A model generated the notes under the pieces. That model had not been told where the DNA came from. It was given only the letters and a program-made list of their open reading frames with translations, and ran no database searches. Positions 1-62,972 of a stretch of 62,972 bases of DNA are shown here, in pieces (position 1 is the stretch's first letter; the number at the start of each line of letters is the position of its first letter). This DNA comes from an uncultured Caulobacterales bacterium. Lineage in GTDB: Bacteria > Pseudomonadota > Alphaproteobacteria > Caulobacterales > Maricaulaceae. A program made the translations under genes and the position numbers. The stretch is from assembly GCA_937929915.1 (NCBI GenBank), contig CALFUN010000034.1:1-62972 (forward strand). The letters run 5' to 3'.

Positions 1-1
1 G

Positions 2-433
2 AAATATGCCAATGACAATAAAGACCTCGTTGTCTTTGCAGGCGGGCTTTACGGCAATGGTTCCTCGCGCGATTGGGCCGCCAAAGGCACAATCCTGCTG
101 GGTGTGAAAGCCGTCATCGCCGAGAGCTTTGAGCGGATTCACCGCTCGAACCTCATCGGTATGGGCGTGCTACCGCTTGAATTTACCAATGGCGATAGCT
201 GGGCTGGTCTTAGCTTGAAAGGCAATGAAACCGTGAGCATTTCAGGCATTGAAGGCCTCGAGCCGCGCGGAACGCTAGACGTTGACATTACCTATCCCGA
301 CGGAAAATCCAAAACCATCACCGTTGCCGTGCGTATTGATACCGACAATGAGCATGAATATTACAAAAATGGCGGTATCTTGCATTACGTGCTGCGTAAC
401 CTTGCCCGCGAAGCGCAAGAGGCAGCGGAGTAG
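2..433 (+). CDS. acnA: Aconitate hydratase A, C-terminal part (5' end outside window)
   Basis: Aconitase isomerises citrate to isocitrate in the TCA cycle using a cytosolic [4Fe-4S] cluster. The frame is open from base 2 and gives the last 143 residues of the swivel domain. The family hallmark [13 protein letters not shown] lies near the start of the fragment, followed by [27 protein letters not shown] and a normal C-terminus (LHYVLRNLA). The cluster-ligating cysteines lie in the part outside the window. A terminator-like hairpin follows at 465-493, so this is the end of its transcript. Only the start of the gene is missing; nothing suggests a pseudogene. Confidence 0.95.
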
Positions 434-464
434 ACTTTTACAACCATTTCCGAACAAATTTAAA

Positions 465-493
465 AACAACTCTCATTTGAGGGCTGTTTTTTT
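465..493 (+). terminator. Rho-independent terminator after acnA
   Basis: The arms AACAACTCTC (465-474) and GAGGGCTGTT (479-488) pair over ten positions with one A-C mismatch and one G-T pair. The loop is ATTT, and a run of seven T (487-493) follows. It lies 31 bases after the acnA stop. Confidence 0.8.
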
Positions 494-522
494 GTGGGGT
501 TTACTCAGTATCCAAAACATTA

Positions 523-560
523 TTGACATTATTGACATTATTGACATTGTTATCCATAAA
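523..560 (+). promoter_or_regulatory. Promoter region with three tandem TTGACA boxes
   Basis: The 9-base unit ATTGACATT occurs three times in perfect tandem (522-530, 531-539, 540-548), so the canonical -35 hexamer TTGACA appears at 523, 532 and 541. CATAAA at 555-560 lies 17 bases after the middle copy and matches the -10 consensus at four of six positions. It precedes the gene at 596. That it is a promoter is inferred from the hexamers and spacing; which copy is used cannot be told. Confidence 0.5.
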
Positions 561-595
561 AATATTTCTAAGGTAGTCACCTGTGGAGTTAATAT

Positions 596-1672
596 ATGGC
601 AGAGGAAAGTTTAAATATCCAAGATGCGGCGCAAATATTACACAATGACATACAAGAGCTGAACAACACAAACACGCAGATTAATAGTTCCCTTCAAAAT
701 ATCATTAACTCACCGGCTCCCGCAGCTCTCTTGGACACGTTAAACGATAACAATATTGAAACAATCAATGTTTCTGACTTTCCCATGCAAACGGCGGAAG
801 ATAGGGTGAGTTCTATACTCATTGCTGGCCATGAACATATGAATGAGCAAAGCATTCCTGCCCCTGTCCTAGAGCCTTATTACATAGCTCAAAATATCGC
901 TCAAAAAACAGGCGCTCCCATGGCAGAGGTCATTCAAGATGTAAAATTAGCCCGCTCACTCCAAATTGGAACTGACAATTTTAATCATGAGACCCATAAT
1001 ATAGAATTTGCACAGCAAGATGTTGTGTTAGCGCGGGTAGAACAGGGCTTCTCATCTCCGTCTCAATCAGAATCTACGTCCATTGATGGTTCGAATGACC
1101 ACGTCAATGATGCAGGAGAAACGACAAAACCAAATAATGATTTAAACGTAGAGCCAGTTGATTACACAAATATAGAAGTTAGGTTGCAAGCCTATGAAAT
1201 TGGGTCAGCTCCTTTGGTCGGTGAATATGGGCATGCCTTTTTAGAATATGAAGATTTAACCACTGGGGATGTTCGATATGCACGTGCGGGGCCAACCACG
1301 CCTGGTTACCCTGGTGGGGTTATAGATGCCATAAGAGATAGAGCTTTTTCTGGTGTCAATGTGGAAGCCTTAGACAATGACAAATCAGAACAAGTTGACG
1401 CTGGCATACCTGGGACATTCGAAGTTAATTCATTCATAATCCGTGGTAATATGGATGAACTTGAAGCACAGTTTGATAAATTCAATCAAACGATTAACGA
1501 TGAAGATATTCCATATAAACCCCGGTCACAAAATTCGAACACATATGCAGGCGATACCTATGAACTTGTCACTGGGCAAGAGCCTGATAATAACACGGAT
1601 GTACGATTGCCTGGATTGAATAATGACCTAATGGATTATGAAGAAACAGAATACAGCGCAGCTTTTGATTAA
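596..1672 (+). CDS. Hypothetical 358-residue protein, possible papain-like (permuted) C-terminal domain; effector candidate
   Basis: I do not recognise a named family over the full length. The first ~190 residues are polar, Asn/Gln/Asp-rich and low in hydrophobics, with no signal peptide or membrane segment. The last ~165 residues look like a folded domain with GEYGHAFLEYED (His near residue 213) and, later, SQNSNTYAGDTYELVTG. That His then NSNxY pattern resembles permuted papain/NlpC-like domains found at the ends of some bacterial toxins, but no catalytic Cys is evident, so the match is weak. A GGAG ribosome site (585-588) is 7 bases before the ATG. The stop is 10 bases before a lipoprotein gene, which suggests an operon and possibly an effector with its immunity protein. 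Base composition is AT-richer than the flanking housekeeping genes. Confidence 0.6.
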   Translation: MAEESLNIQDAAQILHNDIQELNNTNTQINSSLQNIINSPAPAALLDTLNDNNIETINVSDFPMQTAEDRVSSILIAGHEHMNEQSIPAPVLEPYYIAQNIAQKTGAPMAEVIQDVKLARSLQIGTDNFNHETHNIEFAQQDVVLARVEQGFSSPSQSESTSIDGSNDHVNDAGETTKPNNDLNVEPVDYTNIEVRLQAYEIGSAPLVGEYGHAFLEYEDLTTGDVRYARAGPTTPGYPGGVIDAIRDRAFSGVNVEALDNDKSEQVDAGIPGTFEVNSFIIRGNMDELEAQFDKFNQTINDEDIPYKPRSQNSNTYAGDTYELVTGQEPDNNTDVRLPGLNNDLMDYEETEYSAAFD

Positions 1673-1682
1673 GGGAGCTAGC

Positions 1683-2096
1683 ATGGTAACAAACAAATTT
1701 TGGGTCTTTAGTTTAGCAGTTTTATCATTAAATCTAACGAATTGCCAAGCATCCACCACAGGAGACACTGGCGTGAAGCTGGATAAATACAAAGCAGGTG
1801 AAGCAGTTGTCTGGCTCTGTGCGACGAACAACAAAGCTACACTAAGAAAAGAACTCGGCATGCAACTGAAACCGATTGTAAAAGCTGAGGCCTTCAAAAC
1901 ACATTTAGAAGCTCTTGGCGCAACAATTTTACAAGACGAACAAGATTTAGGGTCAACAAAGTGCCCTAAATTAATCAAAGGTCAGGCTCTAACCAGTTTT
2001 GATGTCAAAGGCAAAACAGATGCTTACTCTTATGTCCCACATTACAGAGTTTATGTGAAGCCTAATGGTTTAATTCACCTGATCGAGTCATTTTAG
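1683..2096 (+). CDS. Small lipoprotein, possible immunity partner of the upstream gene
   Basis: The 137-residue product starts MVTNKFWVFSLAVLSLNLTNC: a basic N-terminus, hydrophobic stretch and lipobox LTNC, so lipidation at Cys21 and a periplasm-facing location are expected. I chose ATG 1683 because AAGGGAG lies just upstream (about 1673-1679) and the signal peptide then starts correctly; an upstream in-frame ATG at 1638 would overlap the preceding gene and mask the signal. The mature part is small and basic/polar, with no family I recognise. Sharing an operon with a possible peptidase/amidase-like protein fits the pattern of periplasmic lipoprotein immunity proteins, but this is inference only. 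Confidence 0.7.
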   Translation: MVTNKFWVFSLAVLSLNLTNCQASTTGDTGVKLDKYKAGEAVVWLCATNNKATLRKELGMQLKPIVKAEAFKTHLEALGATILQDEQDLGSTKCPKLIKGQALTSFDVKGKTDAYSYVPHYRVYVKPNGLIHLIESF

Positions 2097-2154
2097 TTTT
2101 TATAACTCTATCCGTAAACGTTTGAGAAACTTCATCCTAATTAAGCAAGTTACT

Positions 2155-2529
2155 TTACTCGCGCGATAATCTGCGGCCATCAAGCGGGCCAAGCTGCGGG
2201 GAGCGGCCTTTGCCCTCTAAAACCCATGTGATGAAATGCTCGCAATTATTAATCATCACATTATAGCGCTGCCCTTTTTTCAGACGCGCACGGGCAACAA
2301 TCGCAGAGCCGTCCATATGATGACTATAAGGGATAAGCGTTACTGCTCCGCCTTGCGAGAACGCCGCCATGTCGGTTTCGCCCACTCGCCCAAAACGGCG
2401 CGAGGCATGAATCACTGTGCCGTAACCCGTAGCAATTCCGTAATGACGAATAACCCCAAAGGCGCGCACCTCTAACACACTCCCCGCTGGGTAAATCTGA
2501 TTTGTACGTTCAAAAGGATAGTCGGTCAT
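2155..2529 (-). CDS. LRAT-domain (NlpC/P60 superfamily) protein
   Basis: This 124-residue protein has the lecithin retinol acyltransferase/H-rev107 layout: an early beta-rich segment with HYGIATGYGTVIHAS (catalytic His and the second His) and a later NNCEHF box carrying the nucleophilic Cys. Bacterial members are small, cytoplasmic and mostly uncharacterised; relatives act as thiol acyltransferases, phospholipases or amidases. There is no signal peptide. It is convergent with the lipoprotein gene across a 58-base gap. No strong Shine-Dalgarno is seen before the ATG. Family assignment is firm; substrate unknown. Confidence 0.85.
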   Translation of the reverse strand: MTDYPFERTNQIYPAGSVLEVRAFGVIRHYGIATGYGTVIHASRRFGRVGETDMAAFSQGGAVTLIPYSHHMDGSAIVARARLKKGQRYNVMINNCEHFITWVLEGKGRSPQLGPLDGRRLSRE

Positions 2530-2907
2530 GGGGTGAGTTTAGGGAATTGAAGGATAGATTGGAAGGTAGAAAAGTTATCCACAAATTTGTAAGGCATGTG
2601 GATTACTTATCAAAATAAGTCACTGAAAGATAACAAGAAAATAAAAATTAGCATTGATTACAAGGGGTTAAAGATTCAGTAACTATTTTCCATCTTATAA
2701 GAAAATACTAGGTGTTGACGAGTAACGAGAAATGACCACTATATATAGACAGAAGTGCGAGAGTGCTTCGTTTTCGAGTGCTCGGCTGTCCAGCCTACCA
2801 AGCAATACGGACAGCCGGCACATAACAGTAACTACCTAAGCAGTTACGATTAATTCGTAACACAATGATTCGCGGCTGCAAGGGTTTTAATTATGAAAGG
2901 ACAGAAA
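2530..2907. other. Intergenic region: AT-rich part, then structured leader of the DUF3892 gene
   Basis: The first ~180 bases are AT-rich with no ORF or repeat I can support. TATATA-type -10 candidates lie around 2740-2747 (a TTGACG at 2714 is slightly too far for ideal spacing). From about 2753 to the gene start the sequence is dense in inverted repeats, listed separately, and looks like an RNA leader. Confidence 0.5.
2753..2892 (+). ncRNA. Structured 5' leader with mutually exclusive hairpins
   Basis: Three stems are visible. CGGCTGTCC (2783-2791) pairs with GGACAGCCG (2809-2817) around a 17-base loop. GTAACT (2828-2833) pairs with AGTTAC (2842-2847). GTTACGA (2843-2849) pairs with TCGTAAC (2855-2861). 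The last two share GTTAC and cannot form together, as in attenuators or riboswitch expression platforms. There is also a direct repeat GAGTGCTTCG / GAGTGCTCGG at 2761-2785. It matches no riboswitch class I can name; it could also be a small RNA upstream of the gene. Boundaries are approximate. Confidence 0.4.
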
Positions 2908-3153
2908 ATGTCCAAATCAAAACAACCTAAACGCATCATTGGTGCAAAATCTGACTCTAACGGACGCACCACAAGCGTGAAGTTAAGTGGGAATAAAAAC
3001 TACACGCCAGTTAAAACAGCTATAAAAATGACTGAACGTGGTGAAATTAAAGGCGCTCATGTCGTTAAACCCCGCTGTGCAGACCCTTATTTACGTACAA
3101 ATCCTGATGGTCGTGTTGGAAACAACATTGATACACTTTCAGGAGACAAATAA
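2908..3153 (+). CDS. DUF3892 domain protein
   Basis: The 81-residue product matches the DUF3892 pattern: an N-terminal 'I.GAKSDSNGRTTSVKLSG' strand pair, a central 'VKTAIKMTERGEIKGAHVV' helix, and the diagnostic end PYLRTNPDGRVGNNIDTL. Family function is unknown. ATG 2908 is preferred because AAAGGA (2896-2901) lies 6 bases upstream; an in-frame ATG at 2893 with a weaker AAGGG would add five residues. It is followed immediately by the small ORF at 3154, and both end before a hairpin terminator, so they form a two-gene transcript. Nothing suggests secretion. Confidence 0.8.
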   Translation: MSKSKQPKRIIGAKSDSNGRTTSVKLSGNKNYTPVKTAIKMTERGEIKGAHVVKPRCADPYLRTNPDGRVGNNIDTLSGDK

Positions 3154-3294
3154 ATGACCGCTGCACAATTAAGAGCTAAGCTACGTATGCATCAATCACG
3201 CATACGTCAAACTAATCAACGTTTAAAGTGTGAACAGCAACGCTTAGAACGTAGAAGAAGAGAACGACTACGTCGTTTAAATAATATAAACTAA
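3154..3294 (+). CDS. Very small, highly basic coiled-coil ORF (46 aa)
   Basis: The ATG follows the previous stop directly (TAAATG), with AGGAG at 3141-3145 eight bases upstream. The 46-codon product begins MTAAQLRAKLRMHQSRIRQT and ends RRRERLRRLNNIN; it is rich in Arg, Gln and Leu with heptad-like spacing, so a basic amphipathic helix that could bind nucleic acid is plausible. Homology is not recognisable. The ribosome site, tight coupling and the terminator right after it argue for a real gene. Confidence 0.6.
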   Translation: MTAAQLRAKLRMHQSRIRQTNQRLKCEQQRLERRRRERLRRLNNIN

Positions 3295-3302
3295 ACGCAA
3301 TA

Positions 3303-3330
3303 AATTGTGGCTCACTCAAGAGCCACAATT
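3303..3330 (+). terminator. Hairpin terminator after the DUF3892 operon
   Basis: AATTGTGGCTC (3303-3313) and GAGCCACAATT (3320-3330) form a perfect 11-bp stem with a 6-base loop. It lacks a strong T-run, but it starts 8 bases after the last stop, as expected of a transcript end. Confidence 0.65.
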
Positions 3331-3434
3331 CTATGATCCATTCTCTGGGTCAGGTGGACTGCTAGAATTTGATTTGGCTAGATTTCATCCATTGGATTAA
3401 ATGTCCATAGATCAACACCTCTCAAATAATAAAA

Positions 3435-3489
3435 TGTCGCGTCAACTTGACAAAATAGCCGTTACGCATTATGTCAAGATAACACGACA
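3435..3489 (+). promoter_or_regulatory. Duplicated TGTC-N10-GACA operator overlapping a promoter
   Basis: Two 18-base inverted repeats of the form TGTC-N10-GACA lie at 3435-3452 and 3472-3489, 37 bases apart. The left one contains a consensus -35 TTGACA (3447-3452), and TATGTC at 3470-3475 sits 17 bases later, overlapping the right copy. The larger region is itself palindromic (AAAATGTCG 3431-3439 with CGACATTTT 3485-3493). A repressor bound here would block the promoter of the membrane protein/Xre pair at 3506-4113, so autoregulation by that regulator is the natural inference. Confidence 0.6.
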
Positions 3490-3505
3490 TTTTGGAGAGA
3501 GAGTT

Positions 3506-3910
3506 ATGGAAAAGAAAAACTTCACGCAAGCCAATCGCAATTATAAAAGACGGTTCTGGCCTTTAATTCTAATTTATGTGGTTTTATGTTTTGCAGGTCC
3601 ATTTTGGTTAGCGTTCACATCAGAGCCCGCCAAATGGCAATATATTGTTGTCGCGCTATCGAACGCTTTACCAATCATATTTATTTTGGGTGTTATGGGG
3701 AAATTTCTTAAAGAAACCGATGAATATACCAGAGAACAACAGATGAGCGCGATGTTAATTGGCGGAGGAATCGTCCTGTCATTTGCTGTGATATGGGGTT
3801 TCTTTGAACTTTATCAAATTGCACCGTCTTTTTGGTCATTCCTTTACGGGCCAATGTTTTTCGCGGCTTGGGGGGTAACCTACTTTTTACGCACTAAGGC
3901 GACATCTTGA
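3506..3910 (+). CDS. Four-helix membrane protein paired with an Xre regulator
   Basis: The 134-residue product has four hydrophobic segments (around residues 15-35, 43-63, 82-103 and 110-128) separated by short polar loops. ATG 3506 is chosen because GGAGAGAG lies 5-12 bases upstream; longer in-frame starts run through the operator region. I do not recognise a named family. It overlaps the next gene by 4 bases (TTGA). Membrane protein plus small HTH partner pairs are common in alphaproteobacteria and in Gram-positive bacteria, often with unknown function. Confidence 0.75.
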   Translation: MEKKNFTQANRNYKRRFWPLILIYVVLCFAGPFWLAFTSEPAKWQYIVVALSNALPIIFILGVMGKFLKETDEYTREQQMSAMLIGGGIVLSFAVIWGFFELYQIAPSFWSFLYGPMFFAAWGVTYFLRTKATS

Positions 3911-4113
3911 AGAACATCGTTCGAGAATTGCGCAAGGAACGCGGTTGGTCACAAGCCAAGCTTGGAGAAATTCTCGGCATAGCGCGTCAATCCGTAAATG
4001 CCATAGAGACGGGTAAACACCACCCGTCTTTACCGCTCGCCTTTGACATCGCGAAATTATTTGAAGAACGCGTTGATCGTATATTTTATCCCGACGACGA
4101 AATACCCGATTAA
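3907..4113 (+). CDS. Xre/Cro-type HTH transcriptional regulator
   Basis: 68 residues, almost entirely one HTH_3 domain: VRELRKERGWSQAKLGEILG, then IARQSVNAIETGKHHPSLPLAFDIAKLFE, and a short acidic tail. The helix-turn-helix is complete. The start is TTG at 3907, overlapping the stop of the membrane protein gene, so the two are translationally coupled. It probably binds the TGTC-N10-GACA pair upstream of its own operon (inference). It is convergent with purH, only 3 bases from that stop. Confidence 0.9.
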   Translation: MKNIVRELRKERGWSQAKLGEILGIARQSVNAIETGKHHPSLPLAFDIAKLFEERVDRIFYPDDEIPD

Positions 4114-4116
4114 ACC

Positions 4117-5751
4117 TTAATGCCTAAAATGCCGCATGCCCGTAAACACCATGGCGATGCCTTGTTCATCGGCGGCTTTGATAACTTCATCATCACGGAT
4201 AGAGCCGCCTGGTTGGATAATCGCTGTCGCCCCTGCAGCCGCGGCGGCGAGCATACCGTCGGCAAAAGGGAAAAACGCATCAGAGGCACAAGCGCAGCCT
4301 TGCGTGCGCGGCGCGTCCCATCCTGCTGCGGCTTGCGCGTCTTGCGCTTTGCGCGCAGCAATACGCGCGCTATCAATACGGCTCATCTGGCCTGCGCCAA
4401 TCCCTGCAGTCGCGCCGTCTTTGACATAGATAATCGCGTTAGATTTAACGTGTTTAGCGACTTTCCACGCCATGCGCATATCCGCCATTTCGGCAGGCGA
4501 AGGCTTGCGTTTTGTCACGACTTTTAAATCTTCATCGGCGACATAGCCATTATCGCGGTCTTGCACCAAAATTCCGCCTGCAACATTGCGCTGCGTGATA
4601 GAGGCTGCGCGTATATCAGGCAATCCGCCAGCGATAAGTAAGCGCAGATTTTTCTTCTTAGCAAAGACCGCAATCGCGTCCTCATCCGCGCTAGGGGCGA
4701 TAACGACTTCGGTAAAGACTTTGACAATTTCTGTCGCCGTCGCTTTATCAAGATTACCATTTAGCGCGACAATGCCGCCAAAAGCCGAGACAGGGTCACA
4801 AGCTAGCGCAGTCTTATAGGCCGTGATGTAATCATCCGCCACTGCAACGCCGCACGGATTGGCATGTTTGATAATCGCCACAGCAGGTTTATCCCCTTGG
4901 CTATTATCCCCAAATTCTGCGACAAGCTCATAAGCAGCGTCCGTGTCATTTATATTATTGTAGCTTAGGGCTTTGCCTTGAAGTTGTTGCGCTGTCGCGA
5001 CACCTGCACGCGGGCTGCCATCGCTATAAAAGGCCGCTTTTTGATGCGGGTTCTCACCATAACGCAAAGCTTGCTTAAGCGCGCCGCCTTGCGCGCGGTA
5101 AGCAGGAGCAGGATCGCCCAAATGATCAGCAAAATAATTAGCGATGGCCGCATCATAAGCGGCAGATCGCGCATAAGTTTTCGCCGCGAGTTTCTGGCGC
5201 AACGCCCCAGAGGTTTGGCCATTATTGGCATCCATATCTGCAAGTACCGCATCGACATCTTGCGCGTCCGTACAGACGGCAACATGGGCATGGTTTTTCG
5301 CCGCCGCGCGTATCATAGCTGGCCCGCCAATATCGATATTCTCAACACACATTTCATAAGACCCGCCGCTCGTGACAGCTTTTTCAAACGGGTAAAGATT
5401 CACGATCAACACATCTATGGACAGAATGCCATGCCCATGCATCGCATCTTTGTGACTGGCCAAATCTCTATCGCCCAACAGGCCGCCATGCACCATAGGG
5501 TGCAAAGTTTTCACGCGGCCATCCATCATTTCAGGAAATTTGGTAAGCTCGGACACATCTTTTACGGGAATACCCGCTGCCTCAATGGCTGCGCGTGTGC
5601 CGCCTGTTGAGACAAGTTTAACCCCGCGTGCATGCAACTCTCTTGCTTGGTCAATCAAGCGGGATTTATCCGATACAGAGAGCAAGGCGCGCTTAACAGG
5701 CGCAAGGCGTGCCCGGTCAAATGGCGGGAGGTCAGGATTAGGGATTGGCAT
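4117..5751 (-). CDS. purH: Bifunctional AICAR transformylase / IMP cyclohydrolase
   Basis: PurH catalyses the last two steps of de novo IMP synthesis. The 544 residues contain an N-terminal MGS-like cyclohydrolase domain ([57 protein letters not shown]) and a C-terminal transformylase domain with the catalytic KHANPCG motif. Length is close to the family norm. It is the last gene of the minus-strand group that includes the CapD-like and heparinase genes, 113 bases downstream of the former. The purH neighbourhood with heparinase, rpe and rsmB recurs in alphaproteobacteria. Confidence 0.97.
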
Positions 5752-5864
5752 GATAATATCCGTAAGAATCTATGTTGGCCGCGCTCTATCATGACCGCTC
5801 AATAATGGCTAGAGCTTGGGCTCAATTATTCATATCTTGGGGATAATCTTGCCATATGGTACGA

Positions 5865-7829
5865 CTACTCGCTGGCCTCATCATAGGAAATATCGACGAC
5901 ATTAGAGACATCTTCAAGCGCGCCATTTGGACTGTAATCAGGTAATATCGCTTTAAGAGCCCGGCGAATATCACCTCGGTCGCGGCGCTCTAATGCCAAA
6001 AGCAATGTCTTAATACGCCGCATAACGGATTTAGGGTCAACCATCTCGCCCGTATATTTTTGCACGCCATCAATAGAGGTTGGCGTTAAGCTCTCTTCAT
6101 TATGGATAAGCCGCTCTGTTAATTTCTCACCTGGCCGCAAGCCTGTAAAGCGGACTTCCACATCTAAATCTGGAATTTTCCCGCGCAAACGAATAAGCTG
6201 CCGCGCAAGGCGGGCAATATTGACTGGCTCTCCCATTTCAAGAACATAAATATTCGAAGAGGCATTTCCATGTAGCTGCGCTGTATTCATGCCAAGCGCT
6301 GCGGCTTGCAAGACAAGGGCGGAGGCTTCTTCCACACTCATAAAATATCGGTCTACATCAGGATGCGTTACGGTCACAGGCCCGCCGCGTGCTATTTGTT
6401 CTTCAAATAAATTCACGACAGAACCGCGAGACGCCAGCACGTTGCCAAAGCGCACAGCCGCGGCTTGCATATTGGGCACAAGTGCTTGGCGGGCCAAAGT
6501 CAACATTTCGACAATCCGTTTACTCGCCCCCATAATATTGGCTGGTTCCACGGCTTTATCTGTCGAAATCAGGATAAAATGTTTCACCCCATAAGCTTCG
6601 CACATATCCAGTGTTACATGCGTACCTAAAACATTTGTACGCAAAGTTTCTATCGGGTTTTTTTCACCAAGCGGAACATGTTTTAACGCGGCGGCATGTA
6701 AGACAATATCAGGACGCTCTGTTGCAAATATCTCAGACATCTGCTTTTCATGAGTCACATCGCAAATATAAGTCTTAAATAAAGCCTCTTTTTGAACGTC
6801 TTTATGCGGGGCTAATGTATTTTCAAGCGTATAGAGATTAAACTCAGAATTATCGACGAGGGCTAATCGTTTTGGGGCAAGAGCTAGAATTTGCTCAGAA
6901 AGCTCGGAGCCTATGGAACCGCCTGCACCCGTCACTAAAACATTACAGCCTTCTATCATATTGCGCACTGGCCCAATATCTAGATGACGCATTTCGCGGC
7001 CAATTAAATCAGCCGCCTCAAAAGCACTGAGCTTGCCGTCCATATCTGGCGTATTGCGGGCGAGCGGCGCGCCAATATCTGTGGCTATTTTAATAAGTTT
7101 TGCGGTGTCTTTAGGATCTGGCTGTGAATCTACAGAAATCAACTGCATCGGGCCTTCTTGGCGGCCTGCAATATCATCATAAATACGTTCCAAATCATCT
7201 ATATTTCCTAAAACAGGAATAGAGCGAATAGACCGGCCTTTATACTGCCCTGATGTATCAATTAATCCCACAGGGTTGAAATTCATACCTGTTTTTTCTC
7301 GGGTTTTAATTTTTAAATAATTATGCAATTCACTGGCTTGGCCGATGAGTAAGGCGTTTGATGCCCCGCGTGCGCTTCTTCGAAATAAAGCGCGAAAATC
7401 CCCGTTCATAAAGAGCAAAGCGCCTAAACGGCTAACAACAATTAATCCCATAAAAACAGCGGCAGATATGAACGGCGCAGAGCGCGGGAAATTAATACCC
7501 CTATCAAAAAATAAGAATAATATCATAGGCACAATAAAGGCCGTTATAATGACGCCTGCCGATAATCTGCGAAAATCATTCAGGGATGTAAATCGCCAAA
7601 TAGCGCGATCTTGGCGCATAATTACCCAAACAGATAAGGTCACAATCCCTGCTATCAAGGCCGCTATATGGTCTATATTGGCTGGAATAGTTTTGTTGAG
7701 AAAATCATAACGCCAGCGCACAGCGCCCAGCATAGCCCCATAACTTAAACAGACATCAAATAAAATTAGCGCCAAGCTTCTTAAGAAAAGGATGGGCGGG
7801 CGATATATCGGTATCTTAGAGCCGTTCAT
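5865..7829 (-). CDS. CapD/FlaA1/WbpM-type nucleoside-diphosphate-sugar epimerase/dehydratase
   Basis: 654 residues. Four membrane helices in the first ~140 residues are followed by a CoA-binding-like Rossmann segment (~155-260) and an extended-SDR catalytic domain starting at NVLVTGAGGSIGSE (GAGGSIGSE at 301-309). The catalytic region reads ILISTDKAVEPANIMGASKR, with Met in place of the usual Tyr of YxxxK, typical of the large WbpM/CapD group. These enzymes make UDP-4-keto-6-deoxy sugars for O-antigen, capsule or glycan synthesis at the inner membrane. It overlaps the heparinase-family gene by 4 bases (ATGA), indicating co-translation. Confidence 0.93.
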   Translation of the reverse strand: MNGSKIPIYRPPILFLRSLALILFDVCLSYGAMLGAVRWRYDFLNKTIPANIDHIAALIAGIVTLSVWVIMRQDRAIWRFTSLNDFRRLSAGVIITAFIVPMILFLFFDRGINFPRSAPFISAAVFMGLIVVSRLGALLFMNGDFRALFRRSARGASNALLIGQASELHNYLKIKTREKTGMNFNPVGLIDTSGQYKGRSIRSIPVLGNIDDLERIYDDIAGRQEGPMQLISVDSQPDPKDTAKLIKIATDIGAPLARNTPDMDGKLSAFEAADLIGREMRHLDIGPVRNMIEGCNVLVTGAGGSIGSELSEQILALAPKRLALVDNSEFNLYTLENTLAPHKDVQKEALFKTYICDVTHEKQMSEIFATERPDIVLHAAALKHVPLGEKNPIETLRTNVLGTHVTLDMCEAYGVKHFILISTDKAVEPANIMGASKRIVEMLTLARQALVPNMQAAAVRFGNVLASRGSVVNLFEEQIARGGPVTVTHPDVDRYFMSVEEASALVLQAAALGMNTAQLHGNASSNIYVLEMGEPVNIARLARQLIRLRGKIPDLDVEVRFTGLRPGEKLTERLIHNEESLTPTSIDGVQKYTGEMVDPKSVMRRIKTLLLALERRDRGDIRRALKAILPDYSPNGALEDVSNVVDISYDEASE

Positions 7830-9565
7830 GATGTGCGGCTTTTCAATTCACGCAGTGACCAGCGCACGCGATTAGACCGAGACTCCCCGTCCCCGTCCCC
7901 GTAAGCTTTACCTGAAATAACAAGTTGCTGCGTTTTCACAGGCTTATGGCCTTGCGATAAATATACGGAAGGCTCCACCTTTATGGGGCCGCCATCTGAT
8001 CTAAACCGCCAGCCTGATTTACCGTCGACAATCAGTAAAGCGCTTTGCTGATCTTGTGACAGGCTTACCCTGACATCAGGATGAAAATGAAAGCGAATAT
8101 CAAAAGCGATTTCATCTCTGCGGATGGGCTGCGACCCAAGCGGCACATACAAACTATCTTCGCCGCGAATATCATCGCCTTTATCATCTACAAAAAATCG
8201 CCGCCTATGCGAGAGCCCATAATCTGCACGGTAACCATCATGCGTCATTTCCAGCCAAACCCCAGAGCTTTGCTCTTTACGGGCGGCCTTCACAGGACCA
8301 GATTCATCTAAAATAGCCGCACCTAAAATGTTTGTTTTCCAACCTTCCGGCAGAAGACGTCCCGGAGATCGATTATCCAAAATCAAGGTACTGTGCGCAG
8401 CGGCCGCCCGAACAGGGCGTTGCCAAGCCCGCGGCTGCATATCGTTCCAGCCGCAATTCACAATCATACGTCCCTTTGCCACAGATAACTCAAACGCAAG
8501 GGGCGCCATATGCGCGCGTGTATCATAAGGTCGGTTTGGAGATGTGCCTGAATCGACTATTAAAGTCGCGCCGCCGCGCTCGACGCGCTGATAGCCCGTA
8601 TGCGGACAATAGCCAAAGGGCTTGGCTTCGCCCGGCGCAGCTTTTAATAGCTGGTCAATACGCGCCTTGCGGCTCTCGCCGCTACCGTGAAACGTCCCCA
8701 AAGCCCCGTCACTATGTCTAAAAAAAGCAACCATTGGCGTTAGTCGATCAATCGCGCGAGACATATGGCGTGAACCTTCAACACCGCGATCTTGTAATAA
8801 TGTATCTAAGGATAATAAAATTTCCAAAGCCTCTAAGGTCTGCCCCGGGCTCCGCGAGACATGTCCGCCATCAGATAAAATTTGCACATCAATTTCAGCA
8901 TCAAGTAAATCTAATCCTCGCGCGAGAAATCCATCCGCGCGCTCAACAAGTTTTGCGCCTCCCATGGCTAGCGCCGCAGCGGCGCGCAAACGCGCAAGGC
9001 CAGGCTGCGTCGATTTATAATGCGTCTTTAGGGCTTTTAATTGCTTATATACCGCACCGCGCCGCCGTCGTCCAATCGCGCTATCGACATTATCAGAAAA
9101 TGTCGGCGTCCAGAGCGTGAGCCAGTTAAACAGACGGCGCGCTAATATATCCGCCTGCCATGAAAAATCATTCCATTTCCCGTAAGTCACAATCCAGCTA
9201 TCAACATAGCCAATGGCGCGGGCTTGACCTATGCCATTTTTCTGACTGAGCAAGTCCTGCAGCCAATCAAATCCATGCAACCAATAGGCAAAATCCATTG
9301 AAGGCACTGCGACAGTCCATGGATCGCCTTGCAGACCAACATCAAGGCTTTGGCCGCTATATTCAAATTGCCCTTTCATCAGCTTTTCAGCCGCTCTGCT
9401 ATCCCCAATTTTAAAACTGGGCGCCGCAGGATGAAAGGCCGATATACGTGTCTTAAATTTTCCAGACCCCGCGTGTCTTGCAAATGTAGAACGTGAAAAT
9501 AGAGGCTGTAATTGTGCCTTTACCAGACTCGCATAAGGCGTCCAAAATGGAATGCGTTGAGACAT
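7826..9565 (-). CDS. Heparinase II/III family protein
   Basis: 579 residues with an N-terminal alpha/alpha-barrel region (FDWLQDLLSQ, FSWQADILARRLFNWL) and the heparinase II/III-like beta-sandwich beginning around GGATLIVDSGTSPN and including AAAHSTLILDNRSPGRLLP. The family includes polysaccharide lyases and many uncharacterised alphaproteobacterial proteins conserved near purH and rpe. No clear signal peptide is present, so the place of action is uncertain. It starts 37 bases after the rpe stop and overlaps the CapD-like gene, suggesting a shared role in surface polysaccharide metabolism (inference). Confidence 0.9.
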   Translation of the reverse strand: MSQRIPFWTPYASLVKAQLQPLFSRSTFARHAGSGKFKTRISAFHPAAPSFKIGDSRAAEKLMKGQFEYSGQSLDVGLQGDPWTVAVPSMDFAYWLHGFDWLQDLLSQKNGIGQARAIGYVDSWIVTYGKWNDFSWQADILARRLFNWLTLWTPTFSDNVDSAIGRRRRGAVYKQLKALKTHYKSTQPGLARLRAAAALAMGGAKLVERADGFLARGLDLLDAEIDVQILSDGGHVSRSPGQTLEALEILLSLDTLLQDRGVEGSRHMSRAIDRLTPMVAFFRHSDGALGTFHGSGESRKARIDQLLKAAPGEAKPFGYCPHTGYQRVERGGATLIVDSGTSPNRPYDTRAHMAPLAFELSVAKGRMIVNCGWNDMQPRAWQRPVRAAAAHSTLILDNRSPGRLLPEGWKTNILGAAILDESGPVKAARKEQSSGVWLEMTHDGYRADYGLSHRRRFFVDDKGDDIRGEDSLYVPLGSQPIRRDEIAFDIRFHFHPDVRVSLSQDQQSALLIVDGKSGWRFRSDGGPIKVEPSVYLSQGHKPVKTQQLVISGKAYGDGDGESRSNRVRWSLRELKSRTS

Positions 9566-9602
9566 GTTATTGCGGGCCCAAAGGCTCGTATCCAGCGCAG
9601 CG

Positions 9603-10280
9603 TTACGCGACTTGCGAGGCTACTGGCCCTCGCAACGCACGAATATTATCAGCATAGCTGCCCGCCCCTTTAAATACGGCACTCCCCGCCACTAAGGACG
9701 TTGCTCCTGCGGCGATACAGTCTTGCGATGTGATCGGATTTACGCCGCCATCAACCTCAAGGATTATATCACGTCCCGAGCGCTCTATCATACCGCGCAA
9801 GGCTTCAATCTTGGTGAGTTGTGATCGGATAAAACTCTGCCCGCCAAAGCCTGGATTTACGCTCATCACTAATATCATATCCAATAAATCAATCACAGGC
9901 TCAACAACATCTATTGGCGTGCCAGGATTGAGGACAAGACCTGCTTTTACACCCGCAGATTTGATTGTTTGCAAGCTACGATGCACATGAGGGCCGCTAT
10001 CGGGGTGAATGGAAATAATATCAGAGCCAGCTTCAATAAATGCAGGTATCAGACCATCAACAGGTTTTACCATTAAATGCACATCGAAAGGCTTATCAGA
10101 ATGAGGCCGCAGAGCTTTGACAACCATTGGTCCTATGGTCAAATTCGGGACATAATGATTATCCATCACATCAATATGAATCATATCTGCACCCGCCACA
10201 TCAATGTCGCGCACAGCTTGCCCTAAGGCTGCAAAGTCAGCCGACAGGATTGATGGGGAAATTAATATATTATCGCTCAT
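9603..10280 (-). CDS. rpe: Ribulose-phosphate 3-epimerase
   Basis: Rpe interconverts D-ribulose 5-phosphate and D-xylulose 5-phosphate in the pentose phosphate/Calvin pathways. The 225-residue TIM barrel is complete: [27 protein letters not shown] with the metal-binding His/Asp, FDVHLMV, the phosphate loop [13 protein letters not shown], and LEVDGGVN with the second catalytic Asp. Start, length and motifs are all standard. The promoter must lie between it and the terminator of the Cys-repeat gene at 10362-10388. Confidence 0.97.
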
Positions 10281-10361
10281 AAGACTTTTATTAACAGCGC
10301 AGACCTAATGGCGCAAGATAATGGGCCATGTCAGCCGTAAATTTTCTCGAAAGTCAGCCAC

Positions 10362-10388
10362 AAAAAACCCGCCTTATCTCAAGGCGGG
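10362..10388 (-). terminator. Rho-independent terminator of the Cys-repeat gene
   Basis: Read on the minus strand, CCCGCCTT (10388-10381) and AAGGCGGG (10375-10368) form an 8-bp GC-rich stem with a 5-base loop, followed by six T (10367-10362). It lies 46 bases downstream of the stop at 10434. Confidence 0.9.
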
Positions 10389-10433
10389 CAGGTAATCTCT
10401 TAAATATGCCAAATATGGCGTTGATTATCTAAC

Positions 10434-11291
10434 TTATTTTCTCACCGGTAGGTAATCATTTGCAGAGCCATGTGTGGCTGGCGCTTGATACCCAGTGGTG
10501 GCCCCAGCATCGCCTGTATATAGATCAACCGTAGCGCCTTGATAGGTGCTACCTGACCCATAGCTTGACGTCGTACTGACACCCAACTCGCCTGTTTGCA
10601 AACACGTCCCATCAGCTTGCGCTGTTGACCCCGTAGGACAGGCCGCTGTTTCGCCAGAATACACCGTACTACCAGAGCCGTAATCGCTAGAGCTGTAAGT
10701 GCTAGAGCTTGATGAAGAATAGCTTGAGTCAGACCCGTAGCTTGATGTTGAAGAGCTTGTATAACCGCTCGTGCCTGATTGTAGGCATGTCCCATCAGGC
10801 TGCGCTGTCGTACCAGCAGGGCAATCAACAGGCGCGGCTTGTGTTGTATATGATGTGGCCGCAGATTGTGTCGTATATGACTGCGTAGAATATGACGGTT
10901 CTACAGACTGGCTCGTATAGGATTGACTATGGCTTGGCTGTAAACATGTCCCATTTGGCTGGGCTGTTGTGCCAACTGGGCACGTGCCTGGCAAAATTTG
11001 CGAAGGCTGCGCGTAAACTGTCGCTGGCTGTGCAGGAATAGGGGCAGGTTGCGCATAGACAGGCGCAGGCTGTGTGTAAACAACGGCTGGCGCAGCGGGC
11101 GGCTGTATATAAACAGGGGCTTGCGGCACTGGCGCGACAACAGGACAAGGCTGCTCGCAATGACCGCCCTCATATGCCCCTACATTGCCGTAGCGGCTTG
11201 ACGTTTGCGCGTTCGTTAAAGCTGAAATTGACAAAGCTGATACACCTAATGTGGCAATCAAAGCTGTGCGGATTAATGTGTTAGTGCTCAT
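10434..11291 (-). CDS. Secreted Cys-repeat, Pro/Gln/Ser-rich hypothetical protein
   Basis: 285 residues with a signal peptide (LIRTALIATLGVSALSISAL...NAQ). ATG 11291 is chosen because GGGAGG lies 5 bases upstream. After a VYAQPAP-type proline-rich segment (~50-97) come three near-identical 15-residue modules, CPVGTTAQPNGTCLQ, CPAGTTAQPDGTCLQ and CPTGSTAQADGTCLQ, at about residues 104, 157 and 218. They are separated by Ser/Tyr/Thr/Gly-rich linkers. Each module has two Cys and could form its own disulphide loop. No family is recognised; an envelope or surface structural role is a guess. It sits between rsmB and rpe with its own terminator. Confidence 0.8.
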   Translation of the reverse strand: MSTNTLIRTALIATLGVSALSISALTNAQTSSRYGNVGAYEGGHCEQPCPVVAPVPQAPVYIQPPAAPAVVYTQPAPVYAQPAPIPAQPATVYAQPSQILPGTCPVGTTAQPNGTCLQPSHSQSYTSQSVEPSYSTQSYTTQSAATSYTTQAAPVDCPAGTTAQPDGTCLQSGTSGYTSSSTSSYGSDSSYSSSSSSTYSSSDYGSGSTVYSGETAACPTGSTAQADGTCLQTGELGVSTTSSYGSGSTYQGATVDLYTGDAGATTGYQAPATHGSANDYLPVRK

Positions 11292-11372
11292 ATGAGCCTC
11301 CCATTTTGAAACATCTTGGCAGTTGACTTGCAATCTATAGACCAAATTAAGGTTAATACAGGATTTACAAAA

Positions 11373-12791
11373 CTATATTTCTTCCTTTGGCCGGTTATTA
11401 TATGCAAGCGCCGCGATAAAAAACCCATCCATACCGCCATTTTCAGATAAATCTGACGGCAAACTGCGCAAGGCTCCGCCTTCAAAACGTGTTTCAGGCA
11501 AATTAAGCCCTAGCTCAGTGTTCATAGAGCTTGGAATGGAAATAAGGCGAAAATCTGGCAAGTCGCGTAAAAAGCGATTAATACGTGGATGGCTCTCCTC
11601 AGGTTGAAGCGAACAGACGGAATATATCAAAAGACCTTCGGGCTTTACCCACTTTGCTGCCTGCTTAAGTAACTTATCTTGTAATTTGGTCAAATCAGAC
11701 ACAATTTTCGGCGTACGATTATAAAGCACGTCAGGGTGGCGGCGATATGTACCCGTCGCAGAACACGGCGCGTCAAGCAAAATCACGTCAAATTTTTCGG
11801 CAGCCTCCCATTCTAAGGCATCCGCACAGACAATATCGGCCTTCAGCCCTGTTCGGGCTAAATTCTCCTCAAGACGTTTTAACCGCGTCTCTGATCGATC
11901 TAAAGCTGTAACCTCAGCGCCCATTGCGGCAAGCTGTAGCGTTTTCCCGCCTGGCGCTGCGCATAAATCCAAAATCTTTTTATCCTTTAAATCACCGCCA
12001 AGCCCCTTGGCAATTTGTGCAGGCAAGCTCGCAGCAATGTCCTGTGCCCACCAATGCCCCTCCTCAAATCCCTCAAGCGCTGTGACATCCCCAATGCTTT
12101 GCAAACGCACAGTATGTTTGCCAATGACCATGCCTTCAAGTCTTTGCGCCCACTCATGCGCGTTCCCATTTATTTGCAAATCAAGTACGGGGTCTTTCAT
12201 CAAGCGCGCCGACATTTTGCGCAGCTCGGCCTTACCATAAGTTTTTTCCCAGCTTGTGCGTATCCAGCCTGGTATATTCGCGCTTGGCGCAACAGCCCCC
12301 GCTAGCTTTGGCCCCTCTTTGGCAACATTGCGTAAAACGGCATTGGCCATTTTAGCAAAACCTTTCGCCGAACTGCGCGATTTGAGAACATCAACAGTTT
12401 CGCCAACAGCGGCATGAGCTGGGGTTTTTAAAAATAAAATTTGCGCGGCGGCCGTTTGCAGCACTGACATTGTAAAAGATGGCGGCGCTTCGCGTAAAAA
12501 GGGCTTTAACGCCGCTTTAATTTGGGCATGCCGCCGAAATGTTGTGGCTACAATGGCACGCGCAAAGGCTCGGTCACGTGATGATAACGTATTATAATCG
12601 GCCAGACTGCTTAAAGCTTGCTCTAAAACGGTATTATTTTTTAAAATATCTTGCAACGCCATCGCAGCCGCACGGCGAGTCTTAACAGAATCGCGCACAA
12701 CGATTTGTTGGCGCGTGGGCGGCGGCATCGCTGGCCTCGCACGTGTAGATTGACGGTTATATGGAGGTTTTTTCGTGAATTTATCGTTCAT
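11373..12791 (-). CDS. rsmB: RsmB-type 16S rRNA (cytosine-C5) methyltransferase
   Basis: 472 residues: an N-terminal NusB-like helical domain (~40-170) and a C-terminal SAM-dependent Nol1/Nop2/Sun methyltransferase domain. The SAM site is KILDLCAAPGGKTLQLA; LLDAPCSATGTYRRHPDV and YSVCSLQPEESH carry the paired cysteines of the m5C mechanism. Start 12791 (MNDKFTKKPP) is used because AGGGGGCAGG precedes it; longer frames have no ribosome site. RsmB methylates C967 of 16S rRNA in E. coli; the exact target here is assumed by homology. Confidence 0.93.
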   Translation of the reverse strand: MNDKFTKKPPYNRQSTRARPAMPPPTRQQIVVRDSVKTRRAAAMALQDILKNNTVLEQALSSLADYNTLSSRDRAFARAIVATTFRRHAQIKAALKPFLREAPPSFTMSVLQTAAAQILFLKTPAHAAVGETVDVLKSRSSAKGFAKMANAVLRNVAKEGPKLAGAVAPSANIPGWIRTSWEKTYGKAELRKMSARLMKDPVLDLQINGNAHEWAQRLEGMVIGKHTVRLQSIGDVTALEGFEEGHWWAQDIAASLPAQIAKGLGGDLKDKKILDLCAAPGGKTLQLAAMGAEVTALDRSETRLKRLEENLARTGLKADIVCADALEWEAAEKFDVILLDAPCSATGTYRRHPDVLYNRTPKIVSDLTKLQDKLLKQAAKWVKPEGLLIYSVCSLQPEESHPRINRFLRDLPDFRLISIPSSMNTELGLNLPETRFEGGALRSLPSDLSENGGMDGFFIAALAYNNRPKEEI

Positions 12792-13020
12792 AACCTGCCC
12801 CCTAGCAGAGGCACAGCGATAACGATAGTGCCGATACGTCCCGTGAAAATTAAGAACTATGGTAAATAACGGCCTAACGCGCACTTAATCAAATTTTATC
12901 GCTCATACTGTATCAACACGGTTCATACCATTGACCTGCCTTAGACAATAAGATGGGTCAAAATGTCAGACTAGATGTTTCAAGTTTGACGGATTGCATA
13001 GATAGGGATAGCAAGCAGGC
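12792..13020. other. Divergent intergenic region between rsmB and the SDHAF4-like gene
   Basis: No ORF, repeat or strong hairpin is visible. A TTGACG at 12986-12991 has no well-spaced -10 partner before the gene at 13021. The promoters of both flanking genes must lie here but I cannot assign them. Confidence 0.4.
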
Positions 13021-13224
13021 ATGACAGATGTGCCTGACAAAACGCCCCCTATCACCAAAACGCTAACGCCCGCTGCAAAGCGCGCTTTAGCAGAAGCTGC
13101 TGCGCGCCGTAAGGCGCAGGCCGCAAAAGAGGCAAGCCGTCCTGCTGAAAAAGCTGGTCCAAAAGGTGCAGAACCCACACGCTATGGCGATTGGGAACGC
13201 GGCGGAATTTGTTACGACTTTTAA
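13021..13224 (+). CDS. DUF1674 protein, SDHAF4-like succinate dehydrogenase assembly factor
   Basis: 67 residues. An Ala/Lys-rich N-terminal helix is followed by the diagnostic C-terminus GPKGAEPTRYGDWERGGICYDF, the DUF1674 signature. Mitochondrial SDHAF4 binds flavinated SdhA and promotes complex II assembly; the alphaproteobacterial homologues are assumed to do the same. It is single-cistron, with no sdh genes nearby. Confidence 0.9.
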   Translation: MTDVPDKTPPITKTLTPAAKRALAEAAARRKAQAAKEASRPAEKAGPKGAEPTRYGDWERGGICYDF

Positions 13225-13307
13225 GTCAGGCATGATCGCTATTTTGCACCTGCGAGATTAACTTGCGCAAGGAATGTCTCTTTGCGCGCTAACGTGGGAG
13301 AGGCAGA

Positions 13308-14399
13308 ATGCCGATCAAAACTGTAATCGCTGGCGGTGTCAGCATTTTAGGTGTTCTAGCGATGTCCGCAGGCACTGCATTTGCAAATGGATGTTTTGCA
13401 GGGCAAAACTGTAACGTAGGATCGGTTGTTGTCGACCCTTATACGCCGAAATATGGCCCTGTGACGATACGTAACACGGAACCTTTGGGGCATCTGCGCT
13501 CTGTGAATTTCCAGCACGCGCCAAATGTATCGATTACGCGCGTTCATGGCCTTGCGCCAAATGTTGCTTTATCTGATGCACCGTCACAATTTACAGGCGG
13601 ATGTAATCCATCTTCAACCGTCTATTGCCGTGCAGGCTCTGGCGTCGCCGCACCTGCGCCGATTGTTCAAGCTCCAGTCTTTCAAGCGCCGATTGTTCAA
13701 GCCCCTATTGTTCAAGCGCCCATCGCGCCTGTTCAAGTTCAAACCTATCAGCCGCAGCAGCCGCTTCGCACATGGATTGGCGGCGGTTATGATCCATCAA
13801 AATTCATTCCGCGCCAATATGGTGACAATACACTCACACCAGGTATCGCGCATATTCCAACCTCTATTGTTGACCGCGACCCGGTTCGGGCCGACCAAGT
13901 ATTAAATTCTGGCCGTACAATCGCGCAACCTATCGCTAATGGCGGTGTGGCTCCGCGCTCTGAAACCTATCATGTGCTGCAAAATGCAGGCCCGAATGCC
14001 CAATTTATTCAAGGCCCAACACTCAGCGGCCCTGTTCTATCTGGCCCTGTTTTCGCAAGCGGATTACCCGCTTTGCCAACGCCCACGCCTGTTCACGCCC
14101 CGCTTCAATATGCACAACCTGCATATGGACAGCCAACCGCTCCGGTTGTTGCAGGTCACGGAACATTTGCGTCTAATGTCGGCGCTGATGGGACATATTG
14201 GGAAAAAACCTCAGGTCTTACAAATTTTGGCGATACAGTCGCAACACAGGTTATCTGCAAGCGCAAATTACCAACACAAGTCGTTCATCCTGTTATCGGT
14301 GTTCCAACGCCGACATGCCAAACGGCTGGTCATGGCCCGCATGCTGCCCATAATGCCCCTTACGGCACGGTGAGTCCAACAGGTGTTTGGACGCATTAA
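13308..14399 (+). CDS. Secreted Pro/Gln/Val-rich hypothetical protein with PIVQAP repeats
   Basis: 363 residues with a signal peptide ending near GTAFA-N. Around residues 115-145 there is a tandem run of PIVQA/PVFQA units (DNA about 13656-13735). The rest is rich in Pro, Thr, Val and His, with GPVLSGPVF repeats and a few conserved-looking Cys (NGCFAGQNC, GGCNPSSTVYC, QVICKRKL, PTCQTAGHG). I recognise no domain. GGGAG lies upstream of the ATG. Together with the following secreted gene it may form an envelope-associated pair, but function is unknown. Confidence 0.75.
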   Translation: MPIKTVIAGGVSILGVLAMSAGTAFANGCFAGQNCNVGSVVVDPYTPKYGPVTIRNTEPLGHLRSVNFQHAPNVSITRVHGLAPNVALSDAPSQFTGGCNPSSTVYCRAGSGVAAPAPIVQAPVFQAPIVQAPIVQAPIAPVQVQTYQPQQPLRTWIGGGYDPSKFIPRQYGDNTLTPGIAHIPTSIVDRDPVRADQVLNSGRTIAQPIANGGVAPRSETYHVLQNAGPNAQFIQGPTLSGPVLSGPVFASGLPALPTPTPVHAPLQYAQPAYGQPTAPVVAGHGTFASNVGADGTYWEKTSGLTNFGDTVATQVICKRKLPTQVVHPVIGVPTPTCQTAGHGPHAAHNAPYGTVSPTGVWTH

Positions 14400-14410
14400 T
14401 TCTAAATAAT

Positions 14411-14439
14411 GTTAAGCTCTGCATCCTGCGGAGCTTAAC
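14411..14439 (+). other. Strong hairpin without T-run after the PIVQAP gene
   Basis: GTTAAGCTCTGCA (14411-14423) and TGCGGAGCTTAAC (14427-14439) form a 13-bp stem with one T-G pair and a 3-base loop, 11 bases after the stop. No T-tract follows, so it may be a 3' stability element or an imperfect terminator. Confidence 0.55.
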
Positions 14440-14544
14440 AAATGAGGCGCAAAATTCTCCTAAAGCGGGAATCAACTTGATAGCCTCAATTTTAAAGTCT
14501 TTATAACAAACGCGAAAATGCGTGAGAAATGAAAGGTGGGGAAA

Positions 14545-15114
14545 ATGGTATCTCGTTTAATCAAAAGCGCGGCTCTTATAACAGTGAGCGCAACTCTCTC
14601 AACATATGCTTTGGCGGGTCATTATGGCTCAAATACAGCCTATCATTCAGGCACATATCACAGCTCTGTTTCTAACACATATGCAGGCGTAGCTTCGCCC
14701 GCTTATGCAGATGCGAAATATGGCACAGGGTCTATTTCAAATGCCTATGCAGGCTCAGAGGTTGAAATCTTTGGGTTTACGGGTGCGCCTAGCACAGTGG
14801 CTGGACTTGGCCCGAATGAAAGCCTGCGGGCAACAAATTGCCCAACAAATGTCTATAATCCAGATGGCGGCCGTGTTTTAGGTTGTTACAATGTCGTTAA
14901 ACCTGCCGCGCCTGCCCCTATTGCGCAGACAAGTTATTACCGCGTTGTACGTCCTGTGATTTATGTCCGTTATCCTGTGGCCTGCTGCGCGCCGCGCCCG
15001 GTTATACGGCCTGCTGTGCAGCCTGTTTGTAACACGCAGGTCAAACCAGCTTGGTCATCACGTTATGGCGCAAATGGATTTTCTGCGCCAAAAACGAAAA
15101 GATGCGGTTGGTAA
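14545..15114 (+). CDS. Secreted Tyr/Ala-rich hypothetical protein
   Basis: 189 residues starting MVSRLIKSAALITVSATLSTYALA, a clear signal peptide. ATG 14545 is chosen over an in-frame GTG at 14536 because AGGTGGGG (14534-14541) is the ribosome site. The mature part has a NAYAGS/NTYAGV-type repeat (two to three copies before residue 70), a segment with NCPTNVYNPDGGRVLGCYNV, and a Pro/Val/Cys-rich C-terminus (YPVACCAPRPVIRPAVQPVC). Similar composition to the preceding gene suggests a related envelope role. No named family. It is followed by a terminator. Confidence 0.75.
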   Translation: MVSRLIKSAALITVSATLSTYALAGHYGSNTAYHSGTYHSSVSNTYAGVASPAYADAKYGTGSISNAYAGSEVEIFGFTGAPSTVAGLGPNESLRATNCPTNVYNPDGGRVLGCYNVVKPAAPAPIAQTSYYRVVRPVIYVRYPVACCAPRPVIRPAVQPVCNTQVKPAWSSRYGANGFSAPKTKRCGW

Positions 15115-15144
15115 GCCCGCAAATTCAATAAATATATTTTTCAA

Positions 15145-15169
15145 AACCCGTCTTCATGGCGGGTTTTTT
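15145..15169 (+). terminator. Rho-independent terminator
   Basis: AACCCGTC (15145-15152) with GGCGGG (15158-15163) and the following TT gives an 8-bp stem containing one T-G pair, with a 5-base loop and T6. It ends the secreted-protein transcript and may work weakly for convergent pyrF as well. Confidence 0.85.
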
Positions 15170-15185
15170 ATATCTATAAAGCATT

Positions 15186-15920
15186 TTAAAACTGCATATT
15201 TTGCGTAATGGCCTGCGCAGCTTGGCAAGGATCATCTGCCTGCGTGATTGGCCGCCCGACAACCAAATGCGACGCTCCTGATTTTAGCGCGGCCTGCGGA
15301 GTTGCAATCCGTTTTTGATCCCCTGCCTTTGTCCCAGCAGGGCGCACACCTGGCGTGACAATTAAAAACCCATCTGGCACAACTGCGCGAATAGCGGCCG
15401 CTTCAAGCGGGCTGGCGACAACCCCGTCAATGCCCGCTTTTAAGGCTTGCTCGACACGGCGCATAACAAGATCTTCCGTATTATCATTATAGCCGATTTC
15501 CATCAGCGCTTGGCGATCCAGTGAGGTTAATACAGTCACACCGAGAATCTTCAAACTGGACTGTCCTTTGCCAATGGCTGCCGCACTCATAACATCAGGC
15601 CGTGCATGCACGGTTAAAAAATTCGCGCCAGCGCCTGAATTAAGATTGGCAATGGAGCGCGTCGCTTTTTCAACAGTGGCCCCAATATCATGCAGTTTAA
15701 AATCATAAAATATATGTTTGCCTTGGGCTTTAAGTACCTGTCCAAGCTCTACGCCGCCAATGGGCAAAAGCTGTAACCCGATTTTGTAGCTCGCCACGCT
15801 CTCGCCAAGGCGGTCTACCATAGCGCGGGCCGCATCAATACTCGGCAAATCCAATGCCACAAATAAGCGCGGATCCGCTTTAACGTTATCTATTGGCGCA
15901 TGAGTGGATGCCATATGCAT
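15186..15920 (-). CDS. pyrF: Orotidine 5'-phosphate decarboxylase
   Basis: PyrF decarboxylates OMP to UMP, the last step of de novo pyrimidine synthesis. The 244-residue barrel shows LFVALDLPSIDAA, the signature FYDFKLHDIGATVEKA with the catalytic Asp/Lys/Asp set, VTVLTSLD, and the phosphate-binding end VTPGVRP...VVGRPIT. An in-frame ATG at 15914 is an alternative start. The ATG shares a base with the stop of the upstream SDR gene (TAATG), so the two are translationally coupled. Confidence 0.96.
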   Translation of the reverse strand: MHMASTHAPIDNVKADPRLFVALDLPSIDAARAMVDRLGESVASYKIGLQLLPIGGVELGQVLKAQGKHIFYDFKLHDIGATVEKATRSIANLNSGAGANFLTVHARPDVMSAAAIGKGQSSLKILGVTVLTSLDRQALMEIGYNDNTEDLVMRRVEQALKAGIDGVVASPLEAAAIRAVVPDGFLIVTPGVRPAGTKAGDQKRIATPQAALKSGASHLVVGRPITQADDPCQAAQAITQNMQF

Positions 15921-16726
15921 TATGTCTTTCTAAATTTTTCTGAATTGCGCGCCATAAGATTTTGCGTCACGGACACAGGAAGCCATCTTGCAAGCAAGGC
16001 TATAAGCTTATTCACTCGTCCTGTTATGTAAACCGCGCGGTTTCTCTCTAGCGCCTCAACACCGAATTGGGCACATTCATCTGCATCCATCATCATGAAG
16101 GCTGGTAGCTTATTCATCGCCTCGCGCGTGCCGTTCACATCATGAAACTCTGTATATGTAAACCCAGGGCAAAGTGCGCTCACCAGCACACCTGTTCCTT
16201 CCATTTCCAAATTTAAACTCTCGGAGAATTTCACAAGATAGCTCTTGACCGCTGCATATAATGTATGCCCGCGAGAGCCTGGCATATGCCCCGCAAGGCT
16301 TGCCACATTCATAACCCGCCCAAAACCACGATCAATCATATCAGGTAAAAGCGCATGGGTCAGCTCGCACGGTACACTCAGCATAAGATGATTAAACCTT
16401 GCATGATCTGTCCACGGACTATCCAAATATAGCCCTGGATGACCGTAACCTGCATTATTGACCACACCGTCAATGCGCAATCCTTTTGCTTTAATCGCCG
16501 AGATTAATTTTGGCACAGCTTTATTATCAAAGAGATCTGCCGTGAGGCTATGGGCCGTGATGCCAAATTCTTCGGATAATTCTGCACCTAACGCATCAAG
16601 GCGCTCTGTGCGGCGCGCAACTAGAACCAAATCCCAGCCGCGTATCGCATATTCACGAGCAATCGCCGCCCCAATCCCCGCAGACGCCCCCGTGATTAGC
16701 ATGACAGGATTTTTAGGTTTGGGCAT
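15920..16726 (-). CDS. Short-chain dehydrogenase/reductase
   Basis: 268 residues of a classical SDR: LITGASAGIGAAIARE (NAD(P)-binding TGxxxGIG), NNAGYG, and the catalytic YAAVK. Arg/Arg after the second strand (VARRTERL) points to NADPH preference. The C-terminal stretch (LIALLARWLPVSVTQNLMARNSEKFRK) resembles the DltE/YqjQ group, whose substrates are unknown. It is coupled to pyrF by a 1-base overlap. Confidence 0.92.
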   Translation of the reverse strand: MPKPKNPVMLITGASAGIGAAIAREYAIRGWDLVLVARRTERLDALGAELSEEFGITAHSLTADLFDNKAVPKLISAIKAKGLRIDGVVNNAGYGHPGLYLDSPWTDHARFNHLMLSVPCELTHALLPDMIDRGFGRVMNVASLAGHMPGSRGHTLYAAVKSYLVKFSESLNLEMEGTGVLVSALCPGFTYTEFHDVNGTREAMNKLPAFMMMDADECAQFGVEALERNRAVYITGRVNKLIALLARWLPVSVTQNLMARNSEKFRKT

Positions 16727-16806
16727 ATATGTTCCAACGGGGTTTCATGTTACAAATCTCTCGCTAGAAGTCTAGCCAAAGCTCGGCTCGCAATAAAGGG
16801 AATTCG

Positions 16807-17133
16807 ATGTCAAAACAGCTATTTTTGTTATGCGGGCTTATAACACTTGGCCTGAGCGCTTGCGCAACACATACAAATCCAGAGCGTTATGCCTTAACAT
16901 CATGTGATAATTTACGCGCTCTGCAAGCTGCATATGAACGGGATGTCAATATTACGGCAAAACCGCCAACAGACGGCATTAACGCGCTTGATAGGCGTGG
17001 CCGCCAAGAGACGGCGGCTGGCAACCCTCAAAAAGATTATAGAGCCCTTAGCCGTAGCGCGCGGGCCGATATAGACTCTATACGTGCGGCCTATCGCCAG
17101 AATAAATGCACAGATAAAACAGATCGGCTATAA
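16807..17133 (+). CDS. Small lipoprotein of unknown function
   Basis: 108 residues, MSKQLFLLCGLITLGLSAC: signal sequence with lipobox LSAC, lipid attachment at Cys19. The mature part is helical, charged and contains two further Cys. No family recognised. It ends inside the terminator hairpin at 17117-17150. Confidence 0.75.
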   Translation: MSKQLFLLCGLITLGLSACATHTNPERYALTSCDNLRALQAAYERDVNITAKPPTDGINALDRRGRQETAAGNPQKDYRALSRSARADIDSIRAAYRQNKCTDKTDRL

Positions 17134-17150
17134 GCGGTCTGTTTATTTTA
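17117..17150 (+). terminator. Terminator overlapping the lipoprotein stop
   Basis: AAACAGATCG (17117-17126) pairs with CGGTCTGTTT (17135-17144) over ten bases (one T-G), with an 8-base loop, then TATTTTAAAA. The stop codon at 17131-17133 lies in the loop, so terminator and coding region overlap. Confidence 0.75.
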
Positions 17151-18795
17151 AAAGCCGCACTTCGGTTTGCGGGAGCGGCATTAGAATATTATTCTCACGT
17201 AAAACGCGCCAAATCGCAAAATTCAAATCAGAGGTAAATTTATTCGGCCCATCATCAATGCCTGAACACCAAAACTCAACTGCGAAGTTAATACCTGACG
17301 GGGCAAATTCGCGTAATTCCAGATCTGGCTTTTCAGGTTCGTCCAAGACACTTGGATGATTGGTAAATACAGGAATGACAATATCCTCGAGCCTATCAAT
17401 ATCCGTATTATACGCGACAGAGAAATACACCTCATAACGCTGCCGCGGGTCTTTATGTGTCCAATTTTCATATGAATTTTCAATGAAGGTCGTATTGGGC
17501 ACCATAATATCTTTGCCGTCCGCGGTTTCAACGGTGGTTGAGCGCATATTAATCGCTTCGACAAAACCTTGGCTCCCATCCCCGAGCGAGACGAAATCTC
17601 CAACTCTGACAGAGCGGTCAAATAATATAATCATGCCTGAGACAAAATTAGCGGCGACAGGCTGCAAGCCCAAACCGATCCCCAAAGACAGCGCAGAGAA
17701 AATCACAACAAGGCCAGATAGCGGAACTTTTGCCGCGCCCATGACTAGAATAAAAATTATCCCAAAAAGAACAATTTGGAAAATCTTAGAGACAACTTCG
17801 CGCGTTGAACTATCCAAAGATTCTTGAGAACGAATCGCCCTTTGGCCTTTATCATTCGCAATACCGCCAAGTTTGAAAAACAGCGCGCCAAATATACCAA
17901 GCTGCAAGACCGTCATCAGCGTAATCGGCGTATCGCCCATCCGCATTAATTCGGTTCCCTTTAAAAAGGCCGTCAGATTATCAAAATACCCAAACACCAT
18001 GAGCAATGCGATTGGGATCGCAATCCAAATGGCGAGTTTTTGAACCATTTCATTCGTGATGAAGGTTTTAATGATGCTGTAAAGCAAGAAAACAACCGCC
18101 AGACCTTGCGCCAATTTCACAAGCCAGTCTTGACCCAAAATCGGGATATTTTTCAAAATCACTGCAAACAAAGCGAGCAAAGCAACTTGTATCGCCGCGC
18201 GTAGAAACTCACGTGAGCGGTAAATATAATCGCGTATCAGCCTTAACTTTACATCTTTTTCAGGCGGATCTCGGAATAAAAATACGCGCTTGCGGATAGC
18301 TTTCGTAAAAATAGGCGACAAAAACCATGCGAGGAAAACAGCGCCAATTTGGGCTAAAAACACAGGACTTGTCAGCCAGCCCAGCACTTTATCTAATATT
18401 TTTTTGCCTAAAGCTTTGGCTTCATCAGCATTTTTCGGAATGAAACTAGGTCCAGGCGGCTTATCCGCAGTGTTTTGAGGCAAAACATCAGTCGTTTTTT
18501 CTAAGGCCGTATCCTCGCTCTCATATTTGCGGCGCAAAGCCTCATAGGCTTGCGCTTGGGCTTTATCCGCCGCCTCGATTTTAGCTTGAATATCATTTTC
18601 TAAAGTTTCAGGCGTTTGCGGCGCTGTCGTGACAGGTTCGGCCTGCGGAGAAGCGTCTTGGGATGGCGGAGCGTCTTGGGTTTGCGCCGCGACAGGCGCA
18701 GGCGGCTGTGCATCTTGGGCATATGTGGCCGAGCCAAAGCTCAAACACACGAAGATTCCAATAAGGCAACAAATATATGTGATTATAATACGCAT
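17143..18795 (-). CDS. MscS-family mechanosensitive channel with long N-terminal extension
   Basis: 550 residues. A signal peptide (IIITYICCLIGIFVCLSFGSATYA) is followed by a Pro/Gln/Ala-rich periplasmic linker, several membrane helices, and the MscS pore helix plus beta-domain: GMIILFDRSVRVGDFVSLGDGSQGFVEAINMRSTTVETADGK. Start 18795 is used because GGGGAG lies 4 bases upstream. MscS-type channels release solutes on hypo-osmotic shock. It is longer than E. coli MscS (286 aa) through the extra N-terminal domain. Convergent with the lipoprotein gene. Confidence 0.92.
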   Translation of the reverse strand: MRIIITYICCLIGIFVCLSFGSATYAQDAQPPAPVAAQTQDAPPSQDASPQAEPVTTAPQTPETLENDIQAKIEAADKAQAQAYEALRRKYESEDTALEKTTDVLPQNTADKPPGPSFIPKNADEAKALGKKILDKVLGWLTSPVFLAQIGAVFLAWFLSPIFTKAIRKRVFLFRDPPEKDVKLRLIRDYIYRSREFLRAAIQVALLALFAVILKNIPILGQDWLVKLAQGLAVVFLLYSIIKTFITNEMVQKLAIWIAIPIALLMVFGYFDNLTAFLKGTELMRMGDTPITLMTVLQLGIFGALFFKLGGIANDKGQRAIRSQESLDSSTREVVSKIFQIVLFGIIFILVMGAAKVPLSGLVVIFSALSLGIGLGLQPVAANFVSGMIILFDRSVRVGDFVSLGDGSQGFVEAINMRSTTVETADGKDIMVPNTTFIENSYENWTHKDPRQRYEVYFSVAYNTDIDRLEDIVIPVFTNHPSVLDEPEKPDLELREFAPSGINFAVEFWCSGIDDGPNKFTSDLNFAIWRVLRENNILMPLPQTEVRLLK

Positions 18796-18847
18796 AGCAC
18801 TCCCCACGATATTTGTGTTAGTAAGGGCAGCACCCTCTGTTGTAAAT

Positions 18848-19459
18848 ATGAGAAAGATATTGCGCCTGATGAAATTTATGACCTTATCTGCATTGGCTTT
18901 GCTCTGCGGGGTTGGCTTTGCCCTACCGCAACTGCCTTTCGCGCAATCTGCGGCCGTTCAGCCCGCCAAGGCCCCGTCTTCGCAAGCCAAGCGCTTGGAC
19001 AAGTTACATGGCAAAATTATCGACGATTATCCAAAATTAGGCCATATTAGCCGCGATGACTTACAAACGCGCATAACGCAAAATGATGTTAATCTTGTTC
19101 TGCTCGATACGCGTCCAAATTCGGAATATAAAATCGGCCATATTGCAGGCGCTGTGCAAATTGACCCTGACAGCAGCGCCCAAGCGCTTGAGCCTTTGGA
19201 TTTAGACGGTAAAACCGTGATTGTTTATTGTTCTGTCGGGCGGCGTTCATCTCATTTAGCCACACGGCTTGAAACACAGATCGCACAAGCTGGCGCGCAA
19301 AGTGTTTTAAATTTGGAAGGCGGGCTTTTTGGTTGGCACAATGATGGCCGCGCACTTGTTAATGCCAATGGCGCAACGGATATGATCCACCCTTATAACG
19401 GATTTTGGGGCAATCGTTACATCACTCACAAAAATAAGACGTCATATTCATTGAAATAG
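18848..19459 (+). CDS. Exported rhodanese-domain protein
   Basis: 203 residues, with a signal-type N-terminus ([23 protein letters not shown]) and a single rhodanese domain: [23 protein letters not shown], then [18 protein letters not shown] with the active-site Cys in a CSVGRRS loop. Single-domain rhodaneses transfer sulfane sulfur; the periplasmic partner is unknown. Start ATG 18848 lies outside the divergent mscS; a later ATG at 18869 is possible. The ribosome site is poor for either. Confidence 0.85.
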
Positions 19460-19514
19460 GTTTCCTATTTCATCTGTATCCGCTAATCCACGCTCGCGCA
19501 TATTGGAGCTGGTT

Positions 19515-20738
19515 ATGAGTACACCTAAAAAAGTCGTTCTTGCCTATTCAGGCGGACTTGACACGTCCATCATCCTTAAATGGTTACAAGAGGAAAAAGG
19601 CTGCGAAGTCGTCACATTCACAGCCGATCTTGGACAAGGCGAAGAATTAGAGCCCGCCCGCCGCAAAGCCGAAGCGCAAGGGGTTAAAGAAATTTTCATT
19701 GATGATCTACGCGAAGAATTTGTTCGCGATTTTGTCTTTCCTATGTTTCGCGCCAATGCCGTTTATGAGGGCTTATACTTACTTGGCACCTCGATTGCGC
19801 GGCCTTTGATTTCCAAGCGCCAAATTGAAATAGCTCACCACGTTGGCGCAGATGCGGTTTGCCACGGCGCAACGGGCAAAGGGAATGACCAAGTGCGCTT
19901 TGAGCTAGCCTATTATGCGCTTGATCCAGACATTAAAGTCATCGCGCCATGGCGAGAATGGGAGCTAAATTCGCGCACAAAATTACTTGAATATGCGGAA
20001 AAACACGGCATTGAAATCGCCAAAGATAAACGCGGCGAGGCCCCCTTCTCTGTTGACGCAAATCTGCTCCATACGTCCTCCGAAGGCAAAGCCTTAGAAG
20101 ACCCAAATGAAGCGGCACCAGAATTTGTTTATCAGCGTACAGTATCCCCTGAAGCTGCGCCTGAGACAGCAACGATAATTGAAATCGGGTTTGAGCGCGG
20201 TGATGCTGTGTCAATTAACGGCGTTGCGATGAGCCCTGCGGCCTTGCTCACACGCCTAAATGAGCTAGGCGGCGCGAATGGTATTGGCCGTCTTGATCTT
20301 TTAGAAAACCGGTTTGTTGGCATGAAATCCCGCGGCATTTACGAAACCCCTGGCGGGACAATTTTATTAATGGCCCATCGCGGAATTGAGCAGATAACTC
20401 TGGATAAAGGCGCAGCTCACCTCAAAGACGAGCTTATGCCGCGTTATGCTGAATTAATTTATAATGGCTATTGGTTCTCACCAGAACGCGACATGATGCA
20501 AGCTGCCATCGACACATCACAAGAGCTTGTCACAGGCACGGTGCGGCTTAAACTCTATAAGGGTAGCGTGAGCATTATTGGCCGCGAATCGCCCTATTCG
20601 CTCTACTCACAAGAACATGTTACTTTTGAAGAAGATGACGTTTATGACCAAGCTGATGCGGGTGGGTTTATCAAAATCAATGCTTTGCGCCTGCGTTTAT
20701 TAAAAGCGCGTGACCGTAAGGCAGGCAGAAATCATTAA
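19515..20738 (+). CDS. argG: Argininosuccinate synthase
   Basis: ArgG joins citrulline and aspartate with ATP in arginine synthesis. The 407 residues begin [20 protein letters not shown] with the ATP-pyrophosphatase loop SGGLDTS and continue with [16 protein letters not shown], the citrulline/aspartate site. ATG 19515 has TTGGAG upstream; the TTG at 19503 would use the ribosome site itself as codons. No other arg genes are adjacent. Convergent with the gene at 20758. Confidence 0.97.
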
Positions 20739-20757
20739 AGATTATATCTAGTCTATA

Positions 20758-21633
20758 TTACTCATCTGACTTTAATTGCTCATCCAGAAAAACGGCATCT
20801 GAGTCTGCATGAGACATCTGAGTTGACTGCGAGTGTTGCACTACATCATCATTGAGCTTTTCAGGCTTGGTTAAAGCAGCCGAGTCAGAAGGGGCTATTT
20901 GTGATGCGGCAATAACCGCATAGTCTTTCTCAGCAGCATGCTGGGCCAATGTGGTTGTTAGAAGATATGTTATCAAAGCTCCAAATAGCGCGCCGATTAA
21001 AAAAACTAACAATGCCGGGCGCTGTGGTTTTGCCTCTATCTCAAGAGCGCTCACATCCGTACTTACAGGCGCGCTTATAGGCGCCGCGCTGGGCCTATCT
21101 TGTTGTGCTTGTTGCTGCACTTGCTGCGAACGCCGCAAGACTGGCAGCTTAATCGCAGAGAGCAGCCCCCTAACGCCATGCCCCGTAAGCTTTGACGTTT
21201 TATCCGTGGATATTGGCGTTTGAACGGGCGGCATAGGCGGATAGGCAGGTACTGCCTCTTGTTTTGGGGCTTCAAAGCGTTGCAAACCTTGCGCTGTCAT
21301 ATTCGCAGGCGCAGGCGCGGCCCATGTCACTTCTTGTAATAATTTATCCGCAGGCGCGTGAATCGCAGGCGATTGTTGAAAAGGCGATTGTTGAAAAGGC
21401 GCTTGAGCAGGAGCAAGGGTCTGAGCGGGTGCCATTTGAGCTTGAGAGGCCGCATTATGCGGCAATTTCGGCATTGGGTAATGGTGATAAGGCGAGTTAT
21501 TTTCATAAGACGGGTCAGGCAAAGCCAGCGCATTGGCCGCCTTCGTAAAATAAGGATTAGAGTTTTGATCCAGATTTACAGGCGCAGGCTGCCCCGATAG
21601 CTCTGGATGCGATGGATAGATTTGATCTGTCAT
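20758..21633 (-). CDS. Hypothetical single-span membrane protein with Pro/Gln-rich cytoplasmic part
   Basis: 291 residues. The first ~215 are low-complexity, rich in Pro, Ala and Gln, including two FQQSP units in tandem. A single hydrophobic helix, LLVFLIGALFGALITYLLTT, lies near residue 220, followed by a ~50-residue acidic/polar tail. No domain recognised. Orientation is probably N-in. It is divergent from the glutamate dehydrogenase gene. Confidence 0.7.
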   Translation of the reverse strand: MTDQIYPSHPELSGQPAPVNLDQNSNPYFTKAANALALPDPSYENNSPYHHYPMPKLPHNAASQAQMAPAQTLAPAQAPFQQSPFQQSPAIHAPADKLLQEVTWAAPAPANMTAQGLQRFEAPKQEAVPAYPPMPPVQTPISTDKTSKLTGHGVRGLLSAIKLPVLRRSQQVQQQAQQDRPSAAPISAPVSTDVSALEIEAKPQRPALLVFLIGALFGALITYLLTTTLAQHAAEKDYAVIAASQIAPSDSAALTKPEKLNDDVVQHSQSTQMSHADSDAVFLDEQLKSDE

Positions 21634-21672
21634 ATTGGCGCCTTAAACGTCCCACAAAATTTATGTCGTAAA

Positions 21673-21702
21673 TTGACAAAAAATGCCTAAGACTGCGTTA
21701 AA
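21673..21702 (+). promoter_or_regulatory. Candidate promoter of the glutamate dehydrogenase gene
   Basis: TTGACA at 21673-21678 is followed after 18 bases by GTTAAA (21697-21702), a reasonable sigma-70-type pair with slightly long spacing, about 100 bases before the ATG at 21804. Confidence 0.35.
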
Positions 21703-21803
21703 TTTTCCCAAATCTATATCAAGATTTTCACAAAGGGACATTATTTCGTGTTTTCATCTAAATATACATTGTATTGCTTATAAATTCAAAATATTGAGGC
21801 GTT

Positions 21804-23234
21804 ATGTCAAATATTACACAACCAAATAGTAAAGAATTAGGTTTCCGCGAAAGTGTTGACTTAATGTTTAATCGCGCCGCCAGTTACATGGATTTATCAC
21901 CAAAGCTGATTGAAAAAATTCGTGTCTGTAATGCCACTTATACGGTGCGTTTTGGTGTAAAGTTACGCGGCGAAGTTCATACCTTTACGGGGTATCGCGC
22001 CGTTCATTCCGAACATAAAGAGCCTGTCAAAGGCGGAATTCGCTACTCGCTTGATGTCAATCAAAACGAAGTCGAAGCGCTTGCGGCTCTGATGACGTAT
22101 AAAACCGCGCTTGTGGATTTACCATTTGGCGGCTCCAAAGGCGGGCTATGTATTAATCCGCATGACTGGGATGAAGATGAGCTAGAGCGTATCACGCGCC
22201 GTTTTACATTTGAATTAGCGCGCCGCGACCTTATCCACCCCTCCTTGAATGTGCCCGCCCCTGACATGGGAACTGGTGAGCGCGAAATGGCGTGGATGGT
22301 CGATGAATATCGCCGCTTAAATAATACAAATATTGATGCCAATGCTTGCGTAACAGGCAAACCTGTCCATCTTGGCGGGATTGCGGGCCGTACAGAAGCC
22401 ACAGGGCGCGGCGTGCAATATGCTCTGCAAGAATTTTTCCGTCATCCTGAAGATAAAAAGAAAGCCGGGCTTCGTGGTGACTTAGACGGCAAAAAAATCG
22501 TCATTCAAGGTCTCGGAAATGTGGGCTATCACGCGGCCAAATTCCTATCCGAACAAGACGGCGCAAAAGTTATCACAGTTGTTGAACGTAGCGGCGTCAT
22601 TCGCAACGCCAAAGGCATTAATATCGAAGCCTTAAAACAACATATATTAGAAGACCGTCCGCTATCAGACTTTAAAGGCGGCACAGTCACACCCCCCGAT
22701 ACGAGCGCGCTGGAAGATAGCTGTGATATTCTCATCCCAGCGGCGCTTGAAGGCACAATTAACTTGTCTAATGCCCATAATATCAAAACAAAATTAATCA
22801 TCGAAGCCGCTAATGGCCCTGTGACTGCGATGGCTGACAAAATCTTGCGAGATCGCGGCGTTGTCATTATTCCCGACATGTATGCCAATGCAGGCGGCGT
22901 GACAGTGTCTTATTTCGAGTGGGTCAAAAATGTCAACCACATCCGTTTTGGCCGCCTACAGCGCCGCCGTGATGAAGGCAAAAACATGCTCTTACTCAAT
23001 GAGCTTGAACAGCGCGGTAATTTGAAGTTCAGCAGAAAATTCAAATCCGAATATATTGAAGGCGCTGATGAAATTGACCTTGTACGGGCTGGTCTTGATG
23101 ATACAATGCGCGGAGCCTATAATAATATTCGCGAAGCTTTATTAGAGCGCCCAGAGCTAGAAGATTTGCGCACAGCCGCCTTTTACACAGCCATTAATGA
23201 CATCGCCTTGCATTACCGCTCAATCGGACTTTAA
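21804..23234 (+). CDS. Glu/Leu/Phe/Val dehydrogenase (glutamate dehydrogenase type)
   Basis: 476 residues. The catalytic domain has VKGGIRYSLDVNQNEVEALAALMTYKTALVDLPFGGSKGG with the active-site Lys and the glutamate-binding loop; the Rossmann domain begins VIQGLGNVGYHAAKFL. These enzymes interconvert glutamate and 2-oxoglutarate. Coenzyme preference cannot be set from sequence by eye. Standalone gene, convergent with the OYE-family gene. Confidence 0.94.
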   Translation: MSNITQPNSKELGFRESVDLMFNRAASYMDLSPKLIEKIRVCNATYTVRFGVKLRGEVHTFTGYRAVHSEHKEPVKGGIRYSLDVNQNEVEALAALMTYKTALVDLPFGGSKGGLCINPHDWDEDELERITRRFTFELARRDLIHPSLNVPAPDMGTGEREMAWMVDEYRRLNNTNIDANACVTGKPVHLGGIAGRTEATGRGVQYALQEFFRHPEDKKKAGLRGDLDGKKIVIQGLGNVGYHAAKFLSEQDGAKVITVVERSGVIRNAKGINIEALKQHILEDRPLSDFKGGTVTPPDTSALEDSCDILIPAALEGTINLSNAHNIKTKLIIEAANGPVTAMADKILRDRGVVIIPDMYANAGGVTVSYFEWVKNVNHIRFGRLQRRRDEGKNMLLLNELEQRGNLKFSRKFKSEYIEGADEIDLVRAGLDDTMRGAYNNIREALLERPELEDLRTAAFYTAINDIALHYRSIGL

Positions 23235-23245
23235 GAGAGCCGCCT

Positions 23246-24526
23246 TTAATCCAATAATGTATGACCTTTGGACACGAGCCAAGCTCGGTAGCGTTTGGTT
23301 TGTGTGCTTTGGCGAATTTGCTGGGCAATCAATGATAGAATCGGCTGCGGCGACGGTTTTGGCGCTTTGCCCGCGCCAATTCTATAAAGGTTAGATTTCG
23401 TCATCGCCATAGTTGCAAGGCCCGCCAGCATATTATTCTTTAACTTGGCATGCGCGACAGCCGCGGTCAGATTTTGTCCCGACTTCCAATCGGCCGGTAG
23501 GTTTGGGTGATACGCCATGGCCCGCGCGATACCCACCATATCCACGCCATCCTCGGCCAAAGCCATATCCGCCGTTTTACGTTTGGTCACGCCCCCTGTC
23601 ACCATGAGCGGCATTTTTGCCGTTTTCGCGATGTCTTTCGCGAAATCAAGAAAATAAATCTCACGCCGCGCTGTGCTATCAAGACGGCCATCAGCCGCAT
23701 TTCCCATCATCGCGGCACTCTCATAGCTCCCGCCTGAAATTTCGACAAAATCTACAGCTTCGCCATTTAGCCAATCTACAACTTGGCGCGCATCTTCAAC
23801 ATCAAAGCCGCCTTTTTGAAAATCTGCCGAATTTAGCTTCACGCCAACAATAAAACTATCATCAACACGCGCCCGAATCGCGCGAATAACTTCGAGCAAT
23901 AAACGCGCACGATTTTCAAGCGGGCCGCCCCATTCATCTGTGCGTAAATTCGTTAATGGAGAAAGAAATTGCGCTAATAAATAGCCATGTGCTGCATGAA
24001 TTTGCACACCTTCAAAACCCGCGCTTTGCGCCGCAAGTGACGTTTCTGCAAAACGGCGAATGACTCCGCGAATTTCATCGCTTTCCAAGGCCCGTGCCTG
24101 CCCGAACATTTTATTTGCCGCTGGTGATCCCATATTGAGTTTGGTAGCAGATGCGGAGACAGGCTGCGTGCCTTGCGCCGCATAGATTTGCCGCCCCGGA
24201 TGCGAGATTTGCATGACAAGCTTTGAGCCGCCAGACTTGCCCGCTTCGGCCCAAGCCTCGAATTTTTGCCGAATATTTGCATCATCCAAAGTGCCATGTT
24301 CTAGCACAACGCCGCCCGCCCCTGTCATGGCCGTTGGGTCAATCATGACATTTCCAGTCAAAATCATACCTGGCGCGCCCGCTGCCCAGCTTTTATATAA
24401 ATTGACTAAAGCTGTGCCAGGCACTTGCCCTGGCTCGGTCATATTTTCTTCCATCGCGGCCTTACAAAGACGGTTGGGTACATTTTGGCCGTTAGGCAAT
24501 GTCAGCGGTGTGAAAATATTAGACAT
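23246..24526 (-). CDS. NADH:flavin oxidoreductase, old yellow enzyme family
   Basis: 426 residues. An FMN TIM barrel with IFTPLTLPNGQNVPNRLCKAAMEE, the substrate-binding QIHAAHGYLLAQFLSP, RTDEWGGPLENRARLLLEV, and an FMN phosphate region MVTGGVTKRKTA. The usual active-site His pair is HAAHGY. A C-terminal ~90-residue extension follows the barrel, without the Fe-S/NAD domains of DCR-type members. Physiological substrate unknown. Confidence 0.92.
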   Translation of the reverse strand: MSNIFTPLTLPNGQNVPNRLCKAAMEENMTEPGQVPGTALVNLYKSWAAGAPGMILTGNVMIDPTAMTGAGGVVLEHGTLDDANIRQKFEAWAEAGKSGGSKLVMQISHPGRQIYAAQGTQPVSASATKLNMGSPAANKMFGQARALESDEIRGVIRRFAETSLAAQSAGFEGVQIHAAHGYLLAQFLSPLTNLRTDEWGGPLENRARLLLEVIRAIRARVDDSFIVGVKLNSADFQKGGFDVEDARQVVDWLNGEAVDFVEISGGSYESAAMMGNAADGRLDSTARREIYFLDFAKDIAKTAKMPLMVTGGVTKRKTADMALAEDGVDMVGIARAMAYHPNLPADWKSGQNLTAAVAHAKLKNNMLAGLATMAMTKSNLYRIGAGKAPKPSPQPILSLIAQQIRQSTQTKRYRAWLVSKGHTLLD

Positions 24527-24570
24527 AAAGTCTCTCTTTTATTCGGGTTTATTCGGAATTTTATCATGGT

Positions 24571-24819
24571 CTATTTAGGCATAGTTAGCGCTTTATACAA
24601 ACCAAACAAACTGATGAGCAGCCAAGCAATTTCGATGATAAATGATGCCAGATTAAAACTAAAACATAATGAGATGAGGATTAAAACAGCCCCAATGCCA
24701 TTTACGGCAGAGTAGCGCCAATCTTTTACAGAGAGTTTTTCAAGTTGCAAAAACAAATAGGCAATAAGAATGATGATGACACCGCCAACACCTAATATAT
24801 CATAAAGCGTGAGACTCAT
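24571..24819 (-). CDS. CBU_0592-type small membrane protein
   Basis: 82 residues with three hydrophobic segments. The pattern YDILGVGGVIIILIAYLFLQLEKLSV, then YSAVNGIGAVLILISLCFSFNLASFIIEIAWLLISLFG, matches the CBU_0592 family of small integral membrane proteins of unknown function. It overlaps the upstream AlkB-like gene by 4 bases (ATGA), so they are co-translated. Confidence 0.85.
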   Translation of the reverse strand: MSLTLYDILGVGGVIIILIAYLFLQLEKLSVKDWRYSAVNGIGAVLILISLCFSFNLASFIIEIAWLLISLFGLYKALTMPK

Positions 24820-25466
24820 ACCCTGTCTATTTCATTGACTCGGCGCATAGTCAGATTAATTCGTCCGCCGCGCGGAACCAGCGCGCTTTGGCCGTAATAG
24901 ACTTTACTGACTCCATGATAGCATTGGCGCGCCTCCCCGCCGAGTACAACGACATCCCCAGAAAATAGTTTAATCCCCTGCGTTTTACCGCCGCGTTTTG
25001 GCCCGCCTAACCGAAACATCGCAGGGTCTCCTAATGAAACAGATACAACAGGCGCGCGCACATCATGTTCGTCATTATCTACATGCAAGCCCATTTTCGC
25101 GTCTTCGCGGTACCAATTAATCAAGCACGCTTCAGGCGGGGCAGCATAGCCGCTCACATCATCCCATAAATCTTGCAAGCTTTGCGGCAAGACAGGCCAA
25201 GGCATATGTGTTTTGGGATGCACAGATGTATAGCGGTAACCCTGTGCCTTATCTGTCACCCAGCCAAGCGGGCCAAAATTACTCATAACAACGGATAGGG
25301 GCGTCCCTGTACGCGGCATAACCGGCTGATAAAATGGGGCATCTGCTACGCCAGCTTTAACAGCCTCGATTAAGTGTCGTTGCGCCGCAATATCAAAATA
25401 AAGTGGGTAATGAGCAAAACCAGACGGAAATTTTTCTGTCGCTGCATCACCCATATTTATACCCAA
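24816..25466 (-). CDS. alkB: AlkB-type 2-oxoglutarate/Fe(II) dioxygenase
   Basis: AlkB removes alkyl groups from damaged bases by oxidative demethylation. The 216 residues include INWYREDAKMGLHVDNDE (HxD iron ligands), CYHGVSKV (third His) and GRINLTMRR (2-oxoglutarate Arg). The substrate lid region GYRYTSVHPKTHMPWP is like E. coli AlkB. An in-frame ATG at 25454 is an alternative start. Coupled to the CBU_0592 gene. Confidence 0.93.
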   Translation of the reverse strand: MGINMGDAATEKFPSGFAHYPLYFDIAAQRHLIEAVKAGVADAPFYQPVMPRTGTPLSVVMSNFGPLGWVTDKAQGYRYTSVHPKTHMPWPVLPQSLQDLWDDVSGYAAPPEACLINWYREDAKMGLHVDNDEHDVRAPVVSVSLGDPAMFRLGGPKRGGKTQGIKLFSGDVVVLGGEARQCYHGVSKVYYGQSALVPRGGRINLTMRRVNEIDRV

Positions 25467-25853
25467 TCAGACAGAGCAAATTCAAGACCATCTCTTAAAT
25501 TTAAGACCATCCCTTGCCCAAATTGGCTTTGAACGGATAATAAGCTCAATAAAAGCGGCCAGCAGCCTAAGATAACGATACGTTCATACATCATAACAAT
25601 TTCTTAGATAATCTTTCACACTCTTGGCAAAAGCGCAGGCAAAAGGCAAATAATAAGCCCTATTTTACACAGGACTGCATAAAATACGCTTCGCTGTGAA
25701 AATACTGACACTATGCCGCAGAAAAATTTCATCTCCCCCTTGCACGATAAAAATACGCCCCCATATCGCTCTCAACAAGGCCGCTCTGCGCGCCTTTACA
25801 CACTTAACGTATTTGGGTGCTTCTTAAAGGCCCAAGAAAAATGGAGCAAAACC
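25467..25853. other. Divergent intergenic region between alkB and dnaK
   Basis: 387 bases without a gene. It holds a 19-base imperfect tandem repeat (25481-25518, core AAGACCATCYCTT twice) near alkB and the RpoH-type promoter at 25739-25766. The rest shows nothing I can assign. Confidence 0.5.
25739..25766 (+). promoter_or_regulatory. Heat-shock (RpoH, sigma-32) promoter of dnaK
   Basis: CTTGCAC (25739-25745), 13 bases, then CCCCATAT (25759-25766) fits the sigma-32 consensus CTTGAAA-N13-CCCCATNT; even the upstream C-run (TCTCCCCCTTG) matches. Transcription would start near 25773 and leave an ~80-base leader. Heat induction is inferred from this match and from dnaK regulation in proteobacteria. 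Confidence 0.75.
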
Positions 25854-27764
25854 ATGTCTAAAGTTATTGGTATTGATTTAGGCACGACGAACTCTTGTGT
25901 AGCCGTTATGGACGGCGACAAAGCGCGTGTCATTGAAAACTCTGAAGGCGTGCGAACAACACCGTCCGTTGTTGCCTTCACAGATGCAGGCGAACGCCTC
26001 ATCGGCCAAACCGCTCGCCGCCAAGCGGTGACAAATCCTGACCACACATATTATGCAGTTAAGCGTCTTATTGGCCGCGCGATGACAGACCCTGCGGTCA
26101 AAAAAGACTCAAAGCTTGTCCCTTATAGCATTGTTAAAGGGAAAGGCGGCGATGCCTATATCCAAGGCCGCGACAAGGTTCTAAGCCCGTCTGAAATTTC
26201 GGCTATGATTTTAACAAAAATGAAAGAAACCGCCGAGGATTTCCTAGGCTCTGAAGTCACACAAGCGGTTATTACGGTTCCAGCGTATTTTAATGACGCC
26301 CAGCGCCAAGCAACAAAGGATGCGGGTAAAATTGCAGGCCTTGAAGTCTTACGGATTATCAACGAACCAACAGCCGCCGCGCTCGCTTATGGCATGAACA
26401 AAGAAGATGGTAAAACAATCGCCGTTTACGATTTGGGTGGCGGGACATTCGATGTGTCCATCCTAGAAATCGGCGATGGTGTTTTCGAAGTGAAAGCGAC
26501 GAATGGCGACACATTCCTTGGTGGTGAAGATTTTGACATGCACATTGTTGAATATTTCAATACTGAATTCAAAAAAGAAACAGGTATTGACCTAAAAGGC
26601 GACAAGCTAGCATTGCAGCGCTTACGCGAAGAAGCTGAAAAAGCGAAAAAAGAGCTTTCAACGGCCTCATCCTATGAAGTCAATTTGCCCTTTATTACTG
26701 CAGATGCATCTGGCCCGAAGCATTTGAATATGAAACTGACACGCGCCAAGCTCGAAACGCTTGTCGGTGATCTTATCAAACGCACAATCGCGCCATGTAA
26801 GAAAGCCCTCGCAGATGCAGGTATCAAAGCCGCTGATATTGATGAAGTTGTTTTGGTCGGCGGTATGACACGTATGCCAGCCGTTCAAGACGCTGTGACA
26901 AAATTCTTCGGCAAGGAGCCGCATAAAGGTGTTAACCCTGATGAAGTTGTGGCCATGGGCGCAGCTATCCAAGCAGGTGTTTTACAAGGCGATGTTAAAG
27001 ACGTCCTTCTGCTCGATGTTACGCCGCTCTCTTTAGGTATTGAAACCGAAGGCGGTGTATTCACGCGCATGATTGACCGAAATACAACAATCCCGACGAA
27101 GAAATCTCAAGTCTATTCTACGGCAGCGGATAATCAATCAGCCGTGACAATTCGTGTCTCGCAAGGTGAGCGCGAAATGGCCGCAGATAATAAGCTACTC
27201 GGCCAATTTGATTTGGTGGGTATCCCGCCAGCTCCGCGCGGCATGCCGCAAATCGAAGTCACATTTGACATTGATGCCAATGGTATCGTCAATGTGTCTG
27301 CCAAAGATAATGCAACTGGCAAGGAACAGCAAATTCGTATCCAAGCCAGCGGCGGTTTGTCTGATGCTGATATTGAAGCGATGGTAAAAGATGCCGAAGC
27401 GAATGCGGATGAAGACAAAGCGCGCCGCGAGCTTGCTGAAGCCAAGAACCAAGCTGAAGCTCTCACACATAAGGCCGAACAAGACCTTAAAGAGCATGGC
27501 GATTCGATCGGCGAAGATGACAAAGAGGCGATTGAAACAGCGATTAAAGAGCTGCGCGAAGTTGCTGATACTGATGATACACCGCTTATCCAAGATAAGG
27601 TGCAAGTCCTCACGGCAGCTGTCATGAAAATGGGCGAAGCGATTTACGCCAATGCGGCGGCAGATCAAGACACAGGCCCAACATCCGCGGCAGCTGACGC
27701 TGAAGATGACGACATTGTCGACGCCGAATTTGAAGATGTCGAGGATGATGAAAGCGCAGCATAA
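25854..27764 (+). CDS. dnaK: Chaperone DnaK (Hsp70)
   Basis: 636 residues starting [21 protein letters not shown]. Actin-like ATPase domain with [15 protein letters not shown] and [12 protein letters not shown]; beta-sandwich substrate domain with [17 protein letters not shown]; lid; acidic C-terminus [15 protein letters not shown], the usual alphaproteobacterial EVD-like tail. The start at 25854 is fixed by homology; an upstream in-frame ATG (25713) would precede the predicted transcription start. It works with DnaJ encoded 89 bases downstream, and is probably heat-induced through the RpoH site. Confidence 0.98.
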
Positions 27765-27785
27765 AACGTAGCGATGACATTTTTG

Positions 27786-27818
27786 GCCCGCTTTTGCATC
27801 GCAGAGGCGGGCTTCTTT
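27786..27818 (+). terminator. Terminator-like hairpin between dnaK and dnaJ
   Basis: GCCCGC (27786-27791) pairs with GCGGGC (27807-27812), with a partly paired interior (TTTTGC/GCAGA), followed by TTCTTTCT. It may attenuate read-through so that DnaK is made in excess of DnaJ. Confidence 0.6.
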
Positions 27819-27853
27819 CTATAAAACACGGATGTTAACAGGAACTCCTCGCC

Positions 27854-29017
27854 ATGGCTAAACGAGATTATTACGATATTCTTGGTGTCGATAAAGGCGC
27901 AGACGCCAAGACAATGAAATCGGCTTTCCGTAAGGCCGCCATGGCATGTCACCCTGACCGTCACCCTGATGATCCGCAGGCCGAAGCGCGGTTTAAAGAA
28001 TTAAATGAAGCCTATGGCGTGCTATCTGATGACCAGAAACGCGCAGCTTATGATCGGCATGGCCATAGCGCCTTTGAGCAAGGCGGCATGGGCGGGGGCG
28101 GCGCTGGTTTCCAAGATTTCAATGATATTTTCTCGCAAATTTTCGGCGGCGGCGGCGCGGGCGGCGGATTTGCGGATATGTTTGGCGGCGGCGGCGGACG
28201 TAGAAACACCGCGCAGCGCGGCTCTGATTTACGTTATGAAATGGAAATTTCTCTCGAAGACGCATTCAAAGGCAAAGATATAGACATCACTGTCCCAATC
28301 GCGGATGATTGCGATCGCTGCGACGGAATCGGCGCAGAACCAGGCGCCTCTGTTGAAACTTGCAGCACATGCGGCGGCGCAGGCCGCGTGCGCACACAGC
28401 AAGGATTTTTCACTATGGAACGCGCTTGCGGAACCTGCGGCGGACAAGGTGAATATGTCTCCAACCCCTGCCGTCAATGTGACGGGCAAGGGCAAACCCG
28501 CATGCAAACAGATTTGGATGTTTCTATCCCCGCAGGTGTTGAAGACGGCACGCGCATACGCCTGACGGGCCAAGGCGATGCCGCGCCAAAACGCGGTAGC
28601 GGCGCGGGTCGTCAACGCGGTGATTTATATATTTTCGTCTCAGTTAAGCCGCATAATCTATTTGAACGCGAAGGCGCAAATCTGTTTTGCCGCGCGCCCG
28701 TCCCTATGACCGTCGCTGCTCTTGGCGGAGATATTGAAATTCCAACCATTGACGGCGGACGCGCTAAAATTAAAATCCCTGAAGGCAGTCAACACGGTAA
28801 ACGTATGCGACTTAAAGCCAAAGGCATGAGCGTTTTACGCAGCGCCCAGCGCGGGGATATGTATGTAGAATTAGCCGTGGAAACTCCTGCAAAACTCAAT
28901 AAACGCCAACGTGAATTGCTCGAAGAATTTGCGTCCGAAGGCGGAATTGAAACAAGCCCTGAAAGTCAAAACTTCTTTGATAAAGCTAAAAATTTCTGGG
29001 ATAATTTGGTTGATTAA
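27854..29017 (+). CDS. dnaJ: Chaperone DnaJ (Hsp40)
   Basis: 387 residues, complete type I Hsp40: J domain (YYDILGVDKGADAKTMKSAFRK, HPD at MACHPDRHPDD), a Gly/Phe-rich linker (~75-120), four zinc-binding CxxCxGxG-type repeats (CDRCDGIG, CSTCGGAG, CGTCGGQG, CRQCDGQG) and a C-terminal substrate domain. DnaJ stimulates DnaK ATPase and delivers clients. GGAACTCC precedes the ATG. Same orientation as dnaK. Confidence 0.98.
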   Translation: MAKRDYYDILGVDKGADAKTMKSAFRKAAMACHPDRHPDDPQAEARFKELNEAYGVLSDDQKRAAYDRHGHSAFEQGGMGGGGAGFQDFNDIFSQIFGGGGAGGGFADMFGGGGGRRNTAQRGSDLRYEMEISLEDAFKGKDIDITVPIADDCDRCDGIGAEPGASVETCSTCGGAGRVRTQQGFFTMERACGTCGGQGEYVSNPCRQCDGQGQTRMQTDLDVSIPAGVEDGTRIRLTGQGDAAPKRGSGAGRQRGDLYIFVSVKPHNLFEREGANLFCRAPVPMTVAALGGDIEIPTIDGGRAKIKIPEGSQHGKRMRLKAKGMSVLRSAQRGDMYVELAVETPAKLNKRQRELLEEFASEGGIETSPESQNFFDKAKNFWDNLVD

Positions 29018-29079
29018 CGATCTTAAATATAGCTCATAAAAATCATCGCCGCCGCAAATTTGTCATAACCCTCTGCGTT

Positions 29080-29448
29080 TTGGCAGCTATTTATAGCAGC
29101 CTGTTAACCTACCGCTTACTCGGCGTTCAAGCTGATATAGTGTCAGATATTTTAAAGTTCTCGGGCCTCGTCTGTGTCGTCACATTTATAATATCAAGTT
29201 TTTGGTGGACACTCATCGCCCGCAAAATGCGCGGAGCTACTTTAGGGGTCTTGGCTGGGGGTCTATCGGCCATTTGCATTATCCCTATACCTACATTTAT
29301 TGGCGCATTTAAAACCAGTTTTTACGCCCAGCCTGATCTCATATCCACGCTTCACATCGCGGCGCGATATTCGCTATCGACGTTCTCTCTTGCAGAATTT
29401 ATTACTATTCCTCTGAGCATGATTGTTGGCGTATGGGCCGCCAGATAA
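29080..29448 (+). CDS. Small four-helix membrane protein, start uncertain
   Basis: About 122 residues from TTG 29080, the only conventional start codon in the frame. The frame is open from 29014 without ATG or GTG, and the upstream residues (HKNHRRRKFVITLCVLAAIY) look like a natural basic N-terminus plus the first part of the first helix, which a TTG 29080 start would cut. An unusual start such as ATC 29020 is possible. Four hydrophobic segments, no family recognised. It follows dnaJ closely. Confidence 0.5.
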   Translation: MAAIYSSLLTYRLLGVQADIVSDILKFSGLVCVVTFIISSFWWTLIARKMRGATLGVLAGGLSAICIIPIPTFIGAFKTSFYAQPDLISTLHIAARYSLSTFSLAEFITIPLSMIVGVWAAR

Positions 29449-29503
29449 GCTCTTATATTTTGCGCTCATCCATTTGCCGAAGTTCAAATGGGTATATAAA
29501 CGC

Positions 29504-30973
29504 TTAGACACCCAAAACGCCTAAAATTAGATATAAAACCGTTGTCACCCCGCCCCCAATCAGCGCGTAAGGGATTTGTGTGCGTATATGATCAATATGG
29601 TCATTGGCTGTAGCCATGCTTGTAATAATGGAGGTGTCAGAAGTGGGCGAACAATGATCTCCGAAGATGCCGCCGCCTAATGAGGCCGCAATCGCAAGAC
29701 TGATATTCGCATCCATAGATTGGGCCAAAGGAATGGCAATCGCGATCATAATCGCAAATGTACCCCAACTTGTACCTGTTGAAAACGCCACAAAACAGGC
29801 GACCAAAAATATCATTGCAGGCACCAAAGCTGGATTGATAAATTGACTCGCAACATCCGCCACATATTGCCCCGTCCCCAGTTCACGGCATAATGCGCCC
29901 AGCGCAAAAGCTAGCACCATTAAAATCGCCAACGGGACCATCGCCGCCATCCCCAAAAGACTTTGTTCAAAACTTTCACGAATTTTAAGAACGCCAAAGA
30001 TTTTATATAAAATCATAGCAAATAATACGGCAAAGCTTGTCGCATATAAAACGGATTTCGACCCAGAGCCACCTTGCAGGCGGGCTAAAAATGTCTCGCC
30101 TTGCCCTGTCATGATAAGAAATGACGGCATTAAAATAACCATTGCCATAATCGGCAAGAGCATAAACCGCGCTTGAGGTTTCACGCCTGATTTAATATCG
30201 ACGCCTGACGCGCCATCAGCCATCATCACTTGCGCGCCTTGCCGAACAAGTGCGCCCGTTTGTGCACTGCGCTGCTCGGCACGCTTCATCTCGCCTATAT
30301 CCTTACCTGATAAAATCACGAAAATGAGGATAGCAAAGACCAATATCGGGTAAAAATTTACGACGGTGGCAGATAAAAGCACTCCAAATGGATTGGCCAG
30401 ACCCTGCGCGGCGATAAGCCCTGTAATAAACGCACCCCAAGCATTAAAAGGGATTAAGATACATGACGGAGACGCAGTTGAATCTGTGATATAAGCCAGT
30501 TTCTCTCGCGGAATACCGAGCTTGTCAAAAACGGGGCGGTACACCGTACCAACAGTTAATATAGAGATGTTGCTCTCAATAAATAAAAACACTCCCGTTA
30601 TAACGGCCAATAATTCCACGATTTTGCGCTGACCTTTGCTGTTGGCTTTGACACTTAACCCGTCAAGCCAGTTCAAAAGCCGCTGCACGAAACCGTCTAC
30701 GCCGCCAGAGCGCTGTATAAGGGCGATCAAAGCCCCGACCACTAATGTAAAAATTATAATGCGCGTATTACCCGCATCAGAAAATACATCAACAAAACCG
30801 TCTATCGCTGCAAATGTTCCGGCGGCGGGATTACCGCCAGCTAAAATCACAAAGCCGAGCCATATGCCCGCCGCTAGCGATAAAAAGACTTGCCGCGTCA
30901 TCAATGCAAGGCCGATTGCTAAAACAGGCGGTAGTAATGAGAGCCAATGAAAGCCGTCAGGCAAGTTTTCCAT
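29504..30973 (-). CDS. NhaC-type Na+/H+ antiporter family protein
   Basis: 489 residues with 11-13 membrane helices: LLPPVLAIGLALMTRQVFLSLAAGIWLG at the N-terminus, ITDSTASPSCILIPFNAWGAF, and FSTGTSWGTFAIMIAIAIPLA ... GGGIFGDHCSPTSDTSIITS, the ion-transport family (ArsB/NhaC) signature. Family members exchange Na+ for H+ or transport organic anions. The C-terminal GDHCSPTSD loop is typical of NhaC. Single gene; divergent from the exporter operon. Confidence 0.9.
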   Translation of the reverse strand: MENLPDGFHWLSLLPPVLAIGLALMTRQVFLSLAAGIWLGFVILAGGNPAAGTFAAIDGFVDVFSDAGNTRIIIFTLVVGALIALIQRSGGVDGFVQRLLNWLDGLSVKANSKGQRKIVELLAVITGVFLFIESNISILTVGTVYRPVFDKLGIPREKLAYITDSTASPSCILIPFNAWGAFITGLIAAQGLANPFGVLLSATVVNFYPILVFAILIFVILSGKDIGEMKRAEQRSAQTGALVRQGAQVMMADGASGVDIKSGVKPQARFMLLPIMAMVILMPSFLIMTGQGETFLARLQGGSGSKSVLYATSFAVLFAMILYKIFGVLKIRESFEQSLLGMAAMVPLAILMVLAFALGALCRELGTGQYVADVASQFINPALVPAMIFLVACFVAFSTGTSWGTFAIMIAIAIPLAQSMDANISLAIAASLGGGIFGDHCSPTSDTSIITSMATANDHIDHIRTQIPYALIGGGVTTVLYLILGVLGV

Positions 30974-31107
30974 AATTATATGTCCTTATAACCTTACGCA
31001 CATAGACTGTCGTTTTGTCTGTCTATATCATTTGGCCCTAGCGGAAAATATAGAGACTAAGCAAGAGCAAGCTTTACAGATGACGTTCGCAGTTCTAGGC
31101 CCAAACC

Positions 31108-31338
31108 ATGTCTAATTTATTTCGAAAAGAAGCCCTTGATCACCGCTCACGCGCACTTTACGGCGAGGTGGTTCTGCGCGCCCCGCTCGGGTCATGGATC
31201 ATTACTGCGCTACTCATAGGGCTGATCGCAATTCTCTGCGCGGCTTTATTCTGGCTACAGGTTCCAATAGATACAGACACAAGCGCAGAGGTCAGGACAG
31301 TGAGCCTATTTGAATGGCTAGCCTCGGGCGGCCAGTAA
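31108..31338 (+). CDS. Truncated CvaA/HlyD-type adaptor: N-terminus and membrane anchor only
   Basis: 76 residues: LFRKEALDHRSRALYGEVVLRAPLGSW is the typical cytoplasmic start of CvaA-type membrane fusion proteins paired with C39 exporters. One membrane helix follows (~29-50, IITALLIGLIAILCAALFWL), then a short 25-residue tail (ending LFEWLASGGQ). The coiled-coil, lipoyl and beta-barrel domains of normal ~400-residue adaptors are absent, and no remnant lies in any frame because the exporter starts on the same bases (TAATG, 31336-31340). Either a deletion derivative or a dedicated mini-partner of the ABC protein. The clean coupling and intact frame favour the latter. Confidence 0.75.
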   Translation: MSNLFRKEALDHRSRALYGEVVLRAPLGSWIITALLIGLIAILCAALFWLQVPIDTDTSAEVRTVSLFEWLASGGQ

Positions 31339-33383
31339 TGGCAAAATTACCTGTAATCTTACAAACGGAGATGACCGAGTGCGGGCTTGCTTGTCTGGCG
31401 ATGATTGCGCGTTATTATGGGCATAATATTGATTTAAATGTGCTGCGCCAAAAGCATCTTGTATCTATGACTGGGGCCTCGCTAAAATCTATCATGCAAA
31501 TTGCCGATAGTTTAGACCTTGGCAGCCGCCCCTTACGGCTCGATATGGATCATTTGCATAAGCTGCAACTTCCTGCCATTTTGCATTGGGACTTAAATCA
31601 TTATGTCGTCTTAAAATCCGTAAAAGGCGATAAGGCCGTTATCATTGATCCAGGCATTGGGCAGCGCAGCTTGAGCTTATCAAACATGTCTAAACATTTC
31701 ACGGGCGTGGCCTTAGAGCTAACGCCGACAGCGCAATTTTCTGCGTTAGATGCGCGGTTAAAGCCTCATATCGGTTTACTGTGGTCAAAACTGATCGGCC
31801 TTAAGCGCGCCATTTTCCAAACTCTGAGCCTATCCATTATTTTACAAGCTATTGTCCTGCTCAGTCCGTTTTACTTGCAGCTCGTCATAGATGCCGCCCT
31901 GCCCAATCCGCAGACCAACATATTGCTGGCCTTAGCGCTCGGATTTGGCGGCTTGGCGGTTTTACGCGCCATAGCCGAAGCGGCGCGGAGCTGGGCTATT
32001 TTGGTGTATGGCAATCAAATGAGTTTGCAGATGGTCGGCAATGTCTTTCGGCACCTTATCCGCTTGCCGGCCCGTTATTTTGAAAAACGCCATGTCGGCG
32101 ACATTATTAGCCGCATGGGCAGCACCCAGCCTATACAGCAAGCCTTAACGCAATCTGTTGTGAGCGTTTTAATTGACGGTGTTATGGCGGCGCTCATGCT
32201 TGTTGTGATGTTTTTATATGCGCCCATATTAGGCACAATCGTTTTAGGGAGCGCGGCACTGCTGATTCTGTCCACTTGGCTCATCTATCCGCATTTACGC
32301 CGCACACAAGAAGAAACAATTTACACCAAAGCCTTAGAAAATACGCATCTGATTGAGAGCATTCGCGCCAATATAACGGTGAAATTATTTGGCCGCGAAG
32401 CGGAGCGCGAAGCGGCATGGCGCAATCTCTATACGGATTTCATCAATGCCAATGTCAGCTATGGCCGCTTTGTTATAGCTCGTAAATTTTTCATGACGCT
32501 TATCACAGGGCTGCAAGTTATCTTGGTTGTCTGGGCGGCGGCCAAATTGATGCAAGCGGGCGATACGGGGTTTACTCTGGGTATGCTTGTTGCCTTTCTG
32601 GCTTACCGTCAATATTTCACCGATAGCCTGACCATGCTGCTCGAAAAGGCCATAGAATTTAGCTTACTCTCGCTGCATCTTGACCGTCTGAGCGATATTA
32701 TTTTCGAAGAGGCGGAAATACAAAATACAGATGATACACCGCACGCCATTCAAGGCGCGATAAGCCTGAAAGATATTGCCTTTCGCTATAGCGAGTCTGA
32801 CCCCTGGGTTTTGCAAGATTTCAATCTGGATATTCAAGCTGGCGAGATGGTGACACTCACAGGGCCATCTGGCGGCGGGAAAACAACCTTGATGAAGCTC
32901 ATGCTTGGGCTTTATGCGCCGGTGACCGGGCAAGTGTCGGTGGATGGTCAGAATTTGACCGATATGGATATAATGAATTGGCGACGCCATATCGGCGTTG
33001 TCATGCAAGATGATCGCCTCTTAACGGGAACGATTGCCGATAATATCAGCTTTTTTGACCCCAAAATTGACCTCCAGCGCGTTGCGCAGGCCGCGCAAGC
33101 CGCGCAGATACATGACACAATCGCGAAAATCCCAATGAACTATATGGCGATGGTTGGCGATATGGGCTCGGTGTTATCGGGCGGGCAAAAACAGCGTGTC
33201 TTACTCGCGCGCGCACTTTACCAAAACCCAAAGGTTTTATTTTTGGATGAAGGCACAGCAAATTTGGACGTGGAAACCGAAGCTGCGATTGTTCAAATTA
33301 TAAAAACTTTGCCGATGACCCGCGTGATTATCGCGCACCGTCCAGCCTTTTTGGAAAACTCAGACCGCGTCATACGGCTGTAA
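31338..33383 (+). CDS. Peptidase-containing (C39) ABC exporter of double-glycine peptides
   Basis: 681 residues, inner membrane. The N-terminal C39 peptidase has Q9 and C15 (LQTEMTECGLACLAMIARYYG), H88 (HWDLNHYVVL) and D104 (VIIDP), so the catalytic set is intact. The transmembrane domain (~150-430) is followed by a nucleotide-binding domain with GPSGGGKTTLM (Walker A), LSGGQKQRVLLARAL (signature) and VLFLDEGTANLD (Walker B). Such proteins cleave after Gly-Gly in a leader and export the core. Start ATG 31338 overlaps the upstream stop. The likely substrate is the 45-residue peptide at 33623; partner adaptor is the truncated protein or an adaptor elsewhere. Confidence 0.95.
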   Translation: MAKLPVILQTEMTECGLACLAMIARYYGHNIDLNVLRQKHLVSMTGASLKSIMQIADSLDLGSRPLRLDMDHLHKLQLPAILHWDLNHYVVLKSVKGDKAVIIDPGIGQRSLSLSNMSKHFTGVALELTPTAQFSALDARLKPHIGLLWSKLIGLKRAIFQTLSLSIILQAIVLLSPFYLQLVIDAALPNPQTNILLALALGFGGLAVLRAIAEAARSWAILVYGNQMSLQMVGNVFRHLIRLPARYFEKRHVGDIISRMGSTQPIQQALTQSVVSVLIDGVMAALMLVVMFLYAPILGTIVLGSAALLILSTWLIYPHLRRTQEETIYTKALENTHLIESIRANITVKLFGREAEREAAWRNLYTDFINANVSYGRFVIARKFFMTLITGLQVILVVWAAAKLMQAGDTGFTLGMLVAFLAYRQYFTDSLTMLLEKAIEFSLLSLHLDRLSDIIFEEAEIQNTDDTPHAIQGAISLKDIAFRYSESDPWVLQDFNLDIQAGEMVTLTGPSGGGKTTLMKLMLGLYAPVTGQVSVDGQNLTDMDIMNWRRHIGVVMQDDRLLTGTIADNISFFDPKIDLQRVAQAAQAAQIHDTIAKIPMNYMAMVGDMGSVLSGGQKQRVLLARALYQNPKVLFLDEGTANLDVETEAAIVQIIKTLPMTRVIIAHRPAFLENSDRVIRL

Positions 33384-33549
33384 CAAACGCCGCGCTCACC
33401 CCAAGCCTTCACCTTTGTTTAACCTTATTTTTTAACAGCCTTTACAACTTAAATGGCAACTTACACAGAATAGCTCAATTTAAAATCGACAGCCTTGATA
33501 CCAAGTAAGGGTAGTTATAAAAAACAGCTCGCCTGAAAAGATATTAACC

Positions 33550-33578
33550 TTGATGAAATACTAAGGTATAACGTTAAT
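33550..33578 (+). promoter_or_regulatory. Candidate promoter of the FPIIIG peptide gene
   Basis: TTGATG (33550-33555) and GTTAAT (33573-33578) are 17 bases apart and each match the sigma-70 consensus at four of six positions. The initiation point would fall inside the 10-bp inverted repeat that begins at 33578. Confidence 0.4.
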
Positions 33579-33605
33579 TATATGTAACGGGGTGTTTACA
33601 TATAA
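33578..33605 (+). promoter_or_regulatory. Perfect 10-bp inverted repeat, operator or leader hairpin
   Basis: TTATATGTAA (33578-33587) and TTACATATAA (33596-33605) are perfect inverse complements around an 8-base spacer. It lies just downstream of the candidate -10 and just before the ribosome site (GAGAGA, 33611-33616). It could be the binding site of a regulator of the peptide gene or a hairpin at the 5' end of its mRNA. Confidence 0.65.
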
Positions 33606-33622
33606 AAAATGAGAGAACCATC

Positions 33623-33760
33623 ATGCGCGAATTAACACATGAAGAAGTAGAAGCTGTAGTGGGCGGTTTCCCAATTATTATAGGCGCAGAGGCACCTACA
33701 TCCGCTTTTCCAATTATTATAGGCGTAGAAGCGTCTGCTTTTCCAATTATTATTGGTTAA
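33623..33760 (+). CDS. Double-glycine leader pro-peptide with three FPIIIG repeats
   Basis: 45 residues, too short for ordinary gene callers. Residues 1-15, MRELTHEEVEAVVGG, form a textbook C39 leader (MRELTxxEVxxVxGG). The core after GG is FPIIIG, linker AEAPTSA, FPIIIG, linker VEASA, FPIIIG; the last copy ends exactly at the C-terminus. Each copy is preceded by small residues (VGG, TSA, ASA), so FPIIIG is the conserved unit. GAGAGA lies upstream as ribosome site and a strong terminator follows. It sits 239 bases after the C39 exporter, its presumed processor, and 133 bases before a sensor kinase. Signal, bacteriocin or surface peptide are all possible; signal is my preferred reading. Confidence 0.88.
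   Translation: MRELTHEEVEAVVGGFPIIIGAEAPTSAFPIIIGVEASAFPIIIG
33668..33757 (+). repeat. Three in-frame repeats encoding FPIIIG
   Basis: Units begin at 33668, 33707 and 33740. The core CCA ATT ATT ATA GGC is identical in the first two copies and differs only at two synonymous third positions in the last (ATT GGT). The linkers are related too (GCAGAGGC versus GTAGAAGC). The near identity at synonymous sites points to recent duplication by slippage or recombination. Confidence 0.9.
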
Positions 33761-33797
33761 TTACACCACACAATTTTAAGCTTAAAACTTTAAAAGT

Positions 33798-33819
33798 AAC
33801 CCGCGAAAGCGGGTTTTTT
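33798..33819 (+). terminator. Strong terminator of the FPIIIG peptide gene
   Basis: AACCCGC (33798-33804), GAAA tetraloop, GCGGGTT (33809-33815), T-run to 33819. It lies 37 bases after the stop, so the peptide has its own short transcript. Confidence 0.93.
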
Positions 33820-33893
33820 ATTATCTAATGCATTAAAACGATTAGTTAATCATTTACCATGATAATTAAGGCAATAATTTCATTGGTAGACCT

Positions 33894-36731
33894 ATGCCTA
33901 AATACATAAAACAACACTCTTTACTGTGCAGCGCGGCTATGGCTTTGTTTGTGTGCATGCCTGTTAAGAGCAATTCTCAAACTAATACTATTGCATCTGA
34001 AACTATAGAATTAGCCAAAGATATTGAATTTTTAACAGATAAAAATGATGTTGATAAAATTAAACATAATATTGTGCCTTTAAACGAGTTAACTATCTTA
34101 AGGCAGGAGGTGTCTAAAATCATTAGTCAAGAAATTGACGCTGATTTAAATTTGGCTATTCAAACTTATAATAAAACTGCTAATCAAAAAGGCACTCAGC
34201 GCGATCAAGAAATTGGAAAAATACTCCAAGATATTATCAATGTCATTGATCATAACAACCTAGATAAAAATGCCGATACGGTCATAAATAAAATCGAGCC
34301 TTATAAAACTCACACGGATTGGTTTGTTGCCAGCCACGCCCATATTTATTCGAGCCTTTTTCACAGCTATAAACGCGATTATATTATTGCGCTACAAGAT
34401 GCCAATCATGCGCTTGACCTCATACCAAATGTGCTAAACTCGGCTGTTAGCGAAGCCAAATTATATGCAACTAACATCGTCGCCTATTTGCATAACCTTC
34501 AGAATAATACCGAATTGGCAGTGAAAACATCACAAGATTTAGTGGATTTACATATCCACTCTGGCCTTGAGATAAATGGAGTCTCGATTCTCAATAATCT
34601 TATGTATTCCGTTGGAAACTCACGTGACCATGAAACAGGCAAAGAGCTGGCGCAAATCTTGCTGCGTCTCGAAGAACAAACAGACAACACCACGCCAGGG
34701 CTAACCGATTTACGCGTTGCCGAAGTTTATAATGAATTGGGCAAATATGATTTAGCCTTAAAGCACGCGCAAAAAACTCTAAAGAAGACAGAAATCACCT
34801 TTTTTCTTCAACAAGCGCATACACAATCTGCTATTGCCTATGCTGGGCTTGGCCTAACTGCGCCGGCCATTCGGGAGCTTAAAAAACTTGGCCCGAGGCG
34901 CTCTGTTAAAGATTTACTCTCACAGCCTGCCCCGGACGGTATTTTATATGCCGAAGCCTTAATCGCTCTGAGTCAAGGCCAAGGTGAGCGCGCGATTCGC
35001 CTAATGAATCGCCGCTTAGATGTGAGCGTTCAAGAAATTTTAAACCGTAACAATAGGGATACGACAAATTTACTCGCTAATCTGGAGAATAACCGCGCAC
35101 GGCAAGAAGAGCGCGAAAAATCTTTAAAACGCGAAGCTGACCTCAAAGCCGCGCAGCTTGAGGCGCAAAAACGCATCACAAAGCTTTTAATCTTGCTCGC
35201 AGCTATCCTCGCCATTTCCACCACGGCCGCAATATTATTTGCCCGTTACCGTAGTCAAATCTCCAAAGAACTCGCCATTCAAACCAAAGCGGCCCAGTCT
35301 GCTGATAAGATGAAGTCAGAATTTCTTGGCATGGTCTCACATGAGCTGCGCACGCCCCTTAACGGAATTATTGGCATCGCCGATTTATTGGCCAATCATC
35401 ATAAAGATCCCGATATTCGCCAGAAAACAAAAATTATCCTCGATTCAGGCAATGATCTCACCGCTATCATTGAGAGCATTATCGACATGTCACATATTGA
35501 AGGCGGGAAACTGTCTATCTATGCCGATGAGGTCAATCCCTATGAGGATATAAAAGCGGTAATCGCGATTTGGGAACAGCAAGCGATTGATAAAGACCTA
35601 ACCTTCACCGCCTTTATGGATGAGACTATCAATCAAGATATGCATATAGACATTGCCCGCTTTAACCAATGTTTGCAGAATCTATTATCAAATGCGGTAA
35701 AATTCACACAATCTGGCCGTATCCATGTGCATATGACCGCGCAGGTCAATGATAATCAGGACATGGAGATTAAAACCATTATCGCCGATACAGGGCAAGG
35801 CATCACCGAAACTGTCCAAGCCAAACTCTTCACGCCTTTCTTGCAAGCCGATAGCTCCATGACGCGCAAACATGGCGGGGCGGGACTTAACCTAGCCATT
35901 ACACAAGCCATAGCCCGCATGATGGGCGGGGATGTGAGCCTTGTGTCCAATGCTGGGCGCGGCTCTGAATTTACGTTCACTATGAAAGCTTCGCTGGCCA
36001 ATATTTCAACTCAGGCAACAGACATAGGCACAGACCTATTAAAGCCTGAGGCTATAGCGGCAGCCCATGAACCGCTATCCAGCGGTGATTTAGAAGCGAT
36101 TGATATAATAAACGCAGTCTCAGACAGTGAAGACTTCAATGAGAGCTTAGATGAAGTTTTAGATGAAAGTTTAGAGGCAAATCTATCCGAAAATATCTTA
36201 GATCTGATGCAGCCTAGTAAAGTTTCAGGGCAACAACCGCTACATGGCGCGCCCCTTAGCTATGAGCCAGAATACTCCGCCGCTGCGCCGCTGCCGCATA
36301 TTGAAACCCCTACGCTCCAAGACCTGAATGGCCTCAAAATTCTCATTGTCGAAGATATGGCGACAAATCGCGACATTATCCGCCTATTCCTCGATTCGAC
36401 GGGCTGTATCTGTCTGGAAGCCGAAAGCGGGCAGCAAGCCTTGGAGGTTCTGCAAAACCATACTGTCGATATAATCCTTATGGATATTCATATGCCCATT
36501 ATGGATGGCATCGAAACCACCAAGATTATCCGTACCACAGATAATCCACATAAAAACACGCCTATTATCGCCCTGACCGCTGACTCAGCCGCGGCTATTA
36601 ATGCGCAGTGCTTGCGTGTTGGTATGGATATATTCCTTGCCAAGCCGATTATATCGGCAGACTTAACCGCATCTATTTTATTCTTGCTCAATCAACGTCA
36701 GCACAATCCGCAACGCGCATTGGCCGTATAA
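33894..36731 (+). CDS. Hybrid sensor histidine kinase with TPR-like, probably periplasmic, sensor region
   Basis: 945 residues. Signal-type N-terminus (HSLLCSAAMALFVCMPVKSNS); ~400 residues of helical repeats, TPR-like around VAEVYNELGKYDLALKHAQKTL and AHTQSAIAYAGLGLTAPAIREL; coiled coil (~395-425); one membrane helix (~429-452, LLILLAAILAISTTAAILF). Then HisKA with H483 (FLGMVSHELRTPLNG), HATPase (NLLSNAVKFTQSG, DTGQGI, GGAGLNLAI), an acidic linker, and a C-terminal receiver with phospho-acceptor D864 (IILMDIHMPIMDG). No separate response regulator or output domain is nearby. TPR folds can bind peptides, so it may sense the neighbouring FPIIIG product (inference). Confidence 0.93.
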   Translation: MPKYIKQHSLLCSAAMALFVCMPVKSNSQTNTIASETIELAKDIEFLTDKNDVDKIKHNIVPLNELTILRQEVSKIISQEIDADLNLAIQTYNKTANQKGTQRDQEIGKILQDIINVIDHNNLDKNADTVINKIEPYKTHTDWFVASHAHIYSSLFHSYKRDYIIALQDANHALDLIPNVLNSAVSEAKLYATNIVAYLHNLQNNTELAVKTSQDLVDLHIHSGLEINGVSILNNLMYSVGNSRDHETGKELAQILLRLEEQTDNTTPGLTDLRVAEVYNELGKYDLALKHAQKTLKKTEITFFLQQAHTQSAIAYAGLGLTAPAIRELKKLGPRRSVKDLLSQPAPDGILYAEALIALSQGQGERAIRLMNRRLDVSVQEILNRNNRDTTNLLANLENNRARQEEREKSLKREADLKAAQLEAQKRITKLLILLAAILAISTTAAILFARYRSQISKELAIQTKAAQSADKMKSEFLGMVSHELRTPLNGIIGIADLLANHHKDPDIRQKTKIILDSGNDLTAIIESIIDMSHIEGGKLSIYADEVNPYEDIKAVIAIWEQQAIDKDLTFTAFMDETINQDMHIDIARFNQCLQNLLSNAVKFTQSGRIHVHMTAQVNDNQDMEIKTIIADTGQGITETVQAKLFTPFLQADSSMTRKHGGAGLNLAITQAIARMMGGDVSLVSNAGRGSEFTFTMKASLANISTQATDIGTDLLKPEAIAAAHEPLSSGDLEAIDIINAVSDSEDFNESLDEVLDESLEANLSENILDLMQPSKVSGQQPLHGAPLSYEPEYSAAAPLPHIETPTLQDLNGLKILIVEDMATNRDIIRLFLDSTGCICLEAESGQQALEVLQNHTVDIILMDIHMPIMDGIETTKIIRTTDNPHKNTPIIALTADSAAAINAQCLRVGMDIFLAKPIISADLTASILFLLNQRQHNPQRALAV

Positions 36732-36732
36732 T

Positions 36733-39700
36733 TTAAGGCTGTGAATAGCTGCGCGCTTGCGAAGCGCCTGGGCCTGCCGCGCTGGCAGCTGGGCTAATCC
36801 GGCGTAAAAGACCACGGGCTGTGTTTTGATCAAACTTCAAGCGCATCTGCAAGTAAACGCCATCACGGGAAAACTCTGCAGCCTCAAAATCATCATCTTT
36901 AAAGCCTGAGAAATTATAGCCTGCATTAATCCAAACATTTTTCACAGGCGACACACCAATGGACGGGCCATAGCTAAATGAGCGGCCATCACCATCTGTA
37001 TTACTGATAAATTGCCCGCGGAAACCAATGTCAATCTTTTCTGTGACATCAAAGCGGGTCTCTGCGCCGACCAGATGCGTTGTATTGCTAAATTCTTGAC
37101 CTGCAATATCGGCACGCACATTTTTCACACCCCAATTCGTTGATAGCTGCCAACGTTCATTCACCAGTGTATTTGCCGCGAAATTATTGACAACCTTAGA
37201 CGTGCGCTGACCAAGGACATCTTCACTGCGGTTAAAGTCCAGACGGTTAAATACAATCGTCTTTTCATCACGCGGACGCCAAGCTCCGCCAAAACGCACA
37301 TCAAGCTGATTTGAAGAATTTTCAGTCGGGCCTGCATCATTTATAAGTCCGCGCGCCGCGCCCGCAAAAGATAAAGTCTCTGTCAGCTCGCGCGCTGCAC
37401 CAGCTGTTGCAATATAGGTATCACCCTGCTCTGTTTGGCGAGTTTCAACCCGCACAGAGCCTGATGTTTTTTCATTGCGATAAGCCGCGCCGACATAAGC
37501 CGATGTAAAGTCTTCATTGACCTCAAAAGGCGAGATCGCGGCGTCAGGCGTAACTTGCAAAAACTCCGTATCTGTATCTAAAACACGGCGGCTACGAATA
37601 CCACCAGACACGGCCCATTTATCACCGAGTTTGACAAGTTGATCAACGCCAATCGTCGCGCCTAAACGGCGGCCACTATCATTTGTCACAGCATCCGTAT
37701 TTGCGGTTAAAGTTGTCCCATTCCACGGCGTAGCTGTTACACCCACAACAGTATTTTGCGCATTCACACCCGCCCCGTCATTGATTTCATGACGCACAGA
37801 TACCGTTGCGCGCTGTCCGATTGTTTTATCAAGACCAATCGTTGTGCGCTGCGGGAAGCCTGAAACTTCATCATCACCACCTAATGGCTGCTCATGGCTT
37901 AACTGTATTGTCGCGCCATGTTTAGGCAATGAATATGATGCCCGTGCAATCGCCAAAGTCGAATTGCGATCTTCGCCGCTGACAATATTGTCGCGCACGG
38001 CTCGCAAGCCGCCAGACACTGTTAACTGGCTACCTTGATGTGTTGCCAGTACTTCGCCTGTATTGCGAGAATCTCCCGTTGATAGGTTTTCTTCGCGGAA
38101 AGCTTGCGCTTCAATACGGCGCTGCCCACGGCGGCCTGTCTTTTCATCTTCAAATTCATCCAATGTATAATTCCCGCGCGCGCCATAACGTCTTATATTA
38201 TTGGTATTACTGGCGCGTTGACCCAGACCAAAGCCAGCTTCTTCTTCGCGGAAGAAAGCTTCTCCTGTGAGTTTTTCGGAATTATGCACGACTTCAACTA
38301 AGGTTGCATCAGCCGTCCCGCCGCCCGCAGAATTATTATCTGTAATCGCATATTCTGCGCGAATTTGCGTATTGTCAGTAATATCTGCGATAACATCAAC
38401 GCCCACTTGAACTTGTTGAGATCCTGCGGTCAATGCGCTCCCATCTTCACGCACAAATGTTGAGCCAACTTGAATTTTTTTGTCGAGGAACTGCGCCTGA
38501 ACACGTCCTCCAAATGTCACATTACGTTCAGCATCTTCTGATGTTTCATAATCCACAACAATCACATTTGGATTCAGGTTCGCATCTGTCGCATCCACTG
38601 GAAGGCGGAAGATTAACTGGCCTGTGAGGTAATCTAGCGTATAGTCTAAGAAACGTACAAGTGTACGGCTCTCGACAATCACGTCAGGACGGAACCGATC
38701 ACGCGTTTCAATAATAATTTGCTCAGATTGCGGCAATACCCGCTCATTAGACAGCTGATAAGTGCCAGAGGTGCCATCCGCAGCTAATTCATCTTTTACA
38801 AAGCCTTGGTTCGTTTCAGCTGCAAAGCCAAGCACTTGCACATTTTCGCCAAGATACTCTGCCTTTAAGCCCGTAAAGCGGCGATTATATGACGTCAAAC
38901 GCCCTTCAGTGATGTTTGTTTCGTAATCCCCAAACACCGCATAAGCTTGGCGCTTTTCAAGCTTCACATAAACTGGATAGCGTGAATTTCCTTCAAACTC
39001 TTGGTAAGAGCGGTCTCCATAAAGCGTATAAAACGCATTCGGGTCAATCTCATCGCGGAATGCACCATCACGATTCCCGCGGCGGCGATCTGTATCTACG
39101 CCCAGCGTTAAAAGCCAGTCACCTTTAATCAAACCTTTTGCAAAAAACGCGACACGGCCATCGGTAATAACGTCATCAGCCACATTTCCTGTTGCATCCA
39201 AAGCCACACTATTGCCGCTCACATTATCATAGCCAACAGAACCTTCCGCTAAACCTACCAAAATCCAGTCGCGTTTTTCAGGCTCAAGATACATATAGAT
39301 CGGAACTTGGCGGCCATTATCTAACGTCGCAATCACTGTGACTTTACCCGTGCGCAGCGTTGGCTCTAATTTCACGCGCAAAATACCATCCGTGCCGATT
39401 GACAAATCTTGACGAGCCGATAATGGCGCAATTAAATCTTCGGACTGCTCTCGCAAGCGGTTATCACCGCTTTCATCAAATAGACGATATGGCGGCTCTA
39501 GATTGATCGTTGTGATCCGGCCTGCATGTACAGGACGCCCAGATTGATCTTCGAGACGAATAGCAATTTCTGGCGCAGTGCGGCCATCCGCCACTAAAAT
39601 AGATTCTGTCGGAACAGGCGTTGCTCGTGCAATCGTTTTTACAAACCAAATTTCTTCGCGCAAAGTTTTAATAACATTGCCATCACTATCTTTCACCGTC

Positions 39701-41847
39701 GCAATGACAACATTTCGGCCATCTTGAATGTCGATACCACGCCAGCGGCTTATCATGACGCTGCGATCAGCATTATTGCTACGCCCTGCATAATGATAAC
39801 TTGGAACATCGCGATCATTGATCGTTAGCGTAATAGATTGATCTCTGCCATGCTTAATCCCGATATTCGTAGAGCTTGTTGACGGCGTGCGGTCTGTATC
39901 TGGATAAACCCACTCAATATCGCTTGTTTGAGTTTCAAGCCAAGCTTCGTCATATTTTAAATGCTCTTTAGCATCATTAAATTCTTCAATTTCAACAATC
40001 TCTTCACGCGCGCCTGTTTGCTTCAAATAGAAGTTGGCACGCCAAATACCACCGCCTTGCACATCAACGAATTTACTTTCATTTGACCCTGCATAGCGCG
40101 TATTTTCCTCGCACGTCATCAGTTCGAAACCTTGCGGCAAAGTCTCTTTATCGACCTGCACAACATGTGTGCCTTCGCTTACGCCTTCAAAATGATATAA
40201 ACCGTCACTGTCAGAGACAACATAAGCCCCTGTTTCCATATATAAGCGCACGCCAGCTATTCCAGTGCCGCGCTCTAAAGGACGCACCCACTCTACATCA
40301 CCATCACAAGATTTTTCTGTAATACGCCCTACAATCGTAGAGGTACTGCGCAGTAAATCTTCACGTATTGTGATACCCGCGCGGGCAATATTTGAAATTT
40401 GCTCACCGCTACCATCGCGCACAACGGCGGCGTTCACGGCATCCCCAAGCGTTGCGCCAGGGCCAATTAAAAGTGCATAATCTAAAGTAATGGATTCGCC
40501 AGCGGCTATCAAATCCATATCAAATGTTAAAAGCGACGCATCTGCGCTGACCTGCGGCTCATCACTTGATATTTGCTCAATACGGGATGTGCCCGGTACA
40601 TATCTAAATCCAAGCGGTAAAGTATCATGCAAAATTGCAGGTACCGTTGCTGTGCCGCGATTTTCAATCGTCACACTGTAATTAATATAATCGCCCACAT
40701 CCCCAAATGTACGATCTGCAGATTTCGTGACAATAATATCAGAAATAGGATCAAGAGGAATATCAAAGCGCAAAGTCCCTGCGCTATCCAGCGTAATAGC
40801 CTCACCGAAAGAGGCAGGTAGAATCACATAGCCATTATCCCCAGTTTTCCCAGCATCAACCCCTACGCTTGTCAGTTGGTCAAGTCCAACAACTGATGAG
40901 AATGTATAGCCTTCTGGCGGATCAACACGCACGGCATAGTTACCAGCATCTAGTAGCGGATACCGAAACTCGCCTTGCCCGTTTTCATAGACAAGGTTGC
41001 TAGAGTCCCAAACATCTTCACCTGAAACCACGTCAGATGGAAATGTCGAAAACCCATCAACACCAAAGACATCAGCTTCTAGACCTGTATCCAGATTAAT
41101 CAATGTAATCTGAGCGCCATCTACTGGTTCACCCGTAACAGAGCTGAAAACACGATTGAGCGGGTTTAAAATCGCCGTATCAACAGTCACATCTGTTGAA
41201 TCAAAAGCATCTATATAGGTCGCCGTTAATTGCGTATTCCCGCCCGCTGAAATCATATTATCATTTTGCGGCGAGGCTAAAGGCGTGGAAGGCAAATATA
41301 CAAAAAACTCACCTGAATTGGCTTCAGATTCAAACAAACGCAGCGTAATCGCATCCCCATTATCTGCAGATACTGTGATTACAATCGTATCAATGGCATT
41401 TGAATCAAGATTTTGTCCCGTATCTACCACGCGGATGAACATCAGCTCACCTGCCAGATAAGTTGTGGCGGGAATGAGCGGCACAGGGCCAGATATATCA
41501 ACTAATTGTCCGCCCGCTGTCACAGGTTCACCAATCGCGGTAAACGGCCCGTCTAATTGCCCAGATGGACTAAACTCAGAGCCATTTATATTGCGGTAAA
41601 TGGGATCCGTTGCCGTTTCCGAAACACGGAAAAATTCAATAACAGCTGGAGTTGCAGGTGGACGTATCGTGAAAACGGCGCGCGGCGTCACAACAGTTTC
41701 TATTGTCTGTCCGAGCGTATAGGAAACTGTCGCAATATTCGTAACATCCGTACCAAAATTATTGGCAAGAGATGCATCAGCGCAGGCAAGCCATGCCGTT
41801 GCTGCGAATATAACCGTTCCGATGTTATGTTTAGGTGATAATGTCAT
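36733..41847 (-). CDS. Giant secreted DUF11/SdrD-like surface protein with probable C-terminal beta-barrel
   Basis: 1704 residues with a signal peptide (VIFAATAWLACADASLA). The N-terminal part has several Ig-like modules; a DUF11-type repeat (IIVTKSADRTFGDVGDYINYSVTIENRGTATVPAILHDTLPLGFRYVPG) lies near residue 380. An SdrD-B-like module (GIAGVRLYMETGAYVVSDSDGLYHFEGV) follows near 540. The last ~750 residues alternate polar and aromatic strands (FFAKGLIKGDWLLTLGVDTD, VFGDYETNITEGRLTSYNRRFTGLKAEYLG), as in outer-membrane barrels. Start ATG 41847 shares the upstream context GTGGAC with the next gene. An outer-membrane adhesin or assembly role is likely, not shown. Confidence 0.8.
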   Translation of the reverse strand: MTLSPKHNIGTVIFAATAWLACADASLANNFGTDVTNIATVSYTLGQTIETVVTPRAVFTIRPPATPAVIEFFRVSETATDPIYRNINGSEFSPSGQLDGPFTAIGEPVTAGGQLVDISGPVPLIPATTYLAGELMFIRVVDTGQNLDSNAIDTIVITVSADNGDAITLRLFESEANSGEFFVYLPSTPLASPQNDNMISAGGNTQLTATYIDAFDSTDVTVDTAILNPLNRVFSSVTGEPVDGAQITLINLDTGLEADVFGVDGFSTFPSDVVSGEDVWDSSNLVYENGQGEFRYPLLDAGNYAVRVDPPEGYTFSSVVGLDQLTSVGVDAGKTGDNGYVILPASFGEAITLDSAGTLRFDIPLDPISDIIVTKSADRTFGDVGDYINYSVTIENRGTATVPAILHDTLPLGFRYVPGTSRIEQISSDEPQVSADASLLTFDMDLIAAGESITLDYALLIGPGATLGDAVNAAVVRDGSGEQISNIARAGITIREDLLRSTSTIVGRITEKSCDGDVEWVRPLERGTGIAGVRLYMETGAYVVSDSDGLYHFEGVSEGTHVVQVDKETLPQGFELMTCEENTRYAGSNESKFVDVQGGGIWRANFYLKQTGAREEIVEIEEFNDAKEHLKYDEAWLETQTSDIEWVYPDTDRTPSTSSTNIGIKHGRDQSITLTINDRDVPSYHYAGRSNNADRSVMISRWRGIDIQDGRNVVIATVKDSDGNVIKTLREEIWFVKTIARATPVPTESILVADGRTAPEIAIRLEDQSGRPVHAGRITTINLEPPYRLFDESGDNRLREQSEDLIAPLSARQDLSIGTDGILRVKLEPTLRTGKVTVIATLDNGRQVPIYMYLEPEKRDWILVGLAEGSVGYDNVSGNSVALDATGNVADDVITDGRVAFFAKGLIKGDWLLTLGVDTDRRRGNRDGAFRDEIDPNAFYTLYGDRSYQEFEGNSRYPVYVKLEKRQAYAVFGDYETNITEGRLTSYNRRFTGLKAEYLGENVQVLGFAAETNQGFVKDELAADGTSGTYQLSNERVLPQSEQIIIETRDRFRPDVIVESRTLVRFLDYTLDYLTGQLIFRLPVDATDANLNPNVIVVDYETSEDAERNVTFGGRVQAQFLDKKIQVGSTFVREDGSALTAGSQQVQVGVDVIADITDNTQIRAEYAITDNNSAGGGTADATLVEVVHNSEKLTGEAFFREEEAGFGLGQRASNTNNIRRYGARGNYTLDEFEDEKTGRRGQRRIEAQAFREENLSTGDSRNTGEVLATHQGSQLTVSGGLRAVRDNIVSGEDRNSTLAIARASYSLPKHGATIQLSHEQPLGGDDEVSGFPQRTTIGLDKTIGQRATVSVRHEINDGAGVNAQNTVVGVTATPWNGTTLTANTDAVTNDSGRRLGATIGVDQLVKLGDKWAVSGGIRSRRVLDTDTEFLQVTPDAAISPFEVNEDFTSAYVGAAYRNEKTSGSVRVETRQTEQGDTYIATAGAARELTETLSFAGAARGLINDAGPTENSSNQLDVRFGGAWRPRDEKTIVFNRLDFNRSEDVLGQRTSKVVNNFAANTLVNERWQLSTNWGVKNVRADIAGQEFSNTTHLVGAETRFDVTEKIDIGFRGQFISNTDGDGRSFSYGPSIGVSPVKNVWINAGYNFSGFKDDDFEAAEFSRDGVYLQMRLKFDQNTARGLLRRISPAASAAGPGASQARSYSQP

Positions 41848-41881
41848 GTCCACATCCGCTTGAGAGATTTGGGCAGGTGGT

Positions 41882-41908
41882 ATGAGCGCATTTAAAAAAT
41901 GCCCTCAT
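41882..41908 (-). other. Imperfect 11-bp hairpin in the leader of the giant surface protein gene
   Basis: ATGAG-C-GCATTT (41882-41893) pairs with AAATGC-C-CTCAT (41897-41908), with one C-C mismatch and a 3-base loop. It may be part of a terminator region or a 5' leader element. Confidence 0.4.
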
Positions 41909-41923
41909 ACTCATCCCAAAATG

Positions 41924-41941
41924 ACGTGCCAAACGGCACGT
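41924..41941 (-). terminator. Hairpin downstream of the DUF11 protein gene
   Basis: ACGTGCC (41924-41930) and GGCACGT (41935-41941) form a 7-bp stem with a 4-base loop; on the minus strand it is followed by CATTTTGGG, only a weak T-run. It starts 13 bases after the stop at 41954. Confidence 0.5.
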
Positions 41942-41953
41942 CTTCTCACAGCC

Positions 41954-43108
41954 TTATTTCACAATCGCCCGAATTGTGACTGTACCGACTGATGTCGTTG
42001 CAGGCGCAATAGGTGCTGGAAGTGTTGCACCTGTTAAATTGACAACACAGGCCCCGCCAGTACAATCTGTACCCGCGGCTGGCAGTGCAGGTGACGCAAA
42101 CGAGCCACCTGTGAAATTACCGCCGAAAATTGCAGCACTAAACTCAAGTTCAGGCGGCAAAATATCATTTACAGTAATATCTGTAGCGGCTTGCGAGCCT
42201 GAATTCGTTGCTGTAATCACATATTCAACACATGAACCTGGAACCCCAAATCCGCCCGTTGGCGTCCCTGGAATTGTTGAACAATTTGCACCATTTTCCG
42301 AGAAAATAGAAACGGTTTTAAGAGCCTCAACATCCGCTGCGGCAACGATAAACGTACCTGTCGCAGAATCATCACCTTCATTGGCCAGCTCATTAGCTGT
42401 AGATGTACCATCGGCGAGCACGTTCTCTGCTGCACCTTCAAGTGCATTACCATCAGCATCGCCAACCGTTGGTGTTGTTGTACCAGCATCAAGCGTATCA
42501 GCCACTAATGAAATATCAGCCACTTGACCATCAATAACACTTGTTGGAATATCTTGTTGAACAACAACAAAAAGCGCTTCATCTGGCCCTAATTGCGGTG
42601 GATTTGCTGGGTCATAAGGGACGCCAACACCATCTTGTCCTGCGCCTGCACCCGGTTCAAAGACACCATCGCCATCATCAATGAAGACAAGCAGAGGCGT
42701 TGTACTCGTTGGCGCATCTGTATCAAAATCATCACCTGTTTCTTCTACAACAGTCAGCGCATAACCTTGTGTGTCATTACCTGTGTTTAAAACAGAAAAG
42801 ACAAGGTCTTCGTTTGTTGCGCCTGGCGCGACATTTGTATCACCTTGAGTTTCCACAGTTAGATTTATCAAACGGTCAACCGTAAATAATGTTGGCCCGT
42901 TAGGATCACTAGGATCACTTGAATCGATTGGAGGCTGCGTGACACCACCTACAGAGTAATCCAATGTAAAGGTGTTAGATACGCTCGTCCCAGCTGGCGT
43001 AAAGTCATTTGGGGGCGTTGTAACTTGTGCAAAAGCTGTCCCCGCAGAAAGAGTTGTTAGAGCAGACGCTCCAAGTAAGCCTTTCATAAATTTTTTAGAG
43101 TTAATCAT
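41954..43108 (-). CDS. Secreted DUF11-domain protein
   Basis: 384 residues, signal peptide GLLGASALTTLSAGTAFA. Acidic, Thr/Asp-rich mature part with DUF11-like ends: EALKTVSIFSENGANC then CVEYVITATNSGSQAATDITVNDILPPELEF. Four to six Cys appear as pairs. Start 43108 is used because AAGGAAG lies upstream. These conserved-repeat proteins are exported and often surface-located; the neighbours above and below are of the same type, so they probably act together. Confidence 0.8.
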   Translation of the reverse strand: MINSKKFMKGLLGASALTTLSAGTAFAQVTTPPNDFTPAGTSVSNTFTLDYSVGGVTQPPIDSSDPSDPNGPTLFTVDRLINLTVETQGDTNVAPGATNEDLVFSVLNTGNDTQGYALTVVEETGDDFDTDAPTSTTPLLVFIDDGDGVFEPGAGAGQDGVGVPYDPANPPQLGPDEALFVVVQQDIPTSVIDGQVADISLVADTLDAGTTTPTVGDADGNALEGAAENVLADGTSTANELANEGDDSATGTFIVAAADVEALKTVSIFSENGANCSTIPGTPTGGFGVPGSCVEYVITATNSGSQAATDITVNDILPPELEFSAAIFGGNFTGGSFASPALPAAGTDCTGGACVVNLTGATLPAPIAPATTSVGTVTIRAIVK

Positions 43109-43405
43109 GTCCACTTCCTTTTTATAAGACACGATAAATCTACATGAAAATGGTTAAACGCCCCCTTAGAAGGATGGTTAATTAATAAATAAATATCAAT
43201 TAACGCCTATTAATTAAATCAAAAAAACATATATATATCAATAATTTAAATAGGTTTATATAATTATTAATTTACACATTCTTAAGTATTTTAAAAATTA
43301 ATTTTTAATACCGCCTTTAAAAACAAAACCCTCCCAGAAGAAAATCTGGAAGGGTTTGATAATTAATAATATTTTTGTCAATTCAGAAAATTGAAGGATA
43401 TTAGG
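43109..43405. other. AT-rich gap between DUF11-type genes
   Basis: Mostly A/T stretches with no coding potential that I see, apart from the terminator of the 43406 gene. Confidence 0.5.
43319..43357 (-). terminator. Rho-independent terminator of the 43406 gene
   Basis: On the minus strand, AAACCCT-T-CCAGA and TCTGG-G-AGGGTTT form a 12-bp stem with one mismatch (C33331-type C/A pair at 43333/43350) and a 6-base loop, followed by TTTTGTTTTTAAA. Confidence 0.85.
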
Positions 43406-43882
43406 TTAGCGTAAACGGCCCTTAAACAAGACTTTGTCACTAGCACCGATCGCGATAGGGCCTGCAATATTCCACTGCACATGCGTAATATCATCACTCG
43501 TTGCCGCCCGAAGCACACCATTATCACCGCGGATTTGCAGCGCATCTCTTGATAGAAAAGACTCGCCCCCATCAACAGAATAGCGCACGCGCGCACCTGC
43601 GCGGTCTGCAGAGCCTTCAATAAACCGAATTTCTTTGGGCACTGGCATTGCTAAAACAAGGTCAGTGACCACATCATTTTCATCATTGAAAATATCAAAT
43701 GTGTAAACGACCTTTTCGCCGGGCGTCACTAATTTGGCTTCAACTTGTTCCGTGACCTTTTGGCCATTATCCAAAGTCCGAATGATCTCTTTTTCAACAG
43801 TTTGTTTCGCCGTTAAAGCGAATGGGGTTGCAGCCGTGCCTAAAAACATAGCAGCGATAGTCAAGGTTACAATCTTACGCAT
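43406..43882 (-). CDS. Small secreted DUF11-like protein
   Basis: 158 residues, signal peptide KIVTLTIAAMFLGTAATPFA. The mature part is one Ig-like module: VEKEIIRTLDNGQKVTEQVEAKLVTPGEKVVYTFDIFNDENDVVTDLVLAMPVPKEIRFIEGSAD, the DUF11 pattern. First of three minus-strand genes of the same class, each with its own terminator, so they are probably transcribed separately. Confidence 0.8.
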   Translation of the reverse strand: MRKIVTLTIAAMFLGTAATPFALTAKQTVEKEIIRTLDNGQKVTEQVEAKLVTPGEKVVYTFDIFNDENDVVTDLVLAMPVPKEIRFIEGSADRAGARVRYSVDGGESFLSRDALQIRGDNGVLRAATSDDITHVQWNIAGPIAIGASDKVLFKGRLR

Positions 43883-44117
43883 GGGGTCTCCTTAGATGAT
43901 TATATCCTCTATAAGATACCCATTTGTGCTTAACGGGGATTTAACGTTTTAAAAAGCGTTGAAAATATTCATTTTCGGTTCAGAGCTAAAAATTCAGACT
44001 TCGTTAAGCTAATAATTTGACCGAATACAAACCGTCTTCTTTGAGAAATACTTTTCTATTTTTCTCTACATATTGTTCCAAATTATAAAAATAGGGTCAA
44101 AATAGGGTCTGGGAGAT
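43883..44117. other. Divergent region between the DUF11-like gene and cpaB
   Basis: It contains an 11-base perfect tandem repeat, AAAATAGGGTC twice at 44088-44109, just before the cpaB ribosome site (GGGAG 44111-44115). Nothing else is assignable. Confidence 0.45.
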
Positions 44118-45086
44118 ATGCGGCTAAATACAATAATAACATTAGGTGCGAGTGCCGCCTTTGGATTAATGGCTGTCTTTCTCGCACGCGGATGGATTAA
44201 CGGCGCTGTCGAAAATGAATTTCGAGAAACACGATCCGTACTCACGCCCCATAAAGCCCCTATCCAGAACACCGTGCCTGTACTTGTTGCAGATATAGAC
44301 TTTCAATTTGGAGACATCATTTCAAAAGATGCGATTAAGATCGCGCAATTTCCTGAAGATGCTGTTCCGTTTGAAAACTTCACAAGCTTTGAAGACATCA
44401 TGGGGTATGATCCAAACACCCCACAAACCATCATCGCTTTAACCTCCATTCGAAAGAATGAGCCGATTTTGCCGCATAAAATTAGCGGCCCGAACGGTAA
44501 AGGGTCTTTATCAGCCCGCATCAAGCCAGGTTACCGTGCAGCCTCTATCCGTGTTGACGCTGTCACAGGTGTTTCAGGTTTTGTTGTACCCGGAGATATT
44601 GTCGACATCATTTACACAGCCATGCCGAGCCCAGATGATAAAACGCAAAACTACAAATCTGACATCCTCTTACAATCCATACAAGTTTTGGGAATTGACC
44701 AAAATCAATCAGATGAAACAAGCCGCGCCAGCCTAGCAAAAACTGTCACGCTTGAAGTCAGTCATAGCGAAGCCCAGCGCCTTGCCGTTGCAACACAGAG
44801 CGGCCATTTATCCCTCATTTTGCGCTCCCTGGGAGAAACAACGCCAGCTACTACACAGTCTGTGACCACTGCGCACCTAACACATAAGCCAACTCGCAAA
44901 TCACAAAGTTACCCTAGAGTTAGCTCTAAGCCGCGGCCAAAAATTACGCCAAAAGCGGATGCGCATAATGTCGCGCAAATTACAATTATTCGCGGCGAAG
45001 CTACAGAATCTGTCTCTGTTCTAAGCGAAGGTAAAGACGATACACCTCCCGCGCTTTTATCAACCAAAGATTTGGTGGGAGGATAA
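44118..45086 (+). CDS. cpaB: Flp pilus assembly protein CpaB/RcpC
   Basis: 322 residues: N-terminal membrane anchor (ITLGASAAFGLMAVFLARGW), SAF domain (VPVLVADIDFQFGDIISKDAIKIAQFPEDAVP), and the RcpC domain with RIKPGYRAASIRVDAVTGVSGFVVPGDIVDII. It is a periplasmic accessory of the Tad secretin. First gene of the operon; stop overlaps the cpaC region. The Lys/Pro-rich C-terminus is unstructured. Confidence 0.93.
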   Translation: MRLNTIITLGASAAFGLMAVFLARGWINGAVENEFRETRSVLTPHKAPIQNTVPVLVADIDFQFGDIISKDAIKIAQFPEDAVPFENFTSFEDIMGYDPNTPQTIIALTSIRKNEPILPHKISGPNGKGSLSARIKPGYRAASIRVDAVTGVSGFVVPGDIVDIIYTAMPSPDDKTQNYKSDILLQSIQVLGIDQNQSDETSRASLAKTVTLEVSHSEAQRLAVATQSGHLSLILRSLGETTPATTQSVTTAHLTHKPTRKSQSYPRVSSKPRPKITPKADAHNVAQITIIRGEATESVSVLSEGKDDTPPALLSTKDLVGG

Positions 45087-45091
45087 TGCAG

Positions 45092-46483
45092 ATGAAAACC
45101 AACGTCCTCAAATGCGTCTCAGCAAGTCTCTTACTCGCTCTCTTCGCCGCTACGCCGAGTTATGCGGGCACGTGGATAGATAATCAGTCAAAAATTGACC
45201 GTATCAGTACAAACGTCATCAAAGATAATATGGTTATTTTGCGAACGGATAAAGCTTTTAAAGAAATCCGCGTTGCGAATGCAAAAATCGCTGATGTTGT
45301 CGTTCTGTCGGATCAATCCTTCCAAGTTCTTGGGAAAGCGGGCGGCAAGACAAATGTTATGCTATATGATGAACAGCGCCGCCTTGTCGATATTGTCGAT
45401 ATTAATGTTGAATTTGATATTGCTGGTTTGAAGAAGTCTTTATTTGAAACCTTCCCAAATGAACGGGTTGAGGTCAGGCATCTTGCGGGCGGATTATATC
45501 TCTCAGGTGATGTGTCTACAGAAGATGTTTATAAACGGGCTGAAAAAATTGCCCAAGCTTTTGCCCCGAATCGCATCACAAATGGTCTGGACGTTAAAGA
45601 TAGTCATCAAGTTATGCTGCATGTCCGCTTCGTCGAAGCCAGCCGTAATGCGGTTAAAGAGTTAGGCATAAATGTCTTAACCCAGCGCAATCAAGGCCCA
45701 ACAGCTGGTATTGATGCGGGTGATTTTAGCGTATCGGCAGGCTCAACTATCGCTAATGCTGCGCTAGACGGTATTTTAGGCGGCGGCATTGGCGCGGCTG
45801 CGCTTGATATACAAATTCAAGCTCTTGAGGATAAAGGCATTATTCGCACATTGGCTGAGCCGAACCTTGTCTCTATGTCTGGCGAAACCGCAAGTTTTCT
45901 CGCAGGCGGTGAGTTTCCAATTCCTGTGCCAAGCGGCCTTGGACAAATTGGTATTGAGTTTCGTAAATTTGGCGTAGGACTCGCCTTCACGCCTACCGTC
46001 TTAGATGATGGTATCATTAACCTGCAAGTGGCCCCTGAAGTCAGCCAGCTTGACCAAAGCAGTGCGGTGAATATTGCAGGTGTCAGTGTCCCAGGCTTAC
46101 GTGTACGCCGGGCCAATACAACAATCGAATTACGTAATTCACAAAGCTTTGCTATAGCAGGCCTATTGCAAACAACGAGCAGTAATGATCGCAATCAAGT
46201 GCCATGGCTCTCTGATGTTCCAATTTTAGGGTCTTTATTTTCGTCAACGCGCTATCAAGAATCCGAGACGGAATTAGTTATCATTGTTACGCCATATTTA
46301 GCTCAGCCTGTCTCTGACATCTCACAGCTTGCATCACCGCTCGATTATATCACAAAACCATCCGATTTTGATGCTTTTGTAAATGGGCGTTTAGAAGGCC
46401 CAGATTCAGATCTATCAGACTCAGATATATCAGACACAAACATACCAGTTTTATCCGGGAGCTACGGTCATGCCATTCAATAA
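45092..46483 (+). CDS. cpaC: Tad pilus secretin CpaC/RcpA
   Basis: 463 residues with signal peptide (VSASLLLALFAATPSYA). N-terminal BON-type/pilus domain (VLRTDKAFKEIRVANAKIADVVVLSDQSFQVLGKAGGKTNVMLYD) and secretin domain (IRTLAEPNLVSMSGETASFLAGGEFPIPV, ELRNSQSFAIAGLLQ, VPWLSDVPILGSLFSS). Forms the outer-membrane channel. ATG 45092 is preferred: GGGAGG (45077-45082) is 9 bases upstream; an ATG at 45086 is only 3 bases away from it. Confidence 0.95.
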   Translation: MKTNVLKCVSASLLLALFAATPSYAGTWIDNQSKIDRISTNVIKDNMVILRTDKAFKEIRVANAKIADVVVLSDQSFQVLGKAGGKTNVMLYDEQRRLVDIVDINVEFDIAGLKKSLFETFPNERVEVRHLAGGLYLSGDVSTEDVYKRAEKIAQAFAPNRITNGLDVKDSHQVMLHVRFVEASRNAVKELGINVLTQRNQGPTAGIDAGDFSVSAGSTIANAALDGILGGGIGAAALDIQIQALEDKGIIRTLAEPNLVSMSGETASFLAGGEFPIPVPSGLGQIGIEFRKFGVGLAFTPTVLDDGIINLQVAPEVSQLDQSSAVNIAGVSVPGLRVRRANTTIELRNSQSFAIAGLLQTTSSNDRNQVPWLSDVPILGSLFSSTRYQESETELVIIVTPYLAQPVSDISQLASPLDYITKPSDFDAFVNGRLEGPDSDLSDSDISDTNIPVLSGSYGHAIQ

Positions 46484-46754
46484 GCCTTACATCATCCATA
46501 CAGCTTTGGTGATGAGCGCGGCCGTTTTATCAGCATGCGCGACGACACAACCTGCAACCTCATCTGACACAGCGAGTTTTGGGAAAGCTATTCATGTCAA
46601 TATGGCCGCCCAAATTGTTGCGCCGACGCCAGAGCAAAAAATGGATACATACATTCCTGCTAATCGCACGCGCCGAGACTTAGCGCTTGAAGCTTATGAA
46701 ACAGATACAATTCCTCCTTTGCCTGAATCCGTGACATCAGATGTGAATGAATGA
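46470..46754 (+). CDS. Short CpaD-like Tad pilus lipoprotein
   Basis: 94 residues. Lipoprotein signal with lipobox LSAC (Cys22). The core SFGKAIHVNMAAQIVAP matches the short pilus-assembly lipoproteins found between cpaC and cpaE in alphaproteobacteria, with the usual end (dG/Ay) as RRDLALEAYETD. It is much shorter than Caulobacter CpaD. It overlaps cpaC by 14 bases. Confidence 0.7.
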   Translation: MPFNKPYIIHTALVMSAAVLSACATTQPATSSDTASFGKAIHVNMAAQIVAPTPEQKMDTYIPANRTRRDLALEAYETDTIPPLPESVTSDVNE

Positions 46755-46780
46755 GGCGATAGATAGGGATGAGCATATAA

Positions 46781-47905
46781 ATGGGTAGTTTTTTTAATCG
46801 GCGGGCATCGGATAAACGCAAGCCCTATGCGAGTGCAGACAACCCCTCAGCGCATATGGACGATCATCCGTCATGCTTAGCTGAAGATTTAATGATTCCA
46901 TCATATGACGGAAATGATTCAACCTCTGTCAATGAGGATATATCAAGATCTAATGCAGATATAGATGACATAGATCGCGATGAAATCACCGCAACGGCTC
47001 ACGTAAATTCGCCGAAAAGCACGGCATCACCACACACGTCTAAAGTCTTTGCATTTATGGGCGCGAGCGGCGGTGTTGGGACAACAAGTCTTGCAACGCA
47101 AATCGCATATGAACTGGCTCTGAAATGTAAAGACAAACAAAAAAACATACGCCACCCCAAAGACCCGCAAGTTTGTTTAATTGATCTAGATTTCGAGGGC
47201 GGAACATGTGCCTATCATTTAGATTTACTCCCGAGCTTATCCGTTGAAGATATATCAGGCAGCACGGACCGCATTGATACAACATTTACATCTGCGCTTG
47301 TCAGTACACATGAATGCGGTGTGAGCTTATTAGCTGTGCCAAATATATCTGGCGCCAATCAAATCATTAATCCGCATGCGGTTATGGCGATGCTAGATGC
47401 CGCATCTTTGCTCTACCAATATGTTGTCATTGATATGCCGCGCTATTCACAGAGCTGGACACCTGCGGTTATAGGCGGCGCAGATTTTGTCGGGATAGTC
47501 TCCGAGCTTACAATTTCATCCCTGCATATGGCCCGCAATACATTAAATAGAATAATGAGCCCTTTTGCTCTAGCTACGCATGAAGTGAGTCCAAATTGTC
47601 ATCCAATTTTAAGCAAATATGAAAGACGGTCTTTTAAAAACACCGTGCGCCTCAATGATGCAGAATCGGTTTTAGACCGTAAGGTTTTAGGAACAATTTG
47701 CATTGATTCAGATACATGCCGCGAAGCTATTAATTGCGGAGAGCCTATTGGCGCTCTTCGTCCAGATAATCGTTATGTAAAAGATACACGCATATTAATT
47801 AAAAAAATATTTGAGAGCTGCGAGGCCAATAACTCACCACATATGCAAACAGAAAATCAATCTCAAAACACATATGATTTCAGTGCATCAATAAATGCGG
47901 CATAA
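46781..47905 (+). CDS. cpaE: CpaE/TadZ-type pilus localisation ATPase
   Basis: 374 residues. A long polar N-terminus (~85 residues, no clear receiver fold) is followed by a ParA/MinD-type ATPase domain: VFAFMGASGGVGTTSLATQIAYEL (deviant Walker A, Ser/Thr after Gly-Thr), CLIDLDFEGG, VIDMPRY. CpaE places the Tad machinery at a cell pole. Upstream of cpaF. The N-terminus looks shorter than that of Caulobacter CpaE. Confidence 0.87.
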   Translation: MGSFFNRRASDKRKPYASADNPSAHMDDHPSCLAEDLMIPSYDGNDSTSVNEDISRSNADIDDIDRDEITATAHVNSPKSTASPHTSKVFAFMGASGGVGTTSLATQIAYELALKCKDKQKNIRHPKDPQVCLIDLDFEGGTCAYHLDLLPSLSVEDISGSTDRIDTTFTSALVSTHECGVSLLAVPNISGANQIINPHAVMAMLDAASLLYQYVVIDMPRYSQSWTPAVIGGADFVGIVSELTISSLHMARNTLNRIMSPFALATHEVSPNCHPILSKYERRSFKNTVRLNDAESVLDRKVLGTICIDSDTCREAINCGEPIGALRPDNRYVKDTRILIKKIFESCEANNSPHMQTENQSQNTYDFSASINAA

Positions 47906-47963
47906 CGCTTTATTAAGCTTGTTTAATAAGTAGATTTTAGACCCTTTCCAGTAAATTTCCCCC

Positions 47964-49517
47964 ATGGGACGGTTTTCAAAAATATTAAATGATATTCAAT
48001 CTACAGAAAAACAGAGTGAGATTGTTTCCCCGCCCCCGGAGTCTTTACCTATACAAAATGGCGGTAATGTTGAAGAAGACTGCTTAGGCCCAGAATCTTT
48101 AATTAAATTAATAGATGATGATACAGCCAATATTGAATCTGCATCTACAGAATTAGATACACCTTTAAACCCAACGCCGTCTCAGTCTGAACAATTATCA
48201 TCTGACGCGGCTTGGCTTAATACTAAAATAAAATTACATGCGCGCCTAATCGAAGAAATTGACTTAACATCATTAGACGGCCTTGAAACATCCGTCTTAA
48301 AGAGCCGCGTTTTTGATATTGTGAAAGAGATGGCTCGCGAAGAGCGTCTCAAAGTCAACAATGCCGAACTGCAAGAATTAAGTAATGGTATTTTTAACGA
48401 AATGACAGGCCTTGGACCGCTTGAAATTTTGCTACAAGACGAAACCGTCTCAGATATTTTAATTAACACGCATGAAATGGTTTATGTTGAACGCGGCGGA
48501 GAGTTAGAACTCTCTCCTGTCAGATTTGCTAGTGAAGATCATCTTTTGCGGATTGTGAACCGCATTGTATCAACAGTTGGACGGCGAGTTGATGAAAGCC
48601 AGCCGCTTTGCGATGCCAGATTGCTCGATGGATCTCGAGTTAATGTGGCGATTGCTCCAATCGCTGTCGACGGGCCTTTGGTGTCTATTCGTAAATTTTC
48701 AAAGAAACCTCTGACATTAGATAAGCTTGTTGAATTTGGCGCTATACCAGATTCCGTTGCACAATTTCTATGGGCGGCGTGTAAAGCGCGGGTTACCATA
48801 TTAATTTCAGGCGGTACGGGATCAGGTAAAACAACCTTGCTCAATGCGCTCTCGCAATCTATTTCTGAAAAAGAACGCCTCATTACAATCGAAGATGCTG
48901 CCGAATTACAGCTACAACAACCTCATGTGGCGCGCATGGAAACAAGACCACCAAATATTGAAGGTAAGGGCGAAATCAAGCAACGCGGGCTTGTGAAGAA
49001 TGCTCTACGTATGCGGCCTGACCGCGTAATCTTAGGCGAAGTGCGCGGCGAAGAAGCCTTTGACATGTTACAAGCCATGAATACAGGTCATGAAGGATCT
49101 ATGGCCACGCTTCACGCCAATACTCCGCGCGATGCCCTCACCCGCCTTGAGCAAATGGTTGCAATGGGTGATATGAAAATTACACCCGAAGCGGTCGCGG
49201 GCCAAATTGCCTCTGCCGTAGGCATTATCGTTCAAGCAACCCGCCTATCCGATGGCCAGCGTAAAATCACCTCTATTGCCGAAGTCACAGGTATGGAAGG
49301 CGCGGTAATTCAAATGCAAGAATTATTTAATTATACCCGCACGGGCACTGGCCCCAAACATGAGGTTATCGGAGAGTTTCGCTCTACAGGCATTCGTCCG
49401 CGATGCCTTGAAGAGATTATCACGCGCAACATTCCACTGCCAGATGGTTTATTTGAACCCAAAACTCTTCCTGTGGGGCGTATATTTGAAAAGACCATCA
49501 AAGACCGTATTGGGTAA
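47964..49517 (+). CDS. cpaF: Tad pilus assembly ATPase CpaF/TadA
   Basis: 517 residues, cytosolic hexameric ATPase. Motifs: [19 protein letters not shown] (Walker A), [74 protein letters not shown]-terminal ~100 residues are polar. It drives pilus extension and retraction. The stop shares a base with the tadB start (TAATG). No good ribosome site is seen before the ATG. Confidence 0.96.
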
Positions 49518-50476
49518 TGGAATTATCCCCTATTTATATCGTTTATTTCCTGATCTTTTGTGCAGGATTTTTAGGCTTACAAGTCATGATTGGCGCAGGC
49601 CGTCAAGCCACTGTACGGGTCAAACTTGCCAATGACAGATTAAGGCGCATGAAAGATGACGCCCCTCAATCTGTTATTCTAAGTAAAATGCGCAAATCGC
49701 GCGGCTTAAATGATGGCGGCGATTTAGAGCCTTTATTTAATTGGATAGGACAATTAGTTCTGCAATCTGGATTACCATTAGGCACCCATGGCATATATTA
49801 TGCGTTAGGGGGGTTTTCGCTATCATTATGCCTAACGCTCTTTCTTTTAAAAGGCACATTATTATGGAGCCTCTTTGGGGCCACAGCAGGCCTTATTTTA
49901 CCCATAGTTATTTTAACATTTTTGGTCAAACGCCGGCGCAATAGAGCCGTCACACAACTACCCGAAGCTCTAGATGTCATTATCCGTTCTCTGTCTGCAG
50001 GGCACCCCGTCCCTGTATCTATGGCCCTTGTGGCCCGAGAAATGCCTGACCCTATTGGAAGTGAATTTGGTATAACATCAGATGAAGTAACTTTTGGCGC
50101 TTCAGTTAGTGCCTCCATACAGCGCATGTCAGACCGTGTTGGCCATGAGGATTTTGAACTTTTCTCAGCTATGATACGATTACAAGAGCGCACGGGCGGT
50201 AATCTAGCTGAACTTTTGCGTTCCAATGCAAAGACAATTCGTGAGCGCCAGAAAATGCGGCTTAAAATCAAAGCCGCATCTGCCGAGGGCCGCATGTCTG
50301 CGCTTATTTTAAACGTCACGCCGCTGCTTTTATATTTTGGCATCCAAGTCATTAGCCCTGATTTTTATGGAGAAGTGAGCGATGATCCTAAAATTAAATA
50401 TATGTTTTGGGGTGTATTCATTTGGATGGGAATTGGGAATTTAATCATGCGCAAAATGATTAATTTTAAAATATAG
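49517..50476 (+). CDS. tadB: Tad pilus inner-membrane protein TadB/CpaG
   Basis: 319 residues. N-terminal helix, then two helices near residues 90-140, a type II secretion F domain (LPEALDVIIRSLSAGHPVPVSMALVAREMPDPIGSEF, FELFSAMIRLQERTGGNLAELL) and two C-terminal helices. Platform protein for the pilus. Coupled to cpaF. Confidence 0.94.
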   Translation: MELSPIYIVYFLIFCAGFLGLQVMIGAGRQATVRVKLANDRLRRMKDDAPQSVILSKMRKSRGLNDGGDLEPLFNWIGQLVLQSGLPLGTHGIYYALGGFSLSLCLTLFLLKGTLLWSLFGATAGLILPIVILTFLVKRRRNRAVTQLPEALDVIIRSLSAGHPVPVSMALVAREMPDPIGSEFGITSDEVTFGASVSASIQRMSDRVGHEDFELFSAMIRLQERTGGNLAELLRSNAKTIRERQKMRLKIKAASAEGRMSALILNVTPLLLYFGIQVISPDFYGEVSDDPKIKYMFWGVFIWMGIGNLIMRKMINFKI

Positions 50477-50483
50477 AATTATT

Positions 50484-51422
50484 ATGGTATTAGATTTTAC
50501 AAATGCCCTTACAATTATGGTTGCGATTAGCTTTTTAGCCATCGCCCTTATCCTGTGTGTTCTCGCCGTCCGTAATGCTTTAAAAGAAAGCGAGCGCGTT
50601 AAACGCCGCCTCATGAACAGTCATGGCCAAGCAATCGCAGAACTTGATACCAAGCAAGATAAAAAAAATATATTGTCTCAGTTAGGAAGCCATTTAACAC
50701 TCCCTGATGCAAAAGAAATCACGCGTATTCGGTATAATTTGGCTCAAGCGGGATATTTTGAAGCCAATGCGGTGCAAAGTTTTTTGGCCGCCCGTGTATT
50801 ATGTTTATTTATTCCGCAAATTTTATTTTTTATTTTTTGGGAAGTCATAAATAATTATTTTAGCCTATCTACAACAATCATAATGGCATTAGGCGTTGCT
50901 GTTCTTGGCCTTATGGCACCAAGTTTTTTCATCCGCAGAAAAATAAGCCAGCGCACAGATAGCTGCCGCCGCGGTTTTCCTGATATGATGGATTTAATGG
51001 TCGCCTGTGTTGAGGCGGGCCTAGGTCTGGACGCAACATTCGTCAGAGTTAGCCATGAGTTAGGTGGCCGCTATCCCGCACTCAAAGTCAATTTAGACAT
51101 TATGAATTTAGAATTGCGCGCGGGCGGCAATCGTCATGAAGCCATGATGAATTTTGCAGGTCGTATTAATTTAGACGCCGCAAAAGCCCTTGCAATTATG
51201 TTAAAACAAGCTGAAGAAATGGGCAGTTCTGTCGGACATGCTTTACGCGCGTTTTCAGAAGAAATGCGCCATAAACGTATGATGTTAGCCGAAGAAAAAG
51301 CTATGGCTTTATCGGCAAAACTCACTGTCCCTTTAATTATATTTATCTTCCCAACAATTATGGTGATGCTGTTAATGCCTGCGGGTTTACGTATCGCAAG
51401 CGGATTTAATGGCAGTTTTTAA
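50484..51422 (+). CDS. tadC: Tad pilus inner-membrane protein TadC/CpaH
   Basis: 312 residues with the T2SS-F domain (GFPDMMDLMVACVEAGLGLDATFVRVSHELGGRYPAL, ALAIMLKQAEEMGSSVGHALRAFSEEMRHKRM) between two pairs of membrane helices. It forms the platform with TadB. Seven bases after the tadB stop; overlaps the tadD start by 14 bases. Confidence 0.94.
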   Translation: MVLDFTNALTIMVAISFLAIALILCVLAVRNALKESERVKRRLMNSHGQAIAELDTKQDKKNILSQLGSHLTLPDAKEITRIRYNLAQAGYFEANAVQSFLAARVLCLFIPQILFFIFWEVINNYFSLSTTIIMALGVAVLGLMAPSFFIRRKISQRTDSCRRGFPDMMDLMVACVEAGLGLDATFVRVSHELGGRYPALKVNLDIMNLELRAGGNRHEAMMNFAGRINLDAAKALAIMLKQAEEMGSSVGHALRAFSEEMRHKRMMLAEEKAMALSAKLTVPLIIFIFPTIMVMLLMPAGLRIASGFNGSF

Positions 51423-52350
51423 TATGCCAGCCTCTTTTAATATGTCAGCCTCGAAAAACATATCCCGATTACCACTATGTTGCATGGTGTTGGTCCTTAT
51501 GGCTATACCAAATTCTGGTTATGCAAAAAGTACAAAACCCTCCGATGAATCTAAAATCTCACAAACAGACAGTCTTGACATCCGCCCCATTGAACATAGC
51601 TCTGTTGATGTATTTGACGTCCTATCTCATATCCCCGTAGCCGATAAAGCTTTTAAAGATGGCGATTACCGCTTGGCGTTTGAACATTACCGCTATGTTT
51701 ATATGCATGACCCCCAGCAAATGCAGGCCTCTATAGGTTATGCAGATGCCGCTCTAGCTTTGGGGCAAATTGCATTAGCCGCGGGTATTTATAAGGCATT
51801 TGCGCATGATAACATACGCGCCCAAAGCGGGTTACTGCTTGCAGGCATTTTACAAAATACACTTAAAAACCCCGAAGACCATTTACGTAAACAATTAGAA
51901 AAAACATCGGATGATGCCCGCCTATGGAATATGCTTGGGCAAATATTAGATACAAAAATGCGCGGGAGCGAAGCGCGCCAAGCCTATGCTATGGCACAGC
52001 TCTCAGGACAGCGTTCAGGCCTTGCAGCCAATAATATCGGGCAATCTTTTCTCAAAGAAGGGCGTTTACATGAGGCGCTATCTGAATTCACACGCGCGGT
52101 CTATGAAGCGCCGAAAAACCGCAAATTTGATAATAATCGCCGCATGGCTTTATTGTTACAAAAAGACTACAGCCAAGCTCTCCTCGCGCTTGAAACTGAC
52201 CGCGCGGCGCAATTATTAAAAGATGCAGGGTTAATTGCCGCCCAACAAGGCGAGACAAAATTAGCTATCTTATTTTTGGAAAAATCTATGGCGCTAAACC
52301 CCATATATGATTCGCAAGCTGCGCAATATTTAGATCACTTAAGTCAGTAA
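51409..52350 (+). CDS. tadD: TadD-type TPR protein
   Basis: 313 residues, signal-type N-terminus (LPLCCMVLVLMAIPNSGYA), then TPR-like helices: DYRLAFEHYRYVYMHDPQQMQASIGYADAALALGQIALAAGIYKAF, LAANNIGQSFLKEGRLHEALSEFTRAVYEAP. TadD is a lipoprotein/TPR helper of the secretin; here no lipobox Cys is evident at the cleavage site. Last gene of the visible tad cluster; no TadE/F/G or pilin in view. Confidence 0.85.
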   Translation: MAVFNMPASFNMSASKNISRLPLCCMVLVLMAIPNSGYAKSTKPSDESKISQTDSLDIRPIEHSSVDVFDVLSHIPVADKAFKDGDYRLAFEHYRYVYMHDPQQMQASIGYADAALALGQIALAAGIYKAFAHDNIRAQSGLLLAGILQNTLKNPEDHLRKQLEKTSDDARLWNMLGQILDTKMRGSEARQAYAMAQLSGQRSGLAANNIGQSFLKEGRLHEALSEFTRAVYEAPKNRKFDNNRRMALLLQKDYSQALLALETDRAAQLLKDAGLIAAQQGETKLAILFLEKSMALNPIYDSQAAQYLDHLSQ

Positions 52351-52953
52351 AACCCAAATACCCGCAAATGCAGCCAGCGATAATGTAAAAGCCATTAACA
52401 TCATTATCCCGTCTCTTGCTGTAATTCCCAGCCCCAACAACCCCAATACAAATCCTGGTATACATACCGCAAAAGGCACAGCGCCAAGCGGCACCATGGC
52501 CGCAGATAAGATAATCGCGATGAAAGCTGCCAAAACCTGAAACGGGCCTTTCGCCGCCCATTGCATACGCGGTCGGATAATGCCGTCAATCTTCGCCAGA
52601 ACAGGTTGAACTTTGCGTTTCACTTGCCTGACGCGTTTTGACGACACTTTCACCTTAGATAGCACATTGGGCATCCAAGGCGTGTTACGGCGCATTAATA
52701 ACTGCACGGCAAAAGTAATGACAACAAAACCAAAGGCCGCTGGCACCATCGGAATTGCCCCTAAAGGCGTGAGCATAAACAATCCGCTCAATAGCATAAC
52801 AGGCCCAAAAGCCCGATCCCCAAAGCTCTCAATGATAGATTTCAAATCCGCGCTTTCATCAACAATAACCGCATCCACATGATCCAGAATGGATTGCAGT
52901 GGTTTGGCTGTATTGAGCGGCCCGTCTGGCGATATGGTATCAGGCTTATCCAT
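52339..52953 (-). CDS. ExoD-family membrane protein
   Basis: 204 residues; several membrane helices in the pattern SFGDRAFGPVMLLSGLFMLTPLGAIPMVPAAFGFVVITFAVQLLMRRNTPWMP and FIAIILSAAMVPLGAVPFAVCIPGFVLGLLGLGITARDG, the ExoD (exopolysaccharide synthesis) pattern. Start 52953 (ATG) is preferred over an upstream TTG at 52989. The last 12 bases overlap convergent tadD. Biochemical role unknown in the family. Confidence 0.88.
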   Translation of the reverse strand: MDKPDTISPDGPLNTAKPLQSILDHVDAVIVDESADLKSIIESFGDRAFGPVMLLSGLFMLTPLGAIPMVPAAFGFVVITFAVQLLMRRNTPWMPNVLSKVKVSSKRVRQVKRKVQPVLAKIDGIIRPRMQWAAKGPFQVLAAFIAIILSAAMVPLGAVPFAVCIPGFVLGLLGLGITARDGIMMLMAFTLSLAAFAGIWVLLT

Positions 52954-53026
52954 GGGGTGACAGATGGCCTGTAGATTGCTAACGCGCAAGCCAGTTTATA
53001 ATTAAATTTACAAAAGGCTTAATCGC

Positions 53027-53653
53027 GTGTCTCTCGATATTTGGATTTCACTCGTTATTTTGTTCTTTGTTGGCGGGTTAACACCTGGCCCAGCGGTTGG
53101 CTTAGTCCTTGCCAGTGCCTTTCGATATGATTTTAAAGCCGCAATGCTGGCCGCGCTTGGTATAGCCAGTGCCAATGTGGTCTGGCTCTTACTGGCAGCT
53201 TCTGGCGCCATGGCTTTATTAACGGCTTATCCGCAAGCCTTTCTTATTATGAAAGTCCTTGGCGTCTTAGTCATCCTGTATTTGGCGCTTACAACCATAT
53301 TTGGGCCTCTACCTGACCTCACATCTGGACCTATATCCTCAACGCAGCCAACCCCGCGCGCAAAGCTATATACACGCGGAATAGGATTGCAGCTCTCATC
53401 TCCAATGCCGCTTGTCTATTTTGGCGGCTTACTGCCTACCTATTTTGATGCAAACTTACCCCTGCCGCCGCAAATCTTCATCATGTTTATCACGGTTACA
53501 ATTACAGAGCTTGTCGGGTTAGCAGCTTATGCGCTCGGCGCGCAGCGGATCAAAGCTTTCCTAACAAGCCCAAAGGCAGCTCGCGGGTTTAATATTATCA
53601 TTGGGGGCTTAATGATAGGCTCAGGCTTTTGGGCTGTATTTTCGACAGCATAA
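53027..53653 (+). CDS. LysE-family exporter
   Basis: 208 residues, six membrane helices. N-terminal FVGGLTPGPAVGLVLASAFRYDFKAAMLAALGIASANVVWLLLAASGA carries the LysE PGP/ALG pattern. Members export amino acids or analogues; substrate not predictable. Start is GTG 53027 with AAAGG upstream. Confidence 0.88.
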   Translation: MSLDIWISLVILFFVGGLTPGPAVGLVLASAFRYDFKAAMLAALGIASANVVWLLLAASGAMALLTAYPQAFLIMKVLGVLVILYLALTTIFGPLPDLTSGPISSTQPTPRAKLYTRGIGLQLSSPMPLVYFGGLLPTYFDANLPLPPQIFIMFITVTITELVGLAAYALGAQRIKAFLTSPKAARGFNIIIGGLMIGSGFWAVFSTA

Positions 53654-53722
53654 GACGCCAAATCACATAATTTTAACATCTTACCTCTTGCATTCGCACC
53701 GCCGAGCTTTAATACGCCCGCC

Positions 53723-54247
53723 ATGGATATGAACAAAATAAAAGCTGGCGAAAACCCGCCTTTTGACATCAACGTCATAGTGGAAGTTCCTTTAGGCGGT
53801 GAACCTATCAAATATGAGCTGGACAAGGCCTCTGGCGCCATGTTTGTTGACCGGTTTTTATACACGGCCATGCGTTATCCGTGCAATTATGGCTTTATTC
53901 CGCACACATTATCAGATGATGGCGACCCAACAGATGTTCTTGTGATTGGCAACCGCGCTTTGATGCCGGGCTCTGTCGTAAGAGCGCGGCCAATCGGGGT
54001 TTTGATGATGGAAGACGAGGCCGGTATTGACGAAAAAATCGTAGCTGTCCCTCACAGCAAGCTTACACAATATTATAATAATATAGAATGCTACACAGAC
54101 CTACCACAAGTCATGCAAGACCGTATCCCGCATTTCTTTGCCCATTACAAAGACTTAGAGCCAGATAAATGGGTCAAGATTTTAGGCTGGGAGAAGGCTG
54201 ATAAAGCCGCTGAGCTTATTCAAGCTGGTATCAAAGCCGCAGGTTAA
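53723..54247 (+). CDS. ppa: Inorganic pyrophosphatase (soluble, family I)
   Basis: 174 residues: [58 protein letters not shown] with the DGDPTD metal-binding signature, and [13 protein letters not shown]. Hydrolyses pyrophosphate in the cytosol. A membrane pyrophosphatase is encoded 1 kb away (hppA), so the cell has both types. Confidence 0.96.
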
Positions 54248-54257
54248 GCTTTAAGCG

Positions 54258-55016
54258 CTAAGTTTGGCCTGAATAGAGATCAAAATAGAGACATTCAGCC
54301 GCCTCATTGGCTGTAAAAATTAACCTACCTGATTGCGTGATCGCCAATCCATCGCCAGCCGATAACGCCTGACCGTTCACAAACATATGGCCACGCGCCA
54401 CTTGCACCCAAGCTTTATGGGTCTGGGCCAGTTCCGTTTCAATCGTCTGTGTCTTATTTAAACAGGCTGCATAGACATCTGCATCAGCGCGCATAGCCAT
54501 AGACCCATCACGGCCATTTGGGGAGAGAAACAAGGCTAATTTACCGTCTTTATCTGCAAAGCTTATATCTTGTGTGGCATAATGCGGCTCTCCGCCCGAT
54601 TGGTTAGGTGTAAGCCAGATTTGCAAGAAATGCACAGGCGCAGTGTCCGATGGATTGAATTCGGAATGACGCACGCCGTGCCCAGCTGACATATATTGCA
54701 CCGCGCCTGCCTCGACAATAGAGCTATTTCGCAGCGTATCTTCATGCGCCAGTTGTCCGTCTATGATATAAGAGAATATTTCCGCATTACGGTGCGGGTG
54801 GGTACCAAACCCCATTTTCGGAGCCACCTTATCTTCATTAATCACCCGCAAATTTTCAAACCCCATATGGTTTGGGTCATAATAGTTAGCGAAGCTAAAA
54901 CTATGCGCCGATTGCAGCCAGCCATGATCTGCCATACCGCGCTCTGATGCGCGGCGGTGGATAAACCCGTTAGTTAAAGGTTTTACATCGGATTGCGATA
55001 TATAAGAAGCTGACAT
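54258..55016 (-). CDS. Pirin-family cupin protein
   Basis: 252 residues. Two cupin halves, with MGFGTHPHRNAEIFSYIIDGQLAHEDT and SAGHGVRHSEFN providing the metal-binding His and Glu. Bacterial pirins include quercetinase-like enzymes and regulators. Start 55016 (MSASYISQ) has GGGA 5 bases upstream; longer frames have no support. Convergent with ppa, divergent from hppA. Confidence 0.92.
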   Translation of the reverse strand: MSASYISQSDVKPLTNGFIHRRASERGMADHGWLQSAHSFSFANYYDPNHMGFENLRVINEDKVAPKMGFGTHPHRNAEIFSYIIDGQLAHEDTLRNSSIVEAGAVQYMSAGHGVRHSEFNPSDTAPVHFLQIWLTPNQSGGEPHYATQDISFADKDGKLALFLSPNGRDGSMAMRADADVYAACLNKTQTIETELAQTHKAWVQVARGHMFVNGQALSAGDGLAITQSGRLIFTANEAAECLYFDLYSGQT

Positions 55017-55273
55017 GAGTCCCATATAAGAGTGATAATCCGTAAATGAAAGAAACGAACAGACCGGCAAACAGAAATTCACCCTTGATTCCTGTTCATT
55101 CGCCGTTAAGGTTTATCCATACGCGAAGGGAAGCGTTGTGCTCATAAGACATAAGGGGAGCGCACGGCCAACTTCATACTCGCGAGGGGAAGCGTGCCAC
55201 AGATTTTCCATCTGTCCCGCACGGCCAACTTCATAACTTTACAGCCAATAGGCTAAATTATGGGGAGATCACT
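55017..55273. other. Divergent region between pirin and hppA genes
   Basis: It contains the tandem structured element described at 55122-55238. No ORF. Confidence 0.6.
55122..55238 (+). repeat. Imperfect tandem duplication of a ~58-nt structured leader element before hppA
   Basis: Each copy begins CGCGARGGGAAGCGT (55122, 55181) and ends with the identical 18-mer CGCACGGCCAACTTCATA (55161-55178, 55218-55235). The interior differs in sequence but both copies can pair: in the second, CGTGC (55193-55197) with GCACG (55219-55223) enclosing ACAGAT/ATCTGT (55199-55204/55210-55215); in the first, GTGC with GCAC. Conserved flanks plus compensating stems suggest tandem RNA elements in the hppA leader. 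I cannot match them to a known riboswitch class. Confidence 0.65.
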
Positions 55274-57367
55274 ATGACTCTTTATCTGATCATAGCAGCG
55301 GGCTTACTCGCTGTTATTTACGGGGTACTGGCCCGTGCAAGCTTGATGAAAGCTTCAACTGGTAATGAACGCATGAATGAAATTGCGGGTGCCATTCAAG
55401 AAGGCGCAAAAGCTTATTTGAAAAAACAATATACAGCGATTGCCATTGTCGGCATTGTTGTCACCATCTTATTATTTATCTTATTTCGCGGCGCAATTGC
55501 ACCTATCGGCTTTATTATTGGCGCGGTCTTATCTGGCATTGCAGGCTATGTTGGCATGCTTGTCTCTGTTCAAGCCAATGTGCGGACAACGGAAGCCTCG
55601 CGTAGTTCTTTAGGTGCTGGGCTGAACATTGCTTTCAAAGCGGGCGCAATTACAGGCATGTTAGTGGCAGGCTTTGCCCTAATCGGCCTTGCCGGCTATT
55701 ACTATATCCTGACTGGCCCAATGGGGCACGATTCCAGCAGCCGCGAAGTGATTGATGGTCTTGTATCTCTCTCACTTGGGGCCTCATTGATTTCTGTCTT
55801 TGCGCGTCTTGGCGGCGGTATTTTCACCAAAGGCGCTGATGTTGGCGGTGACTTGGTGGGTAAAGTCGAAGCTGGCATTCCCGAAGATGACCCCCGTAAC
55901 CCAGCCACAATCGCGGATAATGTTGGTGATAATGTCGGTGACTGCGCAGGCATGGCGGCAGATTTATTTGAAACCTATGTCGTGACTATTGCGGCCACCA
56001 TGGTTCTAGGCTCTATCCTATTTAGAGACATCGGCTCGCTTTCTCTTTATCCTATGGCGATCGCAGGTGTGTGTATTTTAACATCTATCATTGGCACATT
56101 TTTTGTACGTCTGGGCAAAGGCTCTACCAATGTTATGGGCGCACTTTATAAAGGTCTTATCGCAACAGGCGTTTTATCGGCTGGCGCGATTTACCTTGTG
56201 ACAATGCAAACTATCGGATTTGGCGAGATTGCAGATACAGGCTTTTCAGGCATGGATTTATTTCTCTGTTCACTTATAGGTCTTGCCATTACCGGCGCTA
56301 TTGTTGTTGTCACGGAATATTATACAGGCACAAAATATAAGCCTGTTAAATCTGTTGCAGCAGCCTCTGAATCGGGTCATGGCACCAATGTTATCCAAGG
56401 CTTGGCTGTCTCTATGGAAGCCACAGCCATTCCCGTCCTTATCATCGTTTTTGGTATTATCGGTACCTATAGCCTTGGCGGCCTTTATGGTATCGCCATT
56501 GCTGTTACCGCTATGCTCGGCGTGGCAGGTATGATTGTCGCGCTCGACGCTTTTGGCCCTGTGACAGATAATGCTGGCGGCATTGCTGAAATGGCAGAAT
56601 TGCCCGCCGAAGTGCGTAACACAACAGATGCGCTTGATGCGGTGGGAAATACAACAAAGGCTGTGACCAAAGGTTATGCCATTGCCTCTGCGGGTCTTGG
56701 CGCGCTTGTTCTCTTTGCAGCTTATTACAAAGACATTGAGTTCTTCTCAGCTCAACCAGGTAATGCCTTATCTGGTCTTACGGCTGATTTCTCACTCACA
56801 AACCCCTATGTCATCGTTGGCTTATTCGTTGGCGGTCTATTGCCATATCTATTTGGGGCATGGGCGATGCAATCGGTTGGCCGCGCTGCAGGGTCTATTG
56901 TCGAAGAGGTTCGCCGTCAGTTCAAATCTGACCCGGGCATCATGGCCGGCACATCGCGTCCAGATTACGCCAAGGCCGTTGACTTGTTAACAGGGGCTGC
57001 GATTAAAGAAATGATCAAGCCGTCCCTTCTGCCAATTCTCGCGCCTATTGTCTTGTTCTTTGCAATCAAAATGATGGCAGGCACGGAAAATGCGCTTGCG
57101 GCGCTGGGTGCGATGTTAATGGGCGTGATCGTCACAGGTTTATTTGTTGCCCTGTCTATGACAGCTGGCGGCGGGGCTTGGGACAATGCCAAAAAATACA
57201 TCGAAGATGGCAATCATGGCGGTAAGGGCTCCGAAGCCCATAAAGCCTCTGTGACTGGCGATACGGTTGGCGATCCTTATAAAGATACAGCTGGCCCAGC
57301 GGTCAATCCGATGATTAAAATCACGAATATCATCGCACTTTTATTACTGGCTGTTTTAGCCCATTAA
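55274..57367 (+). CDS. hppA: Membrane-bound proton-translocating pyrophosphatase, K+-independent type
   Basis: 697 residues, ~16 membrane helices. It couples PPi hydrolysis to H+ export. The substrate loop [56 protein letters not shown] is complete, as is the C-terminal [21 protein letters not shown]. The motif [10 protein letters not shown], with Lys in place of Ala, marks the K+-independent H+-pumping subfamily. GGGGAG lies 8 bases upstream of the ATG. Its leader carries the tandem element. Confidence 0.97.
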
Positions 57368-57391
57368 TTAAAAGTACTTTAAATACACTCT

Positions 57392-57425
57392 GAACCCCGC
57401 CTCTTAAAATTGGCGGGGTTTTCTT
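57392..57425 (+). terminator. Rho-independent terminator of hppA
   Basis: AACCCCGCC (57392-57400) and GGCGGGGTT (57411-57419) form a 9-bp stem with a 10-base loop and T-rich tail (TTTTCTT). It ends 2 bases before the stop of the convergent tolC-like gene. Confidence 0.9.
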
Positions 57426-57426
57426 A

Positions 57427-58743
57427 TTAATCAATCGGCAAAGCCGCCGTTAGAGATAATAAGATGAGGCGCTCGCGCTCTAAATTATATTTCACATTCA
57501 GCGTTTGCAAACCAGCACGCTCATATTCTAACCGAATTTCTATCAAGTCTCTCAAAGTTTTTGTCCCTGCGGCCTGCTCCAGTTCAGCGGCTTCAAATTG
57601 CAGTAACGTTTGAGCTTCAACATCTTTACGGCTAATGAGTTGCTTTTCTAATGACGCGATACGGCGGTAGCCAATACTCACATCTTTACGTAATTGTCGT
57701 CTGGCATCCAAAACACGGCCGCGTGCCACAGCTTCGCGCGCGCCAGCACCTTGGCGCCGCGCCGCAATCGAATTACCTGCATAAAGCGGCACAGTTACAT
57801 TTACCCCAATACGCTCTTGAAATTCAAAGCTATCAAAGCCGCCCAGCGAAGAGTAAGCCCCCGTTGCAACGACTTCCAAAATTGGCAACCGTGAACGGCG
57901 CTCGCGTTCTTTGGCCGCTTCCAGGCCATCGGCGCGCTTATCTAGCGCTTTAATATTAGGGTTATTCGCCACCGCGGCCTGAGCCGCAACCTCTTCATTT
58001 TGCAATCTTACAAAGTTATTTTTCAGCAGGTTATTTGTACCAATTTCGCTAGCACAATGATTAACCCGAGACTCTGTATCAATTTGCACTTGCGCAAGCG
58101 CGCTTTCGCGGCGAAATTCTAGTTCTAAAACAAAGCTTTCAGCATCCGCGAGTTGAGAAGCTACAGCGGCGCGTTCTGTGCGTGTCGCTGCGCCAACTTG
58201 TAATAATTTATCAGTTGCGGCTAATTGCTGGGCGAAATAATCACGCCGCCGAGACGTTAGCGCAATTTGCTCTTCCGCCTCAAGCAAGGTCAAGAATGTC
58301 GCCCCCGTTTCCCGCGCAGCCGTTAAGCGCGCTTGACGAGTATCTTCTATGGACGCTTCAAAATTACTTTGCGCCGTTCTGCGGGCATATTTTGCATCGC
58401 CAAAGTCAAACACACGCTGAGAGGCCCGCAAGCCAGCTTGATTAGACACACCACTATCAACAATACCTGTATCCCCCGCGCCCGAGCGGCCAAATGCAGA
58501 TACGCGCGGACGAAATAAGGATTTGGCTTCTTTAATCTGCGAGTCCGCTTCTGTTTCAAAGCCTCGCGCAATTAATACAGACGGCGCGCGTTCCGCAGAT
58601 AATTTCAAAACATCAGCAAGGCGCAAGCAATTTGTTGTGGATTCGGCCGCCAAGCTTTGCGCTTGGACGGAATTATAAGCCCCTAACGCCAGTAAGGTAA
58701 CAGCTGACATAGCTGTGCATTTTAAATTTGATGTCAATGACAT
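57427..58743 (-). CDS. TolC-family outer-membrane channel protein
   Basis: 438 residues, signal peptide (SAVTLLALGAYNSVQA). Two outer-membrane efflux protein repeats with long coiled-coil helices (FETEADSQIKEAKSLFRPRVSAFGRSG, ARETGATFLTLLEAEEQIALTSRRRDYFAQQLAAT, AAELEQAAGTKTLRDLIEIRLEYERAGL). Third gene of a type I secretion operon behind the ABC and adaptor genes, so it is probably the outer-membrane exit for the RTX protein. Confidence 0.93.
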   Translation of the reverse strand: MSLTSNLKCTAMSAVTLLALGAYNSVQAQSLAAESTTNCLRLADVLKLSAERAPSVLIARGFETEADSQIKEAKSLFRPRVSAFGRSGAGDTGIVDSGVSNQAGLRASQRVFDFGDAKYARRTAQSNFEASIEDTRQARLTAARETGATFLTLLEAEEQIALTSRRRDYFAQQLAATDKLLQVGAATRTERAAVASQLADAESFVLELEFRRESALAQVQIDTESRVNHCASEIGTNNLLKNNFVRLQNEEVAAQAAVANNPNIKALDKRADGLEAAKERERRSRLPILEVVATGAYSSLGGFDSFEFQERIGVNVTVPLYAGNSIAARRQGAGAREAVARGRVLDARRQLRKDVSIGYRRIASLEKQLISRKDVEAQTLLQFEAAELEQAAGTKTLRDLIEIRLEYERAGLQTLNVKYNLERERLILLSLTAALPID

Positions 58744-58820
58744 GATCTCTCTCCAAATCTCGTCTGTAAAAAAGCCCTATATCAGCTTAACGTCGGGACA
58801 CAAAGCGTAGGGCCATTTGA

Positions 58821-60146
58821 CTATGAGGTACGCAATCCGCGGAATAAGCTCTCACGTAAAGGCTCGAAGAAATAATCCAGCATTGTGCGGCTATTTCCTG
58901 AGAAAATAAACACATCAACGGGCATGCCCGGGATAATATCTATGTCTTGTGTTCGAGCAATTTCATTCGCGGGCACACGCACACGAGCTTCATAATATGT
59001 AAGCCCTGTAATCGCATCCGTTTTCAAATCAGCACTCACATCAATAATTTCACCTTCCAGACTTGGCGCTTGCCAGCCTTTATAAGATGAGAATTGTGTA
59101 CGCACAAATTGACCTTCTGAAATCGCCGATCGGTCCGTTGCTGCAATTTTCACAGAGGCTGTCACTTCATCAATCGCAGGGACAATTTCCATCAAAGTCT
59201 CGCCTGATCGTACAACACCGCCAATGGTTGAAAAGCTCATATTAAGAACTTCCCCGTCCACAGGCGCAATAATCACAGAGCGATCAAGAATATCCTGCGC
59301 AGCATTAAGGCTTTCTTCGCTGGTTAATAACTCACCACTTGTTGCTAGCAGCGTTGCTGCAATATCTTGCGACGCGCGTGCGCGTGTTTGCTCAATTTGG
59401 GCTGTATTATCCAGTTCGGTTGCTTTCGCATTTTCCCGGTCACTTTCCAGCCGCGCAATATCACCCTCTAATGTCGCAACAAGACGCTCTAATGATGTCA
59501 CTTGGTCACGGCGCGCTAATTGTTGTTCAAACATGTTAGACACAACACCAAGCTCTCCGCGTGCTGATTCCAGAGCTTTTCGCGCAATCGTAATCTGGCC
59601 TTCACTAGACGCTTGTAACTGCTTGGCGGCACGAATACGAGCCTCTAAAACCGCAACATCTGCGTTAAGGGAATTGCGCTGTTGATTAAAAAGTCCGCGC
59701 TCACGGCGGATAATATCAATGCGTTCACTTGCGCCCAGATCTAAATTATCAAGCACCCGAAAATCAGGCTGGCTTGCACCCGTTTGCAGCGCTTTTAATC
59801 GCGCGACAGAAGCGGCTAAAGCGCCATATTGCTGAACAACTTGGTCACGGTTGGACAATGACGCCGTTTTTTTCAAAACAACAAGCACATCGCCTTTTTT
59901 GACCAACTCGCCTTCGCGAACAAGGATTTCATCAACCAATCCGCCTTCCAGATGTTGGACAAGTTGGCGGTTATCTTCGACGACAATTTGCCCGCTCGCT
60001 GCCACACCTTCTTCAAGCGGTGCAATGCTGCCCCACGCCATAAATCCGCCAAAGCCAATCACGCAAATCGCCGCCATCTTCCAAACGATTTTATCCTTAA
60101 GAGCTCTAAATTTTGTCTCTGTTGTTGGTGTTTGTATTTGGGTCAT
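58821..60146 (-). CDS. HlyD-family periplasmic adaptor (type I secretion)
   Basis: 441 residues: cytoplasmic N-terminus, membrane helix (AAICVIGFGGFMAWGSIAPLEEGVAASGQIVV), lipoyl half-motif (LEGGLVDEILVREGELVKKGDVLVVL), ~200 residues of coiled coil, second lipoyl half (VIIAPVDGEVLNMSFSTIGGVVRSGETLMEIVP) and beta-barrel domain with the C-terminal GMPVDVFI. Full length, unlike the fragment at 31108. Overlaps the ABC gene by 4 bases. Confidence 0.95.
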   Translation of the reverse strand: MTQIQTPTTETKFRALKDKIVWKMAAICVIGFGGFMAWGSIAPLEEGVAASGQIVVEDNRQLVQHLEGGLVDEILVREGELVKKGDVLVVLKKTASLSNRDQVVQQYGALAASVARLKALQTGASQPDFRVLDNLDLGASERIDIIRRERGLFNQQRNSLNADVAVLEARIRAAKQLQASSEGQITIARKALESARGELGVVSNMFEQQLARRDQVTSLERLVATLEGDIARLESDRENAKATELDNTAQIEQTRARASQDIAATLLATSGELLTSEESLNAAQDILDRSVIIAPVDGEVLNMSFSTIGGVVRSGETLMEIVPAIDEVTASVKIAATDRSAISEGQFVRTQFSSYKGWQAPSLEGEIIDVSADLKTDAITGLTYYEARVRVPANEIARTQDIDIIPGMPVDVFIFSGNSRTMLDYFFEPLRESLFRGLRTS

Positions 60147-61891
60147 TTTCTGACTCCTACAGTCCGTAGCTGTGCCGCTGGTGCGTTGGCGGCTTTAGGC
60201 TTTAATGATTCAATATATTGCTGCGTATCGGCTGTCAGGATACCGCCTTCTCGCACCATCAAAATAGAATTCGTGGCTGTGATTAATTTATGGTCATGGG
60301 TCGACATAAGGACAATCGCGCCAGCCTCTGAAACAGCCTTCAAATTATCAATCGTTTGTAACACAGTCTTTGGATCCAGATTGGCTGTCGGCTCATCTAA
60401 TAACACCAAGACAGGATTGCCAAATAAAGCGCGCGCTAGGCCAATAAGTTGGCGTTGCCCTGCAGATAGTGAGCCTGCCCCCGGCACACCAATAGGCGTT
60501 TCATATCCCTCTGGAAGGCCCAAAATCATATCATGTGCGCCTGCTTTTTTCGCAGCTTCAATGACCGCCTCTGGCTGAGCTTGCGTCATGCGCGCAATAT
60601 TTTCGGCCACATTGCCTGGCAGCAATTCAATCTCTTGCGGGACATACCCTATATATTGACCGCGATCTTCACTCGGCCATGCGTGTAAGTCACGTCCGCC
60701 CAAATTCACTGCGCCTGAATGTGAACGCCAAGCCCCCGAAATCGTTTGCAATAAAGTTGTCTTGCCCGTTCCGTTACCGCCCATAATCGCAATCATCTGA
60801 CCGCCATTGGCTTCAAATCCAAAGGGACGAATAAGCGCTTCACGAGATCCCGGCACAGCCACAGATAAACGGTCAAGTTTTAACTTAGCCTCTGGCCGCG
60901 GCAGAGGTGTAAACGGCGCTTTTGTTTCATTATTCGCAATCGCTTTGCCAAGCTGATTCCATGCCAAGCGTGTCGCGGAAATGCCTCTCCAGCCGCCAAC
61001 AATTTGGTCGATTGGCCCTAAAGCCCGCGACATAATAATCGAACCTGCAACAATAGCCCCTGGTGAGACTTGCTGCGTAATCGCAAGCGCACCGCCAGTT
61101 CCAAGAATAATAATTTGTAACATCTGGCGGCCAGATTTCGTCACAGAGGCAAAGCCTGTTTCCTTTGCACCAGCTTTTAAATTAAGCTCGCGGGCCTGTT
61201 CTTTAGATTGGCGCCATTTAAACAAAGCATTATGTGTTAACCCCATAGCAATAATCGCAGAGCGTTGACGGCTCAGTCCGCTAGCCAAATTAAACGCTTC
61301 TGAATTTACAGCAGACGCCGTTTCATTTGTGCGCCGCGTTGTCAATTCTGCCGCAATGGCCACAGCCAGCAAAACAATGCCGCCTACAAGCCCAACAAGA
61401 CCAATGAGAGGATGAACCAAGAACATCACTCCTAAGAATAACGGCACAAATGGTAAGTCAAAAAATGGGAGAACAGATTGGTTCTGAAAAAATCCGCGAA
61501 TACGTGACAAGACACGCAAATCATTGGGTAAACGCCGCCCAGCATCATGGGTATTATCAAATTCGACAAAAACACGCTCAGACAGTTTTTCTTCTAATTC
61601 TTCCGCCGCAAGCGCACAAATACGGCGGCGGCCTGTTTCAGCAGCGCCAAAGATCGCTAATAGAAAAATCGCAATCAAAGTCATCCAAATCAACGTATCT
61701 TTGGAGCCTGAGGTTAAAATACGATCATAAACTTGCAGCATATAAAGCGGGGATACCAGCAACAGGATATTGCTGACCAAGCTAAAGGCTAAAATTGGGC
61801 CAAAATAGCCCGGTAATTCACGGCCCATGGCAAAAAACCAGCCTATTAAGCCTAGGTTTTTAGGGGGCGTTTTCTGTTTTTGCTTTGCCAT
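60143..61891 (-). CDS. Type I secretion ABC transporter (PrtD-like)
   Basis: 582 residues: five to six membrane helices, then the ATPase domain with IMGGNGTGKTTLLQTI, LSAGQRQLIGLARALFG and VLVLLDEPTANLDPKT. No C39 domain, as expected of PrtD/RTX-type exporters. ATG 61891 is supported by GAGAGAGA upstream. First gene of the operon; the RTX gene upstream in the same direction is separated by a terminator. Confidence 0.95.
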   Translation of the reverse strand: MAKQKQKTPPKNLGLIGWFFAMGRELPGYFGPILAFSLVSNILLLVSPLYMLQVYDRILTSGSKDTLIWMTLIAIFLLAIFGAAETGRRRICALAAEELEEKLSERVFVEFDNTHDAGRRLPNDLRVLSRIRGFFQNQSVLPFFDLPFVPLFLGVMFLVHPLIGLVGLVGGIVLLAVAIAAELTTRRTNETASAVNSEAFNLASGLSRQRSAIIAMGLTHNALFKWRQSKEQARELNLKAGAKETGFASVTKSGRQMLQIIILGTGGALAITQQVSPGAIVAGSIIMSRALGPIDQIVGGWRGISATRLAWNQLGKAIANNETKAPFTPLPRPEAKLKLDRLSVAVPGSREALIRPFGFEANGGQMIAIMGGNGTGKTTLLQTISGAWRSHSGAVNLGGRDLHAWPSEDRGQYIGYVPQEIELLPGNVAENIARMTQAQPEAVIEAAKKAGAHDMILGLPEGYETPIGVPGAGSLSAGQRQLIGLARALFGNPVLVLLDEPTANLDPKTVLQTIDNLKAVSEAGAIVLMSTHDHKLITATNSILMVREGGILTADTQQYIESLKPKAANAPAAQLRTVGVRK

Positions 61892-61981
61892 AATGTCTCT
61901 CTCTTGGCTGTAAATATTGCAGGGGGACAACGATATACATAGCTCTGTCGTGCAAAGGCTTTGAAAGGTTCAAACAAACAT

Positions 61982-62016
61982 AAAAAAACAGCCCCAACCT
62001 ATAAGGATTGGGGCTG
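61982..62016 (-). terminator. Rho-independent terminator of the RTX gene
   Basis: On the minus strand CAGCCCCAA (62016-62008) and TTGGGGCTG (61997-61989) form a 9-bp stem with a 10-base loop, followed by T7 (61988-61982). It separates the RTX gene from the secretion operon. Confidence 0.95.
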
Positions 62017-62037
62017 CCATATATGGCGCACGCTCTT

Positions 62038-62059
62038 AGAGAGAGAGAGAGAGAAAGAG
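62038..62059. repeat. GA dinucleotide tract
   Basis: About eight to nine GA units followed by AAAGA and a GCGCGC stretch, between the RTX stop and its terminator. It lies in the 3' untranslated region, so copy-number change would not shift a reading frame. Confidence 0.8.
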
Positions 62060-62089
62060 CGCGCGCAGTTTTGAGGCCAAGGGTGGGGC

Positions 62090-62972
62090 TTATGCGACCT
62101 CAAAAACGTCTGCAACGACAACATTAGCGTCATCAGCAATATCGCCGCTATCAATATCGAAGTTTACATCTGATGCATCATCGAACAAGATAGCGTCATC
62201 TTCAGCAATGAATGAAACCTCGCCATCATCTTCAACATCTAGAGATGTAAAGACTGGAGCTTCAGACGCAGCAGATGCCGTTGTCGCAGTTGTGACAGGG
62301 GCAGGTGCTGGGCCGACAGGGATAACATCACCATTACCATCAAGAAGGATTTCAACATTTGTCAATGTATCCGTACCTTCTGTCGCAGTCGTGACAGTCA
62401 ATGATCCGTCAGCATTTTCAACAACCTCGATGTCAGCTGCAAGATCCGCAAATGTCGCCGTGTCATTCCCTTCGCCGCCGATAAGCGTATCATCGCCCAA
62501 TCCGCCCGTTAGAACATCATCGCCTAATCCGCCGCTTAGTACATTATCGACATCATCACCTGTCAGGCTATCATTGTTATCTGAGCCTGTGAGGTTTTCG
62601 AAGTTCACAAATGTCTCATTCACAGCGCCGTAAGACGCAGTTCCGTCAGCCAAGCTTGCAACAACATCTGCGCCGATACCTTCAAATGAGTTAGTATCAA
62701 TGCCTTCGCCGCCATCGAGGAAGTCTGTGCCTCCGCCGCCAGCAATGATGTCATCGCCTGCACCGCCATCAACTGTTTGGCCTGCAGCGCCGCTCGCTGT
62801 GAACACATCATTGTCATCAGACAAGATGAATGTCTCAATGCTCTCTAATGTGTCAGTTTCAACAACTGGCTCAGTGATAGAGAATGGAAGCGCTGGTCCT
62901 GTTGGGTTGCCCGCATCCACAATCACGTCCTGAAGCACAGGGCCGTTTTCACCCGCAGGGGCGTTGTGAAGG
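62090..62972 (-). CDS. RTX (hemolysin-type Ca2+-binding) protein, C-terminal part
   Basis: The visible 293 residues are the C-terminus; the frame is open to the window edge. Several GGxGxDxUx nonapeptides occur (VDGGAGDDIIAGGGGTDFLDGGEGID, LSGGLGDDVLTGGLGDDTLIGGEGNDTATF), then an acidic, Ala/Thr-rich tail ending DSGDIADDANVVVADVFEVA, with acidic plus hydrophobic residues at the extreme end as in type I secretion signals. It is the likely substrate of the ABC/HlyD/TolC set downstream. The N-terminal catalytic or adhesive part is outside the window. Confidence 0.93.
   Translation of the reverse strand, partial: LHNAPAGENGPVLQDVIVDAGNPTGPALPFSITEPVVETDTLESIETFILSDDNDVFTASGAAGQTVDGGAGDDIIAGGGGTDFLDGGEGIDTNSFEGIGADVVASLADGTASYGAVNETFVNFENLTGSDNNDSLTGDDVDNVLSGGLGDDVLTGGLGDDTLIGGEGNDTATFADLAADIEVVENADGSLTVTTATEGTDTLTNVEILLDGNGDVIPVGPAPAPVTTATTASAASEAPVFTSLDVEDDGEVSFIAEDDAILFDDASDVNFDIDSGDIADDANVVVADVFEVA

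Follow-up and report, generated by a model that had tools for sequence, protein, structure and literature searches.

A three-copy double-glycine micropeptide between a C39 exporter and a TPR-type histidine kinase: a likely pheromone precursor in an alphaproteobacterium

The propeptide gene and its setting

The window (the whole stretch of DNA that was analysed, 62,972 nucleotides) is an entire contig in a 2.49 Mb assembly of 39 contigs from an alphaproteobacterium related to Litorimonas, which the NCBI taxonomy places in the Maricaulales, Robiginitomaculaceae. The following features lie on its forward strand.

31108..31338, forward: 76-residue protein with one transmembrane segment, matching the N-terminus of HlyD adaptors only
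31314..33383, forward: C39 peptidase-ABC exporter (Pfam C39, 9.6e-38; ABC membrane domain; ABC ATPase)
33611..33616, forward: Shine-Dalgarno-like GAGAGA upstream of the propeptide start codon, read from the sequence
33623..33760, forward: micro-propeptide gene of 45 codons plus stop (translation, shuffles, homologues)
33623-33667, forward: 15-residue double-glycine leader
33668-33685, 33707-33724 and 33740-33757, forward: three FPIIIG units, the last abutting the stop codon, separated by the linkers AEAPTSA and VEASA
33798..33820, forward: intrinsic-terminator-like hairpin with T-run in the gap between propeptide and kinase (stem-loop 33798-33815)
33894..36731, forward: hybrid histidine kinase with TPR-like N-terminal region, one transmembrane segment, HisKA, HATPase and receiver domains, the proposed receptor
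33969..35183, forward: predicted periplasmic, all-helical TPR-type sensor region (AlphaFold2)
35184-35240, forward: kinase transmembrane segment after the sensor region

Translation of 33623-33760 on the forward strand gave MRELTHEEVEAVVGGFPIIIGAEAPTSAFPIIIGVEASAFPIIIG followed by a stop codon, that is, the leader MRELTHEEVEAVVGG and then FPIIIG-AEAPTSA-FPIIIG-VEASA-FPIIIG. An earlier sequence-only reading had described a 45-codon gene with this leader, these linkers and three FPIIIG copies, and its description proved exact; its placement of a double-glycine precursor beside a C39 exporter was likewise borne out by the gene at 31314-33383. When the 30-residue core was shuffled 1,000,000 times, a non-overlapping hexamer occurred twice in 546 shuffles and three times in none; hexamers were used, a 3- or 4-mer version being too lax for the isoleucine-rich core. 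The three copies vary at three of 18 nucleotides, all synonymously. As read from the sequence, the leader has no Sec-type hydrophobic stretch. Searches returned no match to Rfam at the gathering threshold within 33300-34000 and none to NCBIfam for protein P0001, and the related Fretibacter peptide had NCBIfam matches only to BlpC and a lantibiotic, far below the cut-off. Promoter patterns around the gene are weak.

A family of micropeptides with single and tandem units

Using a model of the leader, we identified the micropeptide gene family in 42 of the 137 genomes of the window's taxonomic family, spread over seven genera. At E<=0.01 the model had matches in 48 of these genomes; the 42 counted comprise 41 at E<=1.2e-6 and one (G068) at 6.1e-5. 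Left out were weaker matches in open frames of 48-225 residues (G104, G106, G109, G111 and G145, of which G109 and G145 were read on DNA as long peptides) and one cut by a contig end (G053), and a second leader match was disregarded in each of G134 (where a contig ends) and G074 (L257, 18-residue core). Earlier, the 45-residue protein used as query against 40 relatives had matched 15 genomes, mostly through the leader. Among 385 genomes sampled across the class, the leader model matched only the window's own genome at E<=0.001. An earlier peptide model matched 53 of 398 genomes across the order at E<=0.05; outside the window's family its best matches, G038 (2.5e-6) and G190 (1.1e-5), fall within long open frames (174 and 236 residues).

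The first seven homologues read, the window aside, were open reading frames of 22-26 codons, each encoding a leader like that of the window gene and then a single short core (VPIIVGQDF, YPIIVDF, MPILTGGIGEN, QPIIVGDF, LPIVIDF, GPIVIDF and APIIVDF). A single unit proved to be the usual form: 32 of the 42 micropeptides carry one cysteine-free core of 5-11 residues (for example NPIIIG, YPIIVDF or KIVVD), seven residues long in 20 of them, and nine carry two to five copies. The one exception (L074:3613-3753, genome G119) occupies the cassette position and has the leader followed by a basic, repeat-free core of 31 residues, which sets it apart from the 41 other members. The leader varies little across the family, with M1, R2, L4, E8 and G14 invariant in an alignment of 29 rows and G15 present in at least 90%, whereas the units are diverse, 47 different sequences being found among the 48 listed (32 single cores and 16 multi-copy units). 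A leader followed by FPIIIG-like repeats had been expected in relatives; the leader recurred in those 42 genomes and the multi-copy form in nine of them, whereas FPIIIG itself is not conserved, the family keeping instead its leader, the length of its units and, inside any one gene, identical copies.

An intrinsic terminator was found within 110 bases past the stop codon of 36 of the 42 genes, that of the window included, compared with 12 of 420 mononucleotide shuffles. A chance open reading frame is ruled out by the conserved leader, the terminators and the synonymous pattern described below. An amyloid or adhesin repeat protein is ruled out by the single unit of most relatives. The family includes genes of 20-26 codons, which annotation length filters would usually discard.

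The multi-copy genes read on DNA are as follows.

Window: FPIIIG, three copies
Fretibacter rubidus (G018): SGPVIIET, three copies
G126: RSIKT, four copies
G117: LPIDIEV, three copies
Robiginitomaculum antarcticum (G115): FPIDIEV, two copies
G116: LPADIEW, four copies
G120: IPVIDF, four copies
G118: TPIDIEL, three copies
G068: RGVVLAE, four copies, plus RGVVLKD

Further cases come from the protein database only: YPIIVG twice (P0002), GPIIIG with GPIIYG (P0003), APIIIG twice (P0006), SGPVIIED twice (P0007), DPIVIDF twice (P0008), AIPIVDY twice and then IEIA (P0015), and GPIVDY three times (P0017).

We compared the copies within eight multi-copy genes, leaving out the five-copy precursor at L260, whose unit boundary is uncertain. 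Of 159 unit nucleotides 39 are variable, and all 39 differences are synonymous, compared with 9.2 expected; the comparison allowed as many as two or three residue changes per copy, so that altered copies would have been noticed. Linkers, in contrast, differ at the protein level (SS/GN/SG, APGV/EPSV, GKA/EKA/DKA), apart from the three ATA linkers of G116, which are all alike. Since the units vary only synonymously while the linkers change, each copy looks held by selection on its own peptide sequence. In P0002, which has the window's leader, both copies depart from FPIIIG identically, a pattern that would fit copies having to match one receptor. The tandem state requires at least four changes on the C39 tree by a quick method that leaves their direction unsettled, in a tree lacking Fretibacter and G068. 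The TSA and ASA tripeptides had been put forward as processing sites; the linkers of relatives (GKA, ATA, EPSV, VVGT, a single S, and none at all between two Fretibacter copies) are too varied to support a fixed processing motif.

The absence of an obvious linker motif common enough for a single protease would also suit a 30-residue core that stays uncut and acts as one multivalent ligand clustering kinase dimers. We consider this very unlikely, as in most relatives the only unit is free at both ends, and forms with two, three, four and five copies coexist without fixed spacing. The units could alternatively be antimicrobial, making the product a very small bacteriocin or microcin whose kinase senses damage or controls immunity. 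C39 exporters with double-glycine leaders usually carry microcins, and several of the more distant exporters recovered here lie near long microcin-like double-glycine peptides; microcin cores are, however, tens of residues long, against the 5-11 cysteine-free residues of those 32 cores, the next gene encodes a sensor kinase, and each copy is exactly conserved within its gene, all of which makes an antimicrobial role highly improbable. The view of the sequence-only reading that the repeated unit is signal-like rather than a bacteriocin thus gains from the single cores of most relatives and from copies that differ only synonymously in eight of eight genes.

Exporter, stub adaptor and sensor kinase

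The usual cassette runs on a single strand in the order one-transmembrane stub, C39 ABC exporter, micropeptide and TPR-type kinase. The domain matches to C39, ABC and kinase models are near full length. The exporter at 31314-33383, the sole match in the window's assembly that covers the C39 part, is predicted to cleave after the double glycine and export the peptide; Q17, C23, H96 and D112, which we take to be the catalytic residues, are invariant across ten aligned exporters. A C39 exporter lies directly upstream of the micropeptide at 34 of the 42 loci. Contig ends cut L058 and L075, the piece available for L258 is short, and on the stretches fetched for L016, L254, L255, L256 and L260 there was no C39 gene. 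In a C39 tree, the 34 cassette exporters split from 13 more distant ones (SH-aLRT 99).

Four of the exporter-less loci (L254, L255, L256 and L260) are pairs of a micropeptide and a TPR-type kinase (masked in L255) with odd cores, namely MPPITE, GTVVVL, SLKVEV and the five-copy RGVVL precursor. Fretibacter has a C39 exporter with a full HlyD at another locus (L221). An Algimonas contig that carries a cassette (L086) has a second C39 exporter (L116), 48% identical to that of the window, with a long double-glycine peptide candidate nearby, apparently an ordinary microcin-type locus alongside the micropeptide cassette. At L105:5346-5498 (Mitsuaria chitosanitabida), the core of a 50-residue double-glycine peptide seems to contain a further leader-like stretch and GG, and PQV[LV]NDGP follows each GG, possibly through joint duplication of leader and core.

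The stub is a stand-alone gene in relatives as well, of 63-88 residues in 29 of the 31 listed, with a tryptophan near the C-terminus (judged by eye); the other two have 106 and 108 residues, perhaps from start choice. It has no HlyD domains, and no full HlyD stands beside the ABC gene in the window cassette. At the distant exporters L093, L095 and L221 the adaptors run to 408-412 residues, and a check of two of these identified HlyD; many other distant stub matches begin some 1.3 kb ahead of the ABC gene, where a full adaptor would be expected to start. Because the adaptor is only a stub, delivery to the periplasm is the simplest inference. Elsewhere in the window, 57457-60892 on the reverse strand holds a TolC-like outer-membrane gene, a full HlyD adaptor and an ABC gene (matched in its ATPase part only), which look like a standard type I secretion system distinct from the cassette.

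A peptide that stays in the periplasm could serve self-sensing, reporting the producer's own export or envelope state through the kinase. The stub-only adaptors make a trans-envelope channel less than obvious, as does the 99% complete genome G002, which has the full cassette but whose best type I HlyD match, at 54.6 bits, falls short of the curated cut-off of 208.65 bits. However, a type I HlyD was found elsewhere in the six other genomes searched; units of 5-8 residues are near porin size (FPIIIG has a mass of 658 Da), and divergence of cores among relatives is more usual for intercellular signals. We favour a signal between cells over a report to the producer, which we judge unlikely.

Three features went unnoticed in the sequence-only reading: the sensor kinase conserved downstream, the truncated adaptor and the single-copy form that most of these genes take. 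A histidine kinase follows the micropeptide on the same strand at 33 of the 42 loci, L260 included; at eight of the remaining nine the contig ends, and L255 is masked (N) where the kinase begins. The downstream frame starts 54-188 bases past the peptide stop in all 40 cases measured. With a kinase in 33 of 33 visible places and an exporter at 34 of 42 loci, peptide-kinase pairing is at least as tight as peptide-exporter pairing.

A search with the kinase sensor region matched 43 of the 137 family genomes: 36 have peptide and kinase, six peptide only, seven kinase only and 88 neither. On inspection, four of the six peptide-only genomes (G068, G072, G074, G075) show a kinase or TPR part. Among the kinase-only seven, G004, G008 and G011 are cut at or near the kinase start and G043 starts inside the kinase, while G003, G042 and G059 appear to have no peptide. 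The 96% complete G003 (L311, G003:C29:59000-64500) encodes a complete TPR-type kinase, with no peptide match and no C39 exporter, and is a possible receptor-only, eavesdropping genome. At L311 and L051 the TPR-type kinase adjoins a homologue of window gene 29504-30973. Convergent with the window's kinase gene is a reverse-strand gene (36733-41853) for a 1706-residue protein, parts of which are conserved beside the kinase at L051, L052, L053 and L064.

The AlphaFold2 model of the sensor has a mean pLDDT of 89.6 over 430 residues (33969-35258). Hydropathy of the kinases listed indicates one strong transmembrane segment before the kinase part and, in most, an N-terminal hydrophobic segment, consistent with the N-terminal signal segment that we read by eye. 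By predicted topology, the region is neither a ComD-type multi-transmembrane sensor nor an RRNPPA-type cytoplasmic receptor. Its predicted TPR fold resembles the Rap and NprR pheromone receptors. As a control, the sensor of a distant kinase without a peptide (L295, modelled on an alignment of 15) matches Rap better, which weakens the fold match as evidence of peptide binding. L295 belongs to a set of 15 distant kinases with TPR sensors from other families of the order (L294-L308; families f3, f4 and f5) and is the one of the set that was modelled. In the 700 bases upstream of these 15 kinases, no double-glycine micropeptide was seen among open reading frames of 15-80 residues preceded by an RBS-like stretch. 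No regulator gene was recognised by eye downstream of the kinase among frames of at least 100 residues at 11 loci.

The kinase might also be linked to the peptide by history only, the peptide's target being a receptor elsewhere, such as in a host alga or a different species. Distances between cores show no correlation with those between sensors (partial Mantel tests over 25 systems found no co-divergence, p 0.60 given C39 and p 0.85 given C39 and kinase), and kinase-only genomes exist. We nevertheless give very little credence to a merely historical linkage, the pairing being present in all 33 visible places, including loci without an adjoining exporter.

Proposed signalling and known systems

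The gene probably encodes the precursor of a secreted oligopeptide pheromone that would leave through the neighbouring C39 transporter and be detected by the predicted TPR domain of the kinase next to it. A secreted-signal precursor is likely because in relatives a comparable leader precedes one to five short units of other sequence, and a predicted sensor kinase gene comes next; the leader, the units and their single-unit form, the gene order and purifying selection on each copy are all apparent at the sequence level. In the proposed route, the transporter would cut after the double glycine and export the peptide, which, the adaptor being a stub, would be delivered to the periplasm. Envelope proteases would trim the linkers and free hexapeptides, each of which could bind in a groove of the kinase's periplasmic TPR region, and a phosphorelay would pass the output to an unlinked regulator, none being evident in the cassette. 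The peptide of about 0.66 kDa could move between cells through porins, and multiple copies per precursor would raise the signal yield per export event.

One small cassette unites exporter, precursor, unit and probable receptor, and because the precursor has so few residues, single-copy relatives allow a guess at the mature signal. Named carriers are available (Litorimonas cladophorae KCTC 23968, with the core NPIVIDF; Fretibacter rubidus; and Robiginitomaculum antarcticum), and the question is testable with synthetic peptides of six to eight residues.

The use of linear peptide pheromones by Gram-positive bacteria is well established; in Gram-negative bacteria, signalling by double-glycine peptides is, to our knowledge, mostly a proposal and rarely described. 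A 2004 screen of Gram-negative double-glycine peptides by Dirix et al. reportedly joins peptide signal molecules and bacteriocins in its title. In streptococci, the ComC/BlpC, ComAB/BlpAB and ComD/BlpH systems likewise combine a double-glycine-leader pheromone, a C39 ABC exporter and a linked histidine kinase; their pheromones are longer and single-copy, and they have multi-transmembrane kinases, a response regulator gene alongside and a Gram-positive envelope. Yeast pre-pro-alpha-factor also carries several pheromone copies with acidic and alanine spacers in one precursor, as an analogy only, since it uses the eukaryotic secretory pathway, Kex2/Ste13 processing and a GPCR receptor. HetC of Nostoc is similar as a peptidase-type ABC exporter in a Gram-negative-type cell with a proposed role in exporting a signalling peptide; according to the portions available of PMC10986499, it differs in its unknown substrate and cyclic-nucleotide-binding domain, and no TPR kinase or tandem units are described there.

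The closing remark of the sequence-only reading, that no described bacterial system has such a layout, does not stand: precursors with identical pheromone copies in tandem, set apart by short spacers, are known from Bacillota, as in Phr105, with two ERPVGT copies spaced by LKLA and up to eight copies reported (accessible parts of PMC11343458). In the passages available of PMC9765709, multi-copy precursors are frequent for AimR, NprR, Rap and PlcR and not found for Rgg or ComR, whose export routes, it is suggested, may be incompatible with duplication; here, in contrast, the tandem units occur in genes adjoining a C39 exporter. As far as these partial sources go, the tandem Phr/Rap systems of the RRNPPA group (Phr105, Phr3T) share with our family short units (six residues in ERPVGT) in one or several copies with short spacers, a C-terminal copy (in Phr105), units conserved more than spacers, and a TPR-fold receptor, here predicted (PMC11343458, PMC9765709). 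They differ in Sec export, re-import, a cytoplasmic receptor and their occurrence in Firmicutes. The alphaproteobacterial genes have instead a double-glycine leader, a C39 exporter and a predicted periplasmic receptor fused to a histidine kinase, and lack the Sec signal and, by predicted topology, the cytoplasmic receptor of RRNPPA systems.

The combination of double-glycine leader, C39 exporter, stub adaptor and membrane kinase was recognised in none of the literature matches listed, which cover few subscription papers; the tandem layout is thus already known from Bacillota, and the combination appears undescribed in the literature searched. We see an even chance that the family is a new Gram-negative class of quorum sensing, in which micro-propeptides, each holding a 5-8-residue pheromone once or up to five times, are exported by C39 transporters with stub adaptors and perceived by periplasmic Rap/NprR-like TPR ectodomains fused to histidine kinases. 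If so, it would show repeated switches between single and tandem forms, a core code that has diverged between relatives and receptor-only genomes that possibly eavesdrop, and it would be a Gram-negative, membrane-bound counterpart of RRNPPA signalling.
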